The notes under the pieces were generated by a model. The model saw only the letters and a program-made list of their open reading frames with translations. It made no database searches and was not told where the DNA came from. DNA of 64,000 bases from Sinomonas sp. R1AF57 (GTDB lineage: Bacteria > Actinomycetota > Actinomycetes > Actinomycetales > Micrococcaceae): contig NZ_CP022463.1 of assembly GCF_002224485.1 (NCBI RefSeq), positions 2,896,205-2,960,204 of the forward strand, written 5' to 3'. This document shows positions 1 to 64,000 of this stretch, in pieces (positions within the stretch are counted from its first letter, which is position 1; each line of letters starts with the position of its first letter). The position numbers and the translations under genes were made by a program.

Positions 1-207
1 CCGGCACGGGCTGGTCAGCGGACGGTTCGACCCGACTTCGGTGGCGGCCCACGTCCCCTCGGCCCGGGCCTTGGCGAGGACCTTGTAGAACCAGGCCCGT
101 GAGACACCGTGCCTGCGGCAGAACTGCGCCACCGCTCCGCGCGGGGCGTCATCGGGCCACTGGGCCACACGCATACGGACCTTCAGATCAGGCTCATGGA
201 TGCTCAT
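1..207 (-). CDS. IS481-type transposase, N-terminal part (cut by window edge)
   Basis: The minus strand reads as 69 uninterrupted codons from an ATG at 207 to the window edge, so only the N-terminus is visible. It encodes a helix-turn-helix segment (residues about 24-50, with CRRHGVSRAWFYKVLAKAR) followed by an RPLTSP stretch, the usual start of IS481-family transposases before the DDE integrase core. The catalytic domain would lie left of position 1, so whether the element is intact cannot be judged. The family call rests on motif memory only. Confidence 0.72.
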   Translation of the reverse strand, partial: MSIHEPDLKVRMRVAQWPDDAPRGAVAQFCRRHGVSRAWFYKVLAKARAEGTWAATEVGSNRPLTSPCR

Positions 208-300
208 GCCGTGATCTGAGCGGTGAAGTGTCCACACACTCGTGAGACACACCGTCCACGATCTCCTGAGACAGAAGTGTCCATTCAGTCCCGAGACTTC
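208..300. mobile_element. Probable insertion-sequence end upstream of the transposase
   Basis: Next to the transposase start are three related words, TCCAC at 231, TCCAC at 255 and TCCAT at 280, each followed 11-14 nt later by GAGAC. The 24-25 nt spacing resembles the iterated terminal sequence of an IS481-type element. No matching left end is in the window, so the outer boundary and target duplication cannot be set. Confidence 0.4.
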
Positions 301-317
301 ACATCGCGCCCCACTCC

Positions 318-568
318 GTCTCGGGTACGCCAGATCACACCCCACCCCGTCTCGGGTACGCCAGATCACACCACACCCCGTCTCGGGTACGCGCGACGGC
401 GGGTGCGTGCCCCGGCCGGGCGGGCGCGCGGCGTCGTCCGCCGTCGATGACGGAGGAAGGCCCGCCCGCGGCGGTCGCGTCAGACCGCGGTGCTCGTACC
501 CGAAACGCCAGCGGCGCACTCTTTGCGTACCCGAAAGGGGGTGGGCGGGGAGGTGCCGCGCCCGGAAC
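318..568. repeat. 31-nt phased repeat array, locus A (3 forward, 3 inverted units)
   Basis: The core GTCTCGGGTAC starts at 318, 349 and 380, exactly 31 nt apart, with the rest of the unit (GCCAGATCACACC) also conserved. The inverted core GTACCCGAAA(C/G) follows at 496 and 527, and a degraded copy is at 558, again 31 nt apart. The array fills most of the gene-free stretch between the insertion-sequence end and the IclR gene. No protein-coding gene is supported between 208 and 577. Confidence 0.85.
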
Positions 569-577
569 GGGCGTGGG

Positions 578-1333
578 TCAGGTGCGGTTGAGCTCGGCCG
601 AGATGGCCTCAGCGGCCTGGCGCAGGAGCGGGACGGCGCGCTCGCCGAAGGCCTCGTCCACGCGGGAGATGGGCCCTGAGACGGAGATCGCGGTGGGCGT
701 CGGCGCATGGGGGACGGCCATCGAGAAGCAGCGGACGCCGATCTCCTGCTCCTGCTCGTCGATCGCGTAGCCGCGGGCGCGGATCTTGTCGAGGTCGGAG
801 AGGAGGGAATCGACGTCGCCGATGCTGTAGGGCGTGGGGGTGGGCATGCCTTGGCGGGAGACGATGGAGCGGACCTGCTCGTCGCCGAGCTCGCCGAGGA
901 TCGCCTTGCCCACGCCCGTGTCGTGCGTGTGGGCGCGCCGGCCCACCTCTGTGAACATCCGCATGGCGTGGGGCGAGGGGACCTGGGCAACGTAGATGAC
1001 CATGTCCGAGTCGAGGACCGCCATGTTGGCCGTCTCGCCCAGCTTGTCCACGAGCATCTTCAGCTGGGGCTGCGCGAGTGCGCCGAGCTGCTTGTTGGCG
1101 CCCTCGCCGAGGCGGATCAGGCGCGGGCCGAGGGCGTAGCGGCGGTTCGGCAGCTGCCGCACGTAGCCGAGGGCGACCAGAGTGCGCAGCAGCCGGTGGA
1201 TGGTGGGCAGGGGGAGCTCGGTCGACGACGACAGCTCGCTGAGCGTGACGTCTCCCCCGGCGTCGGTGATGAGTTCGAGCAGCTCGAAGACGCGCTCCAC
1301 CGACTGGACGCCGCCCGATGCCTTCTCGGCCAT
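578..1333 (-). CDS. IclR-family transcriptional regulator
   Basis: The 251-residue protein has an N-terminal winged helix-turn-helix (about residues 10-70, helix pair around TLSELSSSTELPLPTIHRLL) and a C-terminal IclR effector domain (about 75-250, with GVGKAIL). I chose the ATG at 1333 because AGGAGGAG lies just upstream; an ATG at 1363 is possible but has no such site. It is divergent from malic enzyme and heads the ureide/glyoxylate region. It is therefore probably the local repressor responding to glyoxylate or an ureide, as AllR does in enteric bacteria. That role is inferred from context and from the repeated operator-like sites nearby. Confidence 0.9.
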   Translation of the reverse strand: MAEKASGGVQSVERVFELLELITDAGGDVTLSELSSSTELPLPTIHRLLRTLVALGYVRQLPNRRYALGPRLIRLGEGANKQLGALAQPQLKMLVDKLGETANMAVLDSDMVIYVAQVPSPHAMRMFTEVGRRAHTHDTGVGKAILGELGDEQVRSIVSRQGMPTPTPYSIGDVDSLLSDLDKIRARGYAIDEQEQEIGVRCFSMAVPHAPTPTAISVSGPISRVDEAFGERAVPLLRQAAEAISAELNRT

Positions 1334-1369
1334 GTCTCCTCCTGATGCCACAGCTTCCGACAAAAATTA

Positions 1370-1384
1370 TCCGCATCCCGGAAA
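1370..1384. promoter_or_regulatory. Putative IclR operator, site 1
   Basis: TCCGCATCCCGGAAA fits TCC-N6-CGGAA and lies between the divergent IclR and malic enzyme genes. A related half site, TTCCACGATACC, is at 1395-1406. The same pattern recurs at 1480 and 16990, and in a weaker form at 9834. Confidence 0.45.
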
Positions 1385-1479
1385 TCTGCGGCTCTTCCAC
1401 GATACCCCACGCTCCGATCGGCAGACAGGGACGCGCGCAAGCGACGGGACTTGAATTTTCCAAGATGCAGAGAATAATA

Positions 1480-1494
1480 TCCGTAGTACGGAAA
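1480..1494. promoter_or_regulatory. Putative IclR operator, site 2 (palindromic)
   Basis: TCCGTAGTACGGA at 1480-1492 is a perfect 13-nt palindrome that also fits TCC-N6-CGGAA. It lies 41 nt before the chosen malic enzyme start, where a bound repressor could block transcription. Confidence 0.5.
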
Positions 1495-1535
1495 ACGTGA
1501 CCGAGGCCGATGCCTCCCGACAGAAGGACGATTCA

Positions 1536-2918
1536 ATGGCGAGTCCCAGCCCCGGCAACTCCATCACCCTCCGCGTGGACGCCCCGAGCCGTATCAGCAT
1601 CACGAGCGAGCTCGCCGCGGCCGTCGCAGCCGCCGGCGCCCCCGTGACCGCGCTCGACATCAGCGAGTCCCACCACGACCAGCTGGTCGTCGACATCACG
1701 TGCAACACGACCTCCGAGCAGCACGCCGAGGAGGTCGCCGCCGCCCTCGAGGCGCTCGAGGGCGTGACGGTCCGGAAGGTCTCCGACCGCACCTTCCTCA
1801 TGCACCTGGGCGGCAAGCTCGAGGTCGTCCCGAAGGTTCCCCTCCGCAACCGCGACGACCTCTCGCGGGCCTACACGCCCGGCGTCGCCCGCGTGTGCCG
1901 TGCGATCGCCGAGAACCCCGAGGACGCGCGCCGGCTCACGGTCAAGCGGAACACCGTCGCGGTGGTCACCGACGGCACCGCCGTGCTGGGCCTCGGCGAC
2001 ATCGGGCCGGCCGCCGCCCTGCCCGTCATGGAGGGCAAGGCCGCGCTCTTCAAGCAGTTCGCCAACGTGGACGCGTGGCCGGTCTGCCTCGACACGAAGG
2101 ACACCGAGGAGATCATCAGGATCGTCAAGGCGATCGCCCCGGTCTACGGCGGCGTGAACCTCGAGGACATCGCGGCGCCGCGCTGCTTCGAGATCGAGGC
2201 CCGCCTCCGCGAGGAGCTCGACATCCCGGTCTTCCACGACGACCAGCACGGCACCGCGATCGTGACCCTGGCGGCCCTCGTCAATGCCCTCAAGATCGTG
2301 GAGAAGAAGATCGAGGACGTCCGCATCGTCGTCTCCGGCGTGGGCGCAGCGGGCAACGCGATCATCCAGCTCCTCCAGGCCCAGGGCGCGAAGAACGTCA
2401 TCGCGTGCGACCGCAAGGGGGCCATCCACCGCGGCCAGCAGCACACGGACGCCCACCGCATCTGGATCGCCGAGAACACCAACCCGGAGTCCTTCTCCGG
2501 CACCCTCGTCGAGGCGCTCAAGGGCGCCGACGTGTTCATCGGCGTCTCCGCGCCGAACCTCTTCGGCCCCGACGCCGTTGCCACCATGGCGGAGAACGCG
2601 ATCGTGTTCGCCATGGCCAACCCGGACCCGGAGACGGACCCGGTGGCGGCCGCTGACCACGCCGCCGTCGTCGCCACCGGCCGGAGCGACTTCCCGAACC
2701 AGATCAACAACGTGCTTGCGTTCCCGGGCGTCTTCCGCGGCCTGCTCGACGCTGGCGTGGCCGACATCACCCCTGCCATGCTGGTGGCTGCGGCCCAGGC
2801 GATCGCCGCCCGCGTCTCGGACGAGGAGCTCAACCCGAGCTTCATCGTCCCGAGCGTGTTCGACCCGCACGTCGCCCAGGATGTCGCCGCCGCGATCGTC
2901 GCCGCCGCCCACGCGTAG
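1536..2918 (+). CDS. NAD(P)-dependent malic enzyme with N-terminal ACT domain
   Basis: This enzyme converts malate to pyruvate and CO2. The 460-residue protein begins with an ACT-like regulatory domain (about residues 8-85). A malic enzyme N-terminal domain follows ([12 protein letters not shown] and the FHDDQHGTA metal/substrate region), then a Rossmann domain with SGVGAAGNA near residue 266. I chose the ATG at 1536, preceded by AAGGA 8 nt upstream, over an in-frame GTG at 1497 without a good site. It precedes malate synthase by 69 nt, so glyoxylate plus acetyl-CoA can flow through malate to pyruvate. Cofactor preference cannot be read with certainty. Confidence 0.9.
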
Positions 2919-2987
2919 TCCGCAGGCGCACAGCAGAGCACCCAGGCCCACTGACCTCCCGGCACCGGGAGAGAGAAGGAGGATGGC

Positions 2988-4585
<1,598 letters not shown>

Positions 4586-4586
<1 letters not shown>

Positions 4587-5938
4587 TGGGCTCCCACTCC
4601 CCCAGGCCGCGCCCGGTCTTCGGGGCAGCCGACTACGAGCGGATCGACGCCGGCCTCGCCGACACCGACCGCCTGCTCGCCGTCGGCTACCCCGGCGACT
4701 CGGGGTCGCGCCAGCCCGTCCACACCGTCTACGTGCCCGCGGACCGCTTCACGCCGTCGCTCCCGGCGGAGTGGGGCGCCGCCGCGCTCGCGGCCGCGGA
4801 GGAGGCCGGCGGCGTGAGGGCACTCGCCGAGCTCGTGGGCCTCTCCCCCGACCTGGCCGCCGAGGTAGCGCCCCGAGTCGAGGCCAAGCTGCGCACCGAG
4901 CCCATCGAGGACCTCCGCATCGACTTCGAGGACGGGTACCTCGCCCCCGGCCGCGCGGCGCAGGCCGGCGGCGACCCGGAGGAGACGGAGGACGCCGAGG
5001 CGGAGCGGGCGGCGGACCAGCTCGCCGCCGCGCTCGCCGCAGGGAGCGCGACGCCGTTCGCCGGAATCCGCTTCAAGTGCTTCGAGGAGGCCACCCGCCG
5101 GCGGGGCCTGCGCACGCTGGAGCTCTTCGTCGTCCGGCTCGTCGACGCCGTCGGCGGCCCCGACAGGCTGCCCGACGGCCTGGTGCTGACCCTGCCCAAG
5201 GTGACCACGGTGGACCAGGTCAAGGCGATGGTCTACGCCGTCGAGCGCCTCGAGTCCGCGCTCGGCCTGAACCCCGGCCGGCTCGGCTTCGAGGTCCAGG
5301 TCGAGACCCCGCAGCTCATCATCGGCGCGGACGGATCCCACCCGGTCGCGCAGCTGCCGCACAAGGCGGACGGCCGCATCACCGCCCTGCACTACGGCAC
5401 CTACGACTACTCGGCGTCGCTCTCGATCGCCGCCGCGTACCAGTCGATGGAGCACCCCGTGGCCGACTTCGCCAAGGAGGTCATGCAGCTCGCGGTCGCC
5501 GGGACGGGCATCCGCCTCTCCGACGGCTCGACCAACATCCTTCCGCTCGGGGACGCCGCGCAGCGCGAGGAGGCCTGGCGGCTGCACGCACGCCTCGTGC
5601 GCCGTTCCCTCGAGCGGGGCTTCTACCAGGGCTGGGACCTCCACGCGCACCAGCTGCCCACCCGGTACATCGCGACCTACGCGTTCTACCGCCAGGGGCT
5701 GGGTGCCGCCACCGAGCGGCTGCGCAACTACGTGGCGCAGACTCCGGGGGCCGTCCTCGACGAGCCGGCCACCGCGCGCGCCCTCGCGGCCTTCGTGCTG
5801 CGCGGCCTCCAGTGCGGCGCGGTCGGCGCGGACGAGGTCCTCGCCTCGACCGGGCTGACCGAGGCCGAGCTCACCGGCCTCGCACATCCGCGCCTCGCGC
5901 ACCCCCGGCTCGCGCACACCGCCGCCGTTCCGAACTGA
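4586..5938 (+). CDS. DUF6986 family protein, CitE/HpcH-like aldolase fold
   Basis: The 450-residue protein looks like the HpcH/HpaI-CitE superfamily of metal-dependent C-C lyases. Features are an acidic DLRIDFEDGY segment (about residues 112-121), the RIKCFEE-like strand FKCFEEATRR, and GFEVQVETPQLII with the conserved glutamate used for metal binding. Its reaction is not established to my knowledge. It overlaps malate synthase by one base and precedes ureidoglycine aminohydrolase by 18 nt, so it should act on a glyoxylate- or ureide-derived compound. The C-terminus carries a short duplicated HPRLAHPRLAH segment, which looks like a local tandem duplication. Confidence 0.75.
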
Positions 5939-5956
5939 CCCCGCCAAGGAAGAGAC

Positions 5957-6769
5957 ATGGGCAAGTACTACTACCCCGAAGGCGGCCTGCCGCCGCAGAC
6001 CCACCTGACCACCGAGCGCGCCATCGTCACCGAGGCCTACACGGTCATCCCCAAGGGCGTCCTGACCGACATCGTCACGTCCAACCTGCCCGGCTTCACG
6101 AAGACCCGCTCGTGGATCATCGCCCGGCCCATCTCCGGCTTCGCGACGACGTTCTCCCAGCTCATCGTGGAGATCGCCCCCGGCGGCGGGGCCCCCAAGG
6201 CGGAGTTCGAGCCCGGCGTCGAGGGCGTCGTGTTCGTGGTCAAGGGCACGGTGAACCTCACGCTCAACGGCGAGGCCCACGAGCTCGGCGAGGGCGGCTA
6301 CGCCTACCTCGCCGCCGGCGACGAGTGGGGCCTGGAGAACGTCTCGGACGACATCGCCTCGTTCCACTGGGTCCGCAAGGCCTACGAGCGGCTCGAGGGC
6401 TACGAGGCCAAGAGCTTCGTCACCTCCGACGCCGAGGTGGCGCCCCGGGAGATGCCGGACGTCAACGGCGTCTGGAAGACCACCCGCTTCGTCGACCCCG
6501 ACGACCTCGCGCACGACATGCACGTGAACATCGTGACGTTCCAGCCCGGCGGCGTGATCCCGTTCCCCGAGACCCACGTCATGGAGCACGGCCTCTATGT
6601 CCTGGAGGGCAAGGCGATGTACCTGCTCAACAACGACTGGGTGGAGGTCGAGGCCGGCGACTTCATGTGGCTGCGCGCCTTCTGCCCCCAGGCCTGCTAC
6701 GCCGGCGGCCCCGGCGAGTTCCGCTACCTCCTCTACAAGGACGTCAACCGCCAGGTGAAGCTCACCTGA
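5957..6769 (+). CDS. allE: (S)-ureidoglycine aminohydrolase, bicupin
   Basis: It hydrolyses (S)-ureidoglycine to (S)-ureidoglycolate and ammonia in allantoate breakdown. The 270-residue protein has two cupin halves. The C-terminal cupin holds E205, H207, H211 and Q245 in PETHVMEHG and CPQACYA, matching the Mn-binding Glu-His-His-Gln set of plant and E. coli enzymes. AAGGAAGAG precedes the ATG. It is the last gene of the malic enzyme-malate synthase-DUF6986 unit and is followed by a strong hairpin. The enzymes that make ureidoglycine and use ureidoglycolate are not in the window. Confidence 0.93.
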   Translation: MGKYYYPEGGLPPQTHLTTERAIVTEAYTVIPKGVLTDIVTSNLPGFTKTRSWIIARPISGFATTFSQLIVEIAPGGGAPKAEFEPGVEGVVFVVKGTVNLTLNGEAHELGEGGYAYLAAGDEWGLENVSDDIASFHWVRKAYERLEGYEAKSFVTSDAEVAPREMPDVNGVWKTTRFVDPDDLAHDMHVNIVTFQPGGVIPFPETHVMEHGLYVLEGKAMYLLNNDWVEVEAGDFMWLRAFCPQACYAGGPGEFRYLLYKDVNRQVKLT

Positions 6770-6784
6770 GAGGAGCCCTCAAGC

Positions 6785-6831
6785 ACGACGGCGCGGGGCT
6801 GGCCTGGCACTGAGCCGCCCCGCGCCGTCGT
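6785..6831 (+). terminator. Hairpin after allE
   Basis: Arms at 6785-6799 and 6817-6831 form a perfect 15-bp GC-rich stem with a 17-nt loop and no T run. The right arm and its flank (CGCCGTCGTATCCACCC) are repeated directly just downstream, up to about 6857, so the arm appears duplicated. Confidence 0.65.
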
Positions 6832-6860
6832 ATCCACCCGCGCCGTCGTATCCACCCCGC

Positions 6861-6934
6861 GTTTCGGGTACACATCCTTCGCGCATTTCACCGTTTCGGG
6901 TACGCCAGATCCCGCGAGAGGGCCTTCCGGGTAG
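6861..6934. repeat. 31-nt phased repeat array, locus B (forward units only)
   Basis: GTTTCGGGTAC begins at 6861 and 6893. A degraded copy, CTTCCGGGTAG, begins at 6924. Spacings are 32 and 31 nt. The second unit continues GCCAGATC as at locus A. No inverted group follows, because the next gene ends at 6939. Confidence 0.75.
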
Positions 6935-6938
6935 GCGA

Positions 6939-7253
6939 TCAGTCCTTCCCCGGACCTCCAGCGATCCGATAGGACTCCTCGACCATCTCGGCCAGCTCGT
7001 TCCGCGAGATCCGTCCCAGCCGGACGAGCACGAGCTGCGGAGACCCCACGTGGTGCGGGATCTCCCAGTAGAACGTCTCGGGGTCCATCGCGGAGAGGGC
7101 CTCGCGTTCCTCCGTCTTGAGAGTCACGACACCCGGCTCCCAGATGCGTGCGAACAGCGTCCTGGCAAACCACGCGGGCTGGTTCCAGCTCGGCCGCTCG
7201 GTCACGCCCGGCAGGGCCAGGCACAGCGCACGGACGTCCTCCTCGGTGGCCAC
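6939..7253 (-). CDS. MmcQ/YjbR family protein
   Basis: This is a 104-residue protein of the MmcQ/YjbR fold. It begins with the family's typical DVRALCLALPGV opening and has an FARIW...GVVTLKT strand pair plus a conserved tryptophan near residue 23. The fold is CyaY-like and often annotated as DNA-binding, but no biochemical role is settled. It lies 18 nt after the DHFR-like gene on the same strand and is probably cotranscribed with it. Its 3' end abuts repeat locus B. Confidence 0.8.
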   Translation of the reverse strand: MATEEDVRALCLALPGVTERPSWNQPAWFARTLFARIWEPGVVTLKTEEREALSAMDPETFYWEIPHHVGSPQLVLVRLGRISRNELAEMVEESYRIAGGPGKD

Positions 7254-7271
7254 GGGTCGGTCTCCCGGGGC

Positions 7272-7847
7272 TCAGTCGGCGCTGCGCAGGTCGTAGACCA
7301 GCTCGACCAGCGCGTCGTCGTACGTCGCTGCCTCGCGCAGGGCGAGCTGGACCTGTCCCGCCGGGCCGAAGCGCCGCCCCTGGCCGATCATCGACGGCGC
7401 CACGACCAGCCGCAGCTCGTCGACCTCGCCGAGGTCCAGGAGCTCCCGGACCAGGCTCAGGCTGCCCCAGCAGCCGATGTCGCCCTCCGACTCCGCCTTG
7501 ATGCGACGGATGCCCTCGCCCGTGTCCCCCGAGTACACCTCGCAGTCCCCCTTCTCGCCCCAGGGCGCCTCCTGGTGGGAGTGGGAGAAGACGTAGCGGG
7601 TAAGCGCGTTGAGCGCCGGGGCGACCATCTCGCCCTCGGACGCCTCGGTGGGCCAGAACGAGCTGAAGCCCTCGTAGGTGCGGGCGCCCATGAGCATGCC
7701 CGACAGCCCCTCGATGAGCTCGAGCTGCCGCCGGGCGAACCCTTCCGCGGCACCGCCGATGAAGGGCTCCATGAAGGATGTCGTGCCCTCGGGGTCCGCC
7801 GCGAAGCCGTCGGCGCTGATCGTCTCCTGAACAATGAGCCGTCCCAT
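7272..7847 (-). CDS. Dihydrofolate reductase family protein (RibD C-terminal-like)
   Basis: The 191-residue protein has the RibD C-terminal/DHFR-like fold: an MGRLIVQETISADG start, a LMGARTYEGF motif and a late GCWGSLSLVRELLD nucleotide-binding turn. These YyaP-like proteins are widespread and mostly uncharacterised reductases. The ATG at 7847 has a GGTGGAG site; a longer frame upstream lacks one. It is divergent from the MFS transporter at 7904 with a 56-nt gap, so both promoters must overlap. Confidence 0.8.
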   Translation of the reverse strand: MGRLIVQETISADGFAADPEGTTSFMEPFIGGAAEGFARRQLELIEGLSGMLMGARTYEGFSSFWPTEASEGEMVAPALNALTRYVFSHSHQEAPWGEKGDCEVYSGDTGEGIRRIKAESEGDIGCWGSLSLVRELLDLGEVDELRLVVAPSMIGQGRRFGPAGQVQLALREAATYDDALVELVYDLRSAD

Positions 7848-7903
7848 GGCTCCACCGTGGCACCGGAGCCCGCCTCTGAACAAGGGCTAACGTTGGCTTC
7901 GCC

Positions 7904-9094
7904 ATGACATCTCCCGCTCGCTACCCGTGGGCCGTGCTTGCCCACGCCGTCTTCCTCCAGCTCGCCGCGTACACCGTGCGGCCCACCGCGTCCTACCGCG
8001 CGCTCGAGCTGGGCGTCGAGCCGGCGCTGCTGGGACTGGTCGTGGCGAGCTTCTCCCTCCTGCCGCTCGCGGCCGCGGTGTGGGTGGGCCGAATGGACGA
8101 CGCCGGCCACGGACGCCCGCTGCTCCTCGCCGGCGCGCTGCTCATGGTCGGCTCCGGTGTGGGGCTGCTGCTCGCGACCCCGGACGTGTGGTGGCTCCTC
8201 GGCTGGAACGCGCTCCTCGGCCTCGGGCACCTCATCAGCCTTCTGGGCGAGCAGAGCCGCATCGCCGAGGCCGCGGCCGCTTCGGGGCGGCGGCGGAACC
8301 TGGACGCGCTTTTCGGCCTCTACACGTTCGCGGGTTCGACCGGGCAGGCGCTCGCCCCGACCCTGCTCGCCGTGGTGGGCGGCGGCTCCGTGCTGCCCGA
8401 GACCGGGCCGCTGTTCGCCCTGTATCTCGCCGCGGCTGTCTGCATGTCCGCGACGACCTTGTGGATGGTCGCCAGGCGGTCCGGGAACCGGGGCACCAGG
8501 CGCACGACCTCGATTCCACTGCGCCAGGCACTCGCCGCCGATCCGGCCGTTCGGCGGCCCCTCGTGACCTCGATCGGGGTGTCGATGATGGTGCTGTGCT
8601 CGATCGACCTCATCCAGGTCTACCTGCCGGCTCTCGGGGTGGAGCGCGGGATCCCCGCCTCCGTGGTCGGGGCGCTCCTGACCGCCCGCGCGCTCGCGAC
8701 TATGGCCTCGCGGCTCGCGCTCGGACGACTCGTGGACCGGTTCGGCCGCTCCGGGCTCATCCTGTGGGCGACCGTCGCCGGCGCCGCCGCCGTCCTGGCC
8801 GTCGCGGTGCCGATGCCGGAGTGGGCCCTCGGCGCCGTGCTCGTCGCGGCAGGGTACGCGCTGGGGATCGTGCAGCCCCTGACAATGACCGTCGTCTCCC
8901 TCGCCGCGCCACCCGGCACCCGGGGGACCTGGCTCGCCGCACGGATCACGGCCAACCGCCTCGGGCAGGCCGTCTTCCCGCCCGCGGTCGGGCTGCTCGC
9001 CACCGGGATGGGGTCGGCCGGCGTCTTCACCGCGGCCGGGGTGCTGCTGGGGGCTTCGGCGGCCGGGTGGCGAGCGGCCCGCCCGGCCCCCTGA
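7904..9094 (+). CDS. MFS transporter
   Basis: The 396-residue membrane protein has about 12 predicted hydrophobic segments and the loop signature VGRMDDAGHGRP after the second one. A related GRLVDRFGRSG loop in the second half is typical of two-fold MFS permeases. The substrate is unknown; there is no family-specific motif I recognise. Possible roles are efflux of a small organic compound or metabolite uptake. It ends just before repeat locus C, which may act as its transcription end. Confidence 0.8.
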   Translation: MTSPARYPWAVLAHAVFLQLAAYTVRPTASYRALELGVEPALLGLVVASFSLLPLAAAVWVGRMDDAGHGRPLLLAGALLMVGSGVGLLLATPDVWWLLGWNALLGLGHLISLLGEQSRIAEAAAASGRRRNLDALFGLYTFAGSTGQALAPTLLAVVGGGSVLPETGPLFALYLAAAVCMSATTLWMVARRSGNRGTRRTTSIPLRQALAADPAVRRPLVTSIGVSMMVLCSIDLIQVYLPALGVERGIPASVVGALLTARALATMASRLALGRLVDRFGRSGLILWATVAGAAAVLAVAVPMPEWALGAVLVAAGYALGIVQPLTMTVVSLAAPPGTRGTWLAARITANRLGQAVFPPAVGLLATGMGSAGVFTAAGVLLGASAAGWRAARPAP

Positions 9095-9115
9095 TCCCCT
9101 ACCCCGCCCCTTAGC

Positions 9116-9422
9116 GTTTCGGGTACAGCAGATTCCCTCCCGAACCGTTTCGGGTACGGGTCTTCACTCCCCCAGCCGTTTCGGGTACAGGTCTTCGTTC
9201 GCCTCTGCTCAACGGGTACACGACGCACGACGCCGCGGCCTCGCTCCGTGTGGTGAGCTCACCCGCCCAGGCGTCCCGGCGGCGTCGCACGCCAGACCTT
9301 CGAGAGGTGCGTGCCGGCGCAACCGGGTCGGCCCGGGCGCAGATTAGCTGTACCCGAGACGCCCCAGACCGGGATTAGCTGTACCCGAAACGCCATGAGG
9401 GCAGATTAGATGTACCCGAAAC
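9116..9422. repeat. 31-nt phased repeat array, locus C (3 forward, 3 inverted units)
   Basis: GTTTCGGGTAC begins at 9116, 9147 and 9178, and a CGGGTAC remnant falls in phase at 9213. After a gap without recognisable genes, the inverted core GTACCCGA(A/G)AC begins at 9350, 9381 and 9412. All spacings are exactly 31 nt. The last unit abuts the stop codon of the next gene. This array accounts for the stretch 9095-9423; I see nothing coding in it. Confidence 0.87.
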
Positions 9423-9423
9423 G

Positions 9424-9711
9424 TCAGCCGCCGCGGCCGGAACCCTCCACGAGATCCGCCTCGCGGTCGTCCTCCTCGTCCCGCGGAGCGTCATCCTGGT
9501 TCTGCGGCTTCCAGCTCAGGTGCACGGCAACGCCGTCGCCCTCCGCCTCGATGCGCATCACGATGTCCTGGCCGAGCAGGTGCTTGTGCTCGAGATAGTT
9601 CCTGTCCCCCTGTGCCTCCTCGAGGAGACGGTTGAGCGCAGCGCACATGGCCCGCCCCCAGTCGTGCGGATCCTTGCTTGATGCATGCTCCATGCCGAAA
9701 TAGGTCGCCAT
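9424..9711 (-). CDS. Hypothetical small acidic-tailed protein
   Basis: The product is a 95-residue protein that I do not recognise. It begins MATYFGMEHASSKDPHDWG, has a central helix rich in Leu/Glu/Arg and a strand VMRIEAEGDGVAVHLSWKP. It ends in a low-complexity acidic tail of Asp, Glu and Arg. GATGGAG precedes the ATG at 9711. It has no signal peptide or membrane segment. It is divergent from the hydroxypyruvate isomerase gene. The codon pattern matches neighbouring genes, which supports it being real. Confidence 0.6.
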   Translation of the reverse strand: MATYFGMEHASSKDPHDWGRAMCAALNRLLEEAQGDRNYLEHKHLLGQDIVMRIEAEGDGVAVHLSWKPQNQDDAPRDEEDDREADLVEGSGRGG

Positions 9712-9782
9712 GACTCCATCATTGCGCCCCCGGACCCCGCGTACCAGTGAGCCCCGCTCCACGTTTTGGTATCCAAAGCGGC

Positions 9783-9812
9783 TTGACCGCCATTACAACC
9801 ACGCCCTACACT
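9783..9812 (+). promoter_or_regulatory. Possible sigma-70-type promoter for the hyi unit
   Basis: TTGACC (9783-9788) and TACACT (9807-9812) are separated by 18 nt, about 75 nt before the hyi start. The operator-like sequence at 9832-9847 lies just downstream, a position suited to repression. Confidence 0.4.
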
Positions 9813-9831
9813 TTCATTCAGAGAAAGTTTT

Positions 9832-9847
9832 ATTCCACGATCTGAAA
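9832..9847. promoter_or_regulatory. Putative IclR operator before hyi (weaker match)
   Basis: ATTCCACGATCTGAAA shares TTCCACGAT with the site before uraD and has TGAAA in place of CGGAA. It is the only such sequence I noticed between the candidate promoter and the hyi start. Confidence 0.4.
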
Positions 9848-9886
9848 AAGAGATGATCGTGAGAACCGCGAAGAGAGGTGTCGACG

Positions 9887-10678
9887 ATGACATACACGGT
9901 GAACTGCTCCATCCTCCTGACCGAACTGCCCCTGCTCGAGCGCCCGGCCGCCGTCAAGGCCGCCGGCTTCGACGCCGTCGAGTTCTGGTGGCCGTTTGCC
10001 GAGGCCGTCCCCGCCGACAAGGACGTCGACGCGTTCATCGCGGCGCTCGAGAACGCCGGCGTCCAGCTGAGCGGCCTCAACTTCTTCGCCGGGGACATGC
10101 CGGCCGGGGACCGCGGCCTCGTGTCCTGGAAGGGCCGCTGCGGCGAGTTCAAGGACAACATCGACGTGGTGGTCGGCATTGCCGAGCGCACCGGCACCAA
10201 GGCTTTCAACGCCCTCTACGGCAACCGCCAGGACGCGTTCACCCCGCAGGAGCAGGACGAACTCGCGCTGAAGAACCTCGTCGCGGCGGCCGAGGGCGTC
10301 GCGAAGGTCGGCGGCACCGTCCTCCTCGAGCCGGTCTCCGGCACTCCCGCCTACCCGCTCAAGACCGCGGCGGACGCCCTCGGCGTCATCGCCGCGACGA
10401 AGGAGGCCGGCGTCGACAACGTCAGGCTCCTGGCGGACTTCTACCACCTCGCGGTGAACGGCGACGACGTCGCCGCGGTGATCGAGGAGCACGCCAAGGA
10501 CTTTGGCCACATCCAGATCGCCGACAACCCCGGCCGCGGCGCCCCCGGCACCGGAAGCCTCCCGCTCGGCGAGTGGATCTCCCGCTCGCGCGAGCTGGGC
10601 TACTCCGGCTACATCGGCCTCGAGTACAAGGCCCCCCAGGCCGAGGCGTTCGCCTGGGCCATCCGCCCCGTCGCCTGA
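9887..10678 (+). CDS. hyi: Hydroxypyruvate isomerase
   Basis: It interconverts hydroxypyruvate and tartronate semialdehyde. The 263-residue protein is a xylose isomerase-like TIM barrel. The expected metal-ligand strands are visible: VLLEPVSG, RLLADFYHL, HIQIADNPGRGAPGTG and GLEYKA. I chose the ATG at 9887 because AGAGAGG lies at a suitable distance; an in-frame GTG at 9878 would have almost no spacing. It starts an operon with tartronate semialdehyde reductase 35 nt downstream, the same pairing as in E. coli glyoxylate pathway clusters. Confidence 0.92.
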   Translation: MTYTVNCSILLTELPLLERPAAVKAAGFDAVEFWWPFAEAVPADKDVDAFIAALENAGVQLSGLNFFAGDMPAGDRGLVSWKGRCGEFKDNIDVVVGIAERTGTKAFNALYGNRQDAFTPQEQDELALKNLVAAAEGVAKVGGTVLLEPVSGTPAYPLKTAADALGVIAATKEAGVDNVRLLADFYHLAVNGDDVAAVIEEHAKDFGHIQIADNPGRGAPGTGSLPLGEWISRSRELGYSGYIGLEYKAPQAEAFAWAIRPVA

Positions 10679-10713
10679 CCGGCCACCACCTACCAGACGT
10701 CAAGGAGAACAGC

Positions 10714-11610
10714 ATGAGCAACGCAGGGACCAAGTCCAGCATCGCAGTGATCGGCCTCGGCATCATGGGCCTCCCCATGGCCGTCAACCTCGTCAAGGCC
10801 GGCCACACCGTCACCGGCTACAACCGCAGCGAAGACAAGGTCAACAAGCTTGTCGCGGAGGGCGGCCGAGGCGCCAAGAGCATCGCCGAGGCGGTCAAGG
10901 ACGCCGAGGTCATCATCACGATGGTCCCGGACTCCCCCGACGTCGAGGGCGTCGTCTCCGGCGCCGATGGCGTCTTCGCGAACGCCCCGAAGGGCGCGCT
11001 GTGGATCGACGCCTCCTCGATCCGCCCGGACGTCGCCGCCCGGCTCTCCGCCGACGCCCGCGATGCCGGCCTCCGCCCCCTCGACGCGCCGGTCTCCGGC
11101 GGCGAGCAGGGCGCCATCGACGCCGTCCTGTCCATCATGGTCGGCGGCGAGAAGGCGGACTTCGACGCCGCCCTCCCGGTCCTCGAGGCGGTCGGCAAGA
11201 CCATCGTCCACGTGGGCCCCTCCGGCTCCGGCCAGACCGTCAAGGCCGCGAACCAGCTGATCGTCGCCGTCAACATCCAGGCGCTCTCCGAGGCGATCAT
11301 CTTCCTCGAGGCGTACGGCGTGGACACCGACGCCGCGCTCAAGGTCCTCGGCGGCGGCCTCGCTGGCTCGAAGGTCCTGGACCAGAAGGGCCAGAAGATG
11401 CTGGACCGCAACTTCGACCCCGGTTTCCGCCTGGCCCTGCACAACAAGGACCTCGGCATCGTCACCTCCGCGGCCCGCGAGGCCGGCGTCGTCGTACCGC
11501 TCGGCGCGGCCGTCGCGCAGCTCGTCACGGCCCTCGTCGCCCGGGGCGACGGCGGCCTCGACCACTCGGGCCTCTTCAAGCTCACCGCCGAGCTCTCCGG
11601 CAAGGAGTAG
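10714..11610 (+). CDS. glxR: 2-hydroxy-3-oxopropionate (tartronate semialdehyde) reductase
   Basis: It reduces tartronate semialdehyde to D-glycerate with NAD(P)H. The 298-residue protein belongs to the beta-hydroxyacid dehydrogenase family: GLGIMG nucleotide loop at 14-19, DAPVSGGEQGA substrate loop near residue 127, and a catalytic lysine in the KAANQLIV helix near 175. AAGGAG precedes the ATG. It sits between hyi and gcl, but strong hairpins separate it from gcl, so gcl may be expressed partly on its own. Confidence 0.93.
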   Translation: MSNAGTKSSIAVIGLGIMGLPMAVNLVKAGHTVTGYNRSEDKVNKLVAEGGRGAKSIAEAVKDAEVIITMVPDSPDVEGVVSGADGVFANAPKGALWIDASSIRPDVAARLSADARDAGLRPLDAPVSGGEQGAIDAVLSIMVGGEKADFDAALPVLEAVGKTIVHVGPSGSGQTVKAANQLIVAVNIQALSEAIIFLEAYGVDTDAALKVLGGGLAGSKVLDQKGQKMLDRNFDPGFRLALHNKDLGIVTSAAREAGVVVPLGAAVAQLVTALVARGDGGLDHSGLFKLTAELSGKE

Positions 11611-11612
11611 CC

Positions 11613-11707
11613 GCGCACGACGGCGACCACTCGCCGTCGTGCGCCGGGCACCCACGTCAGGTGCCCCCACAGACAGCCGGCCCCGGGCGCGCAACCTCGG
11701 GGCCGGC
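11613..11707 (+). terminator. Three successive hairpins between glxR and gcl
   Basis: A perfect 14-bp stem with a 4-nt loop lies at 11613-11644. A 7-bp stem follows at 11646-11666. A 10-bp stem at 11676-11707 is followed by CCCCTTT. The first and third look like terminators, so read-through into gcl should be limited or controlled. Confidence 0.6.
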
Positions 11708-11748
11708 CCCTTTCTCACACCCGAAAACGTTCCAAAGGAGCTTCCGAC

Positions 11749-13548
<1,800 letters not shown>

Positions 13549-13571
13549 CCGGGCCGAAGGCAGGACAAGGA

Positions 13572-14732
13572 ATGAAGATCGTCCTCGCCCCGGACAAGTT
13601 CAAGGGCTCCCTCACCGGCGCCCAGGTCGCCGAGGCGCTCGCCGAGGGCATCCGCGAGGTGCTCCCCGACGCCGAGCTCGTCCTGGTCCCCGTGGCCGAC
13701 GGCGGCGAGGGCACCGTGAGCGCGGCGCTCGGCGCGGGCTTCTCCCCACGCCGGGCGGCCGTGGCCGGCCCGACGGGCCAGACGCTCACCGCCGAGTTCG
13801 CCGTCTCCGCAGGCCCCGAGGGCCGGCGCACGGCAGTGATCGAGATGGCCGCCGCCTCCGGGCTGGACGTGCTCCCGGACGGCTTCCGCGACGCCCGCGG
13901 CGCCACGAGCCTCGGCACGGGCCAGCTCATCCGGGCGGCCCTCGACGCGGGCTGCCGCGAGATCGTCCTCGGCGTGGGCGGCAGCGCGTGCACCGACGGC
14001 GGGGCGGGCATGCTCGCCGGCCTCGGCGCGCGGTTCACGGACGACGCCGGCCGCGACCTCCCGCTCGGCGGCGCGGCCCTGGCGCGGATCGCCGAGGCGG
14101 ACCTGTCGGGCCTCGACGCCCGCCTCGACCACGCCCGGCTCATCCTCGCCGCCGACGTCGACAACCCCCTCCTCGGCGCGGAAGGAGCGGCGGCCGTGTT
14201 CGGCCCGCAGAAGGGGGCCTCGCCGTCGGACGTCGAGGAGCTCGACGCCGCCCTGGCGCGATTCGCCGCCGTCCTCGGCCAGGCCATGGGTCCCGTGGCC
14301 GCAGCCGCGAAGGACCTCCCCGGCGCGGGCGCGGCCGGCGGCGTCGGGTACGCCGCACTCGCCCTCGGCGCGATGCGGAGGCGGGGCATCGACGTCGTCG
14401 TCGAGTTCACCGGGCTGCGCGAGAAGCTCGCCGGCGCGGACCTCGTCGTCACCGGCGAGGGGAGCCTCGACGCGCAGTCGCTCTCGGGCAAGGCCCCGAT
14501 CGGCGTCGCGAAGGAGGCCGCCGCGCAGGGCATCCCGGTTGTCGCGGTGTGCGGGCGGAGCCAGCTCGCGGACGCCACAGCGGCCGGCTTCCGCTCGGTC
14601 CACGCGCTGACAGGCCTCGAGCCGGATGTGGAGACCTGCATCCGCGAGGCGAGCACCCTTCTGAGGCGGATCGGGATCGATCTGGCCGCCTCTATCGTTG
14701 ACCTTGAGAACAGTAAGGAGCCTGTGACGTGA
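13572..14732 (+). CDS. glxK: Glycerate 2-kinase
   Basis: It phosphorylates D-glycerate to 2-phosphoglycerate, ending the glyoxylate branch. The 386-residue protein has the family's MKIVLAPDKFKGSLT start, the ADGGEGT loop near residue 43 and the VTGEGSLDAQS loop. It lies 23 nt after gcl. Its last four bases overlap the GTG start of allantoinase (GTGA), indicating translational coupling of the glycerate and allantoin genes. Confidence 0.94.
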   Translation: MKIVLAPDKFKGSLTGAQVAEALAEGIREVLPDAELVLVPVADGGEGTVSAALGAGFSPRRAAVAGPTGQTLTAEFAVSAGPEGRRTAVIEMAAASGLDVLPDGFRDARGATSLGTGQLIRAALDAGCREIVLGVGGSACTDGGAGMLAGLGARFTDDAGRDLPLGGAALARIAEADLSGLDARLDHARLILAADVDNPLLGAEGAAAVFGPQKGASPSDVEELDAALARFAAVLGQAMGPVAAAAKDLPGAGAAGGVGYAALALGAMRRRGIDVVVEFTGLREKLAGADLVVTGEGSLDAQSLSGKAPIGVAKEAAAQGIPVVAVCGRSQLADATAAGFRSVHALTGLEPDVETCIREASTLLRRIGIDLAASIVDLENSKEPVT

Positions 14733-16084
14733 GCAATGCAGAGAGCGCTCCGGCATTCGACCTGGTGATCCGCGGGCAGCGGGTCCTCACCACGGCGGGC
14801 GTCGCCCCGCGGGAGGTCGGCATCACCGACGGGCGCATCGTCGCGCTCGAGCCCCTCGGCAACGGCCTCACCGGCCGCGAGACCATCGAGCTGGCCGAGG
14901 ACGAGACCCTCATCCCCGGCCTCGTGGACACGCACGTGCACGTGAACGAACCGGGCCGGACCGAGTGGGAGGGCTTCGCCTCCGCCACGAAGGCCGCGGC
15001 CGCCGGCGGCGTCACGACCATCATCGACATGCCGCTGAACTCGATCCCGCCGACCGTCAACGTCGACGCACTCCAGGTCAAGCGCGCAGCGGCGGAGACT
15101 CAGTCCTTCGTCGACGTGGGCTTCTGGGGCGGGGCGATCCCAGGCAACACCGGGGACCTGCGCGCACTCCACGACGAGGGCGTCTTCGGGTTCAAGTGCT
15201 TCCTCCTCCACTCCGGCGTGGACGAGTTCCCGCATCTGGAGGTGGACGAGCTCGAGAAGGACCTGACCGAGATTGCGTCCTTCGACGGCCTCATGATCGT
15301 CCACGCCGAGGACTCCCGCGCGATCGACCGCGCCCCGAACCCCGAGGGCGACGTCTACGAGAGCTTCCTGCACTCGCGTCCCCGCGGCGCCGAGAATGTG
15401 GCCATCGCCGAGGTCATCGAGCGCGCGCGCTGGACCGGCGCGCGGGCGCACATCCTGCACCTGTCGTCGTCGGACGCGCTGGCGATGATCGCCTCGGCGA
15501 AGCGCGACGGCGTGAAGCTGACCGTCGAGACCTGCCCGCACTACCTCACGCTGCTGGCCGAGGAGATCCCCAACGGGGCGACGGCCTTCAAGTGCTGCCC
15601 GCCGATCCGCGAGGCTTCCAACCGGGAGCTGCTGTGGCAGGGACTCGAGGACGGCACGATCGACTGCATCGTCTCTGACCACTCCCCCAGCACTGTCGAC
15701 CTCAAGGACCTCGAGAACGGCGACTTCGGCGTGGCCTGGGGCGGGGTCGCCTCGCTCCAGCTGGGGCTGTCGATCATCTGGACCGAGGCCCGGCGGCGTG
15801 GAATCGCGCTCGAGCAGGTCGTGAGCTGGATGGGCGAGAAGCCGGCGGAGCTCGCGCGCCTGCAGCGCAAGGGCGTGCTGGCCCCGGGGTACGATGCCGA
15901 CCTTGCCGTCTTCGCCGCGGACGAGACCTTCATCGTCGACGCCGACAGGCTGCACCACAAGAACCACATCACGCCGTACCAGGGCAAGGCGCTCTCCGGC
16001 GTGGTGCGCCGCACCTTCGTGCGCGGCACCGAGGTGGACTTCAGCGAGCCCAAGGGCCGGCTGATCCGCCGCGGCACTGCCTGA
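14729..16084 (+). CDS. allB: Allantoinase
   Basis: It opens the allantoin ring to give allantoate. The 451-residue amidohydrolase has DTHVHV (D67, H69, H71) for the binuclear metal site. A lysine near residue 155 in FKCFLLHSGV is positioned to be carboxylated. VHAED near 190 and SDHSPS near 317 complete the site. It starts at a GTG overlapping the glxK stop. The allantoate amidohydrolase or allantoicase that should act next is not in this window. Confidence 0.95.
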   Translation: MSNAESAPAFDLVIRGQRVLTTAGVAPREVGITDGRIVALEPLGNGLTGRETIELAEDETLIPGLVDTHVHVNEPGRTEWEGFASATKAAAAGGVTTIIDMPLNSIPPTVNVDALQVKRAAAETQSFVDVGFWGGAIPGNTGDLRALHDEGVFGFKCFLLHSGVDEFPHLEVDELEKDLTEIASFDGLMIVHAEDSRAIDRAPNPEGDVYESFLHSRPRGAENVAIAEVIERARWTGARAHILHLSSSDALAMIASAKRDGVKLTVETCPHYLTLLAEEIPNGATAFKCCPPIREASNRELLWQGLEDGTIDCIVSDHSPSTVDLKDLENGDFGVAWGGVASLQLGLSIIWTEARRRGIALEQVVSWMGEKPAELARLQRKGVLAPGYDADLAVFAADETFIVDADRLHHKNHITPYQGKALSGVVRRTFVRGTEVDFSEPKGRLIRRGTA

Positions 16085-16115
16085 TCCACTGCCCGCCCGA
16101 CCCCAGGATGGAACC

Positions 16116-16589
16116 ATGACAGTCTCAACCAAGCTCTCCACCGGCCAGCAGGCCCCGGACTTCACCCTCCCGGACGCCTCGGGGCACGACGTCTCCCTGG
16201 CCGACTTCCGCGGCCGCCGCGCGGTCGTCTACTTCTACCCGAAGGCCGCGACCCCCGGCTGCACGACCGAGGCATGCGACTTCCGGGACAGCCTCGACGC
16301 CCTCAACGCCGCCGGCGTGAGCGTCATCGGCATCTCCCCGGATCCGGTCGAGGACATCGCCTCGTTCGCCGAGGACTTCTCGCTCACGTTCCCGCTCCTG
16401 GCGGACGACGGCGCGTCGGTCGCCAAGGAGTGGGGTGCGTGGGGCGAGAAGATCGTCAACGGCGAGGTCAAGGAGGGCATCCTGCGCTCGACCGCCGTCG
16501 TGTCCCCCGAGGGCACGATCGAGTCCATCGAGTACGGCGTCCAGGCGGACGGCCACGTGGCAGCCCTGCGCGACAGGCTCGGCCTCTGA
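16116..16589 (+). CDS. bcp: Thiol peroxidase, Bcp/PrxQ-type peroxiredoxin
   Basis: It reduces hydrogen peroxide and organic peroxides using thioredoxin. The 157-residue protein carries the peroxidatic Cys49 in ATPGCTTEAC and the PrxQ-type resolving Cys54 five residues later. AGGATGG precedes the ATG. It follows allantoinase by 31 nt and lies near urate oxidase, which produces H2O2. A role in removing that peroxide is plausible from context only. Confidence 0.93.
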   Translation: MTVSTKLSTGQQAPDFTLPDASGHDVSLADFRGRRAVVYFYPKAATPGCTTEACDFRDSLDALNAAGVSVIGISPDPVEDIASFAEDFSLTFPLLADDGASVAKEWGAWGEKIVNGEVKEGILRSTAVVSPEGTIESIEYGVQADGHVAALRDRLGL

Positions 16590-16621
16590 CCCAGCCCCCT
16601 GCCGGCCATCACTGGCCCTGC

Positions 16622-16660
16622 GGCCCCGGTGCCAGTCCCCTGTGGACTGGCGCCGGGGCC
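16622..16660 (+). terminator. Terminator after bcp
   Basis: Arms at 16622-16638 and 16644-16660 form a 17-bp stem (one G-T pair) with a 5-nt loop, followed by TTCT. It ends the gcl-glxK-allB-bcp transcript. Confidence 0.8.
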
Positions 16661-16690
16661 TTCTGCGTCCCGGCGCCCTGCCCCTCCGCC

Positions 16691-16907
16691 GAAGTCACCC
16701 CGTGTGCTGCCGAAGTCACCCCCTCTGGCGCCGAAGTCACCCCCTCTGGCGCCGAAGTCACCCCGTGTGCGGCCGAAGTCACCCCCTGCCGCGCCCACGT
16801 CACGCCAGGGTGCCAGCAGCCACTCCAAAGCACGAGGTGACCTCGACACCACACCCGGTGACCTCGGCGGGACGCGGGGTGACCTCGGCGGGACGCGGGG
16901 CTCAGAA
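16691..16907. repeat. 21-nt phased repeat array, locus 1 (forward 6, inverted 3-4 units)
   Basis: GAAGTCACCCC begins at 16691, 16712, 16733, 16754 and 16775, and a degraded copy falls in phase at 16796. The inverted form (G/C)GGTGACCTC follows at 16834, 16855 and 16876, with a remnant at 16897. Every spacing within each group is exactly 21 nt. Together with the terminator and operator, it fills 16590-17055. No gene is supported there. Confidence 0.87.
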
Positions 16908-16987
16908 TTTCTGTATCCCACGTCACCGGATAGTGTTGACAGTCACACCACCCATGAGGCAGACTTATTGCACATGCTGAAATAACA

Positions 16988-17004
16988 GTTCCACGATACG
17001 GAAC
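16988..17004. promoter_or_regulatory. Putative IclR operator before uraD
   Basis: GTTCCACGATACGGAAC has 5-nt inverted ends (GTTCC...GGAAC) and fits TCC-N6-CGGAA like the sites at 1370 and 1480. A TTGACA at 16936-16941 upstream may be a -35 element, but I could not place a convincing -10. Confidence 0.5.
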
Positions 17005-17055
17005 CTAGTTGGCCCTCCGGGGCGCTAGAAAAAGACGTTCCGTATAGCCGTCACC

Positions 17056-17628
17056 GTGGATGCCAGCATTGAGCAGTTGAGGACCCGACAAGCCATGTTG
17101 CTTGAACAGTTCAATGCCGCCCCCGCCGATGAGGCAAGAGAGCTCCTGAAGCCGTGCCTCGACGTCGACCGCTGGATCGATGAGATCACCCGGGCCCGAC
17201 CCTTTGCCAGCGTCGAGGACCTCCTCGCCGCAGCGCGCACTGCAGCGGACTCTTTCACCCCGCAGGAGCTGGAGGGCGCGCTGTCCCACCACCCCCGCAT
17301 CGGGGAAAGGGCCGCCGGCAAGAGCGCCGAAGCGTCGATGTCCCGCAGCGAGCAGGCCGGCGTCGATCCCCGCGACCACAGGGTGACAACCGCCCTGGCC
17401 GAGGGGAACCGGGCATACGAGGAGAAGTTCGGCCGGGTCTTCCTGATCCGCGCCGCCGGCCGCAGCGCCGAGGAGATCCTCTCCGCGCTCCAGGACCGCC
17501 TCGGCCACACGCCGGAGCAGGAGGAGCCCATCGTCGCGGCACAGCTCCGCGAGATCGCCGTGCTCCGGCTGGAGCAGAGCCTGCAGGAGCAGAGCCTCGC
17601 CGCGAACCGAGCGTCGAAGGGGGCATGA
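17056..17628 (+). CDS. uraD: OHCU decarboxylase (2-oxo-4-hydroxy-4-carboxy-5-ureidoimidazoline decarboxylase)
   Basis: It converts OHCU to (S)-allantoin, the third step from urate. The product is 190 residues from the GTG at 17056. HHPRIGE at about 78-84 carries the catalytic histidine, and SRSEQAG follows with the conserved acidic residue. The start is uncertain: an ATG at 17095 would give 177 residues beginning MLLEQFN, closer to typical family length, with GAGGA 11 nt upstream. It is 4 nt from uraH, forming a tight urate operon. Confidence 0.88.
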   Translation: MDASIEQLRTRQAMLLEQFNAAPADEARELLKPCLDVDRWIDEITRARPFASVEDLLAAARTAADSFTPQELEGALSHHPRIGERAAGKSAEASMSRSEQAGVDPRDHRVTTALAEGNRAYEEKFGRVFLIRAAGRSAEEILSALQDRLGHTPEQEEPIVAAQLREIAVLRLEQSLQEQSLAANRASKGA

Positions 17629-17632
17629 GCGC

Positions 17633-17974
17633 ATGAGCGTCTCACATGTGACCACCCACATTCTGGATACCGCTGCCGGGAAGCCGGCCGCAGGTGTCGC
17701 CGTCGAACTCTACGCCCGCGACGGCGGCGCATGGTCCCGGATTGGCACGGGCATCACCGATGCAGACGGGCGGGTGAAAGAGCTCGGCCCCGAGCGGCTG
17801 GACAGCGGTGAGTACCGCCTCCAGTTCGCGACCGGACCGTACTTCGCCGGCATCGGACAGGACACCTTCTTCCCGGAGGTTTCGCTGACCTTCACGGTCG
17901 ACGCGGCGGAGGCGCACTACCACGTGCCGCTCCTGCTGAGTCCTTTCGCCTTTTCCACTTACCGAGGGAGCTAG
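17633..17974 (+). CDS. uraH: 5-hydroxyisourate hydrolase
   Basis: It hydrolyses 5-hydroxyisourate to OHCU, the second step from urate. The 113-residue transthyretin-like protein has the family N-terminal HVTTHILD (H5, H9), a central arginine in PERLDSGEYRL and the diagnostic C-terminal YRGS. It sits between uraD and urate oxidase with 4-nt gaps on each side, so all three are surely cotranscribed. Confidence 0.95.
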   Translation: MSVSHVTTHILDTAAGKPAAGVAVELYARDGGAWSRIGTGITDADGRVKELGPERLDSGEYRLQFATGPYFAGIGQDTFFPEVSLTFTVDAAEAHYHVPLLLSPFAFSTYRGS

Positions 17975-17978
17975 CGCC

Positions 17979-18920
17979 ATGGCGCAGAACAACACCGAGA
18001 ACACCAAGATCGTCCTGGGCAAGAACCAGTACGGCAAGGCCGAGGTCCGCGTCGTCAAGATCACCCGCGACACCGCGCGCCACGAGATCGAGGACCTGAG
18101 CGTCACGTCGCAGCTGCGGGGCGACTTCGACGCGGCGCACTTCGACGGCGACAACGGCCACGTGGTCCCCACCGACACCCAGAAGAACACGGTCTTCGGG
18201 TTCGCCCGCGACGGCGTGGGCTCGCCCGAGCAGTTCCTCATCCGCCTTGCGGACCACTTCACGTCCGAGTTCGCCTGGGTCACGGGCGGCCGCTGGGAGG
18301 CGGAGCAGTACGCCTGGGAGCGCATTCCCGCTCCGGCGCAGGGTCAGGCCGAGGGCCACGACCACTCGTTCGTCCGCAAGGGCCAGGAAGTCCGCAACGC
18401 GGTGGTCGTGAAGGACGGCGACACCATCCAGGTGATCTCCGGCCTGAACGATCTCACGGTCCTCAAGTCCACCCAGTCCGGCTTCGTGGGCTACCCGAAG
18501 GACCGCTTCACCACGCTCGAGGAGACCACGGACCGCATCCTGGCCACCGACGTCTCGGCCCGCTGGCGCTACAGCCCCGAGGCTGTCGCGAGCGGCTCGG
18601 TCGACTTCAACAAGTCGTACGACGACGTCAAGGCGCTCCTGCTCGAGGGCTTCACGGAGGGCTACTCCTACGCGCTCCAGCAGACCCTGTTCCAGATGGC
18701 GCAGAAGGTCCTGAACGCCCACCCCGAGATCGAGGAGGTCCGCTTCTCGACGCCGAACAAGCACCACTTCCTCGTCGACCTGACGCCGTTCGGCCTCGAC
18801 AACCCGAACGAGGTCTTCTACGCGGCCGACCGCCCGTATGGCCTCATCGAGGCGAACTTCCAGCGCGAGTCCATCTCGGACGACTCCAACGCCTGGGACG
18901 GCATCACCGGCTTCTGCTGA
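17979..18920 (+). CDS. Urate oxidase (uricase)
   Basis: This cofactor-free enzyme oxidises urate to 5-hydroxyisourate and H2O2. The 313-residue protein has the tandem T-fold pattern. K20 in GKAEVRVVK and T65 in VPTDTQKN correspond to the catalytic Lys-Thr pair of known uricases, and NKHHFLVDL near residue 257 supplies the conserved Asn-His. It ends DGITGFC without a peroxisomal signal, as expected in bacteria. It is third in the uraD-uraH-uricase operon. The usual symbol differs among genera (pucL, uaZ, uox). Confidence 0.96.
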   Translation: MAQNNTENTKIVLGKNQYGKAEVRVVKITRDTARHEIEDLSVTSQLRGDFDAAHFDGDNGHVVPTDTQKNTVFGFARDGVGSPEQFLIRLADHFTSEFAWVTGGRWEAEQYAWERIPAPAQGQAEGHDHSFVRKGQEVRNAVVVKDGDTIQVISGLNDLTVLKSTQSGFVGYPKDRFTTLEETTDRILATDVSARWRYSPEAVASGSVDFNKSYDDVKALLLEGFTEGYSYALQQTLFQMAQKVLNAHPEIEEVRFSTPNKHHFLVDLTPFGLDNPNEVFYAADRPYGLIEANFQRESISDDSNAWDGITGFC

Positions 18921-18965
18921 GCCGGCTCCGTCCCGCGCTGACCCAGCGCTGAACCGGAGGGAGGC

Positions 18966-18995
18966 ACGACGGCGGTGAACTCCGGCCGCCGTCGT
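18966..18995 (+). terminator. Hairpin between urate oxidase and permease
   Basis: Arms 18966-18975 and 18986-18995 form a perfect 10-bp stem with a 10-nt loop. It could end or attenuate the urate operon before the permease. Confidence 0.5.
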
Positions 18996-19092
18996 CCTCC
19001 TTCCGCTCCCCCCGCCTCGCCCGAGGCACCCCACCACCCCACGAAATCCATCGTTGCGCGCTCGGATATCACAGCTGACAAGGAGGTCCGCT

Positions 19093-20592
19093 ATGTCCCG
19101 AAACCATGCGCCCGCACCCGGCCACAACAGCGCCGAGGCGGTCCGCCCCGAGGACCAGAGGCTGCCGATTGGCACCGCCTTCGCCTACGGGTTCCAGCAC
19201 GTGCTGACGATGTACGGCGGCATCATCGCCCCGCCGCTCATCATCGGCTCCGCCGCCGGCCTGAGCGGCCCGGACATCGCGCTGCTGATCACGTCCTGCC
19301 TGTTCGTCGGCGGTCTCGCGACCCTGCTGCAGACGCTCGGCGTCAAGTGGTTCGGCTCGCAGCTGCCGCTCGTGCAGGGCACCTCGTTCGCGTCGGTCGC
19401 GACGATGCTCGCCATCGTGAGCGGCGGCGGGGGGCTCCCGGCAGTGTTCGGCGCCGTCATCGCGGCCTCGCTCATCGGCCTGCTCATCGCGCCGTTCTTC
19501 GCGAAGATCATCCACTTCTTCCCGCCCGTGGTCACCGGCGTCGTCATCACCACGATCGGCCTGTCCCTGACGCCGGTCGCCGCGAACTGGGCCCTGGGCG
19601 GCAACGCGAAGGCGCCGGACTACGGCTCCCCGGCGAACATCGGACTCGCAGCCCTGACCCTTGTGGTCATCATGCTCCTGAGCAAGCTCGGCAACGCCGT
19701 CATCTCGCGGCTGTCGATCCTCCTCGCGATCGTCATCGGCACCGTCGTCGCGGCGTTCCTCGGCATGGCCGACTTCTCAAAGGTCGGCACCGGCCCGATC
19801 TTCGAGCTCCCGCGTCCGTTCGCGTTCGGGATGCCGACCTTCGAGCCGGCGGCGATCATCTCGATGGTCATCGTCATCCTCGTGATCCTGACCGAGACCA
19901 CCGCGGACATCCTGGCCGTCGGGGAGATCGCGGGCACCAAGGTCGATTCGAAGCGGATCGCGAACGGCCTCCGCGCCGACATGCTGTCCTCGGCTGTCGC
20001 GCCCGTGTTCAACACATTCACCCAGAGCGCCTTCGCCCAGAATGTCGGCCTCGTGGCCGTGACGGGCATCAAGTCGCGCTTCGCGGTGGCCGCGGGAGGC
20101 GGCGTCCTGACGCTTCTGGGGCTCCTGCCCATCCTCGGCCGGGTCGTCGCCGCAGTGCCGACCCCAGTCCTCGGCGGCGCCGGCGTCGTGCTCTTCGGCA
20201 CCGTCGCGGCCTCCGGGATCCGCACCTTGGCGAGGGTGGACTACAAGGACAACATGAACCTGATCATCGTGGCGACCTCCATCGCCTTCGGGCTCATCCC
20301 GGTGATCAACAAGGACTTCTACGGCCACTTCCCGACCTGGTTCCAGGTCATCTTCGACTCGGGCATCAGCTCTGCCGCGATCATGGCGATCCTGCTGAAC
20401 CTCGTCTTCAACGTGGTCAAGCAAGGCAATCCCCATGACCCGTCGGTGTTCGCCGCGGCACCGACCCGGATCATCCCGATCCAGGTCCTCGAGTGCCTCG
20501 AGGAAGGCGACCGCTGCGAGAACGGGAAGATCCTCGACAAGCACGGCAAGGAGATCACGGTCCAGGAGCCCAACGGCGCCCACGGCCACTGA
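19093..20592 (+). CDS. Nucleobase:cation symporter-2 family purine/xanthine permease
   Basis: The 499-residue membrane protein of the NCS2 (xanthine/uracil/urate) family has about 12-14 hydrophobic segments. QHVLTMYGGIIAPPLIIG occurs near the first segment and the family's QGTSFASVATM and NTFTQSAFAQNVGLV motifs follow. I chose the ATG at 19093 because AAGGAGG lies 6 nt upstream. Placement after urate oxidase suggests it imports urate or xanthine. The C-terminal tail ends in a His-rich GAHGH and is cytosolic by prediction. Confidence 0.92.
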   Translation: MSRNHAPAPGHNSAEAVRPEDQRLPIGTAFAYGFQHVLTMYGGIIAPPLIIGSAAGLSGPDIALLITSCLFVGGLATLLQTLGVKWFGSQLPLVQGTSFASVATMLAIVSGGGGLPAVFGAVIAASLIGLLIAPFFAKIIHFFPPVVTGVVITTIGLSLTPVAANWALGGNAKAPDYGSPANIGLAALTLVVIMLLSKLGNAVISRLSILLAIVIGTVVAAFLGMADFSKVGTGPIFELPRPFAFGMPTFEPAAIISMVIVILVILTETTADILAVGEIAGTKVDSKRIANGLRADMLSSAVAPVFNTFTQSAFAQNVGLVAVTGIKSRFAVAAGGGVLTLLGLLPILGRVVAAVPTPVLGGAGVVLFGTVAASGIRTLARVDYKDNMNLIIVATSIAFGLIPVINKDFYGHFPTWFQVIFDSGISSAAIMAILLNLVFNVVKQGNPHDPSVFAAAPTRIIPIQVLECLEEGDRCENGKILDKHGKEITVQEPNGAHGH

Positions 20593-20605
20593 TCCGCTCC
20601 GCTTG

Positions 20606-20700
20606 GGACCCCGCAAAGGACGGCCGAGGACCCCGCAACGCCTCCACGGGTTGCGGGGTCCTTTCCGCACCGTTGCGGGGTCCCTGGCGCTGTTGCGGGC
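20606..20700. repeat. 22-nt phased repeat, TTGCGGGGTCC family, with terminator-like hairpin
   Basis: GGACCCCGCAA begins at 20606 and 20628. The inverted TTGCGGGGTCC begins at 20651 and 20673, and a shortened TTGCGGG at 20693. Spacing is 22 nt within each pair. The inner units form a perfect 13-bp stem (20627-20639 with 20650-20662) followed by TTTCC, which probably terminates the permease transcript. The layout matches the 31-nt and 21-nt families, but the sequence differs. Confidence 0.75.
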
Positions 20701-20748
20701 CACCGGCGCCAGCTCAGCGCCCCGCCGGGCGCCCGGTACGCTTGTCCC

Positions 20749-21177
20749 ATGCCCACCCAGCGCCAGATCAGCGTCCGCCGTGCCCCCAAGTACGTCCCCT
20801 TCCTCGTGGCGGGCGGGATCGTCGGGGTGGTCGCGGCCGCGTTCGTCTCCTTCACGGTCCCGGCGCCGGCGGACTACACCCAGGAGTCCGTGTTCGGGTA
20901 CTTCATGGTCCTCTTCGCGGCGGGAGGCGTCCTGGTGGGCGCAATCGTCGCGCTCGTCCTCGACCGGCTGAGCGTGCGGCGCACCCAGCGCGCCGTCGTC
21001 GAGGAGGTCGACGACGACCAGCCGGCCGCCACCGCGCCCGCCGCCACCGACGACATCACCCACGCCGCCGCCGAGGGCGAGCCGACGCACGACGGCGGCG
21101 CCGCGCCGTCGTCCGCCGACGGAACGGGCGTCGAAGGCGACGGCAACCACGACGGCACAGAACGCGACGGCCGCTGA
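20749..21177 (+). CDS. Hypothetical two-helix membrane protein
   Basis: The 142-residue protein has two transmembrane segments (about residues 16-36 and 48-70). A basic RLSVRRTQR turn follows, then a low-complexity cytosolic tail rich in Ala, Asp, Glu and Gly. I do not recognise a named domain. Small membrane proteins of this form are common beside purF in related actinobacteria, as far as I recall. It precedes purF by 78 nt on the same strand. Confidence 0.75.
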   Translation: MPTQRQISVRRAPKYVPFLVAGGIVGVVAAAFVSFTVPAPADYTQESVFGYFMVLFAAGGVLVGAIVALVLDRLSVRRTQRAVVEEVDDDQPAATAPAATDDITHAAAEGEPTHDGGAAPSSADGTGVEGDGNHDGTERDGR

Positions 21178-21255
21178 GCCAGCCCTCCCACCGCTGCCGT
21201 GTGGCGTGGATGACACACGCCGGGCAAGGCGTCGGGGCCATGAGACAATCGACCA

Positions 21256-22887
21256 GTGGTACGCGGTGACGGACTCCTCTCCCTCGACTTAGATCCCCTC
21301 GACAAAGGCCCGAAGGACGCCTGCGGCGTCTTCGGTGTGTGGGCACCCGGCGAAGAAGTCGCCAAGCTCACCTACTACGGCCTCTATGCGCTCCAGCACC
21401 GCGGACAGGAGTCCGCGGGCATCGCGACGAGCGACGGCACGCGCATCAACGTGTACAAGGACATGGGCCTCGTGTCCCAGGTCTTCGACGAGTCGACGCT
21501 CAACACGCTGACCGGGCACATCGCCGTCGGCCACTGCCGCTACTCGACCACCGGCGCGAGCCACTGGGCCAACGCCCAGCCCACGCTCGGCGCCACCGCG
21601 AACGGCACGGTCGCCCTGGCCCACAACGGCAACCTCACCAACACCGCGCAGCTGCGGGACATGATCGAGGAGCTCACGGGCGGCGAGCTCACGGGCGAGA
21701 TGAAGCAGGGCAACACCTCGGACACCGCGCTCGTCACGGCGCTCCTCGGCGGCCGGAAGGGCGAGACGCTCGAGGAGACAGCGATGGCGCTCCTGCCCAA
21801 GATCCGCGGCGGGTTCTGCTTCGTGTTCATGGACGAGGGCACCCTCTACGCGGCCCGCGACGCCTACGGCATCCGGCCCCTGTGCCTCGGCCGCCTCGAG
21901 CGCGGGTGGGTCGTGGCCTCCGAGCAGTCGGCGCTGGCCACCGTGGGCGCGAGCTTCATCCGCGAGGTCGAGCCCGGCGAGTTCATCGCCATCGACGAGG
22001 ATGGGGTCCGCACCCAGCGCTTCGCCCAGCCGACGCCAGCAGGCTGCGTCTTCGAGTACGTGTACCTCGCCCGCCCGGATGCGGCGATCAACGGCCGCTC
22101 CGTCTACGAGTCCCGCGTGGAGATGGGCCGCCAGCTGGCCCGCGAGAACACCCACGAGGCCGACATCGTCATCCCCGTCCCGGAGTCGGGAACGCCCGCC
22201 GCCGTAGGCTACGCCGAGGAGTCGGGGATTCCGTTCGCCCACGGCTTCGTCAAGAACGCCTACGTGGGCCGCACCTTCATCCAGCCCTCGCAGACGCTGC
22301 GCCAGCTCGGGATCCGCCTCAAGCTCAACGCGCTCGAGTCCGTGATCCGTGGGAAGCGCGTGGTGGTCGTGGACGACTCCATCGTGCGCGGCAACACCCA
22401 GCGCGCGATCGTGCGGATGCTGCGCGAGGCCGGGGCCAAGGAGGTCCACGTCAAGATCTCCTCGCCGCCGGTGAAGTGGCCCTGCTTCTACGGCATCGAC
22501 TTCGCCTCGCGTGCAGAGCTCATCGCCAACGGCGCGAGCATCGAGGAGATCTCCCAGGCCATCGGCGCCGACTCCCTCGGCTACATCTCCGAGGACGGCA
22601 TGATCACCGCGACCATGCAGCCGCGCGAGCGCCTCTGCACCGCGTGCTTCACCGGCACGTACCCGATCGAGCTGCCGAGCGCGGACAAGCTCGGCAAGAA
22701 CCTCCTCGAGCGGCGGGACCCCGCCCAGGGCATCGCCCGGACCGTGGAGCCCGACGGCGACACCGTTCCCGTGCCGGTGGCCGACACCGAGGACGGCGGC
22801 CACCCGGGCTCGACCGGCTGCGACCCGGGCCCCGACTCGGAATTCGAACCCCTGCTGACCGAGGCCGACAGGAAAGAGACCGTATGA
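21256..22887 (+). CDS. purF: Amidophosphoribosyltransferase
   Basis: It makes 5-phosphoribosylamine from PRPP and glutamine, the first step of purine synthesis. The 543-residue protein has a 22-residue propeptide ending before Cys23 (KDACGVFG), the glutamine-amidotransferase nucleophile. The PRPP loop VVVDDSIVRGNT is near residue 370. Cysteines in PAGCVF, KWPCFYG and RLCTACF match the iron-sulfur cluster ligands of the B. subtilis type. It starts at a GTG. Its stop overlaps the purM start by four bases. Confidence 0.96.
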   Translation: MVRGDGLLSLDLDPLDKGPKDACGVFGVWAPGEEVAKLTYYGLYALQHRGQESAGIATSDGTRINVYKDMGLVSQVFDESTLNTLTGHIAVGHCRYSTTGASHWANAQPTLGATANGTVALAHNGNLTNTAQLRDMIEELTGGELTGEMKQGNTSDTALVTALLGGRKGETLEETAMALLPKIRGGFCFVFMDEGTLYAARDAYGIRPLCLGRLERGWVVASEQSALATVGASFIREVEPGEFIAIDEDGVRTQRFAQPTPAGCVFEYVYLARPDAAINGRSVYESRVEMGRQLARENTHEADIVIPVPESGTPAAVGYAEESGIPFAHGFVKNAYVGRTFIQPSQTLRQLGIRLKLNALESVIRGKRVVVVDDSIVRGNTQRAIVRMLREAGAKEVHVKISSPPVKWPCFYGIDFASRAELIANGASIEEISQAIGADSLGYISEDGMITATMQPRERLCTACFTGTYPIELPSADKLGKNLLERRDPAQGIARTVEPDGDTVPVPVADTEDGGHPGSTGCDPGPDSEFEPLLTEADRKETV

Positions 22888-24092
22888 GCGCCAGCACCCC
22901 CGAGCAGTCCACGTCCCCCGGCGCTGCCGGCGCGTCGCCGTCGGGCATCGCGCGCCCCGCGATCACCTACGCTGACGCTGGAGTCGACGTCGAGGCCGGC
23001 GACCGCGCCGTCGAGCTCATGAAGGACGCGGTCAAGGCGACCCACAACGACTCGGTGCTGGGCGGCGTCGGCGGCTTCGCAGGGCTCTTCGACGTCTCGC
23101 GCCTGCTGACGTACAAGCGGCCGCTGCTGGCCACCTCGACCGACGGGGTCGGCACGAAGGTCGCCATCGCGCAGGCCATGGACGTGCACGACACGATCGG
23201 CTTCGACCTCGTGGGCATGGTCGTGGACGACATCGTCGTGGTCGGCGCCGAGCCGCTGTACATGACGGACTACATCGCGTGCGGCAAGGTGGTCCCGGAG
23301 CGGATCGCCGACATCGTCCGCGGAATCGCGGCCGCGTGCTCCGTGGCCGGGACCGCGCTCGTGGGCGGCGAGACCGCCGAGCACCCCGGCCTCCTCGGGG
23401 AGCACGAGTACGACGTCGCGGGCGCAGCCACCGGCGTCGTCGAGGCGGACGCGCTGCTGGGCCCGGACCGGGTCCGGGCCGGCGACGTCGTGATCGGCAT
23501 GGCCTCCTCCGGCATCCACTCCAACGGCTACTCGCTCGTGCGCCGCGTCATCAACCACGCCGGCTGGGCGCTCGACCGGCAGGTGTCCGAGCTCGGCCGG
23601 ACCCTCGGCGAGGAACTCCTCGAGCCGACCCGCGTCTACGCCGCGGACTGCCTCGACCTGGTCCGCGAGCTCAACGGCCCGGCTGCCAGCGCAGGCGCCG
23701 AACTGGCCCTCCGCGGGTTCTCGCACGTCACCGGCGGCGGCCTCGCCGCGAACCTCGCGCGCGTCCTCCCGCAGGGCCTCCTGGCCACGGTGGACCGCTC
23801 GACCTGGGAGCTCCCTGCCGTGTTCAAGCTCGTCGCCGAGCTCGGCGGGGTCCCGCAGGCGGACCTCGAGCGCACGCTCAACCTCGGCGTCGGCATGGTC
23901 GCGATCGTGGCACCCGAGGCCGCCGACGCCGCCCTCGCCCGGCTCGCGGACCGCGGCCTGTCCGCCTGGGTCATGGGCCAGGTGGGCGCGGACGACGCCG
24001 CGGGCTCGGCTGCCGCGGGCGACCCGGACTACGTGCAGGGCGCCAAGGGAGTCGACGGCGGGGCCGTGCGCCTCGTCAACGCCTACGCCTGA
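22884..24092 (+). CDS. purM: Phosphoribosylformylglycinamidine cyclo-ligase (AIR synthetase)
   Basis: It closes the imidazole ring in purine synthesis using ATP. The 402-residue protein has an N-terminal extension of about 25 residues. The body has TSTDGVGTK, the VDDIVVVGAEPL helix and the GGETAEHPG loop typical of PurM. The ATG at 22884 lies in ATGA with the purF stop. Repeat locus D follows and contains a long hairpin, probably ending the purF-purM transcript. Confidence 0.96.
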   Translation: MSASTPEQSTSPGAAGASPSGIARPAITYADAGVDVEAGDRAVELMKDAVKATHNDSVLGGVGGFAGLFDVSRLLTYKRPLLATSTDGVGTKVAIAQAMDVHDTIGFDLVGMVVDDIVVVGAEPLYMTDYIACGKVVPERIADIVRGIAAACSVAGTALVGGETAEHPGLLGEHEYDVAGAATGVVEADALLGPDRVRAGDVVIGMASSGIHSNGYSLVRRVINHAGWALDRQVSELGRTLGEELLEPTRVYAADCLDLVRELNGPAASAGAELALRGFSHVTGGGLAANLARVLPQGLLATVDRSTWELPAVFKLVAELGGVPQADLERTLNLGVGMVAIVAPEAADAALARLADRGLSAWVMGQVGADDAAGSAAAGDPDYVQGAKGVDGGAVRLVNAYA

Positions 24093-24103
24093 CCCGCCAC
24101 CCC

Positions 24104-24195
24104 GTTTCGGGTACAGCTCATCCACCCCAGAGGCGTTCCGGGTACGAGTCCTCGTACCCGGAACGCCTCTCGTGCGCTGTACCTGTACCCGGAAC
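24104..24195. repeat. 31-nt phased repeat array, locus D (2 forward, 2 inverted), with 20-bp hairpin
   Basis: GTT(T/C)CGGGTAC begins at 24104 and 24135. The inverted GTACCCGGAAC begins at 24154 and 24185. Both spacings are 31 nt. The inner units pair as a perfect 20-bp inverted repeat (24130-24149 with 24152-24171) separated by 2 nt. This may act as a terminator for purM. Confidence 0.85.
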
Positions 24196-24218
24196 GGGGA
24201 GTCTGGCACGGTGGTGGC

Positions 24219-25451
24219 ATGGACATGGAGGAGAACGCCCGGCCCGAGACCGCGACGGAGACGGCGACCGCGAGCGTGACCGAGACCGCGCACGGCCCGG
24301 CCCCGGCGTTCGACTGGGACCCCCGCAGCTCCGAGGTCCAGTCGGACCAGATCGCGGCCTACGACGCGATGCGGGCGAAGTGCCCGGTCGCGCTCGGCGC
24401 CCAGGGCAACTGGGCGGTGTTCGGGCACGCCGACACGAAGCGCATCCTCGCCGACCCCGGCACCTTCTCCAACGCGGTCTCGGCGCACCTCTCCGTCCCC
24501 AACGGCATGGACCCGCCGCGGCACGGGCCCTTCCGCGCGATCGTGGACAGGTACTACACCCCGGACCGCATGGCGGCATTCGAGCCCGAATGCCGAGCGA
24601 TCGCCCAGCGGCTCGCGGCGGCGCTGCGCGTGCCGGGCGAGGTCGACCTCATGTCCGCGTTCGCCGAGCCCTTCGCGAACGAGGTCCAGTGCGCGTTCAT
24701 GGGCTGGCCCGAGACGCTGCACGAGCCGCTGCGCGCGTGGACGCGCAAGAACCACGCGGCGACGCTGGCCATGGACCGCGCCGCGATGTCTGCCGTGGCC
24801 GTCGAGTTCGACTCCTACGTCCGCGAGCAGCTCGACATGCGCCGTTCCGCCGGCGACCTCGCCCCCGCCGACACCACGACCGAGCTGCTCGGCGAGCGGG
24901 TGGACGGCCGGCGGCTCAGCGACGAGGAGATCGTCTCGATCGTCCGGAACTGGACCGTCGGCGAGCTCGGCACCATCGCGGCGAGCGTCGGGATCATCGT
25001 GGACTTCCTCGCCGGCAACCCGGACGTGCAGGCCACCCTCCGCGCACAGAGGCACGACGGCGAGCTGCTCGCCCGGGCCAGCGACGAAATCCTCCGCATC
25101 CACGCACCACTCATCGCGAACCGCCGCCGCACCACGGCGCCGGTGACGATCGGCGACCGCGCGATCCCGGCGGGCGAGCGGGTGATCGTGCTCTGGGCCT
25201 CCGCCAATCGGGACGAGCGCGTGTTCGGCGACCCCGACGAATTCAGGCTCGACCGCAATCCGGCCGACAACCTGCTCTATGGGGACGGCGTCCACGCCTG
25301 CCCGGGCGCGCCGCTGGCCCGGCTCGAGCTCAGGATCGTGATGGACGAGCTCCTCGCCGCCACGGCGTCCATCGAGCGGGCGGACGAGGCCCCCCAGCGC
25401 GCCACCTACCCGGGCAGCGGGTGGAGGTCGCTGCCCCTGCGGCTGGGCTAG
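24219..25451 (+). CDS. Cytochrome P450
   Basis: The 410-residue soluble bacterial P450 has the haem-thiolate motif YGDGVHACPGA with Cys361, and the K-helix EILR. The I-helix region reads VGELGTIAASVG, lacking the usual acid-threonine pair in AGxDT. Oxygen activation may therefore rely on a different arrangement or on the substrate. The N-terminal 30 residues are Thr/Ala/Glu-rich and probably disordered. No ferredoxin or reductase gene is adjacent. The substrate is unknown. Confidence 0.9.
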   Translation: MDMEENARPETATETATASVTETAHGPAPAFDWDPRSSEVQSDQIAAYDAMRAKCPVALGAQGNWAVFGHADTKRILADPGTFSNAVSAHLSVPNGMDPPRHGPFRAIVDRYYTPDRMAAFEPECRAIAQRLAAALRVPGEVDLMSAFAEPFANEVQCAFMGWPETLHEPLRAWTRKNHAATLAMDRAAMSAVAVEFDSYVREQLDMRRSAGDLAPADTTTELLGERVDGRRLSDEEIVSIVRNWTVGELGTIAASVGIIVDFLAGNPDVQATLRAQRHDGELLARASDEILRIHAPLIANRRRTTAPVTIGDRAIPAGERVIVLWASANRDERVFGDPDEFRLDRNPADNLLYGDGVHACPGAPLARLELRIVMDELLAATASIERADEAPQRATYPGSGWRSLPLRLG

Positions 25452-25467
25452 CTCCCGCCCCTCGGGG

Positions 25468-25506
25468 GTCACCTCCTGAGAGTCACCTCCCGGAGGTCAC
25501 CTCCCC
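25468..25506. repeat. 14-nt tandem repeat of GTCACCTCC at the sirtuin 3' end
   Basis: GTCACCTCC begins at 25468, 25482 and 25496, exactly 14 nt apart, spanning the P450-sirtuin junction and the last sirtuin codons. It resembles the GGGGTGACCTC family in content but differs in period and flanks. Confidence 0.6.
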
Positions 25507-26379
25507 AGGCTCCGGGGATCCGAGTTCGGAGCTGAGCTCCTCGAGCGCCTCGCCGACATCGGTCCGCCAGCGCCAGTGGGCCCGGGTGTCTCCGCGCGTG
25601 GGGCCCTGGTTGACGATTCCGACAGGCTTCCCCGCCCGCCCCGCATCCAGGACGAACCGGAAGCCGCTCATCACCGCGAGCGACGAGCCGAGCACGAGGA
25701 GGCTCCGCGCCTCGGCGAGCATCGCCGTCGCCCGCTCCTTGCGCTCGGCGGGGACGCTCTCGCCGAAGTACACGACATCCGGCTTGAGCTCCACCGACCC
25801 GCACACGAGGCAGCCCACCATGCGGAAACGCTCGACCCAGCGCCCGTCCAGCTCGACGTCGCCGTCCGGGTTGACGGTGGAGGGGTCGTGCGCAACGGCT
25901 TCCGCGTAGCCGGGGTTCGCCTGGGCGAGACGCTCGTCCAGGTTCGAGCGGCCCTCGATCGCGCCGCAGTTGAGGCACATGACCTTGTCCAGGTCGCCGT
26001 GGAGCGTGACCAGGTTCCGTGTGCCGGCGGCGGCATGCAGGCCGTCGACATTCTGGGTGACGACGCCGGCCACCCGCCCCGCCGCCTCGAACGCGGCGAG
26101 GGCCCGGTGCGCGCGGTTCGGCTCGGCACGGTTCAGGTGCCGCCAGCCGATGTAGCTTCGCGCCCAGTAACGGTGGCGCGCCGCGGGGTCGTGGCGGAAC
26201 TCCTGGTACGTCATGGGCCGGTGCTTGCGCCACGAGCCCTGCGGGCCCCGGTAGTCGGGGATGCCCGACGCCGTGGAGACTCCCGCACCCGTGAGCACCA
26301 GGACGCCACCGGCCCGCAGCATGCCAAGGATGCCGTCGCGTGCGACGGCAGGCGTCTGGGGTCCGACGGTTTCCGTCAC
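25483..26379 (-). CDS. Sir2-family NAD-dependent protein deacylase
   Basis: It removes acyl groups from lysines using NAD. Motifs are TGAGVSTASGIPDYRG (NAD-binding), TQNVDGLH, the catalytic histidine in VTLHGDLD, and two Cys pairs (CLNC and CLVC) for structural zinc. The start is uncertain. The GTG at 26379 is the first standard start in the likely region, but protein-like sequence continues upstream to about 26448, where only a CTG exists. The C-terminus runs into a 14-nt repeat. The upstream neighbour on the same strand is the DUF3073 gene. Confidence 0.87.
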   Translation of the reverse strand: MTETVGPQTPAVARDGILGMLRAGGVLVLTGAGVSTASGIPDYRGPQGSWRKHRPMTYQEFRHDPAARHRYWARSYIGWRHLNRAEPNRAHRALAAFEAAGRVAGVVTQNVDGLHAAAGTRNLVTLHGDLDKVMCLNCGAIEGRSNLDERLAQANPGYAEAVAHDPSTVNPDGDVELDGRWVERFRMVGCLVCGSVELKPDVVYFGESVPAERKERATAMLAEARSLLVLGSSLAVMSGFRFVLDAGRAGKPVGIVNQGPTRGDTRAHWRWRTDVGEALEELSSELGSPEPGEVTSGR

Positions 26380-26452
26380 CTCGCGTGCGATCGAGCGCAG
26401 GGCCGCAGCGTGGGCCCCGGCAATGGCGGGGTGTTCGAAGGGGTCCAGTGGC

Positions 26453-26683
26453 TCAGCCGATCCGGCGGGAATCCTCGTCCTCGTCCTCGTCGGCAAACTG
26501 ATCGCCGTACTTGTCCTCGTACTCCGAGTAGTCGGGCTCGGAGTCGTCGGCGTACCGATGGGAAGAGTGGCTGGCCTGCGAGCCGAGTTCGCGCTCGAGT
26601 GCCGCGTAGTCAGTGGTCGGGCTGTAGTACTTGATATCCCGAGCCTGCTTAGTTGCCTTAGCCTTTTGACGGCCGCGCCCCAT
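26453..26683 (-). CDS. DUF3073 family protein
   Basis: The 76-residue actinobacterial protein begins MGRGRQKAKATKQARDIKY, the family's highly conserved basic start. It continues with YSPTTDYAALERELG and ends in an acidic Asp/Glu-rich tail. Its function is unknown. The basic head and acidic tail suggest nucleic-acid or ribosome association, which is inference. It lies just upstream of the sirtuin gene on the same strand and is divergent from the septum-formation-domain gene. Confidence 0.9.
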   Translation of the reverse strand: MGRGRQKAKATKQARDIKYYSPTTDYAALERELGSQASHSSHRYADDSEPDYSEYEDKYGDQFADEDEDEDSRRIG

Positions 26684-26858
26684 GGCGTGACCCCCTCTTT
26701 TGCCTCGTCCCGGAGGTTGTCGCGAAGGCACGCTCGCGAGGCCCCGGAGTCATTGATCAATTTGTCGTAGGTCTAGACTACATGTAATTCCCGCCGACTG
26801 CGTATTCGTGCGGCGTGTGCCACGTGCCGTGCGAACGAGAAGGAAGTGAGCCCTGCAC

Positions 26859-27461
26859 ATGAGCAGCCACAACGGCTCTGGCGGCCCACCCAACGGGTCG
26901 TTTCCGCCGCCTCCGCCCCGTCCAGACCGTCCCCCGCGTACGGGCGCACTACCCGTCACAGGGGATCCCAATCCGGGACGCGGGGATCAGCAGCGCAGAC
27001 GCCGGCCCGATTCCCGGCGCAGGCTGATCATCGTGGTCGCTGCGGTGGTGGGCCTCGTGATCGTGGGCCTTGGGATCTGGGGAATCTCCGCACTGGTCGG
27101 CGGCGGCAGCTCGCAGAACGATGTCAAGGCGGCGTCCTACACCAAGGGCAACTGCTTCGCCGACTTCAACCCGACGGCGGACTCGAACCGGCGCGTGGAC
27201 TGCTCTGAGCCGCACTCGGCGCAGCTCGTCGACCAGACCACCGCCGCTGCGGAGGATGCGTATCCCGGCCGGGACGCCCTCGAGGGCCGCGCGAAGGACC
27301 TCTGCGACAAGGTTTCCCTCAAGCTCCCGTCGGACTCGAGCAAGCTCAAGAAGCGGTACACCTACCCCACCCAGGAGGGCTGGGGCAGCGGCGACCGCCG
27401 CATCGACTGCTACGTCGAGAGCACCGACGGCAACACGCTCACGGCCTCGCTGCTGCCCTGA
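26859..27461 (+). CDS. Septum-formation-domain membrane protein
   Basis: The 200-residue protein has a Pro/Gly-rich cytosolic head (1-50) and a basic RRRR stop-transfer segment. One transmembrane helix (about 55-80) follows, then an extracytoplasmic domain with cysteines in GNCFADFN, RVDCSEPH, DLCDK and IDCYV. The order matches the septum formation (Septum_form) domain of actinobacteria. The four cysteines could form two disulfides. Its exact role is unsettled. It ends at a bidirectional hairpin facing clpB. Confidence 0.78.
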   Translation: MSSHNGSGGPPNGSFPPPPPRPDRPPRTGALPVTGDPNPGRGDQQRRRRPDSRRRLIIVVAAVVGLVIVGLGIWGISALVGGGSSQNDVKAASYTKGNCFADFNPTADSNRRVDCSEPHSAQLVDQTTAAAEDAYPGRDALEGRAKDLCDKVSLKLPSDSSKLKKRYTYPTQEGWGSGDRRIDCYVESTDGNTLTASLLP

Positions 27462-27484
27462 CGCACCGACAGCGGGGTGAGCGC

Positions 27485-27522
27485 GGCGGTGGGCGGCATC
27501 CGAGCGGATGCCGCCCGCCGCC
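27485..27522. terminator. Bidirectional terminator between septum-domain gene and clpB
   Basis: Arms 27485-27501 and 27506-27522 form a 17-bp stem (one G-T pair) with a 4-nt loop. It lies between convergent gene ends. Confidence 0.7.
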
Positions 27523-27548
27523 GTCGTGCGCACGACGCCGCGCGGCAG

Positions 27549-30191
27549 CTACCGCTCGGCAGGCTCCTTGCGCCGGACGCTCAGGCCGCTCGTGGCGCCG
27601 CTGAGGTCCTTGAGGTCCACGTCGACGTCCGCGACGTCCACCACCACGGTGTCGCCGTCCGCGACGTCACCGGCGAGGAGCTCGCGGGCCAGCCGGTCGC
27701 CGATCTCGCGCTGGACCAGACGGCGCAGCGGCCGCGCGCCGTACGCGGGGTCGTAGCCGGACATCGCGAGCCAGGCCCGCGCGCCGTCGGTGACCTCGAG
27801 GGTGAGCCTGCGTTCCTGGAGCCGCGCCTGGAGCGAGTCAACCTGCAGCTCGACGATCCGGGCGAGCTCGTCCACGGAGAGCGCGTCGAACATGATGACC
27901 TCATCGAGCCGGTTGAGGAACTCCGGCTTGAAGGAGGAGTTCACCACGCTCATGACGAGATCGCGCTTGGCCTGCTCGCCGAGCGTCTGGTCGACGAGGT
28001 ACTGGCTGCCGAGGTTCGAGGTCAGCACGAGGATCACGTTGCGGAAGTCCACCGTGCGGCCCTGGCCGTCGGTGAGGCGGCCGTCGTCGAGCACCTGCAG
28101 GAGGATGTCGAACACCTCGGGGTGGGCCTTCTCGACCTCGTCGAGCAGGATGACGGAGTAGGGCCGGCGCCGCACGGCCTCGGTGAGCTGGCCGCCCTCC
28201 TCGTACCCGACGTACCCCGGAGGGGCACCGACCAGGCGTGCCACGGCGTGCTTCTCCGAGTACTCGCTCATGTCGATGCGCACCATGGCGCGCTCGTCGT
28301 CGAACAGGAAGTCCGCGAGCGCCTTGGCGAGCTCGGTCTTGCCCACGCCGGTGGGGCCGAGGAACAGGAACGAGCCGGTGGGCCGGTTGGGGTCGCTGAT
28401 GCCGGCCCGGGCGCGGCGGACCGCGTCGGAGACGGCGGCGACAGCCTTGGACTGGCCGATGAGGCGCTTGCCGAGCTCCTCCTCCATGTGCAGGAGCTTC
28501 TGGCTCTCGCCCTGCAGCATGCGGCCGGCCGGGATGCCGGTCCAGGCCGAGATGACCTCGGCGATGTCGTCCGCCGTGACCTCCTCGGCAACCATCTTCG
28601 AGCCGCCGCCTGTCTGCTCCTTGGCCGCCTCTGCCTCTGCGGCGGCCGTGAGCTCGCGTTCTAGGGTGGGGATCTCGCCGTACAGGATCCGTGAGGCTTC
28701 CCCGAGATCGCCCTCGCGCTGGGCCTTGTCCGCGAGCGAGCGGAGCTCGTCGAGCTTGGCCTTGAGCTCGCCGACGCGGTTGAGCCCGGCCTTCTCGGAC
28801 TCCCAGCGCGCGTTGAGCGCGGCGAGCTGCTCCTTCTTGTCCGCCATGTCCTCGCGCAGGGCAGCGAGCCGCTCGACGCTCGCGGCGTCGGTCTCGCCCT
28901 CGAGCGCCAGCTCCTCCATGGTGAGGCGGTCGACGGCGCGGCGAAGCTGGTCGATCTCCTCCGGCGCCGAGTCGATCTCCATGCGCAGGCGGGACGCGGC
29001 CTCGTCCACGAGGTCGATGGCCTTGTCGGGGAGCTGGCGCCCGGAGATGTAGCGGTTGGACAGCGTCGCGGCGGCGACGAGTGCCGAGTCCGCGATTGCG
29101 ACCTTGTGGTGGGCCTCGTAGCGCTCCTTGAGGCCGCGGAGGATCGCGATCGTGTCGTCTACGCTCGGCTCGCCCACGAACACCTGCTGGAAGCGGCGCT
29201 CGAGCGCGGCGTCCTTCTCGATGTTCTCGCGGTACTCGTCGAGGGTGGTCGCGCCGATGAGGCGCAGCTCCCCGCGGGCCAGCATGGGCTTGAGCATGTT
29301 GCCGGCGTCCATCGAGGAGTCGCCGGTGGCACCTGCGCCGACCACGGTGTGGATCTCGTCGATGAACGTCACGATCTCGCCCTCGGAGGCCTTGATCTCC
29401 TCGAGAACGGCCTTGAGCCGCTCCTCGAACTCGCCGCGGTACTTCGCGCCGGCCACCATCGAGCCGAGGTCCAGGGAGATCAGCGTCTTGCCGCGCAGGC
29501 TCTCGGGGACGTCGCCGGCGACGATGCGCTGGGCGAGGCCCTCGACGACGGCGGTCTTGCCGACGCCGGGCTCGCCGATGAGCACCGGGTTGTTCTTGGT
29601 GCGGCGCGAGAGGACCTGGATGACGCGCCGGATCTCGGAGTCGCGCCCGATCACCGGGTCGAGCTTGCCGGAGCGGGCGACTGCGGTTAGATCGGTGCCG
29701 TACTTCTCGAGCGACTGGAACGTGTTCTCGGGATCCGGGGAGTCGACCTTGCGGTCCCCGCGGACGCCGGGCAGTGCGGCGCTGAGCGCCTCACGGGAGG
29801 CCCCCGCGTCGCGGAGCGCCTTGCCGGCTGCCCCGCCGTCGGCAGCGAGGCCGAGCAGGAGGTGCTCGGTCGAGACGTAGGTGTCCCCCAGCTGCTCGGC
29901 CTGCTGCTGTGCCGCCTGGATGACCTGGAGCCCCTGGCGGCTGAGCTGCGCCTGGGCCACGGTGCTGCCCGAGCTGGAGGGCATCGCCTTGATGGCCGTG
30001 CTCGCGGCGACGCTCACCGCGTCGGGGTCGGCGCCGGTGGCGCGCAGGAGTGCGACAGCGACGCCCTCCCGCTGGTCCATGAGCGCCTTGAGCAGGTGCG
30101 GGGGCTCGACCTGCGGGTTGCCCGCCGTCGAGGCGTTCATGGCCGCAGCAGAGAGCGCCTCCTGGCTCTTGGTGGTGAATTTGACGTCCAA
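27549..30191 (-). CDS. clpB: ClpB disaggregase
   Basis: This hexameric AAA+ chaperone rescues aggregated proteins with DnaK. The 880-residue protein has an N-terminal Clp repeat domain (1-150). AAA domain 1 carries GEPGVGKT, followed by a coiled-coil middle domain (about 410-540). AAA domain 2 carries GPTGVGKT and the [18 protein letters not shown]-type pore loop region. A HAIR inverted repeat lies 72 nt upstream of the start, so HspR, encoded in the dnaK operon of this window, should repress it. Confidence 0.97.
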
Positions 30192-30262
30192 AACGAGCTC
30201 CCTTCCACGCAGCTTCCGGACCCATCCAACCGCGCCGACCTCACTTAGGTCAACGCATCTAA

Positions 30263-30283
30263 CTTGAGTGTATCGTGCTCAAG
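30263..30283. promoter_or_regulatory. HAIR element (HspR operator) before clpB
   Basis: CTTGAGT-N7-GCTCAAG matches the HspR consensus CTTGAGT-N7-ACTCAAG with one change. The same element occurs twice before dnaK. Confidence 0.88.
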
Positions 30284-30310
30284 TTTCAGGACCAAGCTGG
30301 GAAGGGAGCC

Positions 30311-30340
30311 GCCCGCGTCCTGCTGGGAACGGACGCGGGC
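30311..30340 (-). terminator. Terminator of the ABC transporter operon
   Basis: A perfect 10-bp stem (30311-30320 with 30331-30340) with a 10-nt loop lies just past the stop of the membrane protein gene. Confidence 0.6.
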
Positions 30341-30346
30341 GACAGG

Positions 30347-30817
30347 TCAGGACGCACGCGCCGCCTGCGTGGGACGCGCTACCTCGCGGAGCCCTCCACG
30401 CCGCACGAGGCGATAGGCCCGCACGAGGACCACGATGCTGATGGCGATGAGCGCCAGCCCCGTGATCGGGTGGCCGGCTGCGGCCCAGACCGCACCCACG
30501 GACATCCGGTCGATGGTAGACCCGGTGAGCATGAGCGGGATCAGAATCGCGAAGGCCTGCACGAAGGCCACGAAGAGCAGGATCACGATTGCCAGCCAGA
30601 TCGTCCCCCTGCCAGCCCGCGCCAGGGCAGCGAAGAGGATCAGTGCCAGAGCGAGTGCGGGCATGACGACCCGGCCGTTCATGGCGTGGACGGCGAAACC
30701 GTCCTCAAGGCCGTCGCCACGGCCGCCGACATTGAAGGCGCCGACCCCGGCGAGGTACAGCTGTGCGATGACGTCCGCCGCCATGAGTGCGGCGACAACA
30801 AGGAAGGCCTTGCGCAT
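30347..30817 (-). CDS. Four-helix membrane protein, DUF6220-like
   Basis: The 156-residue protein has four hydrophobic segments and a conserved AMNGRVVMPALAL stretch in the second, which resembles DUF6220 proteins. It follows the FtsX-type permease gene by 33 nt, so it is likely in the same PadR-controlled operon. Its function is unknown; it may be an accessory membrane subunit or a passenger. It has no signal peptidase site. Confidence 0.7.
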   Translation of the reverse strand: MRKAFLVVAALMAADVIAQLYLAGVGAFNVGGRGDGLEDGFAVHAMNGRVVMPALALALILFAALARAGRGTIWLAIVILLFVAFVQAFAILIPLMLTGSTIDRMSVGAVWAAAGHPITGLALIAISIVVLVRAYRLVRRGGLREVARPTQAARAS

Positions 30818-30850
30818 GATGATTCCTTGAAGAGCGCCCGGCTGGCCGGG

Positions 30851-33199
30851 CTATTCGGAGTGGAGGACGACGGCGGCGGGCACCCGAAGTGCGCGCCGCG
30901 CCGGAATGGCCGTGCCGAGGAGGGCGACGGCGAGGCCGCCGGCGGCGATCGCCAGCCCCGTGAGCGGGCTGAGGCTCCCCTGAGGAAGCTCGAAGCCCCA
31001 CTGCGACCCCATGACGGCGTTCAGGAGGTAGTCCTCGAACCACAGGCCCAGGGGGATCCCGATGAGCGCTGCGCACACCGTCAGGACGGCGCCGAACGAG
31101 AAGACCATCGCAACGAACTGCCGGGCGGACATGCCGAGCGCTTTGAGGATCGCGTGATCGCGTCGCCGCTCCATCACGGCAAGGAACGCGACGTTGAAGA
31201 CGCCCGCCGCGGCCAGCACGATGATCGCCGTCGCGAGGCCGCCCACCAGAGAGTTGAGGATGCCGAGGAACCCGTCGGCGTAGCCGCCCCAGATGACGGG
31301 CCTGGCCTGCAGGAGCGCGCCGTCGTCCTCATTGAGTGCGGCAATGACGCGCTTGGTGTCCGCCGCGTCGCCGAGCCTGACCTGGTACTGATTCGGCTGG
31401 GCGCCCGGCACGATCGACTCGAACGCTGGCCAAGGCACCCGAACCCCGAGGCCGCCGCCCGCAATGTCGTTCATAATCCCGGACACGCGCGCCGAGAAGG
31501 GCCGCCCTGCCACAGTCCCGGTGACCGTGTCGCCCACCCGCAGGTCCAAGTCCTTGGCGGTGCCGCCGGCAATCACTGCCTCGTCGGGTCCCGCGAACCA
31601 GTGGCCGCGTAGCGCCCGATATCCAAAGGCGGGAGCGTCCCCCCTCATTCCCGTGAGAGGAATGGACTGGGCTCGGCCACGGACGGCAAGCTGAGCCGTC
31701 GCAGACTGGAGGGTGGAGGCAATCTCGGGCCGCGCAGCAAGCGCAGCGCTCACTTCCGCGTCGGTCGCCTGCGGGGCGCGGACCACGTCGAAGTCCTGCG
31801 CCCCGCCCCAGCTCGCGCGGTCGGCGGCGAGCGAGGCAGCCGCAGGGGCAAACGTGAGCGCGAGCGTCAGAACGGCCAGGCCGACAGCCACCGCACCGAG
31901 GGTCAGCAGCGAGCGAACGGGCCGTCTGGCTACATCGACCATCCCCAGCCGGACCGCCCGCGGCAGCCCGAGGCGGTCGACGGCGGCCGCGAGCCTCGAA
32001 GGATGGCCGCCCCACTCCGGGCCATCCCGCAAGGCGACCACGGCGGGAACCCTGGCGGCGCGGACGGCCGGACCCAGTGCGACGAGGCCAACCAGACCGA
32101 GCATGCCAGCATAGAGCCCGACGTCCATGGGAAGGTCCACCGGGCTGGGGACGGGCACGCGGAGCGTGTCGGAGCTCGAGCTGAGGAAGGGAGCGCTCGA
32201 GGCGAGCCCGAGCGGCAGGCCGGCAAGAGCCCCGAGCGCGGCAGGGACGAGCATCTGGCCGATCACCGCCGCCACGGCCTGGGCAGGCGTCAGGCCAAGG
32301 GCCTTGCCCACGCCCAGGTCGCGGCGGGTGGCGAGGACGGATCCCGCGACGATGCTCGCCACAAGGAACACGACTGTCAGGAGCGCGGCAACCATGAAGA
32401 CGTAGACCACGGCGCCGAAGGCCTGGGTTGCCCAGTTGGATGAAGACTTCGAGACGCTCCAGTACAGCGGGGCCTTGGCAACGGCACCGGAGGGAAGAAT
32501 CCCGCCGATGGCAGCTGCGGTGGCTGCGAGCCGGGCGTCGCTGACGTCCCCGCTCACGCGGTAGGGTGCCAGCCACTGGCGTGCGGCATCTCCGCGTGCC
32601 ACGGGAGCCGCCAGTTCGGCCGCGACTGCGGGCTGGACCCAACCGCGCTGGATGGAGCCGAAGGAATCGAACGCCATGAGGTCATCCACCTGCCCGACAG
32701 CCCGGAAGAGCCGCAGACCGCCCGCGGTCGCGACCGCGACATCCTGGCCGGTGCCGAAGTGCGCGCGGCCCTCGTCGAGCACCACCTTGTTGACCGCGAT
32801 CTCGTCCGGCGAGCTTGGCCAGCGTCCGTCGACGAGGTTGAGCCTACCCACGGCACCGCCCGCGTCGGATCTCCCCAGGATCTGGATGGTCCTGTGCAGC
32901 TCGCCTTGTGCCGCAGGAAGCGTGACCGACTCCTGGACCTCCCCCAGAGCCTCAACCCCGGCGACCGAAGCGGTAGCCTCGACCTGCGCCCGGGTGACCA
33001 CACCGGCGTCGAACGTCATCACGAGATGGGCGCCGTTCGTAGCACGGAACCCGTCCTCCCAGGCCGAGGTGCTGCGGAGGAAGACGGTGACGGCCAGCGA
33101 GGTCAGCGCCATCCCCATGAAGCAGATCACCGCGACGCTCACGCTCTGGAGCCGGTGCCGACGCACGGCGGCCCAGACGTAGCCCCACACTGCGCGCAT
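30851..33199 (-). CDS. ABC transporter permease, FtsX-like, two-core
   Basis: The 782-residue permease has an N-terminal transmembrane helix and an extracytoplasmic MacB-like domain (about 50-240). A three-helix FtsX core (about 265-400) is followed by a further transmembrane segment, a second extracytoplasmic domain and a second FtsX core near the C-terminus. This is the usual actinobacterial layout. It lies 6 nt after the ATPase gene. Such systems move lipids, peptides or antibiotics, or signal across the membrane, but the substrate cannot be deduced. Confidence 0.88.
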   Translation of the reverse strand: MRAVWGYVWAAVRRHRLQSVSVAVICFMGMALTSLAVTVFLRSTSAWEDGFRATNGAHLVMTFDAGVVTRAQVEATASVAGVEALGEVQESVTLPAAQGELHRTIQILGRSDAGGAVGRLNLVDGRWPSSPDEIAVNKVVLDEGRAHFGTGQDVAVATAGGLRLFRAVGQVDDLMAFDSFGSIQRGWVQPAVAAELAAPVARGDAARQWLAPYRVSGDVSDARLAATAAAIGGILPSGAVAKAPLYWSVSKSSSNWATQAFGAVVYVFMVAALLTVVFLVASIVAGSVLATRRDLGVGKALGLTPAQAVAAVIGQMLVPAALGALAGLPLGLASSAPFLSSSSDTLRVPVPSPVDLPMDVGLYAGMLGLVGLVALGPAVRAARVPAVVALRDGPEWGGHPSRLAAAVDRLGLPRAVRLGMVDVARRPVRSLLTLGAVAVGLAVLTLALTFAPAAASLAADRASWGGAQDFDVVRAPQATDAEVSAALAARPEIASTLQSATAQLAVRGRAQSIPLTGMRGDAPAFGYRALRGHWFAGPDEAVIAGGTAKDLDLRVGDTVTGTVAGRPFSARVSGIMNDIAGGGLGVRVPWPAFESIVPGAQPNQYQVRLGDAADTKRVIAALNEDDGALLQARPVIWGGYADGFLGILNSLVGGLATAIIVLAAAGVFNVAFLAVMERRRDHAILKALGMSARQFVAMVFSFGAVLTVCAALIGIPLGLWFEDYLLNAVMGSQWGFELPQGSLSPLTGLAIAAGGLAVALLGTAIPARRALRVPAAVVLHSE

Positions 33200-33205
33200 G
33201 GCCGC

Positions 33206-33946
33206 TCACCGCCCCTCGTGGTTCCAGCCGATGAGTTCCCCGAGGGGGACGGCGCGGCGGGAGTCGAGCATCGTGTCATCCGCGATCCGTCCGTCACGCA
33301 GGGTGACGATGCGCCGCCCGTAGGCCGTGGCGAGCTGATGGTCGTGGGTCACGAAGAGGACTGTCTGGCCATGCTCGTTCAGCGCCGCGACAAGGTCCAT
33401 GACCTGCTGCCCCGAGCGGCTGTCCAGGGCGCCCGTCGGCTCGTCGGCCAGTAGGAGTGCCGGCTCGTTGACGAGAGCCCGGCCCAGCGAGACGCGCTGC
33501 TTCTGGCCGCCGCTGAGGCTGTCGGGATACTTGTGCGCGAGGTCCGCGATCCCGAGGTCCTCGAGCACGCTCGCAACCCGTTCCCGCACAACGGCGCGCG
33601 GCCTCCCCGCGAGCTCCGCCGGCACGGCGACGTTCTCCGCGACGGTCATGGTCCCGAGCAGGTTGAAGAACTGGAACACGAAGCCGACGGAGACGCGCCG
33701 GAACTTCGCGAGCGCCGACTGGCCGGACGCACCGACGTCCACACCGGCCACCGTGACGGTCCCCGACGTCGGCCGGTCGAGGCCTGCGATGAGGTTGAGC
33801 AGCGTCGACTTCCCGCTCCCCGACGGTCCCATGATCGCGGTGAACTCGCCGCGCTGGACGATGAGGTTGACGGCGTCGAGTGCCACCGTCTCAGAGCCGC
33901 CGTCATAGACGCGGCTCACCTTCTGAAGCTGGACAAGTGCGGTCAT
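33206..33946 (-). CDS. ABC transporter ATP-binding protein (LolD/MacB type)
   Basis: The 246-residue ATPase has Walker A GPSGSGKS, a Q loop in FVFQFFNLLGTMT, signature LSGGQKQR, Walker B LLLADEP and an H loop in FVTHD. The ATG at 33946 is preferred over an upstream in-frame start because the longer form has no homology-like sequence. It is 11 nt from the PadR stop and 6 nt from the permease start, so the regulator, ATPase and permease form an operon. Confidence 0.92.
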   Translation of the reverse strand: MTALVQLQKVSRVYDGGSETVALDAVNLIVQRGEFTAIMGPSGSGKSTLLNLIAGLDRPTSGTVTVAGVDVGASGQSALAKFRRVSVGFVFQFFNLLGTMTVAENVAVPAELAGRPRAVVRERVASVLEDLGIADLAHKYPDSLSGGQKQRVSLGRALVNEPALLLADEPTGALDSRSGQQVMDLVAALNEHGQTVLFVTHDHQLATAYGRRIVTLRDGRIADDTMLDSRRAVPLGELIGWNHEGR

Positions 33947-33957
33947 GAGAACCACCC

Positions 33958-34491
33958 CTAAAGACCGGCAAGCTCCTCGGCGCAGGCGTCGAGCCATTTC
34001 AGGCTGGCTTCAGTATGGAGCCGTCCTGCCTGGAACAGCAGGGCCAGCGAGGCGCCTGCCGCCCCGCCGCCATTCCGCGCGGCGCGCTCCTGGTCTGCCA
34101 GGTCGCGCAGCCGCTGGAGGTAGGCGCGCCGCTGGGTGTCGAGGACCTGCCGGATCCTCTCCCTATCCGGGTCCTTGGCCCGGGCCAGCAGCAGCACCTT
34201 GACGTAGACCTCGTCCCGAAGCAGCTCGGGCTGCTTGTCCGGGCCGCTCAGCCACTCGGCGACGACGGTCCGACCCGCGCGCGTGGCCCGGTACGCCTGG
34301 CGCCCGCGGTCTCCGCGTTCACCGACCGCCTCCACAAGCCCGTCCCGCTCCAGCCGCTGCAGCATCTGGTAGACGGAGCCAATGTTGACATCCCACGTAC
34401 CGCCGAGCATGTCCTCGAAGCGCTGCTTGACCTCGTAGCCGTGGAGCGCTTCGTCCGCGATGAGGCCCAGGACGCCGAATCTCAGGGACAC
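33958..34491 (-). CDS. PadR-family transcriptional regulator
   Basis: The 177-residue protein has the PadR winged helix (about 5-80, with LHGYEVKQRFE and GSVYQMLQRLERDGLV) and a C-terminal helical dimerisation domain (about 95-175). It heads the ABC transporter operon, a common arrangement where PadR represses an efflux or stress transporter. Two TATGCATA boxes in the unusually AT-rich upstream gap are likely operators, giving autoregulation. The inducer is unknown. Confidence 0.9.
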   Translation of the reverse strand: MSLRFGVLGLIADEALHGYEVKQRFEDMLGGTWDVNIGSVYQMLQRLERDGLVEAVGERGDRGRQAYRATRAGRTVVAEWLSGPDKQPELLRDEVYVKVLLLARAKDPDRERIRQVLDTQRRAYLQRLRDLADQERAARNGGGAAGASLALLFQAGRLHTEASLKWLDACAEELAGL

Positions 34492-34517
34492 CGGGCACCT
34501 CCTCCGCGAAACATGCT

Positions 34518-34553
34518 ATGCATACGGCAAAAGTATATGACATATGCATATGG
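34518..34553. promoter_or_regulatory. Putative PadR operator
   Basis: TATGCATA occurs at 34518-34525 and 34544-34551; the second is embedded in the perfect palindrome CATATGCATATG (34542-34553). They sit 26-60 nt upstream of the padR-type gene in an AT-rich patch unlike the surrounding DNA. Confidence 0.5.
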
Positions 34554-34579
34554 GGAGCAACGGTCTTCCATGCGTCCGG

Positions 34580-34675
34580 GGGGTGACCTCGGCTGCCACA
34601 CGGGGTGACCTCGCCGCCACACGGGGTGACCTCGGCGCCACACGGGGTGACCTCGGCGTCACACGGGGTGACTTC
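34580..34675. repeat. 21-nt phased repeat array, locus 2 (one orientation)
   Basis: GGGGTGACCTC begins at 34580, 34602, 34623, 34644 and, as GGGGTGACTTC, at 34665. Spacings are 22, 21, 21 and 21 nt. The array lies just before the DUF4031-HD gene and would form its leader if the promoter is upstream. Confidence 0.83.
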
Positions 34676-34699
34676 GGCGGCGGTGGGATGCTGGATGGC

Positions 34700-35599
34700 A
34701 TGGCGATCCTCATCGACTCCCCCATCTGGCCGGCGCACGGGACGGTGTTCGCGCACCTCGTCTCGACCACGTCCCTCGCCGAGCTCCACGGGTTCGCCGC
34801 AGCGGCCGGCATCCCCGAGCGGGCCTTCGACGAAGACCACTACGATGTCCCCGAGCGCCGCCATGCCGAGCTCGTGGGCCTCGGTGCCCTCGAGGTCACC
34901 GGGCGCGACCTCGCCCGGAAGCTCATCGCCTCAGGCCTGCGCGTCCCAGCCCGCGAGCGGGCCAAGGCGCTCGACCTCCCGCTGCGCCAGCGCTGGTCGA
35001 GGCTCATGCCAGCCCGTGAGGACCTCGGCCGCGAGCTCCTCGACCGCTGGTCCGAGCCCCATCGCCGGTACCACACGCGCGCGCACCTCTTCGCCGTTCT
35101 GACCGCCCTCGAGACGATCGCCGACGGCGACGCCTCATCCGCGCCGGTGCCGCGCGCCGTCGTGCTCGCGGCGTGGTACCACGACGCCGTGTACAGCGCG
35201 GGCGGCGCCCCGGGGCAGGACGAGGAGGACTCGGCGCGTCTGGCCGAGCACCGGCTCAGCGCGGCGGGGCTGGGCGATGCCGAGGTCGGCGAGGTGGCCC
35301 GCCTCGTTCGGCTCACCGCCGCGCACGCACCGGACGCGCACGACGTCGCGGGGCAGCTCGTGTGCGACGCGGACCTCGAGGTGCTGGGCCGGGATCCGCA
35401 CGGGTACAGGCGCTACGCCGCGCGGGTGCGCGAGGAGTACGCGCACGTCCCTGAGGACGCCTTCCGCGCGGGCCGTGCCGCGGTGCTCGAGCAGCTCCTC
35501 GGGCTGGATCCCCTCTTCCACACGCCCGCAGCACGGCAGCTGTGGCTCGCCCGGGCGCGGGAGAACATGGCTGCGGAGCTCGCCCGCCTCCGGCCCTAG
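34700..35599 (+). CDS. DUF4031 domain fused to HD-type phosphohydrolase
   Basis: The 299-residue protein has two parts. Residues 1-85 match DUF4031 (MAILIDSPIWPAHGTVFAHL, then DEDHYDVPERR). Residues 105-299 form an HD-superfamily metal-dependent hydrolase with RRYHTRAHLF, AAWYHDAVY and CDADLEVLGRD supplying His/Asp ligands. I chose the ATG at 34700 because the family begins MAILID; in-frame codons further upstream only translate the repeat array. The substrate is unknown, probably a nucleotide or other phosphate ester. The 3' end overlaps the convergent 2H phosphoesterase gene by 4 bases. Confidence 0.82.
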   Translation: MAILIDSPIWPAHGTVFAHLVSTTSLAELHGFAAAAGIPERAFDEDHYDVPERRHAELVGLGALEVTGRDLARKLIASGLRVPARERAKALDLPLRQRWSRLMPAREDLGRELLDRWSEPHRRYHTRAHLFAVLTALETIADGDASSAPVPRAVVLAAWYHDAVYSAGGAPGQDEEDSARLAEHRLSAAGLGDAEVGEVARLVRLTAAHAPDAHDVAGQLVCDADLEVLGRDPHGYRRYAARVREEYAHVPEDAFRAGRAAVLEQLLGLDPLFHTPAARQLWLARARENMAAELARLRP

Positions 35600-36108
35600 C
35601 CCGCCGTCTCCTGGCCGGACCGGGCGGCCCACTCGGCGACCGGGAGCCGCCAGTCGGTGTCGCCGTCAGGGGCCATGTCGACGAGGGACACCGCGCCCAG
35701 GATGAGCCGGTCTCCCCGGGCGACGCGGCGGTCGCCCTGAACCGTGATGTGCGGTCGGAAGCCGCGGCCGGTGTGCTGCGGGCTGTGGATCCTCCCGCCA
35801 GCCGCTGCGACGGCCACCCGGATGCGGTCATGGAGGGACTGGAGCGCGGTGTCCGGCTCCACGAGGCTCACCCGGACTCTGCCCCTGTAGCCGAAGTCGG
35901 CGTCGTGTCCCACCGTGACGTGCGGGGGCCCGAAGACGCCGAGGGCCCCGGACACCGCCTCACGGGCGGCCTCCGGGGCCATGTCGAATCGCAGGAGCGT
36001 CACGTGCAGGGGCCAGTGCCGCTTCCCGAACCGCTCCCCCACGGGGGCGGGCTCGACGAAGGCGACCGCGACGAACGGGTGGAGCCCGTCGGCAGCCGCG
36101 CCAGCCAT
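35596..36108 (-). CDS. 2H phosphoesterase (2'-5' RNA ligase/LigT-like)
   Basis: The 170-residue protein has two HxT/S motifs, HVTLL near residue 35 and HITVQ near 120, the paired catalytic histidines of 2H phosphoesterases. Members act on 2',3'-cyclic or 2'-5' phosphodiester bonds in RNA or nucleotides; the substrate here is unknown. The start ATG at 36108 overlaps the YceI stop region closely (36111), and the gene is on the same strand as yceI. Confidence 0.82.
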   Translation of the reverse strand: MAGAAADGLHPFVAVAFVEPAPVGERFGKRHWPLHVTLLRFDMAPEAAREAVSGALGVFGPPHVTVGHDADFGYRGRVRVSLVEPDTALQSLHDRIRVAVAAAGGRIHSPQHTGRGFRPHITVQGDRRVARGDRLILGAVSLVDMAPDGDTDWRLPVAEWAARSGQETAG

Positions 36109-36110
36109 GG

Positions 36111-36698
36111 TCAGGACTGCTGGGCACCCTGGCCGCTGCCGCCGTCGGCTGGGGTCTTGATGGCCGAGACCTCGAACTCGAGCAGGATGCGGTCGGAGAC
36201 GAGCACGCCGCCGGAGTCCAGCGCCGCGTTCCAGTTCACGCCGAAGTCCTTGCGGTCGATCCGGCGGGAGCCCTCGAAGCCGGCGCGAAGGTTGCCGAAC
36301 GGGTCCTTCTCGACGCCGACGAACTCGATGGGCACCGCGATCTCCTTCGTGACGCCGCGGATGGTCAGCTCACCGTTGACGATGAAGCTGTTGTCCTCGA
36401 TCTGGTCGATGCGCTTGGAGATGAAGGTGATCTCGGGATAGTGCGGCGCGTCGAAGAAGTCGTTGGTGCGCAGGTGCTGGTCACGCTGCTCGTTGCGCGT
36501 GTCGATGCTGGCCACCTGGATGACGACCTTGACGGACGAGTTGGTGGGTTCGTCCACGTCGACGAAGATGGTGCCCTCGACGTCGTTGAACGCGCCGCGG
36601 ACCTTCGTGACCATCGCGTGCCGGGTGGAGAAGCCGATCCGCGTGTGCGCCGGGTCGAACTTCCATTCGCCTGCCAGGGAACTATCGAGTTCGGGCAT
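36111..36698 (-). CDS. YceI family lipocalin-like protein
   Basis: The 195-residue protein has the YceI beta-barrel fold: WKFDPAHTRIGFSTRHAM at the start, TNDFFDAPHYPEITF in the middle and the ELTIRGVTKEI strand. YceI proteins bind isoprenoid-like or other hydrophobic ligands. No signal peptide is visible, so this one is probably cytoplasmic, as is common in actinobacteria. AAGGAGG precedes the ATG. The 2H phosphoesterase gene follows after 2 nt. Confidence 0.93.
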   Translation of the reverse strand: MPELDSSLAGEWKFDPAHTRIGFSTRHAMVTKVRGAFNDVEGTIFVDVDEPTNSSVKVVIQVASIDTRNEQRDQHLRTNDFFDAPHYPEITFISKRIDQIEDNSFIVNGELTIRGVTKEIAVPIEFVGVEKDPFGNLRAGFEGSRRIDRKDFGVNWNAALDSGGVLVSDRILLEFEVSAIKTPADGGSGQGAQQS

Positions 36699-36802
36699 TG
36701 TGCCTCCTTGTCGGATCAAACCTATAGCGCTGCTCCGCCCGATTCCAAGACGCCCTGCACGGATGAGCCCGTCTGTCCAGTCAAAGAGGCCTGGCGATCG
36801 AT

Positions 36803-37204
36803 TCAGCGGCCGTAGCCCGCCATCAGGCGGTCCGTGGGCACGATCTCCTTCCCGAGCGGCATGAGCGAGACGGGGATGAGCTTGAGGTTGGCGATCGCGA
36901 GCGGGATGCCGACGATGGTCATCGCCATGGTGATGGCCGTGGCGACGTGGCCGATGGCGATCCAGATCCCCGCAACGAGGAGCCAGATCACGTTGCCCAG
37001 AGTCGAGAAGGCTCCGACGCGGCCGCCGCGGTCCACGATGGTGCGGCCAAATGGCCAGAGCGCATAGGAGCCGATCCTGAACGACGCGATCCCCCACGGG
37101 ATCGTGATGATGAGCGCGCAGCAGACGATGCCGGCGAGGAAGTAGCCGAGGGCCAGGACGAAGCCGCCGAAGATGAACCAGATCAGATTCAGGAGGGTCT
37201 TCAT
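36803..37204 (-). CDS. YccF-like membrane protein
   Basis: The 133-residue inner-membrane protein has three to four hydrophobic segments. The two repeated YccF motifs are visible as ITIPWGIASFRIG near residue 33 and MTIVGIPLAIANLKL near 98. Its function is unknown. It is divergent from the small multidrug resistance pair at 37287, with an 82-nt gap that contains both promoters. Confidence 0.88.
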   Translation of the reverse strand: MKTLLNLIWFIFGGFVLALGYFLAGIVCCALIITIPWGIASFRIGSYALWPFGRTIVDRGGRVGAFSTLGNVIWLLVAGIWIAIGHVATAITMAMTIVGIPLAIANLKLIPVSLMPLGKEIVPTDRLMAGYGR

Positions 37205-37286
37205 GGGACCAGTCTGCCCCTCCCCACGGAAAGGTCATAGCGGCCTCCGAGAAGGCTGCCGGCGGAGTTGCTACGGTGGATCAGCC

Positions 37287-37616
37287 ATGTCCTGGATCAT
37301 CCTCATCTGCTCGGGCGCGCTCGAGGCCGTCTGGGCCGCAGCGCTCGAACGGTCCCAAGGCTTCCGGCGCCCCCTGCCGACGCTCCTCTTCCTGGCCGCC
37401 CTCGCGGGCAGCATGGGCGGCCTCGCGCTCGCGATGGCCGAGATCCCCGTCGGGACGGCCTATGCGGTCTGGGTGGGGGTGGGCGTCGTGCTCACCGCCG
37501 GCTACGCGATGGCGTCCGGCGCCGAGCGCGGGGGCACGCGACGCACGACGGCGGCGCGCGTCCTCCTGCTCCTCGGCATCGCCGGGTGCGTGGCCGGCCT
37601 CAAGGCGGTGTCCTAG
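37287..37616 (+). CDS. SMR-family efflux subunit, Gdx/SugE-like (first of pair)
   Basis: The 109-residue four-helix transporter has the essential glutamate in helix 1 (LEAVWAAAL) and the PVGTAYAVWVGVG signature of helix 2-3, closest to SugE/Gdx guanidinium exporters. It overlaps nothing but is followed after 2 nt by a second SMR gene, so the two likely form a heterodimer such as YkkCD. I see no clear guanidine riboswitch upstream. The substrate is inferred only from family resemblance. Confidence 0.87.
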   Translation: MSWIILICSGALEAVWAAALERSQGFRRPLPTLLFLAALAGSMGGLALAMAEIPVGTAYAVWVGVGVVLTAGYAMASGAERGGTRRTTAARVLLLLGIAGCVAGLKAVS

Positions 37617-37618
37617 CG

Positions 37619-37963
37619 ATGGCGTGGGCGGTGCTTCTGGCCTCGGCGGTGCTCGAGGCCGTCTGGGCAACAGCCCTCGGAGCCTCGCAGGGATTCACCC
37701 GGCCGGCCGAGACGGCCCTGTTCCTCGTCGCCACCATCGCGAGCATGGCCGGGCTCGCCTGGAGCGTCCGGCGCATCCCGCTCGGCACTGCCTACGCGGT
37801 GTGGGTCGGGGTGGGGGCGTCGCTGACGGTGGCGTGGTCCGTCGCCACCGGCGCGGAGGAGTTCAGCTGGCCCAAGGCGCTCTTCGTCGCCGGGATCGTG
37901 GCCTGCTCCGCCGGGCTCAAGGCGCTCGGAGGGCGCGCGGAGGCCGGCCCGCGGCAGGACTAG
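37619..37963 (+). CDS. SMR-family efflux subunit, Gdx/SugE-like (second of pair)
   Basis: The 114-residue protein resembles its neighbour: VLEAVWATAL in helix 1 and PLGTAYAVWVGVG in the middle. It ends in an extra polar tail. Tight coupling to the first gene suggests an obligate antiparallel heterodimer. Its last four bases overlap the end of the convergent flavin-binding gene. Confidence 0.87.
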   Translation: MAWAVLLASAVLEAVWATALGASQGFTRPAETALFLVATIASMAGLAWSVRRIPLGTAYAVWVGVGASLTVAWSVATGAEEFSWPKALFVAGIVACSAGLKALGGRAEAGPRQD

Positions 37964-38445
37964 TCGGCGGACGAGCGCCGCACGCCCGTGAACGGGGAGA
38001 CCCAGCGGGACGGGTCGGCCACCTGGAACTGCCGGCCGGAGATCTCGTCGGGGACGATGCGGACGAAGAACGCCTTCTCCCCGGACTGCCAGGGGAAGAG
38101 CGGCAGGGCCACGGCGTCGACGATCTCCGCGGTGTCGAGCACCGGCTCGAGGTGGCCATGGACCACGACCGACCAGGCCTCGCGGCTCTCGGCCTCGTAC
38201 CCGTCCACTTCGAAGACCACCGGGAGGCGCCCCATCGACGCGCCGAGCTTGGAGCCCGGCGCGGTCCGGAAGAGGAGGGTGCCCCGGTCCACGAGGTAGT
38301 TGATGGGGAAGAGCTCGAGCCGCTCGCCTGTGCTGAACGCGAGCCGACCCACCACGAGCGTGCGGAGCCGCTCCCAGCAGTCCTCGTGGGCAAGCTCCCG
38401 TACGCCCTCGGACGTCGACGGAATGTGGCGCTCGTAGGTGCTCAT
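37960..38445 (-). CDS. Pyridoxamine 5'-phosphate oxidase family flavin-binding protein
   Basis: The 161-residue split-barrel protein of the PNPOx-like superfamily has GRLAFSTGERLELFPINYLVD and TLLFRTAPGSKL, the usual FMN/F420-binding strands, and a later WSVVVHGHLEPV strand. Actinobacterial members bind flavin, F420 or haem and mostly lack assigned substrates. The ATG at 38445 is close to a short upstream promoter region; a 14-bp terminator for the next gene lies beyond it. Confidence 0.85.
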   Translation of the reverse strand: MSTYERHIPSTSEGVRELAHEDCWERLRTLVVGRLAFSTGERLELFPINYLVDRGTLLFRTAPGSKLGASMGRLPVVFEVDGYEAESREAWSVVVHGHLEPVLDTAEIVDAVALPLFPWQSGEKAFFVRIVPDEISGRQFQVADPSRWVSPFTGVRRSSAD

Positions 38446-38488
38446 GCAGCCAGTCTATGCCTCGGATCGGGCGGGACTTAGGGCCCTA

Positions 38489-38520
38489 GGGCCCGCCGGG
38501 AGCCGCCTCCCGGCGGGCCC
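38489..38520 (-). terminator. Terminator of the DEAD-box helicase gene
   Basis: A perfect 14-bp stem (38489-38502 with 38507-38520) with a 4-nt loop lies 16 nt past the helicase stop codon. Confidence 0.75.
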
Positions 38521-38535
38521 TCCCGGCGGTCGGGA

Positions 38536-40236
38536 TCAGCGGGCGTTCGACGCCGGTGCGCTCGCCCGGCGGGGACCGCGCCGGCCGCGGGACGCGGCGC
38601 CGTCCTGCGCGCCGCCGCCCTTCTGGCCCGAGCCCCTCTGGCCGGACTTGGCCGAACCGAAGCTCCCGCCGGAGGTCCCACCCGTGGTCGAGCTCCACAC
38701 GGGAGCGCTGCCGCCACGAGCCTCGTTCTTCCCCTGCTGGCCTCGGGGCTGCTGGCCCCGCGCCTGGGTGCTCCGGGTCTGCTGGCCCTGGGGCTGCTGA
38801 CCGCGGGACCCGCGGCCGCGGCCCTGCTCGCCGCGCGCGGCCGGAACGTCGTTGCGGTGCGCCGAGCCGGCGGCGCCGCGACCGCCCCGGCGGGCGACGT
38901 CGTCGTGCGCGGCCTTCGACCCGGCGTTGGCGGTCCGGCCGTCCCCGCCCGCTCCGCGCCGCGAGCGCTTGCGCCGTGCGTTGGCCCCGTCCGAGGCTCC
39001 GCCGCCCTGCTGCGGCATCCTGGCGGCCACCGCGGCGGCACGCTCGGCCGGGTCGACGAGCGCGGCGCGCTCGCCCACCAGGGCCGCGACCTCCGGGGAG
39101 GAGGTCGTGACGGGAGTGAACTCCACCGCCACGCCGGCGTCGCGCATGAGCTTGCGCACGTCCTGCTTCTGCTCGGGCAGGGCGATGGTCACGACCGTGC
39201 CCTCCGAGCCGGCGCGGGCCGTGCGGCCCGAGCGGTGCAGGTACGCCTTGTGCTCGGCGGGCGGGTCCACGTGGACCACGAGCTCGACGTCGTCCACGTG
39301 GACGCCGCGCGCTGCCACGTCAGTCGCGACGAGGACGCGCACCTCGCCCGAGGAGAACTCCGCGAGGTTCCGGTCGCGGGCGTTCTGGGAGAGGTTGCCG
39401 TGGAGGTCGACGGCGGGGATGCCCGACTTGGTCAGCTGCTGGGCGAGGCGCTTCGCGTGGTGCTTGGTGCGCATGAAGAGGACCCGGCGGCCCTGTCCCG
39501 AGGCGAGCTCCTCGATGAGGTTCTTCTTGCTCGTCGCGTCCTGCGTGAGCAGGACGTGGTGCTCCATGGTGCTCACGGCGGCCTGCGGCGCGTCGACCGA
39601 GTGGGTGAGCGGGTCCAGGAGGTAGCGGGTGACGAGCTTGTCCACGCCGTTGTCCAGCGTCGCGGAGAAGAGCAGCCGCTGGCCGCCCTTCGGGGTCTGG
39701 TCGAGGAGCCGCTTGACCACGGGCAGGAACCCGAGGTCCGCCATGTGGTCGGCCTCGTCGAGGACGGTCACGTCGACCCCGGCGAGCGAGACGAGCTTCT
39801 GCCGGCCGAGGTCCTCGAGGCGGCCGGGGCACGCGATGACGATGTCGACGCCGGCGTTGAGGGCGCGCTCCTGGCGTGCCTGGGAGACGCCGCCGTAGAT
39901 GACCGTCGTCACGAGGCCGGCAGCCCTGGCGAGCGGCTCGACCGTCGAGTTGATCTGGGTCGCGAGCTCGCGGGTCGGGGCGAGGACGAGGCCCTGCGGG
40001 CGCCGCGGCGTGCGGGAGATGGCCGCCCCCTGCGCGGCGAGGCGGGCGACGAGCGGGATCGCGAACGCGATCGTCTTCCCCGAGCCGGTCTGGCCGCGGC
40101 CGAGGACGTCCCGGCCCGCGAGGGTGTCCGGCAGAGTCTTGGTCTGGATGGGGAACGGCGTCTCGATGCCCTGCTCCGCGAGCACGCGGGTCAGGGCGGC
40201 GGGCACGCCGAGGGATGCAAAGGTGATGTCAGACAT
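38536..40236 (-). CDS. DEAD-box RNA helicase
   Basis: The 566-residue protein has a Q motif (FPIQTKTLPD), motif I GRGQTGSGKT, motif II LDEADH, motif III FSATL and motif VI HRSGRTAR. After the helicase core (1-370) there is a long basic, low-complexity tail rich in Arg, Gly and Gln with repeated GQQPRGQQ-like words, typical of RNA-binding tails in cold-shock helicases. I chose the ATG at 40236, where helicase homology begins. The 250-nt stretch upstream holds no other gene and may include a long 5' leader. Confidence 0.93.
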   Translation of the reverse strand: MSDITFASLGVPAALTRVLAEQGIETPFPIQTKTLPDTLAGRDVLGRGQTGSGKTIAFAIPLVARLAAQGAAISRTPRRPQGLVLAPTRELATQINSTVEPLARAAGLVTTVIYGGVSQARQERALNAGVDIVIACPGRLEDLGRQKLVSLAGVDVTVLDEADHMADLGFLPVVKRLLDQTPKGGQRLLFSATLDNGVDKLVTRYLLDPLTHSVDAPQAAVSTMEHHVLLTQDATSKKNLIEELASGQGRRVLFMRTKHHAKRLAQQLTKSGIPAVDLHGNLSQNARDRNLAEFSSGEVRVLVATDVAARGVHVDDVELVVHVDPPAEHKAYLHRSGRTARAGSEGTVVTIALPEQKQDVRKLMRDAGVAVEFTPVTTSSPEVAALVGERAALVDPAERAAAVAARMPQQGGGASDGANARRKRSRRGAGGDGRTANAGSKAAHDDVARRGGRGAAGSAHRNDVPAARGEQGRGRGSRGQQPQGQQTRSTQARGQQPRGQQGKNEARGGSAPVWSSTTGGTSGGSFGSAKSGQRGSGQKGGGAQDGAASRGRRGPRRASAPASNAR

Positions 40237-40487
40237 GGCTGTACAGAGTCTCCATGGTCGGAACGTCCCGCGGGCCCAAAGCGAGTTCGCGGGGTCGCCG
40301 AGGAAATGAGACCGGCACCACGCCTTCCCGGGTCGCGGCGGCCTCGAGGGGACTCGGCCGCTGGCTCCATGCAGGAAGGGGGCTGGAAACGCGTTCTTCG
40401 ACGCAGGCGCAGTCAACGCGCCTCATCCAGTCTACCAGCGCAGCGCTCGGCGTCTGCCCCCGCGCCTGCCGGTAGCCTTTAACGACC
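40237..40487. other. Divergent upstream region between helicase and trmB
   Basis: No gene is supported in this stretch. It must hold the promoters for the helicase (minus) and trmB (plus). I see no repeat family or clear hairpin in it. Confidence 0.4.
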
Positions 40488-41354
40488 ATGAGCGAGAACC
40501 CCGACTCCCCCGCCGCGCCGACCGCCGGCAACCCCGTCACGCCCGGCAGCCAGGCCTCCTTCGGCACCTACCGGCGGCAGCCCGTGAGCTTCGTGCGCCG
40601 CGGCACCAGGCTGCAGGGCCGGCGGCAGGCGGCATGGGACCAGCATGCCGACGCCTTCGTCGTCGACGTCCCCCGGCACGTCGCGGACACCTCGGTGCAC
40701 CCGGACTACGTGTTCGACGCGGCGGCGGAGTTCGGGCGTGAGGCGCCGCTCGTCGTCGAGATCGGCTCGGGGCTGGGCGAGGCTGTGGTCGCCGCCGCCG
40801 AGGCCAACCCGGAGAGGGACTTCCTCGCCGTCGAGGTCTACCGGCCCGGCCTCGCGAACACCCTCCTGCGCATCGCCCAGCGCGGACTCACGAACGTGCG
40901 CGTGGCCCAGGCGAACGCTCCCGAGGTCCTCGGCTCGATGCTCCCCGCGGGCTCCGTTGCCGAGCTCTGGGTCTTCTTCCCCGACCCGTGGCACAAGGCC
41001 AAGCACCACAAGCGGCGCATGGTGAAGGACTCCTTCGCCGAGCTCGCCGCGAGGGCCCTCGCTCCGGGCGGCCTGTGGCGGCTCGCGACCGACTGGTCCT
41101 CCTATGCGCAGCAGATGCGCGACGTCGTCGCCGCCTCGCCGGACTTCCGCAACGCGCACGACGGCGAGCGCTCGGGTCCCGCGAGCCCGCTCACCGCCGC
41201 GTGGGCCTCCGGGGTCGACTGCGAGGCCACGGGCGAGTCCGACGAGGTGGGTGGCTGGGCGCCGCGCTTCGAGGGCCGGGTGCTGACGAGCTTCGAGAAC
41301 AAGGCCCTGACCGCGGGGCGCGTGATCTTCGACCTCACGGCCGAGCGCATTTAG
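40488..41354 (+). CDS. trmB: tRNA (guanine-N7)-methyltransferase
   Basis: It methylates G46 in the variable loop of tRNA using SAM. The 288-residue protein has the SAM loop EIGSGLGEAV near residue 88 and the TrmB-specific FFPDPWHKAKHHKRRM near 163. An N-terminal extension of about 60 residues is longer than in E. coli and is Pro/Ala-rich at first. The stop codon is 24 nt before the GntR gene. Confidence 0.94.
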   Translation: MSENPDSPAAPTAGNPVTPGSQASFGTYRRQPVSFVRRGTRLQGRRQAAWDQHADAFVVDVPRHVADTSVHPDYVFDAAAEFGREAPLVVEIGSGLGEAVVAAAEANPERDFLAVEVYRPGLANTLLRIAQRGLTNVRVAQANAPEVLGSMLPAGSVAELWVFFPDPWHKAKHHKRRMVKDSFAELAARALAPGGLWRLATDWSSYAQQMRDVVAASPDFRNAHDGERSGPASPLTAAWASGVDCEATGESDEVGGWAPRFEGRVLTSFENKALTAGRVIFDLTAERI

Positions 41355-41355
41355 C

Positions 41356-41376
41356 CATACATCTGATATATCTAGG
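41356..41376. promoter_or_regulatory. Putative GntR operator (copy 1, at the regulator gene)
   Basis: This 21-nt site, with core CTGATATAT at 41363-41371, ends two bases before the GntR start codon. It matches the site at 46478-46498 at about 16 of 21 positions. Its position suggests autorepression and a nearly leaderless mRNA. Confidence 0.55.
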
Positions 41377-41378
41377 GT

Positions 41379-42026
41379 GTGGGAACTGCCAATACAGCAG
41401 GCCGCACGCTGGCCGAGCATGCGTACGTGGAGCTGCGCGAACGCATCATCGACATGCGCCTTCCCCCCGGATCCGCTCTCGACGAGGACGCGCTCATGCG
41501 CGAGCTCGGCGTGGGCCGCACCCCCATGCGCGAGGCGGTCAAGCGGCTGGAGTCGGACCGCATGCTCACGGTCTACCCGCGCCGCGGGACCATCATCTCC
41601 GAGGTGAACATCAAGGACCTGCGGGCCATCTCCGATGCGCGCCGGGTGCTCGAGGCCTTCGCCGCGCGCAAGGCGGCCGAGCACGTGACCGACGACGACC
41701 GCGCAGTCCTGCGTGCGTGCCTCGACGAGCTCTCCCGCGACGGCGCCGCATCCAACCAGGACTCGATGGACCTCGACGAGCGGATCCATCACGCCATCTA
41801 CGCCACGATGCGCAACTCGTACGTCGAGGCCACGCTCATCCAGTACTTCAGCCTCTCGCAGCGCATGTGGAACTTCGTCCTGGCGGGCCTCGCCCCCATC
41901 ACGGGCAACGTGCACGAGCACGCCGGGCTGCTCAAGGCGATCATCGACGGCGACCCCGCCCGCGCAGCCGCACTCGCGGAGGAGCACGTGACGCACTTCG
42001 AGGACCTCGTCCGCGCGGCCCTGTAG
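41379..42026 (+). CDS. GntR-family regulator, FCD subfamily
   Basis: The 215-residue protein has an N-terminal winged helix (about 12-75, with YVELRERIIDMRLPPGS and GVGRTPMREAVKRLE) and an all-helical FCD effector domain (about 85-210). The latter has metal-type residues in LDERIHHAI and HEHAGLLKAI. It starts at a GTG immediately after an operator-like palindrome. The same site lies before the purU-dimethylglycine oxidase operon, so it probably controls dimethylglycine or glycine betaine catabolism. That link is inference. Confidence 0.88.
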   Translation: MGTANTAGRTLAEHAYVELRERIIDMRLPPGSALDEDALMRELGVGRTPMREAVKRLESDRMLTVYPRRGTIISEVNIKDLRAISDARRVLEAFAARKAAEHVTDDDRAVLRACLDELSRDGAASNQDSMDLDERIHHAIYATMRNSYVEATLIQYFSLSQRMWNFVLAGLAPITGNVHEHAGLLKAIIDGDPARAAALAEEHVTHFEDLVRAAL

Positions 42027-42047
42027 ACCGGCCGGCGTCAGGCCGGT
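42027..42047 (+). terminator. Short hairpin after the GntR gene
   Basis: ACCGGCC (42027-42033) pairs with GGCCGGT (42041-42047) across a 7-nt loop, followed by TTC. It is one base past the stop codon. Confidence 0.55.
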
Positions 42048-42071
42048 TTCAGGCCGCCGCGCCCGGGGCTG

Positions 42072-42863
42072 CTAGCCCGTCCACGGCGTGCGGTCCACCT
42101 GCACCGCGACGACGTAGAGGTGCTGGCCCTGCTCGATCTTCTCCACCTCGATGACACGCACCTGGCTCTGTCCGGCCGCCCCGGCACGGCCCACGCCCAC
42201 GCCGTAGGTCACGTAGCCCTCGAAGTCGCCGGCACCGGCGTAGCTGGCGATGGCCGGGTAGCCGACGGCGCCGGGCGGGGCGGAGACGATCGTGCTCGCC
42301 GTGCCGTCCTCGGTGTGCGCCTGTGCGGGGTTGAAGCGGACGCGCAGGACTGCGGCCGTCCCGGGCATCGGGATGGTGGCGCCGCTGCCGTCCTGCACGA
42401 GTGCGGGCACGTACTCGACGGTGTAGCCGGGGAACGCGCCCTTGAAGCGGAAGCTGATCTGGTCGTAGGGCCGGCTCTCCCCGGTCGGATGGGCCCCGAC
42501 GCCGATGCTGTAGAGGTACGGCAGGCCGGGCTCGGGCGGCTGGGCGATCGGCGGGTGCACCTCGTGCGCGATGCTCCACGGCGACCCCGTCTCGGGGACG
42601 CCCCAGTCCTGCCGCACGACGGAGGAGATCACGCGGTCGCCGTTCTGCGGCGGCGCCGTCTCGTCGGTGTCTGGGGAGGGTGTTGCGGACGACGGCGAAC
42701 TGGTCGCCGTCGCGCTCTGGCTCGCCGTCGCCGTCTGGGTCGCCGCCCCGCTGGTCGAGGCAGTCCCGGACTGTCCGCCCGAGGGCTGGCCAACGCAGCC
42801 TGCCAGCAGGACGCAGGCCACCGCCGCGGCTGCTGCGACGGGCTTCGCCATCCTCGTGCCCAT
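42072..42863 (-). CDS. Lipoprotein with AMIN-like domain
   Basis: The 263-residue secreted lipoprotein has a signal peptide ending in the lipobox LLAGC near residue 27. A Ser/Thr/Ala-rich linker (about 30-70) precedes a beta-rich domain resembling the AMIN-like domain of actinobacteria (about 75-260). It is probably anchored to the outer face of the membrane and may bind cell wall or protein partners. I prefer the ATG at 42863 over 42851 because GGGG lies at a workable distance. Its function is unknown. Confidence 0.78.
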   Translation of the reverse strand: MGTRMAKPVAAAAAVACVLLAGCVGQPSGGQSGTASTSGAATQTATASQSATATSSPSSATPSPDTDETAPPQNGDRVISSVVRQDWGVPETGSPWSIAHEVHPPIAQPPEPGLPYLYSIGVGAHPTGESRPYDQISFRFKGAFPGYTVEYVPALVQDGSGATIPMPGTAAVLRVRFNPAQAHTEDGTASTIVSAPPGAVGYPAIASYAGAGDFEGYVTYGVGVGRAGAAGQSQVRVIEVEKIEQGQHLYVVAVQVDRTPWTG

Positions 42864-42925
42864 AGTCCCCACGGTGGGCGCGTCCCTGCTGGTTTCCCAG
42901 AGGCTTTTGGCCCCCGCATGGCACG

Positions 42926-42955
42926 CGCCCCGCCGGACAAGCATCCGACGGGGCG
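42926..42955 (-). terminator. Terminator of the purU-dimethylglycine oxidase operon
   Basis: A 12-bp stem (42926-42937 with 42944-42955, one G-T pair on the minus strand) with a 6-nt loop lies 17 nt past the stop. Confidence 0.65.
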
Positions 42956-42972
42956 TGTGGCCGCTGTGGAGG

Positions 42973-45531
<2,559 letters not shown>

Positions 45532-45539
45532 TCAGGGGG

Positions 45540-46448
45540 TCAGGGGAAGACGATGGTGCGGTGGCCGCTGAGGAGCACCCGCTTCTCGGCGTGCCAGCGC
45601 ACGGCGCGGGCGAGGGCGAGCGTCTCGGCGTCGCGGCCCACGGTGGCGAGGTCCTGCGGGGCGAGCCGGTGGTCCACCCGGATGACCTCCTGCTCGATAA
45701 TCGGCCCCTCGTCGAGGTCTGCGGTCACGTAGTGGGCGGTGGCGCCGATGTGCTTGACGCCGCGGGCGTGCGCCTGGTGGTAGGGCTTGGCGCCCTTGAA
45801 GCCGGGCAGGAACGAGTGGTGGATGTTGATGGCCCGTCCGGCGAGCTTCCGGCAGAGGCCGTCGGAGAGGACCTGCATGTAGCGGGCCAGGACCACCAGG
45901 TCCGCGCGGTAGGCGTCAACGACCTCCAGCAGTTCGGCCTCTGCCTGCGGCTTGGTCCCGGCCGTGACGGGAATGTGGACGAACGGCAGGCCCGCCGCCT
46001 CGGCCATGGGGCGGAGGTCGGGGTGGTTGGAGACGACGGCGACGAGCTCCGCCGCGAGGTTCCCCGCCTTCCACCGGTAGATGAGGTCGTGGAGGCAGTG
46101 GTCGAGCTTGGACACCATCACGAGGACACGCGGCGGCGCTGCCGGGTGGAACGTGTAGTCCATGCCGAAGTGCGCGGCCGTCTCCGCGAACTCGGCGGCG
46201 AGGGCCTCGGCGTCGACCGTCCCCTCCGACCCGAAGGCGGTGCGCAGGTAGAGCGTGCCCTCCACGCGGTCGTCGAACTGCTGGTGCTCGGTGATGTCGA
46301 AGCCCCGCTCGACGAGGAAGCGGGACACGGCGTGGACGATCCCGGTGCGCTGCGGGCAGGCGAGCGTGAGCACCGCGGAATGGGCGGAGACGGGTGAGGG
46401 CGCGGCCGCGGCGGGGACCGGGCGGGTGAGGGTCGGCGTTGCAGTCAT
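45540..46448 (-). CDS. purU: Formyltetrahydrofolate deformylase
   Basis: It hydrolyses 10-formyl-THF to THF and formate. The 302-residue protein has an N-terminal ACT domain (about 22-100) and a C-terminal formyltransferase fold with GRAINIHHSFLPGFKGAKPYH around residues 205-230, which includes the catalytic histidine. It is first in the operon with dimethylglycine oxidase. That suits release of THF from one-carbon units made during demethylation. A GntR-type operator lies 30-50 nt upstream. Confidence 0.95.
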   Translation of the reverse strand: MTATPTLTRPVPAAAAPSPVSAHSAVLTLACPQRTGIVHAVSRFLVERGFDITEHQQFDDRVEGTLYLRTAFGSEGTVDAEALAAEFAETAAHFGMDYTFHPAAPPRVLVMVSKLDHCLHDLIYRWKAGNLAAELVAVVSNHPDLRPMAEAAGLPFVHIPVTAGTKPQAEAELLEVVDAYRADLVVLARYMQVLSDGLCRKLAGRAINIHHSFLPGFKGAKPYHQAHARGVKHIGATAHYVTADLDEGPIIEQEVIRVDHRLAPQDLATVGRDAETLALARAVRWHAEKRVLLSGHRTIVFP

Positions 46449-46477
46449 GGTCGATCCTTCGGGTCATCCGAACTGTT

Positions 46478-46498
46478 CATACAACTGATATATAACAG
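46478..46498. promoter_or_regulatory. Putative GntR operator (copy 2, before purU)
   Basis: The site has the core CTGATATAT at 46485-46493 preceded by CATACA, matching the site before the GntR gene at 41356-41376. No other copy was seen in the window. Confidence 0.55.
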
Positions 46499-46557
46499 AC
46501 GGTAGTGGGAGGGATCACAGCCGGTCAAGGGGGTGTCGGGAAGGACTTCGGCGAGCC

Positions 46558-47265
46558 TCAGCTGACGGCAGCGCTGGCTACCGTGCGCTGCGTCTCGTCG
46601 CGGATCTCGATGGTGCGGATGGACGCGAGCTGGAACGACGTGGCGCCGGTGAGCACGGCTCGGCCCTGGTATCCGGCGGAACTCCAGCTGCCCGCCTGCT
46701 GGGACGCGCCGTCCGCCGCCACGACCCACACGCTGAACGCACCGGCCTCGGGCATGCCCCGGCACGTCAGGTCCAGCTGCGTACCCCAGGCCTTCCGCAC
46801 CAGCGCGAGGTCCACACGAGCGCCGTCGTCACTCGTGAGGGTGAGGGTCGCCGCCGGCGCCGTGGTCGCGGACGGGCTCGGCACGGGCTGCGCCGCAGGC
46901 CCAGGCCCGTTGCCGACCGCGGGCCCGAGGGCGACCCCCGCCGCGAAGAAGCCTGCCGCGGCGGCCGCGAGGGCACCGCCCCACGCAAGGGTCCGCGCAC
47001 GACGCCGCCGGGCCACTCGGGCGAGCAGCGCACCCGGCGCGGCGGCCGGCTCGGGCGCGCGGCCGCCGTCGTGCGCTAGCGCCTCGGCGCGCTCCACGGG
47101 GACCGCATCGAGCAGTGCGGGGAGGGTCTCGAGGGAGGCGAGCTCGGCGCGGCAGGCCGGGCACCCGGCGAGGTGCGCCTCAACGTCCCGGGCCTCGCCG
47201 GCTTCGAGGGCGCCCAGGACGTAGGCCCCGAGGGACATGCGCAGGTCGTCGTGGCTGGGGTTCAC
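46558..47265 (-). CDS. Anti-sigma factor, RskA-like with zinc-binding N-terminus
   Basis: The 235-residue protein has an N-terminal cytoplasmic anti-sigma domain with the HxxxCxxC motif HLAGCPAC near residue 30. One transmembrane helix (about 92-115) is followed by a Pro/Ala/Thr linker and an RskA-type extracytoplasmic domain (about 135-235). It starts at a GTG whose last bases overlap the sigma factor stop (GTGA). It should hold the sigma factor inactive at the membrane until a signal cleaves or alters it. Confidence 0.88.
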   Translation of the reverse strand: MNPSHDDLRMSLGAYVLGALEAGEARDVEAHLAGCPACRAELASLETLPALLDAVPVERAEALAHDGGRAPEPAAAPGALLARVARRRRARTLAWGGALAAAAAGFFAAGVALGPAVGNGPGPAAQPVPSPSATTAPAATLTLTSDDGARVDLALVRKAWGTQLDLTCRGMPEAGAFSVWVVAADGASQQAGSWSSAGYQGRAVLTGATSFQLASIRTIEIRDETQRTVASAAVS

Positions 47266-47765
47266 CTCTCCACCCCCATCTCGTCGAGCGCGGCGCGGAG
47301 CGCCTTGAGCGCGTAGAAGCACCGGGACTTGACCGTCCCGGTGGGGACACCGAGCTCGCGGGCCGCCTCCGCGACGCTCAGGCGGCGGTAGTGCACGGCG
47401 ACGAGGGCCTGCCGGTGGTCCGGGGTGAGCCGCGCGAGCGCCTCCTCCATCACCACCCGGTCGAGGAGCTCGTCGAAGCGCTCCCCGCCGGCCGCGGCGA
47501 AGCCTCCCTCGTCGTCGAGCGGCGCCACCGTGCGGGGTCGGCGGCCGGCGAGCCGATGCTGGTCGACGATGAGGTTGCGGACCGTCCTGTACAGGTACGG
47601 CCGCAGCCCCTGGGTCCCGTCCGGGGCGTGCCGCCACACTCGGATGATGGCCTCCTGGACGATCTCCTCCGCCTCCTCGCTGCCCACGGCGCCGCGAGCG
47701 AACCGGCGCAGCGCCGCCGCGTGGTCGCGGTACAGCGCCGCGACGGCGTCCTCGTCCATGGGCAT
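47262..47765 (-). CDS. ECF RNA polymerase sigma factor (SigK/SigL-like)
   Basis: The 167-residue protein has sigma region 2 (about 8-75, with EEIVQEAIIRVWRHA) and region 4 (about 110-160, with RQALVAVHYRRLSVAEAARELGVP split by a helix-turn-helix). No extra C-terminal domain exists. GAGGAGG precedes the ATG at 47765. It is coupled to its anti-sigma gene by a 4-base overlap. Matching TGAACC-N16-CGT promoter elements lie before it and before the divergent lipoprotein, suggesting autoregulation. Confidence 0.92.
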   Translation of the reverse strand: MPMDEDAVAALYRDHAAALRRFARGAVGSEEAEEIVQEAIIRVWRHAPDGTQGLRPYLYRTVRNLIVDQHRLAGRRPRTVAPLDDEGGFAAAGGERFDELLDRVVMEEALARLTPDHRQALVAVHYRRLSVAEAARELGVPTGTVKSRCFYALKALRAALDEMGVER

Positions 47766-47784
47766 CGCGACCTCCTCGCCGGTT

Positions 47785-47812
47785 CACACGACGCAGGACC
47801 CGGATCGGTTCA
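47785..47812 (-). promoter_or_regulatory. ECF-type promoter for the sigma/anti-sigma operon
   Basis: On the minus strand TTGAACC (ending AAC at 47808-47810) is followed after exactly 17 nt by CGTGTG (CGT at 47788-47790). The same arrangement points the other way at 47848. Confidence 0.55.
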
Positions 47813-47847
47813 ACCGCTCCTGGGAAAGGACGGAAATCCTCCGGGAT

Positions 47848-47876
47848 GTGAACCATTGTCCGCCCGGCGACGTATG
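47848..47876 (+). promoter_or_regulatory. ECF-type promoter for the lipoprotein gene
   Basis: GTGAACC (AAC at 47851-47853) is followed after 17 nt by CGTATG (CGT at 47871-47873). Spacing and bases match the divergent promoter, as expected if one ECF sigma factor reads both. Confidence 0.55.
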
Positions 47877-47918
47877 ACTGGCAGCGGCGGAGCGCCGCGT
47901 CGAAGGAGAGGCGGAACC

Positions 47919-48518
47919 ATGAACAAGCGAGCAGCACTGGTCCTGGCAGCGTTCACCGCGGCGTCCTCGCTGGCCCTTGCCGGCTGCGGCGGCGGAAGCG
48001 GCGGAGGCACCTCCGGCTCGTCGTCCCCGGCGTCCTCCTCGGGCGCGTCGAGCTCGGCGGCCTCGAGCTCGGCGGCGGGCGGAGGCGACGCCTACGGTTC
48101 GGGCGGGTCGTCGTCGTCCGGGTCATCGTCGGGGTCATCGTCGGCCCAGGCCGGCGGCGAGGTCGAGCTCAAGACCGCCACCGTGGGCGGGCAGAAGATC
48201 ATCGTCGACGAGAAGGGGATGACGGTCTACTACTACACGCGGGACAATAAGGGCGCGACGGTGAGCGCGTGCACGGGCGGCTGCATCACGCTCTGGCCGC
48301 CGGTCATCTCGTCCGAGTCGCCGAAGCTTGACGGCGTCACGGCTACAGTCGGCAGCATCAAGACGCCTGACGGCAAGAACCAGGTGACCCTGAACGGCAT
48401 GCCCATCTACTACTACCAGAAGGACACCGGGCCCGGGCAGGTCAACGGCCAGGCCGTGGCAGGCGTCTGGTACGTGGTCGGGGCCGACGGGACGATGATC
48501 ACCTCGGCGCTGAAGTAG
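47919..48518 (+). CDS. Secreted lipoprotein with two Lipoprotein_15-type repeats
   Basis: The 199-residue lipoprotein has a signal peptide with lipobox ALAGC near residue 22. A long Ser/Gly linker (about 25-80) precedes two copies of a COG4315-like repeat marked by GMTVYYYTRD and GMPIYYYQKD. Each repeat has a following Trp-containing strand, and a CTGGC pair lies between them. Its function is unknown. It is divergent from the ECF sigma operon with a matching promoter, so it is probably a target of that sigma factor. Confidence 0.85.
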   Translation: MNKRAALVLAAFTAASSLALAGCGGGSGGGTSGSSSPASSSGASSSAASSSAAGGGDAYGSGGSSSSGSSSGSSSAQAGGEVELKTATVGGQKIIVDEKGMTVYYYTRDNKGATVSACTGGCITLWPPVISSESPKLDGVTATVGSIKTPDGKNQVTLNGMPIYYYQKDTGPGQVNGQAVAGVWYVVGADGTMITSALK

Positions 48519-48619
48519 CGCAGCGGGAAGACCGATGGCAGCAGGGCCGTGGGTGCTGGCCGCGTGCCGGGCCCGGGAGTAGGCTGGGGTCCCCCGGACG
48601 GTACTAGGAGGAACCAACC

Positions 48620-48787
48620 ATGAGTGGCTTCCGCACGTACACGGAAGAAGAGAAGCACAGCTTCGTTGCACCAGCCTGCGAGCTGTGCGGGCAGCACCGC
48701 CATATCGTGTGGCAGCAGGACGGCGACAACTGGGTTCCCCGCGACAAGGGCTGCTCGAACGAGGCCTGCCCGCAGTACGCGGGTTAG
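48620..48787 (+). CDS. Small zinc-ribbon-like protein
   Basis: This is a 55-residue open frame with a strong TAGGAGGA site before its ATG. The protein MSGFRTYTEEEKHSFVAPAC starts basic-acidic, then has CELC (C20, C23) and CSNEAC (C45, C50), a likely zinc-binding set, with a conserved-looking HRHIVWQQDG strand between. I know no named family for it. It lies between the lipoprotein gene and a convergent hairpin. Confidence 0.65.
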   Translation: MSGFRTYTEEEKHSFVAPACELCGQHRHIVWQQDGDNWVPRDKGCSNEACPQYAG

Positions 48788-48823
48788 CCGCAGCGGAAGG
48801 ACGCAGCCACACGCCGGAACCAC

Positions 48824-48867
48824 GCACCCGCACGCCAGGGCCTCACAGGTCCTGATCGTGCGGGTGC
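48824..48867. terminator. Hairpin between convergent genes
   Basis: GCACCCGCACG (48824-48834) pairs perfectly with CGTGCGGGTGC (48857-48867), 11 bp with a 22-nt loop. It lies between the small zinc protein and the DMP19-like gene. Confidence 0.6.
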
Positions 48868-48880
48868 ACGCTGTCCAGCC

Positions 48881-49786
48881 TCAGCGCGTCGGCTGCTCCT
48901 CGCGGCCTGCGCCAGCACCCCCGTCGAGGGGCTGGCCGCTGTCCTCGCCGAGGTCCCAGTCGTCACCGTCGTCGAGCTCCTCGAACTCGACCGCGGCGAG
49001 GATCTTCCCGTCGGCCACGTCGATCATGAACGCCTCGTCGCCTTCCTCGACCATCGCGTACTCGCCATGGTCGGTGGTGAAGCGCCAGGCGAGGGTCTTG
49101 ATGCCGTGGTGGAGGTAGTTCGGGTCGCCCATCGTGATGGCCACCAGCTCGTGGCCCGCCACGTCGCACAGCTCGCGGATCACGATCTCGAAGTCGGGAA
49201 GGTCCTCCAGGTCGTCCTGGGCCGCCGCGCGGCGCTCCTCGAGGTCCTCGATGAGGCCCACCCGGCGCGCGATCTCGTCCTCGATCGCGTCGTCGTCCAG
49301 GACGAGGAGGCCCTCCTGGCCCCGCAGCCACGCGGCATTGAGCGCCACGATGTCCTCATCCTCGAGGACCTTCTCGAACCGGTCGTCGAGCTCCTCAAGG
49401 GACCGCACGGCGTCGGAGGCGTCGTCGTCGCCGTCCAGGTACGCCTCGGCGTCCTCCTCCGAGAGGGCCTCGAAGGCGGCCGTGAACGCCTCGAAGAGCT
49501 CGGCGTGCCGGGCGGCGCCCATCTCGCGCAGGCCGTCGCGGACCAGGCCGTCGACTCCGCGGCGGTCGCCCGAGCTGAAGATGTACTGGGCGAAGCCACC
49601 GTCGAGCAGCTGGGTCAGGTAGAAGTCGACATAGTAGCTGCGCAGAGCGGTGGTGGCGATCTCCCGCTCGTCGAGCAGCTCCTCGTACATGGCATTGACG
49701 ACGTCGACGTTGGCGTCCACGACGGCTTCGTCTCCGGCCTGGATGGCCTCGGCCGGGAGGACGACGGGGTGCTGGCTGGCGCTCAT
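48881..49786 (-). CDS. DMP19/DUF4375-like acidic protein
   Basis: The 301-residue, strongly acidic protein has an N-terminal helical region (about 25-150) that resembles DMP19 (DUF4375), with YYVDFYLTQLLDGGFAQYIF. A second domain (about 195-290) has GDPNYLHHGIKTLAWRF. The tail is Asp/Glu-rich. It has no signal peptide. DMP19-type proteins are DNA mimics in some bacteria; whether this one behaves so is unknown. I chose the ATG at 49786, which has a GAGGAG site; an upstream in-frame GTG lacks one. Confidence 0.75.
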   Translation of the reverse strand: MSASQHPVVLPAEAIQAGDEAVVDANVDVVNAMYEELLDEREIATTALRSYYVDFYLTQLLDGGFAQYIFSSGDRRGVDGLVRDGLREMGAARHAELFEAFTAAFEALSEEDAEAYLDGDDDASDAVRSLEELDDRFEKVLEDEDIVALNAAWLRGQEGLLVLDDDAIEDEIARRVGLIEDLEERRAAAQDDLEDLPDFEIVIRELCDVAGHELVAITMGDPNYLHHGIKTLAWRFTTDHGEYAMVEEGDEAFMIDVADGKILAAVEFEELDDGDDWDLGEDSGQPLDGGAGAGREEQPTR

Positions 49787-49901
49787 GCGGGGCTCCTCGC
49801 TCTGACGGTCACTCACGCCTCGAACGTACGACGGCGCGCGGCGCAGGGACCGCACTGGAGCGGGATCTGCGGGTGAACGTTGGGCGAACCTTGGGCGAGG
49901 A

Positions 49902-50327
49902 CTACTTGTGGTGGGGCCGCCACAGGACGATCGCCTGGGACGGCGGCTGCGGGCGCTGCCCGCGGGCCAGGGTGACCACGTCGCCCGCGATGCCCGCGGC
50001 GAAGACCCGCCGCGGGTCGGGGCCGCGGCGCTGGGCGTCTGCGAGATCGGCCTGGAGTTCGGCGACGCGCGACTGGAGCGCGGCGACCTGGTTCTCGAGC
50101 TCGAGGATGCGCTTGATCCCCTCGAGGGACACGCCGTCCTTGGACAGGCGCTGCACCTCGCGGAGCATCTCGACGTCGCGCTGGGAGTACCGGCGCTGGC
50201 GGCCCGGCTGCCGCGACGGCGAGACGAGCCCCAGACGGTCGTACTGCCGGAGGGTCTGGGGGTGCATCTCGGCCAGCTCCGCCGCCACGGAGATCACGAA
50301 GATCGGCGCGTACGGGTCGATGGCCAT
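49902..50327 (-). CDS. hspR: HspR, MerR-family heat-shock repressor
   Basis: The 141-residue protein has the MerR winged helix (about 10-80, with MHPQTLRQYDRLGLVSPSR and GRQRRYSQRDVEML) and a coiled coil (about 85-110). HspR represses the dnaK and clpB operons with DnaK as corepressor by binding HAIR sites. Three such sites are visible in this window. It is the last gene of the dnaK-grpE-dnaJ-hspR operon, 3 nt after dnaJ, so it regulates its own expression. Confidence 0.95.
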   Translation of the reverse strand: MAIDPYAPIFVISVAAELAEMHPQTLRQYDRLGLVSPSRQPGRQRRYSQRDVEMLREVQRLSKDGVSLEGIKRILELENQVAALQSRVAELQADLADAQRRGPDPRRVFAAGIAGDVVTLARGQRPQPPSQAIVLWRPHHK

Positions 50328-50330
50328 GGC

Positions 50331-51308
50331 CTAGAGCCTCGCTTTCTCCGCAAGGTGGGCGCGCGGGTCGGACTGGCCGTTCTTGGCGGTCGCCTCAGCG
50401 AAGGCCCGCACGGCCTCCTCGGCTTCCTTCGAGAGGTTCTGGGGCACGACGACGTCGATGGTCACCAGCAGGTCGCCTGCGCCCTTGGAGGTCTTGACGC
50501 CCTTGCCCTTGAGGCGCAGCGTGCGCCCGGAGCTGGTCCCGGCGGGGACCTTCATCTTCACGGTCGGGCCGTCGACGGTGGGCACGTCGATCTGGGCACC
50601 CAGGACGGCCTCGTCGAACGTGACGGGGACGTGGATGCGCAGGTTGTCGCCCTCGCGGGCGAAGAAGGGGTGAGGCGTGACGTGGACGGTCACCATGAGG
50701 TCCCCGGCGCCGCCGGAACCCGGGGCGCCCTTGCCGCGGACGCGGACCTTCTGCCCGTCTCGGATGCCCGCGGGGATCCGGACGTCGATGACCTCGCCGC
50801 TGGGCTCGCGCAGGCCGATGGTGGTGCCGCGGATGGATCCGGCGAAGGAGATCGTCGTCGTCGCCTCACGGTCCGCGCCGCGCTGGGGCGGGGCCTGGAA
50901 GCCCCCTCCCCCGCCGAAGCCGCCGCCGAACAGGTCTGCGAACTCGGGCGGGATGTTGCCGGTCGAGAAGCCGCGCGAGTGCCGTCCGGTGCCGCCGCCG
51001 AAGAGGCCGCCGAAGAGGTCCTCGAACCCGGCCGACCCGGCGCCGCCGGCACCGCCTGGCGCGAAGCGCGCACCGCCCATCGCCCGGATGGCGTCGTACT
51101 GCTGGCGTTCTTCCGGATCGGAGAGGACGTGATGCGCCTCGGTGATGTCCTTGAACTTCTTCTCGGCCTCGAGGTCCCCGGCGTTGGTGTCCGGGTGGTA
51201 CTTCCGAGCGAGCTTGCGGTAGGCCTTCTTGATGTCCGCCGCGGAGGCGTCCTTGGGCACGCCCAGAATGGCGTAGAAGTCCTTGTCCACCCAGTCCTGA
51301 CTGGCCAA
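50331..51308 (-). CDS. dnaJ: DnaJ chaperone lacking the zinc-finger domain
   Basis: This cochaperone stimulates DnaK ATP hydrolysis. The 325-residue protein has a J domain (about 8-75, with the invariant HPD in YHPDTN) and a Gly/Phe-rich linker (about 80-140). It then goes straight into the C-terminal substrate domains without the four CxxCxGxG repeats, as in type II (CbpA-like) DnaJ. It is in the dnaK operon but is separated from grpE by 164 nt that contain repeat locus E. Confidence 0.94.
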
Positions 51309-51348
51309 GTTCGCTCCTTAGTTCGAGTAGTGCTTCAAGTTTCCTACG

Positions 51349-51450
51349 GTTTCGGGTACAGATGACTCCGCGAACCGCCCTTTCGGGTACGCGGACCGGA
51401 TGGCCCGCGTACCCGAAAGGGCGTGGACGCGCATCATCTGTACCCGAAAC
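51349..51450. repeat. 31-nt phased repeat array, locus E (2 forward, 2 inverted), inside the dnaK operon
   Basis: (G/C)TTTCGGGTAC begins at 51349 and 51380; GTACCCGAAA(G/C) begins at 51409 and 51440. Spacings are 31 nt. The inner pair forms a perfect 19-bp stem (51376-51394 with 51405-51423) with a 10-nt loop. The outer pair can extend the fold. It lies between grpE and dnaJ in the same transcript. Confidence 0.86.
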
Positions 51451-51472
51451 GGGGGCGGGTCAGACCCGCGGC

Positions 51473-52159
51473 TCAGCCCTGCGGCGTCGCCACGATCACC
51501 TGGGCCGCCCGGAGGACCCGCGCCTTGGTGCGGTAGCCGGTGCGGAGCACCTGCTGGACCGTGTCGACGTCGATGCCCTCGCCCGGCTGCTGGATGAGCG
51601 CCTCGTGGACGTTCGGGTCGAACTCCACGCCGGCGGCGTCGATGCGCTCGAGGCCCTGGCTTGCGAGCACCGACTCGAGCTTCGCCGCGATGGAGGCGAA
51701 CGGCCCGTCGGTCAGGTCGCCGTGGGCGCGTGCGGCGTCGATGTCGTCCAGGACCGGCAGGAGGGAGTTGAGGACGCCCATGACGGCGACCTCGCCCGCC
51801 ACTGCCCGGTCGCGGTCCACGCGGCGCCGGTAGTTGACGTACTCCGCCTGGAGCCGGAGCAGGTCGTTGCGCAGCTCGGCGATGACGGCGTCGTGCGCGG
51901 CGACCTCCTCGCCGGCCGCTGCCTCGCTGAGGATCTGCTCCGCCTGGGCCAGCGCGTCGCCGGAGTCGTGGGCCTCGTCCACCGGACGGAGGTCCTCGTG
52001 GTCGGGGTGCTCCGCGGCGCCGTCCTGCTCGGGGTGCCGCGCCTGGCCGGTCACCGGGTCCACCTTCCGGTTGTCCCGGATGACCGGCTCAGGACGCTCG
52101 CCGGTCCCCTCGGAGTCGCGCGCGTGCTCGTGCTCGTTCTGGTTTCCGTGGGGGGCCAT
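51473..52159 (-). CDS. grpE: GrpE nucleotide exchange factor
   Basis: It releases ADP from DnaK. The 228-residue protein has a disordered charged N-terminus (1-70), a long helix with ELRNDLLRLQAEYVNYRRRVDRD (80-110 region, shown in part) and the C-terminal beta domain with VEFDPNVHEALIQ. It is 2 nt after dnaK. Its stop is followed by repeat locus E before dnaJ. Confidence 0.95.
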   Translation of the reverse strand: MAPHGNQNEHEHARDSEGTGERPEPVIRDNRKVDPVTGQARHPEQDGAAEHPDHEDLRPVDEAHDSGDALAQAEQILSEAAAGEEVAAHDAVIAELRNDLLRLQAEYVNYRRRVDRDRAVAGEVAVMGVLNSLLPVLDDIDAARAHGDLTDGPFASIAAKLESVLASQGLERIDAAGVEFDPNVHEALIQQPGEGIDVDTVQQVLRTGYRTKARVLRAAQVIVATPQG

Positions 52160-52161
52160 GG

Positions 52162-54117
<1,956 letters not shown>

Positions 54118-54133
54118 TCACGTGTCAAATGAA

Positions 54134-54154
54134 GTTGAGTCGACCAGACTCAAG
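54134..54154. promoter_or_regulatory. HAIR element 2 before dnaK
   Basis: GTTGAGT-N7-ACTCAAG differs from the HspR consensus at one base. Its centre is 52 nt from that of element 1, about five helical turns, so both can face the same side of DNA. Confidence 0.88.
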
Positions 54155-54205
54155 TCCGCGGTAGGCGTACGGGGCGGGGCGCCCGCGCACGACGCCGCCG
54201 CGCGG

Positions 54206-55630
54206 CTACCGCCGCCCGCTCACCTCGGTCCCGGCGTGGCGCGGGAGGAACGCGCTGTCCGCCACCGAGAGCAGCATGATCACGGCGATGGCGGCGAAGG
54301 CGACCCGGTACGGTGCCGCGGGGTCGGCGGCAGCCGCCCCCGCGACGTCGCCCATCGCCTGCGCGGCGAAGCGGATCAGCAGCGCGCCGACCGCGACCCC
54401 GAGCGCGTGGGCGAGCTGGACCAGGGTGTTCGAGATGGCGTTGGCGCTGGGCATCCGGTCCGGCGCCACGTCGGCGTACTGGACCGTCATGTAGGCCGAG
54501 AAGCCGATGGAGCGGAACACGCCCGAGGCCACGAGGACCGCGAACAGGAGGGCGTCGGGCCATGCGGGGGTCGCGAGGGCGCACAGGGCGAAGGTCACTG
54601 CGGACGCAGCGGCCGCCCCGACCAGCACGGGCTTGAAGCCTAGGCGGCGGATGAGCGGCGTCGTGGCCGGCTTGATCCCGATGTTCCCCACGAACACGGC
54701 CGCGACCATGAAGCCGGCCCGGACCGGGTCCCATCCGAACCCGTCCTGCAGCATGAGCGGGAGCATGAACGGGACGGAGGAGATCGTGAGCCGGTAGGCG
54801 AAGCCGCCGGTCTGCGTGGCCCTGAAGGTGCGCACTCCGAGGACCGAGAAGTCGAACAGGGGCGAGTCGGCGCGCCGCATCCACGCGACGGCCGCGGCCA
54901 GCGCCGCGATGCCCGCCGCGAGCGCGGCGCCGCCCCAGAGAAGCTCCCCCGCGTGCCCGAGCAGCTCGAGGCCGACGACGACGGCCGCGACGCCCGCCGT
55001 CGTGAACGCGAGGCCGGGCCAGTCGAGCCGGCGGGAGGGATCGCCGCCGCCCCGGGGGACGAGGCGCAGGGCGGCCACCAGTGCGGCAGCGCCGAGGGGG
55101 AGGTTGACGAGGAAGATCCAGTGCCACGAGAGGTACTGCGTCAGGGCGCCCCCGACCAGCGGCGCGAGGACCGGTGCGAGGAGGCCAGGCCACACGAGGA
55201 ACGCGGTGGCCTTGAGCAGCTCGTCCTTGGGCGTGCCGCGCAGCACCACGAGCGTCCCGACGGGGACCATCATGGCCCCGCCGAACCCCTGGACCGCGCG
55301 GAAGGCCGTGAGCGCCCCCAGCGTGGGGCTCAGGGCGCAGGCGAGGGAGGCGAGCGTGAAGACCGCGATCGCCGCGGAGAAGACGCGGCGGGGGCCGAAG
55401 CGCTCCGCGAGCCAGGCGCTGAATGGGATCCCCATCGCCACGGTGACAAGGTAGGAGGTCATCGCGACGTTCACGTCCGCCGGCGCGACCCCGAATTCGT
55501 TGCCGATGGCGGGCATCGCGGTCGCCAGCGCCGTTCCGTCGAGGAACTCCATGAAGAACGTGGCCGCGACGAGGAGGGCCAGTCGGGGGTTCCATGCGGT
55601 CGCAGGCGGGGCGGCGGGGGTCACCGTCAC
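54206..55630 (-). CDS. MFS drug transporter, DHA2/EmrB-like
   Basis: The 474-residue membrane protein has 14 likely transmembrane segments, the DHA2 pattern. LAERFGPRRVF is the loop 2-3 signature. The LDGTALATAMPAIGNEFG start, GGAMMVPVGTLV and WHWIFLVNLPLG motif are typical of EmrB/QacA proteins. It starts at a GTG. Such pumps export drugs or lipophilic cations with proton antiport; the substrate is unknown. No TetR or MarR regulator is adjacent in the window. Confidence 0.9.
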   Translation of the reverse strand: MTVTPAAPPATAWNPRLALLVAATFFMEFLDGTALATAMPAIGNEFGVAPADVNVAMTSYLVTVAMGIPFSAWLAERFGPRRVFSAAIAVFTLASLACALSPTLGALTAFRAVQGFGGAMMVPVGTLVVLRGTPKDELLKATAFLVWPGLLAPVLAPLVGGALTQYLSWHWIFLVNLPLGAAALVAALRLVPRGGGDPSRRLDWPGLAFTTAGVAAVVVGLELLGHAGELLWGGAALAAGIAALAAAVAWMRRADSPLFDFSVLGVRTFRATQTGGFAYRLTISSVPFMLPLMLQDGFGWDPVRAGFMVAAVFVGNIGIKPATTPLIRRLGFKPVLVGAAAASAVTFALCALATPAWPDALLFAVLVASGVFRSIGFSAYMTVQYADVAPDRMPSANAISNTLVQLAHALGVAVGALLIRFAAQAMGDVAGAAAADPAAPYRVAFAAIAVIMLLSVADSAFLPRHAGTEVSGRR

Positions 55631-55717
55631 AGCCTAGCGAGGCGCCTCACCGCCGGCCGGTGCCGTCCACGTTTCGGTCCGGCCGCCCGGGGCGCGGGTC
55701 GACGGGCTCCGCGCGGG

Positions 55718-56131
55718 TCAGTAGGCGGGGTAGAACGCGGCGCTGTTGAGGGCTTCGCTGCTGCCGGTGGTGAGGGCGAGCGCGATCACGCCGGCGGTGA
55801 AGAGCACGCTGATCGCGAGCCAGATGGCGCTGAACTTGACCAGGGTGCGGATCTCGGCGCGGCTCACGGAGGCCTTGTCCTCGCGCACCGCCTGGATCTG
55901 CTGCCCGATCCGGGCCAGCGGGCTCGGGTGGACCGGGAGGAGGGAGTTCGAGGCGCAGTCGATGGAGCCGTCGTGGAGGGTGGCGACCATGCGGTTCGCG
56001 CGGCGGTCCAGGCGCAGGCTCGAGATGTTGCTGCCGTGGCGGGCGAGGAGGATGTCCTCGCCGAGGTGCATGCGTCCGCCCCGGCGGCGGAGGCGGCGGG
56101 TGTGGTTGTTCGAACTCTCGACCAGGGACAT
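55718..56131 (-). CDS. Hypothetical C-terminal-anchored membrane protein
   Basis: I do not recognise this 137-residue protein. A basic N-terminus (SSNNHTRRLRRRGGRMHLGE) is followed by a strand-rich region around ANRMVATLHDGSIDCAS. A helix then leads into one transmembrane segment near residues 100-122 and a short tail ending FYPAY. GAGAGGAG-like bases precede the ATG. It is divergent from the methyltransferase gene. Confidence 0.6.
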   Translation of the reverse strand: MSLVESSNNHTRRLRRRGGRMHLGEDILLARHGSNISSLRLDRRANRMVATLHDGSIDCASNSLLPVHPSPLARIGQQIQAVREDKASVSRAEIRTLVKFSAIWLAISVLFTAGVIALALTTGSSEALNSAAFYPAY

Positions 56132-56274
56132 TCGGCGCTCCTCTCAGACGCGGGGGCACCGTTGCCCGAGCAGTCGTATATGATTCGCCTTCAACGGTAC
56201 CGGGAGGGCGAGTCCATCCCCCGCGAAAACCGGCCTTTCGTAGCGAACTTCACACCCTCTTGTAACGTGGTGCC

Positions 56275-57105
56275 ATGAGCGGCCCGGACAGCACCTCGCG
56301 CACCCCTGACGACGTCTACACCCACGGCCACCATGAGAGCGTCGTGAAGGCGCATGCCTCCCGCACCGCGGAGAACTCGGCAGCGTTCCTCATCCCGCAC
56401 CTCACGCCTGGGCTCAGGGTGCTCGACGTCGGGTGCGGGCCCGGGAGCATCACGTGCGACTTCGCGCTCCTCGTCGCCCCCGGCGAGGTGGTCGGGCTGG
56501 ACCGCTCCGAGGACATCGTCGCCCAGGCGAGGGCGCTCGCCGAGGAGCGCGGCGTTGGGAACACCTCCTTCACCGCGGGGAACGTGTACGACCTCGACCT
56601 GGAGGACGAGTCGTTCGACGTCGTCCACGCGCACCAGGTGCTCCAGCACCTCACGGACCCCGTCGCCGCGCTGCGTGAGATGCGGCGCGTGGCCAAGCCC
56701 GGCGGGATGGTCGCGGTGCGCGACGCCGACTTCCACGGGATGAGCTGGTACCCGGAGATCGAAGAACTCGACGAGTGGATGGAGCTGTACCAGCGGATCG
56801 CGCGGCGCAACGGCGCCGAGCCCGACGCCGGGCGGCGGCTCGTGAGCTGGATGCAGGAGGCGGGGTTCACCGACGTGGCACCGTCGAGCAGCAACTGGCT
56901 CTACGCGACGCCCCAGCAGCGGGCGTGGCAGGCACGCGTGTGGAGCGAGAGGGTGCTCCACTCGGCGTTCGCGGAGCAGGCCCTCGAGTACGGGTTCGCC
57001 GACCAGGCAGACCTCGAGCGCATCGCATCCGGCTGGCACCGCTGGGGCTCGTCCTCCGACGGCTGGTTCCTCATCCCCAATGGGGAGGTCGTCGCCCGAG
57101 CGTAG
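56275..57105 (+). CDS. Class I SAM-dependent methyltransferase
   Basis: The 276-residue protein has a Rossmann methyltransferase domain. Motif I is VLDVGCGPGSIT near residue 50. The acidic GLDRSEDIV, SFDVVHAHQVLQHL (motif IV-like) and a PGGMVAVRD strand follow in order. The C-terminal third (about 170-276) is helical with several Trp residues and may form the substrate pocket. Methyl acceptor unknown; no pathway neighbours help. Confidence 0.87.
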   Translation: MSGPDSTSRTPDDVYTHGHHESVVKAHASRTAENSAAFLIPHLTPGLRVLDVGCGPGSITCDFALLVAPGEVVGLDRSEDIVAQARALAEERGVGNTSFTAGNVYDLDLEDESFDVVHAHQVLQHLTDPVAALREMRRVAKPGGMVAVRDADFHGMSWYPEIEELDEWMELYQRIARRNGAEPDAGRRLVSWMQEAGFTDVAPSSSNWLYATPQQRAWQARVWSERVLHSAFAEQALEYGFADQADLERIASGWHRWGSSSDGWFLIPNGEVVARA

Positions 57106-57109
57106 CCCT

Positions 57110-57132
57110 CGCGCGGTCCGGACCACCGCGCG
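57110..57132 (+). terminator. Short hairpin after the methyltransferase gene
   Basis: CGCGCGGT (57110-57117) pairs with ACCGCGCG (57125-57132) across a 7-nt loop, 5 nt past the stop codon. Confidence 0.5.
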
Positions 57133-57151
57133 GCGGCCCTACGCTTGTAGG

Positions 57152-57772
57152 GTGCCGATTTCCCTCTGGGGCGCCCTCGTAGGCGCCTGCCTGCTGATCA
57201 GCTTCACGCCCGGTGCGGGTGCCATCAACACCATGAGCAACTCGCTCAATTCCGGGTTCCGCCGCTCCATCTGGGGCGTCCTCGGGCAGCAGGCGGCCCT
57301 CATCGTGCACCTGGCGATCGTGGCGGCCGGGCTCGGCGTCATCGTGGCCAGCTCGCCGCTGGCGTTCAACGTGATCCGGTACCTCGGGGCCGCGTACCTC
57401 GTGTACCTCGGCGTGCGGCAGTTCTTCAGCAGGCCCGACACCTCCCAGGAGGCGGCCGCCGCGCTCGCCAACGAGCCGGCATGGTCGATGTTCCAGCGCG
57501 GGCTCTGGGTCAACCTGCTCAATCCGAAGGCGATCGTCTTCTTCCTCGCGTTCATCCCCGGGTTCGTGCGGCCCGACCTCCCGATGTGGAGCCAGTACCT
57601 CGTCATCGGGATCACGATCGTGATCGTGGACATCCTGGTCATGTGGTTCTTCTTCGCGCTCGCGGCCAAGAGCTTCCAGCGGTTCACGCGGAGCGAGCAC
57701 GGCCAGACCGTCCTCAACCGCGTGTTCGGGGTCCTCTTCGTCGGCGTCGGCGCGCTCCTCGCGCTCGTGTGA
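57152..57772 (+). CDS. LysE/RhtB family amino-acid exporter
   Basis: The 206-residue membrane protein has about six hydrophobic segments and the family's early FTPGAGAINTMSNSLNSG motif near residue 17. A RYLGAAYLVYLGVRQF segment and the NLLNPKAIVFFLAFIPGF motif near 127 complete the pattern. It starts at a GTG at 57152, since membrane homology begins there. Family members export amino acids or related metabolites; the substrate is not evident. Confidence 0.88.
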   Translation: MPISLWGALVGACLLISFTPGAGAINTMSNSLNSGFRRSIWGVLGQQAALIVHLAIVAAGLGVIVASSPLAFNVIRYLGAAYLVYLGVRQFFSRPDTSQEAAAALANEPAWSMFQRGLWVNLLNPKAIVFFLAFIPGFVRPDLPMWSQYLVIGITIVIVDILVMWFFFALAAKSFQRFTRSEHGQTVLNRVFGVLFVGVGALLALV

Positions 57773-57830
57773 TGCCCAGCGCTGCGGCAGGATTCCGTCC
57801 GACCCCCTCGTCGACCCTATGCTTGGTGAC

Positions 57831-58364
57831 ATGAACCCGACGGCGAGCCCCTACCGGATCATCACGGTCTGCACCGGGAACATCTGCCGTTCTCCCATGG
57901 CCGAGTTCATGCTCACCGACGCCCTGCGCGCAGCAGGCCTCGGCGAGGTCGCCGTCGTCGACTCCGCGGGCACCACGAACTACGAGGTGGGGCGTCCCAT
58001 CGACCCCCGCGCGGCGCGCGTCCTCGACGGCCACGGCCTCCGCGCCGCCGTGCATGTCGCCCGGCAGTTCGAGCGCGCATGGTTCATCGAGCGCGAGCTC
58101 ATCCTCGCCCTCGACGTCGACCACTACGGCCACCTCCGCCAGAGCGCCCCGGCTGGCACCGAGGACAAGATCCGGATGCTCCGCGCGTTCGACCCCGAGG
58201 TGGCCCAACTCGACCACCTCGACCAGGGCATCGAAGACCCCTGGTTCGGGGACCAGAGCGACTTCGAGCTCACCTGGAAACTCATTGCGGCGGCCGTCCC
58301 GGGCATCGTCGCCCATGTGCGGGGCGAGCTCGCGTTCCGGGACCAGCAGCTCGCCGGCGCCTGA
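57831..58364 (+). CDS. Low-molecular-weight protein-tyrosine phosphatase
   Basis: The 177-residue protein has the P-loop CTGNICRS (C14 to R20), the CX5R motif, with catalytic Cys14. A general-acid aspartate lies in the IEDPWFGD segment near residue 142. It removes phosphate from tyrosine of protein partners; actinobacterial members act on wall or exopolysaccharide kinases or host proteins, none of which is adjacent here. An ATG 12 nt upstream is also possible. The kinase-PabB gene begins 4 nt after its stop. Confidence 0.92.
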   Translation: MNPTASPYRIITVCTGNICRSPMAEFMLTDALRAAGLGEVAVVDSAGTTNYEVGRPIDPRAARVLDGHGLRAAVHVARQFERAWFIERELILALDVDHYGHLRQSAPAGTEDKIRMLRAFDPEVAQLDHLDQGIEDPWFGDQSDFELTWKLIAAAVPGIVAHVRGELAFRDQQLAGA

Positions 58365-58368
58365 GCAC

Positions 58369-60630
58369 GTGCCCTCCGCGCACCACGGCCCGGCGCGCAC
58401 CCCGGCCGTCATCGCCGTCGACGGCCGCTCCGGCGCCGGGAAGACCTCCCTCGCCGTAGAACTGGCCGCGGCGCTCCGCACCCACCGCACGGTGGCGCTC
58501 GTGCACCTCGAGGACGTCTACCCCGGCTGGGACGGCCTTGCGGCCGGGATCGAGCGCTGCGCAGCCGGGATCCTGGCGCCGCTGAGGCGCGGCGAGGCCG
58601 CCAGATGGCGCGCGTGGGACTGGGCTGCCGGCATCGACGGCGAGGAGCGGGTCACCGAGCCGGCCGACGTCGTCGTGCTCGAGGGGGTGGGCGCGGGCGC
58701 GGCACGGCTCCGCGCGTTCTGCGACGCGGTTGTGTGGGTCGAGGCCGAGGCCGCGGAGCGCAAGCGCCGCGCGCTCGAGCGCGACGGCGAGACGTACGCC
58801 CCGCACTGGGACCGCTGGGCGGCGCAGGAGGACGTGTGGCTCGCGGACGACGACGTGCGCGCGGCTGCCGCGGTCGTCGTCGGGAGCGCTGGGGGCACCC
58901 CCGACCGGCCCGAAGGGTCCACCGAGCAGGTCCTGGCCGCCCTGACCGAGCTGCCGGCCCTCCGCGACCTGCTGGCACCGGAGCGCTCCGAGCGGGAGTC
59001 CGCGGGCGTCGTCGTGCGCCGGGTGCCGGCCAGGCCCGATGCCGAGCGGCTCTTCGCGGAGCTCTTCGGGGACTCGGAGCACGCGGTCTGGCTCGACGCC
59101 TCTGACGCCGAAGTCACCCCGTCTGACGCCGAAGTCACCCCCACTGGCGCCGAGATCACCCCGTCTGACGCCGACGTCACCCCGTCTGACGCCGAAGTCA
59201 CCCCGTCCGGGCGTCACGCCCGCCCGCGCAGCCGCTTCAGCATCATGGCCGACGACGGCGGTCAGCTCGGCCGCCGCATGGCCCACCGGCGTGGAACCAA
59301 CGAAGTGGTGTTCGGCCCCGCGACGCCCACGCCCGTCACGGCCACCTTCCCCAGCCCGTTCTTCCGCTGGCTCGACACCGCGTGGGGCCACGCGACCGCG
59401 CCGGCCGTGCCGGATCTCGATTGCGGCTTCGCGCTGGGCTGGCTCGGCTACCTCGGCTACGAACTCAAACGCGAGTGCGGGGGCACCGACGTCGACGCAG
59501 GCCTCCCCGATGCCCAGCTCCTCTTCGCGGCGCGGGCCGTAGTCCTTGACCACGCGAACGGGGAAGTCTGGGTCCTGGCCCTCGAGTCCTCCGATGCGGG
59601 CTCGTGGATCGACAGAGCATCGGCCGCCATTGACGCCGGCACCGACGGGGTGACCTCGGCACCACACGGGGTGACCTCGGCGCCACACGGGGTGACCTCG
59701 ACACCACACCAGGTGACCTCGGCGCCGGTGTTCGCGGCGCGGGACTCCGCCGCGGCCTACATGGCGAAGGTCAGCGCCGCCCAGGCCGAGATCGCCGAGG
59801 GCAACACCTACGAGGTCTGCCTCACCACCACTCTGGAAGCCACGCTCCCAGGAGGCGGCGGCACCCCCGGCGGCCAGACCGCCGTCGTGCCCCTCGACAC
59901 GTACCGCGCGCTCCGGCGCCGCAGCCCGGCCCCGTTCGCGGCCTTCGCGCGGTTCGGCGGCCTCAGCATCGCGAGCACGTCTCCGGAACGCTTCCTGGCC
60001 CTCGCGGCCGACGGCGCCCTCCGCGCCGAGCCGATCAAGGGCACCCGACGCCGCCGGCCGGGTGCGAGCGCGGAGGAAGACGCCGGCGTCGTGCGCGAGC
60101 TCGCCGCAAACCCGAAGGACCGCGCGGAGAACCTCATGATCGTCGACCTGCTGCGCAACGACCTGAGCCACCACGCCGTGCCGGGGTCGGTGGGGGTGTC
60201 GCGGCTGTTCGCGGTGGAGTCGTACGCGACGGTGCACCAGCTCGTCAGCACGATCGACGCACGCCTGCGGCCCGGCGCCTCGCGGGCGGAGGCGGTCGCA
60301 GCCGCCTTCCCGCCCGGTTCGATGACGGGCGCGCCGAAGATCAGCACGATGGAGATCCTCGACCGCCTCGAAGCCGGGCCACGCGGCGTGTACTCGGGCG
60401 CGATCGGCTACTTCTCCCGCACGGGCGCCGCGGACCTGTCCGTGGTGATCCGCACCCTCGTCATGGAGCACACCGATGCGCGAGCCGCGCACGACGGCGC
60501 CACGCGCCTCACGCTCGGGGTGGGCGGCGCCGTCGTGGCAGACTCCGACCCGGCCGACGAGTACGAGGAGATCCGCACAAAGGCCTTCGCGGTCCTGGAC
60601 ACCCTCGGCTCGGTGTTCCCGGCCTCCTGA
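58369..60630 (+). CDS. pabB: P-loop kinase domain fused to aminodeoxychorismate synthase component I
   Basis: The 753-residue fusion protein starts at a GTG. Residues 1-230 form a uridine-kinase-like P-loop domain (VDGRSGAGKT at 17-26). The rest resembles PabB, which makes 4-amino-4-deoxychorismate from chorismate for folate synthesis. It has the catalytic lysine in EPIKGTRR and the PPGSMTGAPK motif. No PabA-type amidotransferase domain is included. Two in-frame 21-nt repeat arrays encode DAEVTPS-type and GVTSAPH-type repeats at about residues 247-282 and 427-452, between recognisable domains. pabC lies downstream at 62152. Confidence 0.85.
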   Translation: MPSAHHGPARTPAVIAVDGRSGAGKTSLAVELAAALRTHRTVALVHLEDVYPGWDGLAAGIERCAAGILAPLRRGEAARWRAWDWAAGIDGEERVTEPADVVVLEGVGAGAARLRAFCDAVVWVEAEAAERKRRALERDGETYAPHWDRWAAQEDVWLADDDVRAAAAVVVGSAGGTPDRPEGSTEQVLAALTELPALRDLLAPERSERESAGVVVRRVPARPDAERLFAELFGDSEHAVWLDASDAEVTPSDAEVTPTGAEITPSDADVTPSDAEVTPSGRHARPRSRFSIMADDGGQLGRRMAHRRGTNEVVFGPATPTPVTATFPSPFFRWLDTAWGHATAPAVPDLDCGFALGWLGYLGYELKRECGGTDVDAGLPDAQLLFAARAVVLDHANGEVWVLALESSDAGSWIDRASAAIDAGTDGVTSAPHGVTSAPHGVTSTPHQVTSAPVFAARDSAAAYMAKVSAAQAEIAEGNTYEVCLTTTLEATLPGGGGTPGGQTAVVPLDTYRALRRRSPAPFAAFARFGGLSIASTSPERFLALAADGALRAEPIKGTRRRRPGASAEEDAGVVRELAANPKDRAENLMIVDLLRNDLSHHAVPGSVGVSRLFAVESYATVHQLVSTIDARLRPGASRAEAVAAAFPPGSMTGAPKISTMEILDRLEAGPRGVYSGAIGYFSRTGAADLSVVIRTLVMEHTDARAAHDGATRLTLGVGGAVVADSDPADEYEEIRTKAFAVLDTLGSVFPAS
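59110..59204. repeat. 21-nt phased repeat array, locus 3a (inside the pabB fusion gene)
   Basis: GA(A/G)(G/A)TCACCCC begins at 59110, 59131, 59152, 59173 and 59194, exactly 21 nt apart. In frame it encodes five copies of a DAEVTPS-like heptad between the P-loop domain and the PabB part. Confidence 0.87.
59647..59720. repeat. 21-nt phased repeat array, locus 3b (inverted, inside the pabB fusion gene)
   Basis: GGGGTGACCTC begins at 59647, 59668 and 59689, and CAGGTGACCTC at 59710. It is in inverted orientation to locus 3a and encodes GVTSAPH-like heptads just before the chorismate-binding domain. Confidence 0.87.
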
Positions 60631-60648
60631 GCGCTGCGGCGCGGATGC

Positions 60649-62118
60649 CTACTGCAGCGTCGCGGTGAGCCGGGCGACGTTGTCGATGTAGCGCCTCAGA
60701 AGCGGCCGGCTGCGCCATGCATCGAGGTCCAGCGGCTTGCTGATCTCGCGGTACATGTCCTCGACCTCGCGCATCTGCGCCACGATCTCCTCCCCGGGGA
60801 GCATGAGCGAGACCTCGAGGTTGAGCGAGAACGAGCGCATGTCCATGTTGGAGGACCCGAGGACCGCCACGGCGCTGTCCACCGTGAAGTGCTTCGCGTG
60901 CAGCACGTACGGCTTGGGGTACCGGTAGATCTTCACGCCCGCCGTCAGGAGCTGCTCGTAGTAGGACTGCTGGGCGTGGTGGACGAGGAACTGGTCCCCC
61001 TGCTCGGAGACGAACAGCTCGACGTCGACCCCGCGCTGCGCCGCCGTCGTCACCGCGTACAGGAGCGAGTCGTCGGGGACGAAGTACGGGCTGCAGATCG
61101 AGAGCCGGTGCTGCGCGGAGTAGATGAGCGTGTTGAACAGGCGCAGGTTGTTCTCGTTGGCGAACGCGGGGCCGCTGGGGACCACCTGCGCCGGTGAGTC
61201 GCCGCGCGGGTGGGCGGCCTCGAGCTGGTCCTCGAGCAGGTCGTCGGTCTCCGAGAGCCAGTCCGTGGCGAAGACGACGTTCAGCGTGGTGACCGCCGGG
61301 CCCTCCAACCGGGACATGAGCTCGACCCACTTGCGGCCCACCCTCCTGTGCCGCGGGTTCCGGTACGAGCGCTCGACGACGTTGAGCGAGCCGGTGAAGG
61401 CGACATCCCCGTCCACGACCAGGATCTTGCGGTGGTTGCGGAGGTCGATCCGGCGCCACTGGCCCAGCAGCGGCAGGAGCGGGAGCATGCGCCGCCACTG
61501 GATCCTGGACGCCTTGAGCCGCCGCTTGAGGTCCCGGTAGCCGTGGATGCGGAGCGTGCCGAGGTGGTCGAAGAGGACCCGGACCTCGACCCCGCGGTCG
61601 GCGGCCTCCTTCAGGGCGGTGAAGAGCTCGTCGGTGACGTCGTCCCAGCTCATGATGTAGAACTCGGCGTTGACGAAGCGCTTGGCGTTCCGCACCGCCT
61701 CGGCCATCTCGGCGAGGGCGTCCTCGTAGCCGGGGATGAGCCGGACGGTGTTGCCGTTGACCATGGGCAGCGAGCCGAGGTGGCGGTTGAGCGCGGCCGC
61801 CGAGTGCAGCCATTCGGGGCCCGGGAAGGTGGTGTCGACGTCGTGCGACGCCGCGAGCGCGGCCCGCACCCGGGCGCTCACCTCCTGCTGCTGCTCCCGG
61901 CGGCGCCGCGAGAGGCGGAAGTTCCCGAAGAGCAGGAACAGCACGAGGCCCAGGGTGGGGATGAAGAAGATCGCCAGGAGCCACGCCATGGCGGTCGTGG
62001 GCCGGCGGTTGCCGGGGATGATGCCGAGCACCACGACCCGGATGACCAGGTCGAGGACGCCGAGCGCGAAGGTGAGCCAGTCGGGCAGGAGCCCAATCAG
62101 AGGCAGCTGCAGGAGCAT
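60649..62118 (-). CDS. cls: Cardiolipin synthase (phospholipase D superfamily)
   Basis: It joins two phosphatidylglycerols into cardiolipin. The 489-residue protein has two N-terminal transmembrane segments (about 10-60). Two HKD motifs follow: HRKILVVDGD near residue 220 and HAKHFTVDSA near 405, as in bacterial Cls. It is convergent with the pabB fusion gene, with only 18 nt between stops and no clear terminator. It is divergent from pabC. Confidence 0.92.
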   Translation of the reverse strand: MLLQLPLIGLLPDWLTFALGVLDLVIRVVVLGIIPGNRRPTTAMAWLLAIFFIPTLGLVLFLLFGNFRLSRRRREQQQEVSARVRAALAASHDVDTTFPGPEWLHSAAALNRHLGSLPMVNGNTVRLIPGYEDALAEMAEAVRNAKRFVNAEFYIMSWDDVTDELFTALKEAADRGVEVRVLFDHLGTLRIHGYRDLKRRLKASRIQWRRMLPLLPLLGQWRRIDLRNHRKILVVDGDVAFTGSLNVVERSYRNPRHRRVGRKWVELMSRLEGPAVTTLNVVFATDWLSETDDLLEDQLEAAHPRGDSPAQVVPSGPAFANENNLRLFNTLIYSAQHRLSICSPYFVPDDSLLYAVTTAAQRGVDVELFVSEQGDQFLVHHAQQSYYEQLLTAGVKIYRYPKPYVLHAKHFTVDSAVAVLGSSNMDMRSFSLNLEVSLMLPGEEIVAQMREVEDMYREISKPLDLDAWRSRPLLRRYIDNVARLTATLQ

Positions 62119-62151
62119 GGGCCCAGCCTACGGTGCGCCTAAGCTGTCCCC

Positions 62152-63066
62152 ATGACCTCCACCGTGCTGACGTTCCTCGATCCAGCGTTTCCCGACGGGC
62201 GCGTGGAGGACGCCACGAAGCCGCAGCTGTTCGCGACCGACCTCGGGGCCACCCGCGGCGACGGCGTGTTCGAGACGCTGCTCGTGATGGACGGCCACGT
62301 CCGCAAGCTCCCCGCGCACCTGCGCCGGCTCGCGTCCAGCGCCCGGCTGCTCGAGCTCGACGTGCCGGACCACGAGGCCTGGGAGCGGGCCATCATGACG
62401 GCCCTGGACGAGTACCAGCGGACCGTGGCCCCCCTGCAGGAGGTGGTCGTGAAGCTCGTGGCGACGCGCGGCGTCGAGGGCGCCCATGCGCCCACCTGCT
62501 GGGTCGCGGCCTCGGCCCCGGCGCCGGCGGCGAAGCGGCAGCGCGAGGAGGGCATCGACGTCCTGCTCCTGGACCGCGGCTACGACTCCGACGTGGCCGA
62601 ACGCGCGCCCTGGCTCCTCCTCGGGGCGAAGACGCTCTCCTACGCGGTGAACATGGCGGCGCTGCGCTACGCACACGCGCACGGTGCCGACGACGTCATC
62701 TTCACCTCCGAGGACGGCAAGGTGCTTGAGGGTCCGACGTCCACGGTCCTCATCGCGCACGCCGAGAAGGACGACGCCGGCCGCGCCACCCTCCGCCGAC
62801 TGGTCACCCCACAGCTCGATTCGGGGATCCTCCCGGGAACGTCGCAGGGGGCGCTCTTCGCGGCGGCCAAGGAGGCCGGGTGGGAGCTCGGCTACGGGCC
62901 GCTCGAGCCGGACGACCTGTTCGACGCCGACGCCGTCTGGCTCATCTCCTCGGTTCGGCTCCTGACACCTGTGAACCACGTCGACGGGAAGCCGATCGGA
63001 TCGGACCCCGAGCTCGCCAAGGCGCTGACCGCCGAACTCGCGGGGCTCTTCGACGCGATCGCGTAG
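62152..63066 (+). CDS. pabC: Aminodeoxychorismate lyase (class IV aminotransferase fold)
   Basis: It converts aminodeoxychorismate to 4-aminobenzoate and pyruvate with PLP. The 304-residue protein has the fold-type IV pattern: GATRGDGVFETLLV near residue 30, the PLP lysine in LGAKTLSYAVNMAAL near 162 and EGPTSTVL near 197. Its assignment as PabC rather than a branched-chain or D-amino-acid transaminase is supported by the nearby pabB. The stop is 26 nt before the 21-nt repeat array. Confidence 0.85.
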   Translation: MTSTVLTFLDPAFPDGRVEDATKPQLFATDLGATRGDGVFETLLVMDGHVRKLPAHLRRLASSARLLELDVPDHEAWERAIMTALDEYQRTVAPLQEVVVKLVATRGVEGAHAPTCWVAASAPAPAAKRQREEGIDVLLLDRGYDSDVAERAPWLLLGAKTLSYAVNMAALRYAHAHGADDVIFTSEDGKVLEGPTSTVLIAHAEKDDAGRATLRRLVTPQLDSGILPGTSQGALFAAAKEAGWELGYGPLEPDDLFDADAVWLISSVRLLTPVNHVDGKPIGSDPELAKALTAELAGLFDAIA

Positions 63067-63092
63067 CGCCGGGCTCCTTCGGGGGTGGGCAG

Positions 63093-63124
63093 GGGGTGAC
63101 CTCGGCGCCACACGGGGTGACCTC
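63093..63124. repeat. 21-nt phased repeat, locus 4 (two units)
   Basis: GGGGTGACCTC begins at 63093 and 63114, 21 nt apart, between pabC and mmsA. The flank GGCGCCACAC is also shared with loci 2 and 3b. Confidence 0.78.
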
Positions 63125-63231
63125 GGCGGGCTGGCTCTGGAAATTAGTTGGAAGTCCGAGTATCTTCGGTCTCGAGATGACTTGGATCACACATCCCTGA
63201 GCAAGCCCACCCCTGAGCAAAGGAGCTCTCC

Positions 63232-64000
63232 ATGGTCCGCGACCTCCACCACTACATCGGCGGCGCCCGTGTCGACGGGACGTCGGGCCGGTTCGGCGAC
63301 GTCTACGATCCCTGCCGCGGCGAAGTGCAGGCGCGCGTCCCGCTCGCGAGCGCCGACGAGGTCCGCGGGGCCATCGCCAGTGCCGAGAAGGGCCAGCCCG
63401 AATGGGCCGCCATGAACCCCCAGCGCCGGGGCCGGATCCTGCTCAAGTTCGTGGACCTCGTCAACGAGAACATGGACGAGCTCGCACGTCTGCTCGCCTC
63501 GGAGCACGGCAAGACGTTCGCGGACGCGAAGGGCGACCTCCAGCGCGGGCTCGAGGTTGTCGAGTTCTCGGCCGGCGCGGCCCCGCACCTGCTCAAGGGC
63601 GAGTTCTCGGACAGCGTCGCGACCGGCGTAGACGTCCACTCGCTCCGCAAGCCACTCGGCGTCGTCGCCGGCATCAGCCCGTTCAACTTCCCCGCCATGA
63701 TCCCGCTCTGGCAGGCGGGGCCGGCCCTGGCCGCGGGCAACGCGTTCGTCTGCAAGCCGTCCGAGCGGGACCCCTCGGTCCCGCTCCGCCTCGCCGAGCT
63801 GCTCACCGAGGCGGGCCTTCCGGACGGCGTGTTCAACGTGGTCAACGGCGACAAGGAGGCCGTCGACACCCTCCTCGAGGACCCCCGCGTCAAGGCCATC
63901 GGCTTCGTCGGGTCCACCCCGATCGCGCAGTACATCTACGAGACGGCGGCCAAGAACGGCAAGCGCGCCCAGTGCTTCGGCGGCGCGAAGAACCACATGG
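63232..64000 (+). CDS. mmsA: Methylmalonate-semialdehyde dehydrogenase, CoA-acylating (cut by window edge)
   Basis: This is the first 256 codons of an aldehyde dehydrogenase. It starts at an ATG with AAAGGAG upstream and opens VRDLHHYIGGARVDGTSGR, as MmsA proteins do. GISPFNFPAMIPLW near residue 146 and FVGSTPIAQYIYE near 226 follow. MmsA turns methylmalonate semialdehyde into propionyl-CoA in valine and myo-inositol breakdown. The catalytic cysteine lies past the window edge, so the exact subfamily is not fully proven. Confidence 0.88.
   Translation, partial: MVRDLHHYIGGARVDGTSGRFGDVYDPCRGEVQARVPLASADEVRGAIASAEKGQPEWAAMNPQRRGRILLKFVDLVNENMDELARLLASEHGKTFADAKGDLQRGLEVVEFSAGAAPHLLKGEFSDSVATGVDVHSLRKPLGVVAGISPFNFPAMIPLWQAGPALAAGNAFVCKPSERDPSVPLRLAELLTEAGLPDGVFNVVNGDKEAVDTLLEDPRVKAIGFVGSTPIAQYIYETAAKNGKRAQCFGGAKNHM

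Follow-up and report, generated by a model that had tools for sequence, protein, structure and literature searches.

A family of directional 21-nt repeat arrays with species dialects lies between and inside genes in Sinomonas

The DNA analyzed here, referred to as the window, is a stretch of 64,000 nucleotides from the genome of Sinomonas sp. R1AF57 (G000; single contig, 3,939,870 bases). ORF calls and Pfam placed in its right part a plus-strand gene (58369..60630) for a P-loop-like/PabB fusion protein of 753 residues, counted from GTG58369, which was our choice of start codon. The product matched Chorismate_bind (E 5.3e-77, residues 462-738) and Anth_synt_I_N (E 1.4e-6, residues 347-401). A preliminary description of the sequence had named the gene kinase-PabB; the kinase part of that name has as its sole basis a P-loop-like stretch, GRSGAGKTS, visible in the translation, and Pfam gave no kinase match in the N-terminus. 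Two tandem arrays were located in this gene by TRF and a core scan. Array 1 (59107..59204, minus strand, residues 247-277, linker 1) contained five 21-nt units that read GCCGARGTCACC... in the gene sense, with minus-strand core starts at 59107, 59128, 59149, 59170, and 59191. Array 2 (59647..59723, plus strand, residues 428-451, linker 2) contained four 21-nt units, GTGACCTCGGC in the sense direction, with plus-strand core starts at 59647, 59668, 59689, and 59710. TRF reported a period of 21 with 5.1 and 4.2 copies, respectively. Both arrays are open in the PabB frame and encode AEVTPSD-type (array 1) and GVTSAPH-type (array 2) heptads. The core scan, TRF, and the ORF therefore bore out the five units in one orientation and four in the other that had been described within a single open frame, and the open frame and heptad reading agree that 21 nt, equal to seven codons, lets units join without a frameshift. 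The proposed location between domains was upheld in part: array 2 lies between the Anth_synt_I_N and Chorismate_bind matches, and the arrays fall in segments to which a structure model gave pLDDT <50 (residues 247-287 and 428-449), but the model is weak (mean pLDDT 64.9), with further segments below 50, catalytic ones among them.

The window contained 29 matches to GGGGTGACYTCGGC at up to two mismatches, compared with a mean of 3.66 and a highest value of 9 in 100 shuffles; a chance origin is excluded. Copies outside genes, previously noted near 16691 and 34580, are real and begin at 16688 and 34580. The former is an intergenic array of six units in an 11-mer scan (16688..16803, minus strand), the left member of a minus-plus pair whose right member has three units (16837..16889, plus strand), and the latter has about five units (34580..34679, plus strand). 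The plus partner at 16837-16889 and a two-unit intergenic array at 63096 (63093..63127, plus strand), 3' of the gene at 62152-63066, were additions to the earlier list. In tight minus-plus pairs, as at 16.7 kb of the window and in other convergent gaps of G000, G003, and G014, the inner gap was near-palindromic, and from its sequence a whole tight pair could fold as one long hairpin. Rfam gave no match at or above the gathering score across the whole window. A different tandem family, with a period of 31 and GGGTAC-containing units (TCGGGTACGCC / TTTCGGGTACAG and complement), was present at 309-392, 9115-9196, and 9339-9423.

Genome-wide, the 12-mer GGTGACYTCGGC occurred 181 times in G000 (3.94 Mb), and its reversed-pattern control did not occur. 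The 52 stretches of G000 examined (the window plus 51 from the motif matches listed, with genes assigned by an in-house scorer of codon usage that had been trained on the window) contained at least 62 arrays with 262 units, a count from which arrays with other flanking letters may be absent; arrays of two or more units were present in 44 of the 52. The repeat forms a family dispersed at the DNA level, with arrays near gene ends and in frame in linkers, and its in-gene and intergenic copies confirm what had been proposed in this respect. Each 21-nt unit consists of a variable spacer (about 8 nt), a 5-nt dialect, and the 8-nt core AYYTCGGC, and ends in TCGGC. Split by contig coordinates rather than at a mapped origin, the first half of G000 had 10 minus and 9 plus arrays and the second half 19 and 24, so that no clear replichore bias of orientation was seen. 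Exact units made up 45 of 56 at the outermost position of G000 arrays, 35 of 56 at the innermost, and 77 of 138 in the middle, which is only suggestive of the outermost unit being the most perfect.

Twenty arrays in the G000 stretches lay in frame in 17 genes, 16 of which had a Pfam match. These hosts were the PabB gene, a lipoyl/E3-binding/acyltransferase E2 (arrays in both linkers), DNA polymerase III gamma/tau, a PP-loop (tilS-like) gene, MoeA, MazG, LigD, TsaE, AidB, an HrpA-like helicase, XdhC, an LUD protein, a phosphopantetheinyl transferase, a TetR regulator, a StiP protein, and a DUF4194 protein, which had arrays at its two ends; the L188 gene lacked a Pfam match, yet it was present with an array in G003, G011, and G002. 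Five genomes (G000, G003, G011, G007, and G002) together provided 54 in-gene arrays. Antisense-oriented arrays were in the AE frame (AExxx heptads) in 24 of 25 cases, and the 29 sense-oriented arrays comprised 20 in the VTSA frame (xTSAx; L154, counted here, reads mostly as GDLG), eight in the GDLG frame (GDLGx), and one in another frame. The consensus unit is stop-free in five of its six frames. In-gene arrays would survive because 21 nt equals seven codons, because most frames are open, and because selection keeps polar heptads. All 44 valine codons of sense arrays were GTG and all 44 of antisense arrays were GTC, compared with 40% and 56% in the genome background, and the rare threonine codon ACT made up 33% in arrays vs 3% elsewhere, shares that are partly circular since units were found by word with up to two mismatches. 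With the same circularity, in-gene units retain the DNA word at synonymous positions as well.

The DUF4194 gene of G000 (L182:1591-2499), so identified by a Pfam match on L182 and presumably with a JetB/MukE-like role, had two arrays, near the start and near the end, and the G007 gene that matches it (L323:2041-2994) had arrays of another dialect near both ends. Urease proteins of G007 (L331:2110-2243, assigned by eye) and G011 (L318:4812-4840, in an ORF with fused urease beta and alpha domains) had arrays near residues 115-119; the dialect of the L331 array was GGTG-like, though G007 is of CCCG type.

Neighboring arrays followed a strict order. A census of 126 stretches from the five genomes, in which orthologous loci were counted in more than one species, yielded 28 adjacent pairs at most 1.5 kb apart, of which 26 were minus-plus and two minus-minus, with no plus-minus or plus-plus pair. 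One minus-minus case had a single plus unit between its members, and the other looks like one interrupted array. G000 alone had 13 minus-plus pairs of 14, and the complete two-unit lists, read by eye, gave 5/5 in G010 and 4/4 in G014. This order, in which the ends face outward, holds inside genes too. Spacing ranged from 37 to 1154 bp, and the 14 close pairs of G000 exceeded the 1.65 expected from random placement (maximum 7 in 2,000 draws); single-orientation arrays were also common. Gaps with arrays (n = 75) were convergent in 41 cases, tandem in 25, and divergent in 9, compared with 30, 130, and 80 of the 240 gaps without arrays (convergent, Fisher p 7.6e-13). In convergent gaps, geometry makes the outer end face a 3' end, and the outer end was the nearer one in 30 of 37 single arrays (median 15 vs 108 nt). 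The same orientation toward a 3' end did not hold as a rule in tandem gaps (17/32).

The family is largely confined to the genus. The two-unit pattern AYYTCGGC-N13-AYYTCGGC had 103 matches in G000, 90 in G011, 75 in G003, 71 in G010, 53 in G014, 50 in G007, 42 in G002, 23 in G008, and 7 each in G012, G004, and G013, and it was nearly absent from G001 (3), G006 (2), G009 (2), and G005 (0). At least 23 matches were therefore found in 8 of 15 congeners, compared with 0-3 in each of 142 genomes from other genera of the family. The two-unit pattern separates the genus, whereas the single-motif count does so poorly, other genera having up to 45 matches (G090); beyond the family, where only the single word was counted, up to 45 matches were found. 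The array family is dispensable in G001, G005, G006, and G009, since these have essentially no matches. Sites shared with G000 amounted to 16 of 27 in G011, 13 of 21 in G003, 6 of 10 in G002, and 5 of 12 in G007, where a site counts as shared if it lies in, or within 400 bp of, a gene orthologous to one at an array site of G000; positions need not match, and some loci are counted twice. The expectation, our rough figure from about two neighbor genes per site rather than a formal null, is one or two of 27.

Alignment of PabB from 15 congeners with seven orthologues from other genera, with arrays called by eye, revealed a patchy distribution and differing unit numbers. Linker 1 had clear multi-unit arrays in two congeners (G000 and G008) and remnants of two or three degenerate units in G002, G004, and G013; linker 2 had clear arrays in four (G000, G003, G014, and G008) and a weak trace in G010. 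The array linked to PabB in G011 followed the gene instead of lying in a linker, and none of the seven orthologues from other genera had an array. The heptads are therefore not common to all PabB orthologues, which had been named as the observation that would make them an old protein feature. Clean edges, the other expectation, were not seen, as the linkers diverge in length and sequence. Unit number did change between relatives: G003 and G014, whose PabB loci share 98.2% identity across 4,911 aligned bases, differed by exactly 42 nt, or two units, in array 2 and by one unit (21 nt) at a second locus, and the E2 locus had no such gap, so that two of three distinct loci differed. Two linkers of E2 had AEV/AEM- and TSA/ISA-type heptads, some degenerate, in 11 of 15 congeners, and heptads of this type were lacking in G001, G005, G006, and G009. 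Unrelated 21-nt repeats occurred in the apparent E2 linker 1 of G005 (L232:2769-2832) and G006 (L233:1018-1102), where 21-nt expansion in linkers may be easy. The view of repeats freshly invading the PabB gene alone was not supported, since sister species share linker arrays and arrays stand at conserved places in many other genes; judged from these comparisons, the arrays appear to be an older, inherited family with a motif that differs between species.

The units of each species share a dialect, the five bases 5' of AYYTCGGC, across unrelated loci. Most units of G000, G003, G014, and G008 had GGGTG or a close variant of it. In G011, 122 of 136 units had CCCCC or ACCCC; in G007, 53 of 69 had CCCCG, GCCCG, or ACCCG; the 38 units of G002 were CCC-type and mixed, and G010 was CCCG-type. 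The choice of stretches by a GGTG word in G000 and G003 (29 stretches and L119 in the latter) favors the GGTG dialect there, and those of G011, G007, and G002 were picked by the dialect-blind two-unit pattern; among 18 listed of the 103 dialect-blind matches in G000, 17 had GGTGA. Orthologous coding arrays of E2, dnaX, mazG, the tilS-like gene, and the L188 protein had different dialects, and such differences often occurred in the same genes and frame. A two-protein tree nested the CCC-type G002 within the GGTG clade (support 0.89). Dialects were impure, with a GGTG array in the urease-like gene of G007, CCCG units in G003, G014, and G008, and a mixture in G002. Identity within and between intergenic arrays of G000 was 0.71 and 0.59 for the spacer, 0.90 and 0.90 for the dialect, and 0.93 and 0.91 for the core, the uniformity of which is partly circular. 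This contrast of dialect and spacer was weaker in G003, G007, and G002; between- vs within-array dialect identity was 0.76 vs 0.87 for intergenic arrays of G003 and 0.73 vs 0.93 for in-gene arrays of G007.

The observed dispersal, reading frames, pair order, dialects, and repeated occupation of the same genes are best explained, with moderate confidence, by a genus-restricted family of directional 21-nt arrays at inherited places, the dialect of which is kept by a trans-acting process at the DNA level. Between genes, these inherited places would be the gaps of convergent pairs; inside genes, they would be flexible linkers or tails. Whole units would be gained and lost, probably by slippage, selection would retain almost only frames that code for small, polar, disorder-prone heptads (AEVTP, VTSAP, and GDLGA), and nearby arrays would point away from each other. 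We favor something that acts in trans on the DNA motif and keeps the dialect in step, putatively a recognizing protein or biased conversion between arrays; the protein-level effect of in-gene arrays would be near neutral.

Neutral minisatellites have a substantial, though less than even, chance of being the whole explanation. Repeats of one origin would have dispersed by rare ectopic recombination, changed by slippage and gene conversion, and persisted where harmless, with neither a function nor a trans factor. This is consistent with the whole-unit length changes between the near-identical G003 and G014, the occupation of linkers, tails, and 3' gaps, the absence of the family from four congeners, and the unrelated repeats in the E2 linker of G005 and G006. 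Head-to-tail units that vary in number between close relatives are also typical of VNTRs; however, a VNTR unit is private to its locus, and here the same core and dialect recur at dozens of loci. Whole-unit conversion should level the spacer too, whereas G000 is uniform between arrays in dialect and core only, and the minus-plus order would be left without a reason. Since spacers diverge while the dialect is level in G000, word recognition fits better than the copying of whole arrays.

A more specific form of the trans-acting process is possible but tentative. The arrays would be directional sites for a trans-acting DNA-recognizing system of the genus, and a species-switched specificity would drag dozens of arrays with it, in-frame ones included. 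Linkers would then be rewritten by a DNA-level code, from AEVTP to AEVGS to AEMGA and from VTSAP to PTSAA to PISAA, and the outward pair order would be one component of its reading or looping of the DNA that lies between convergent genes.

A DNA-uptake or other recognition signal, that is, a species-specific DNA word read by a receptor, is unlikely. Species dialects of a dispersed word, inverted pairs in the gaps after genes, and copies inside genes, as outlined for the DUS of Neisseriaceae (PMC3630211), are all found here. On the other hand, the same account gives thousands of DUS per genome, compared with 181 exact words in 3.94 Mb, and 21-nt tandem arrays form no part of the DUS description as excerpted from it (PMC3630211).

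Slightly less probable still is a non-autonomous mobile element of REPIN or MITE type, in which a transposase would have moved an outward-facing pair. BIMEs are dispersed, inverted doublets in gaps between genes. The excerpted description of REPs and REPINs likewise has dispersed, typically inverted doublets between genes (PMC3116915), and pairs are frequent here, with 26 of 28 inverted. However, a REPIN has a short fixed spacing, whereas spacing here varies from 37 to 1154 bp, and wide pairs enclose native sequence, such as the middle of pabB and the E3-binding domain of E2. There is no short hairpin unit, the arrays are direct repeats with many in-gene copies, and the same genes are occupied across species. 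A RAYT transposase (Y1_Tnp, PF01797) was not matched in any of the 15 congeners (control positive in 5 of 14). The exact two-unit pattern, searched in its GGTG dialect, was not found in viral contigs, and a 141-base array query had no BLAST match in plasmids and phages with the low-complexity filter on. A protein-level feature, in which selection would act on the heptads as flexible linkers, with the DNA following suit, fits the strong frame preference and the low pLDDT at both arrays, but it is very improbable given the same units in gaps between genes, codon choice that tracks array orientation rather than genome habit (a partly circular measure), and a pair order alike in and out of genes.

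Two other known systems resemble the family in part. Rickettsia palindromic elements are outlined as palindromes of 105-146 bp with terminal inverted repeats, present in 19 reading frames (PMC2229807), and likewise constitute one dispersed family in gaps and in frame in conserved genes, here 17 in one genome; in contrast, the present arrays are 21-nt direct repeats with variable unit number and species dialects. Borg repeats, as far as excerpted, are tandem arrays in gaps and ORFs with in-frame unit lengths and disordered protein repeats, but their units are virtually all unique per genome (PMC9879509), whereas here one family of about 60 arrays keeps a period of exactly 21 nt both inside genes and between them. 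The Rickettsia elements, Borg repeats, REPINs, and DUS each share part of the picture, and each fails at least one defining feature tested or quoted. Among the results listed, literature searches gave no report of this family, though one could exist in a subscription paper, and the listed papers containing the motif words, judged by title and the start of the abstract, were not about bacterial repeats.

With one short DNA word that changes in step genome-wide and rewrites the linkers of unrelated conserved enzymes, these arrays amount to a natural experiment. They make testable the concerted evolution of dispersed bacterial repeats without a known transposase, the tolerance of a proteome for in-frame DNA, and whether a DNA-binding system can drive protein sequence, and the strict outward order of the pairs is easy to test.
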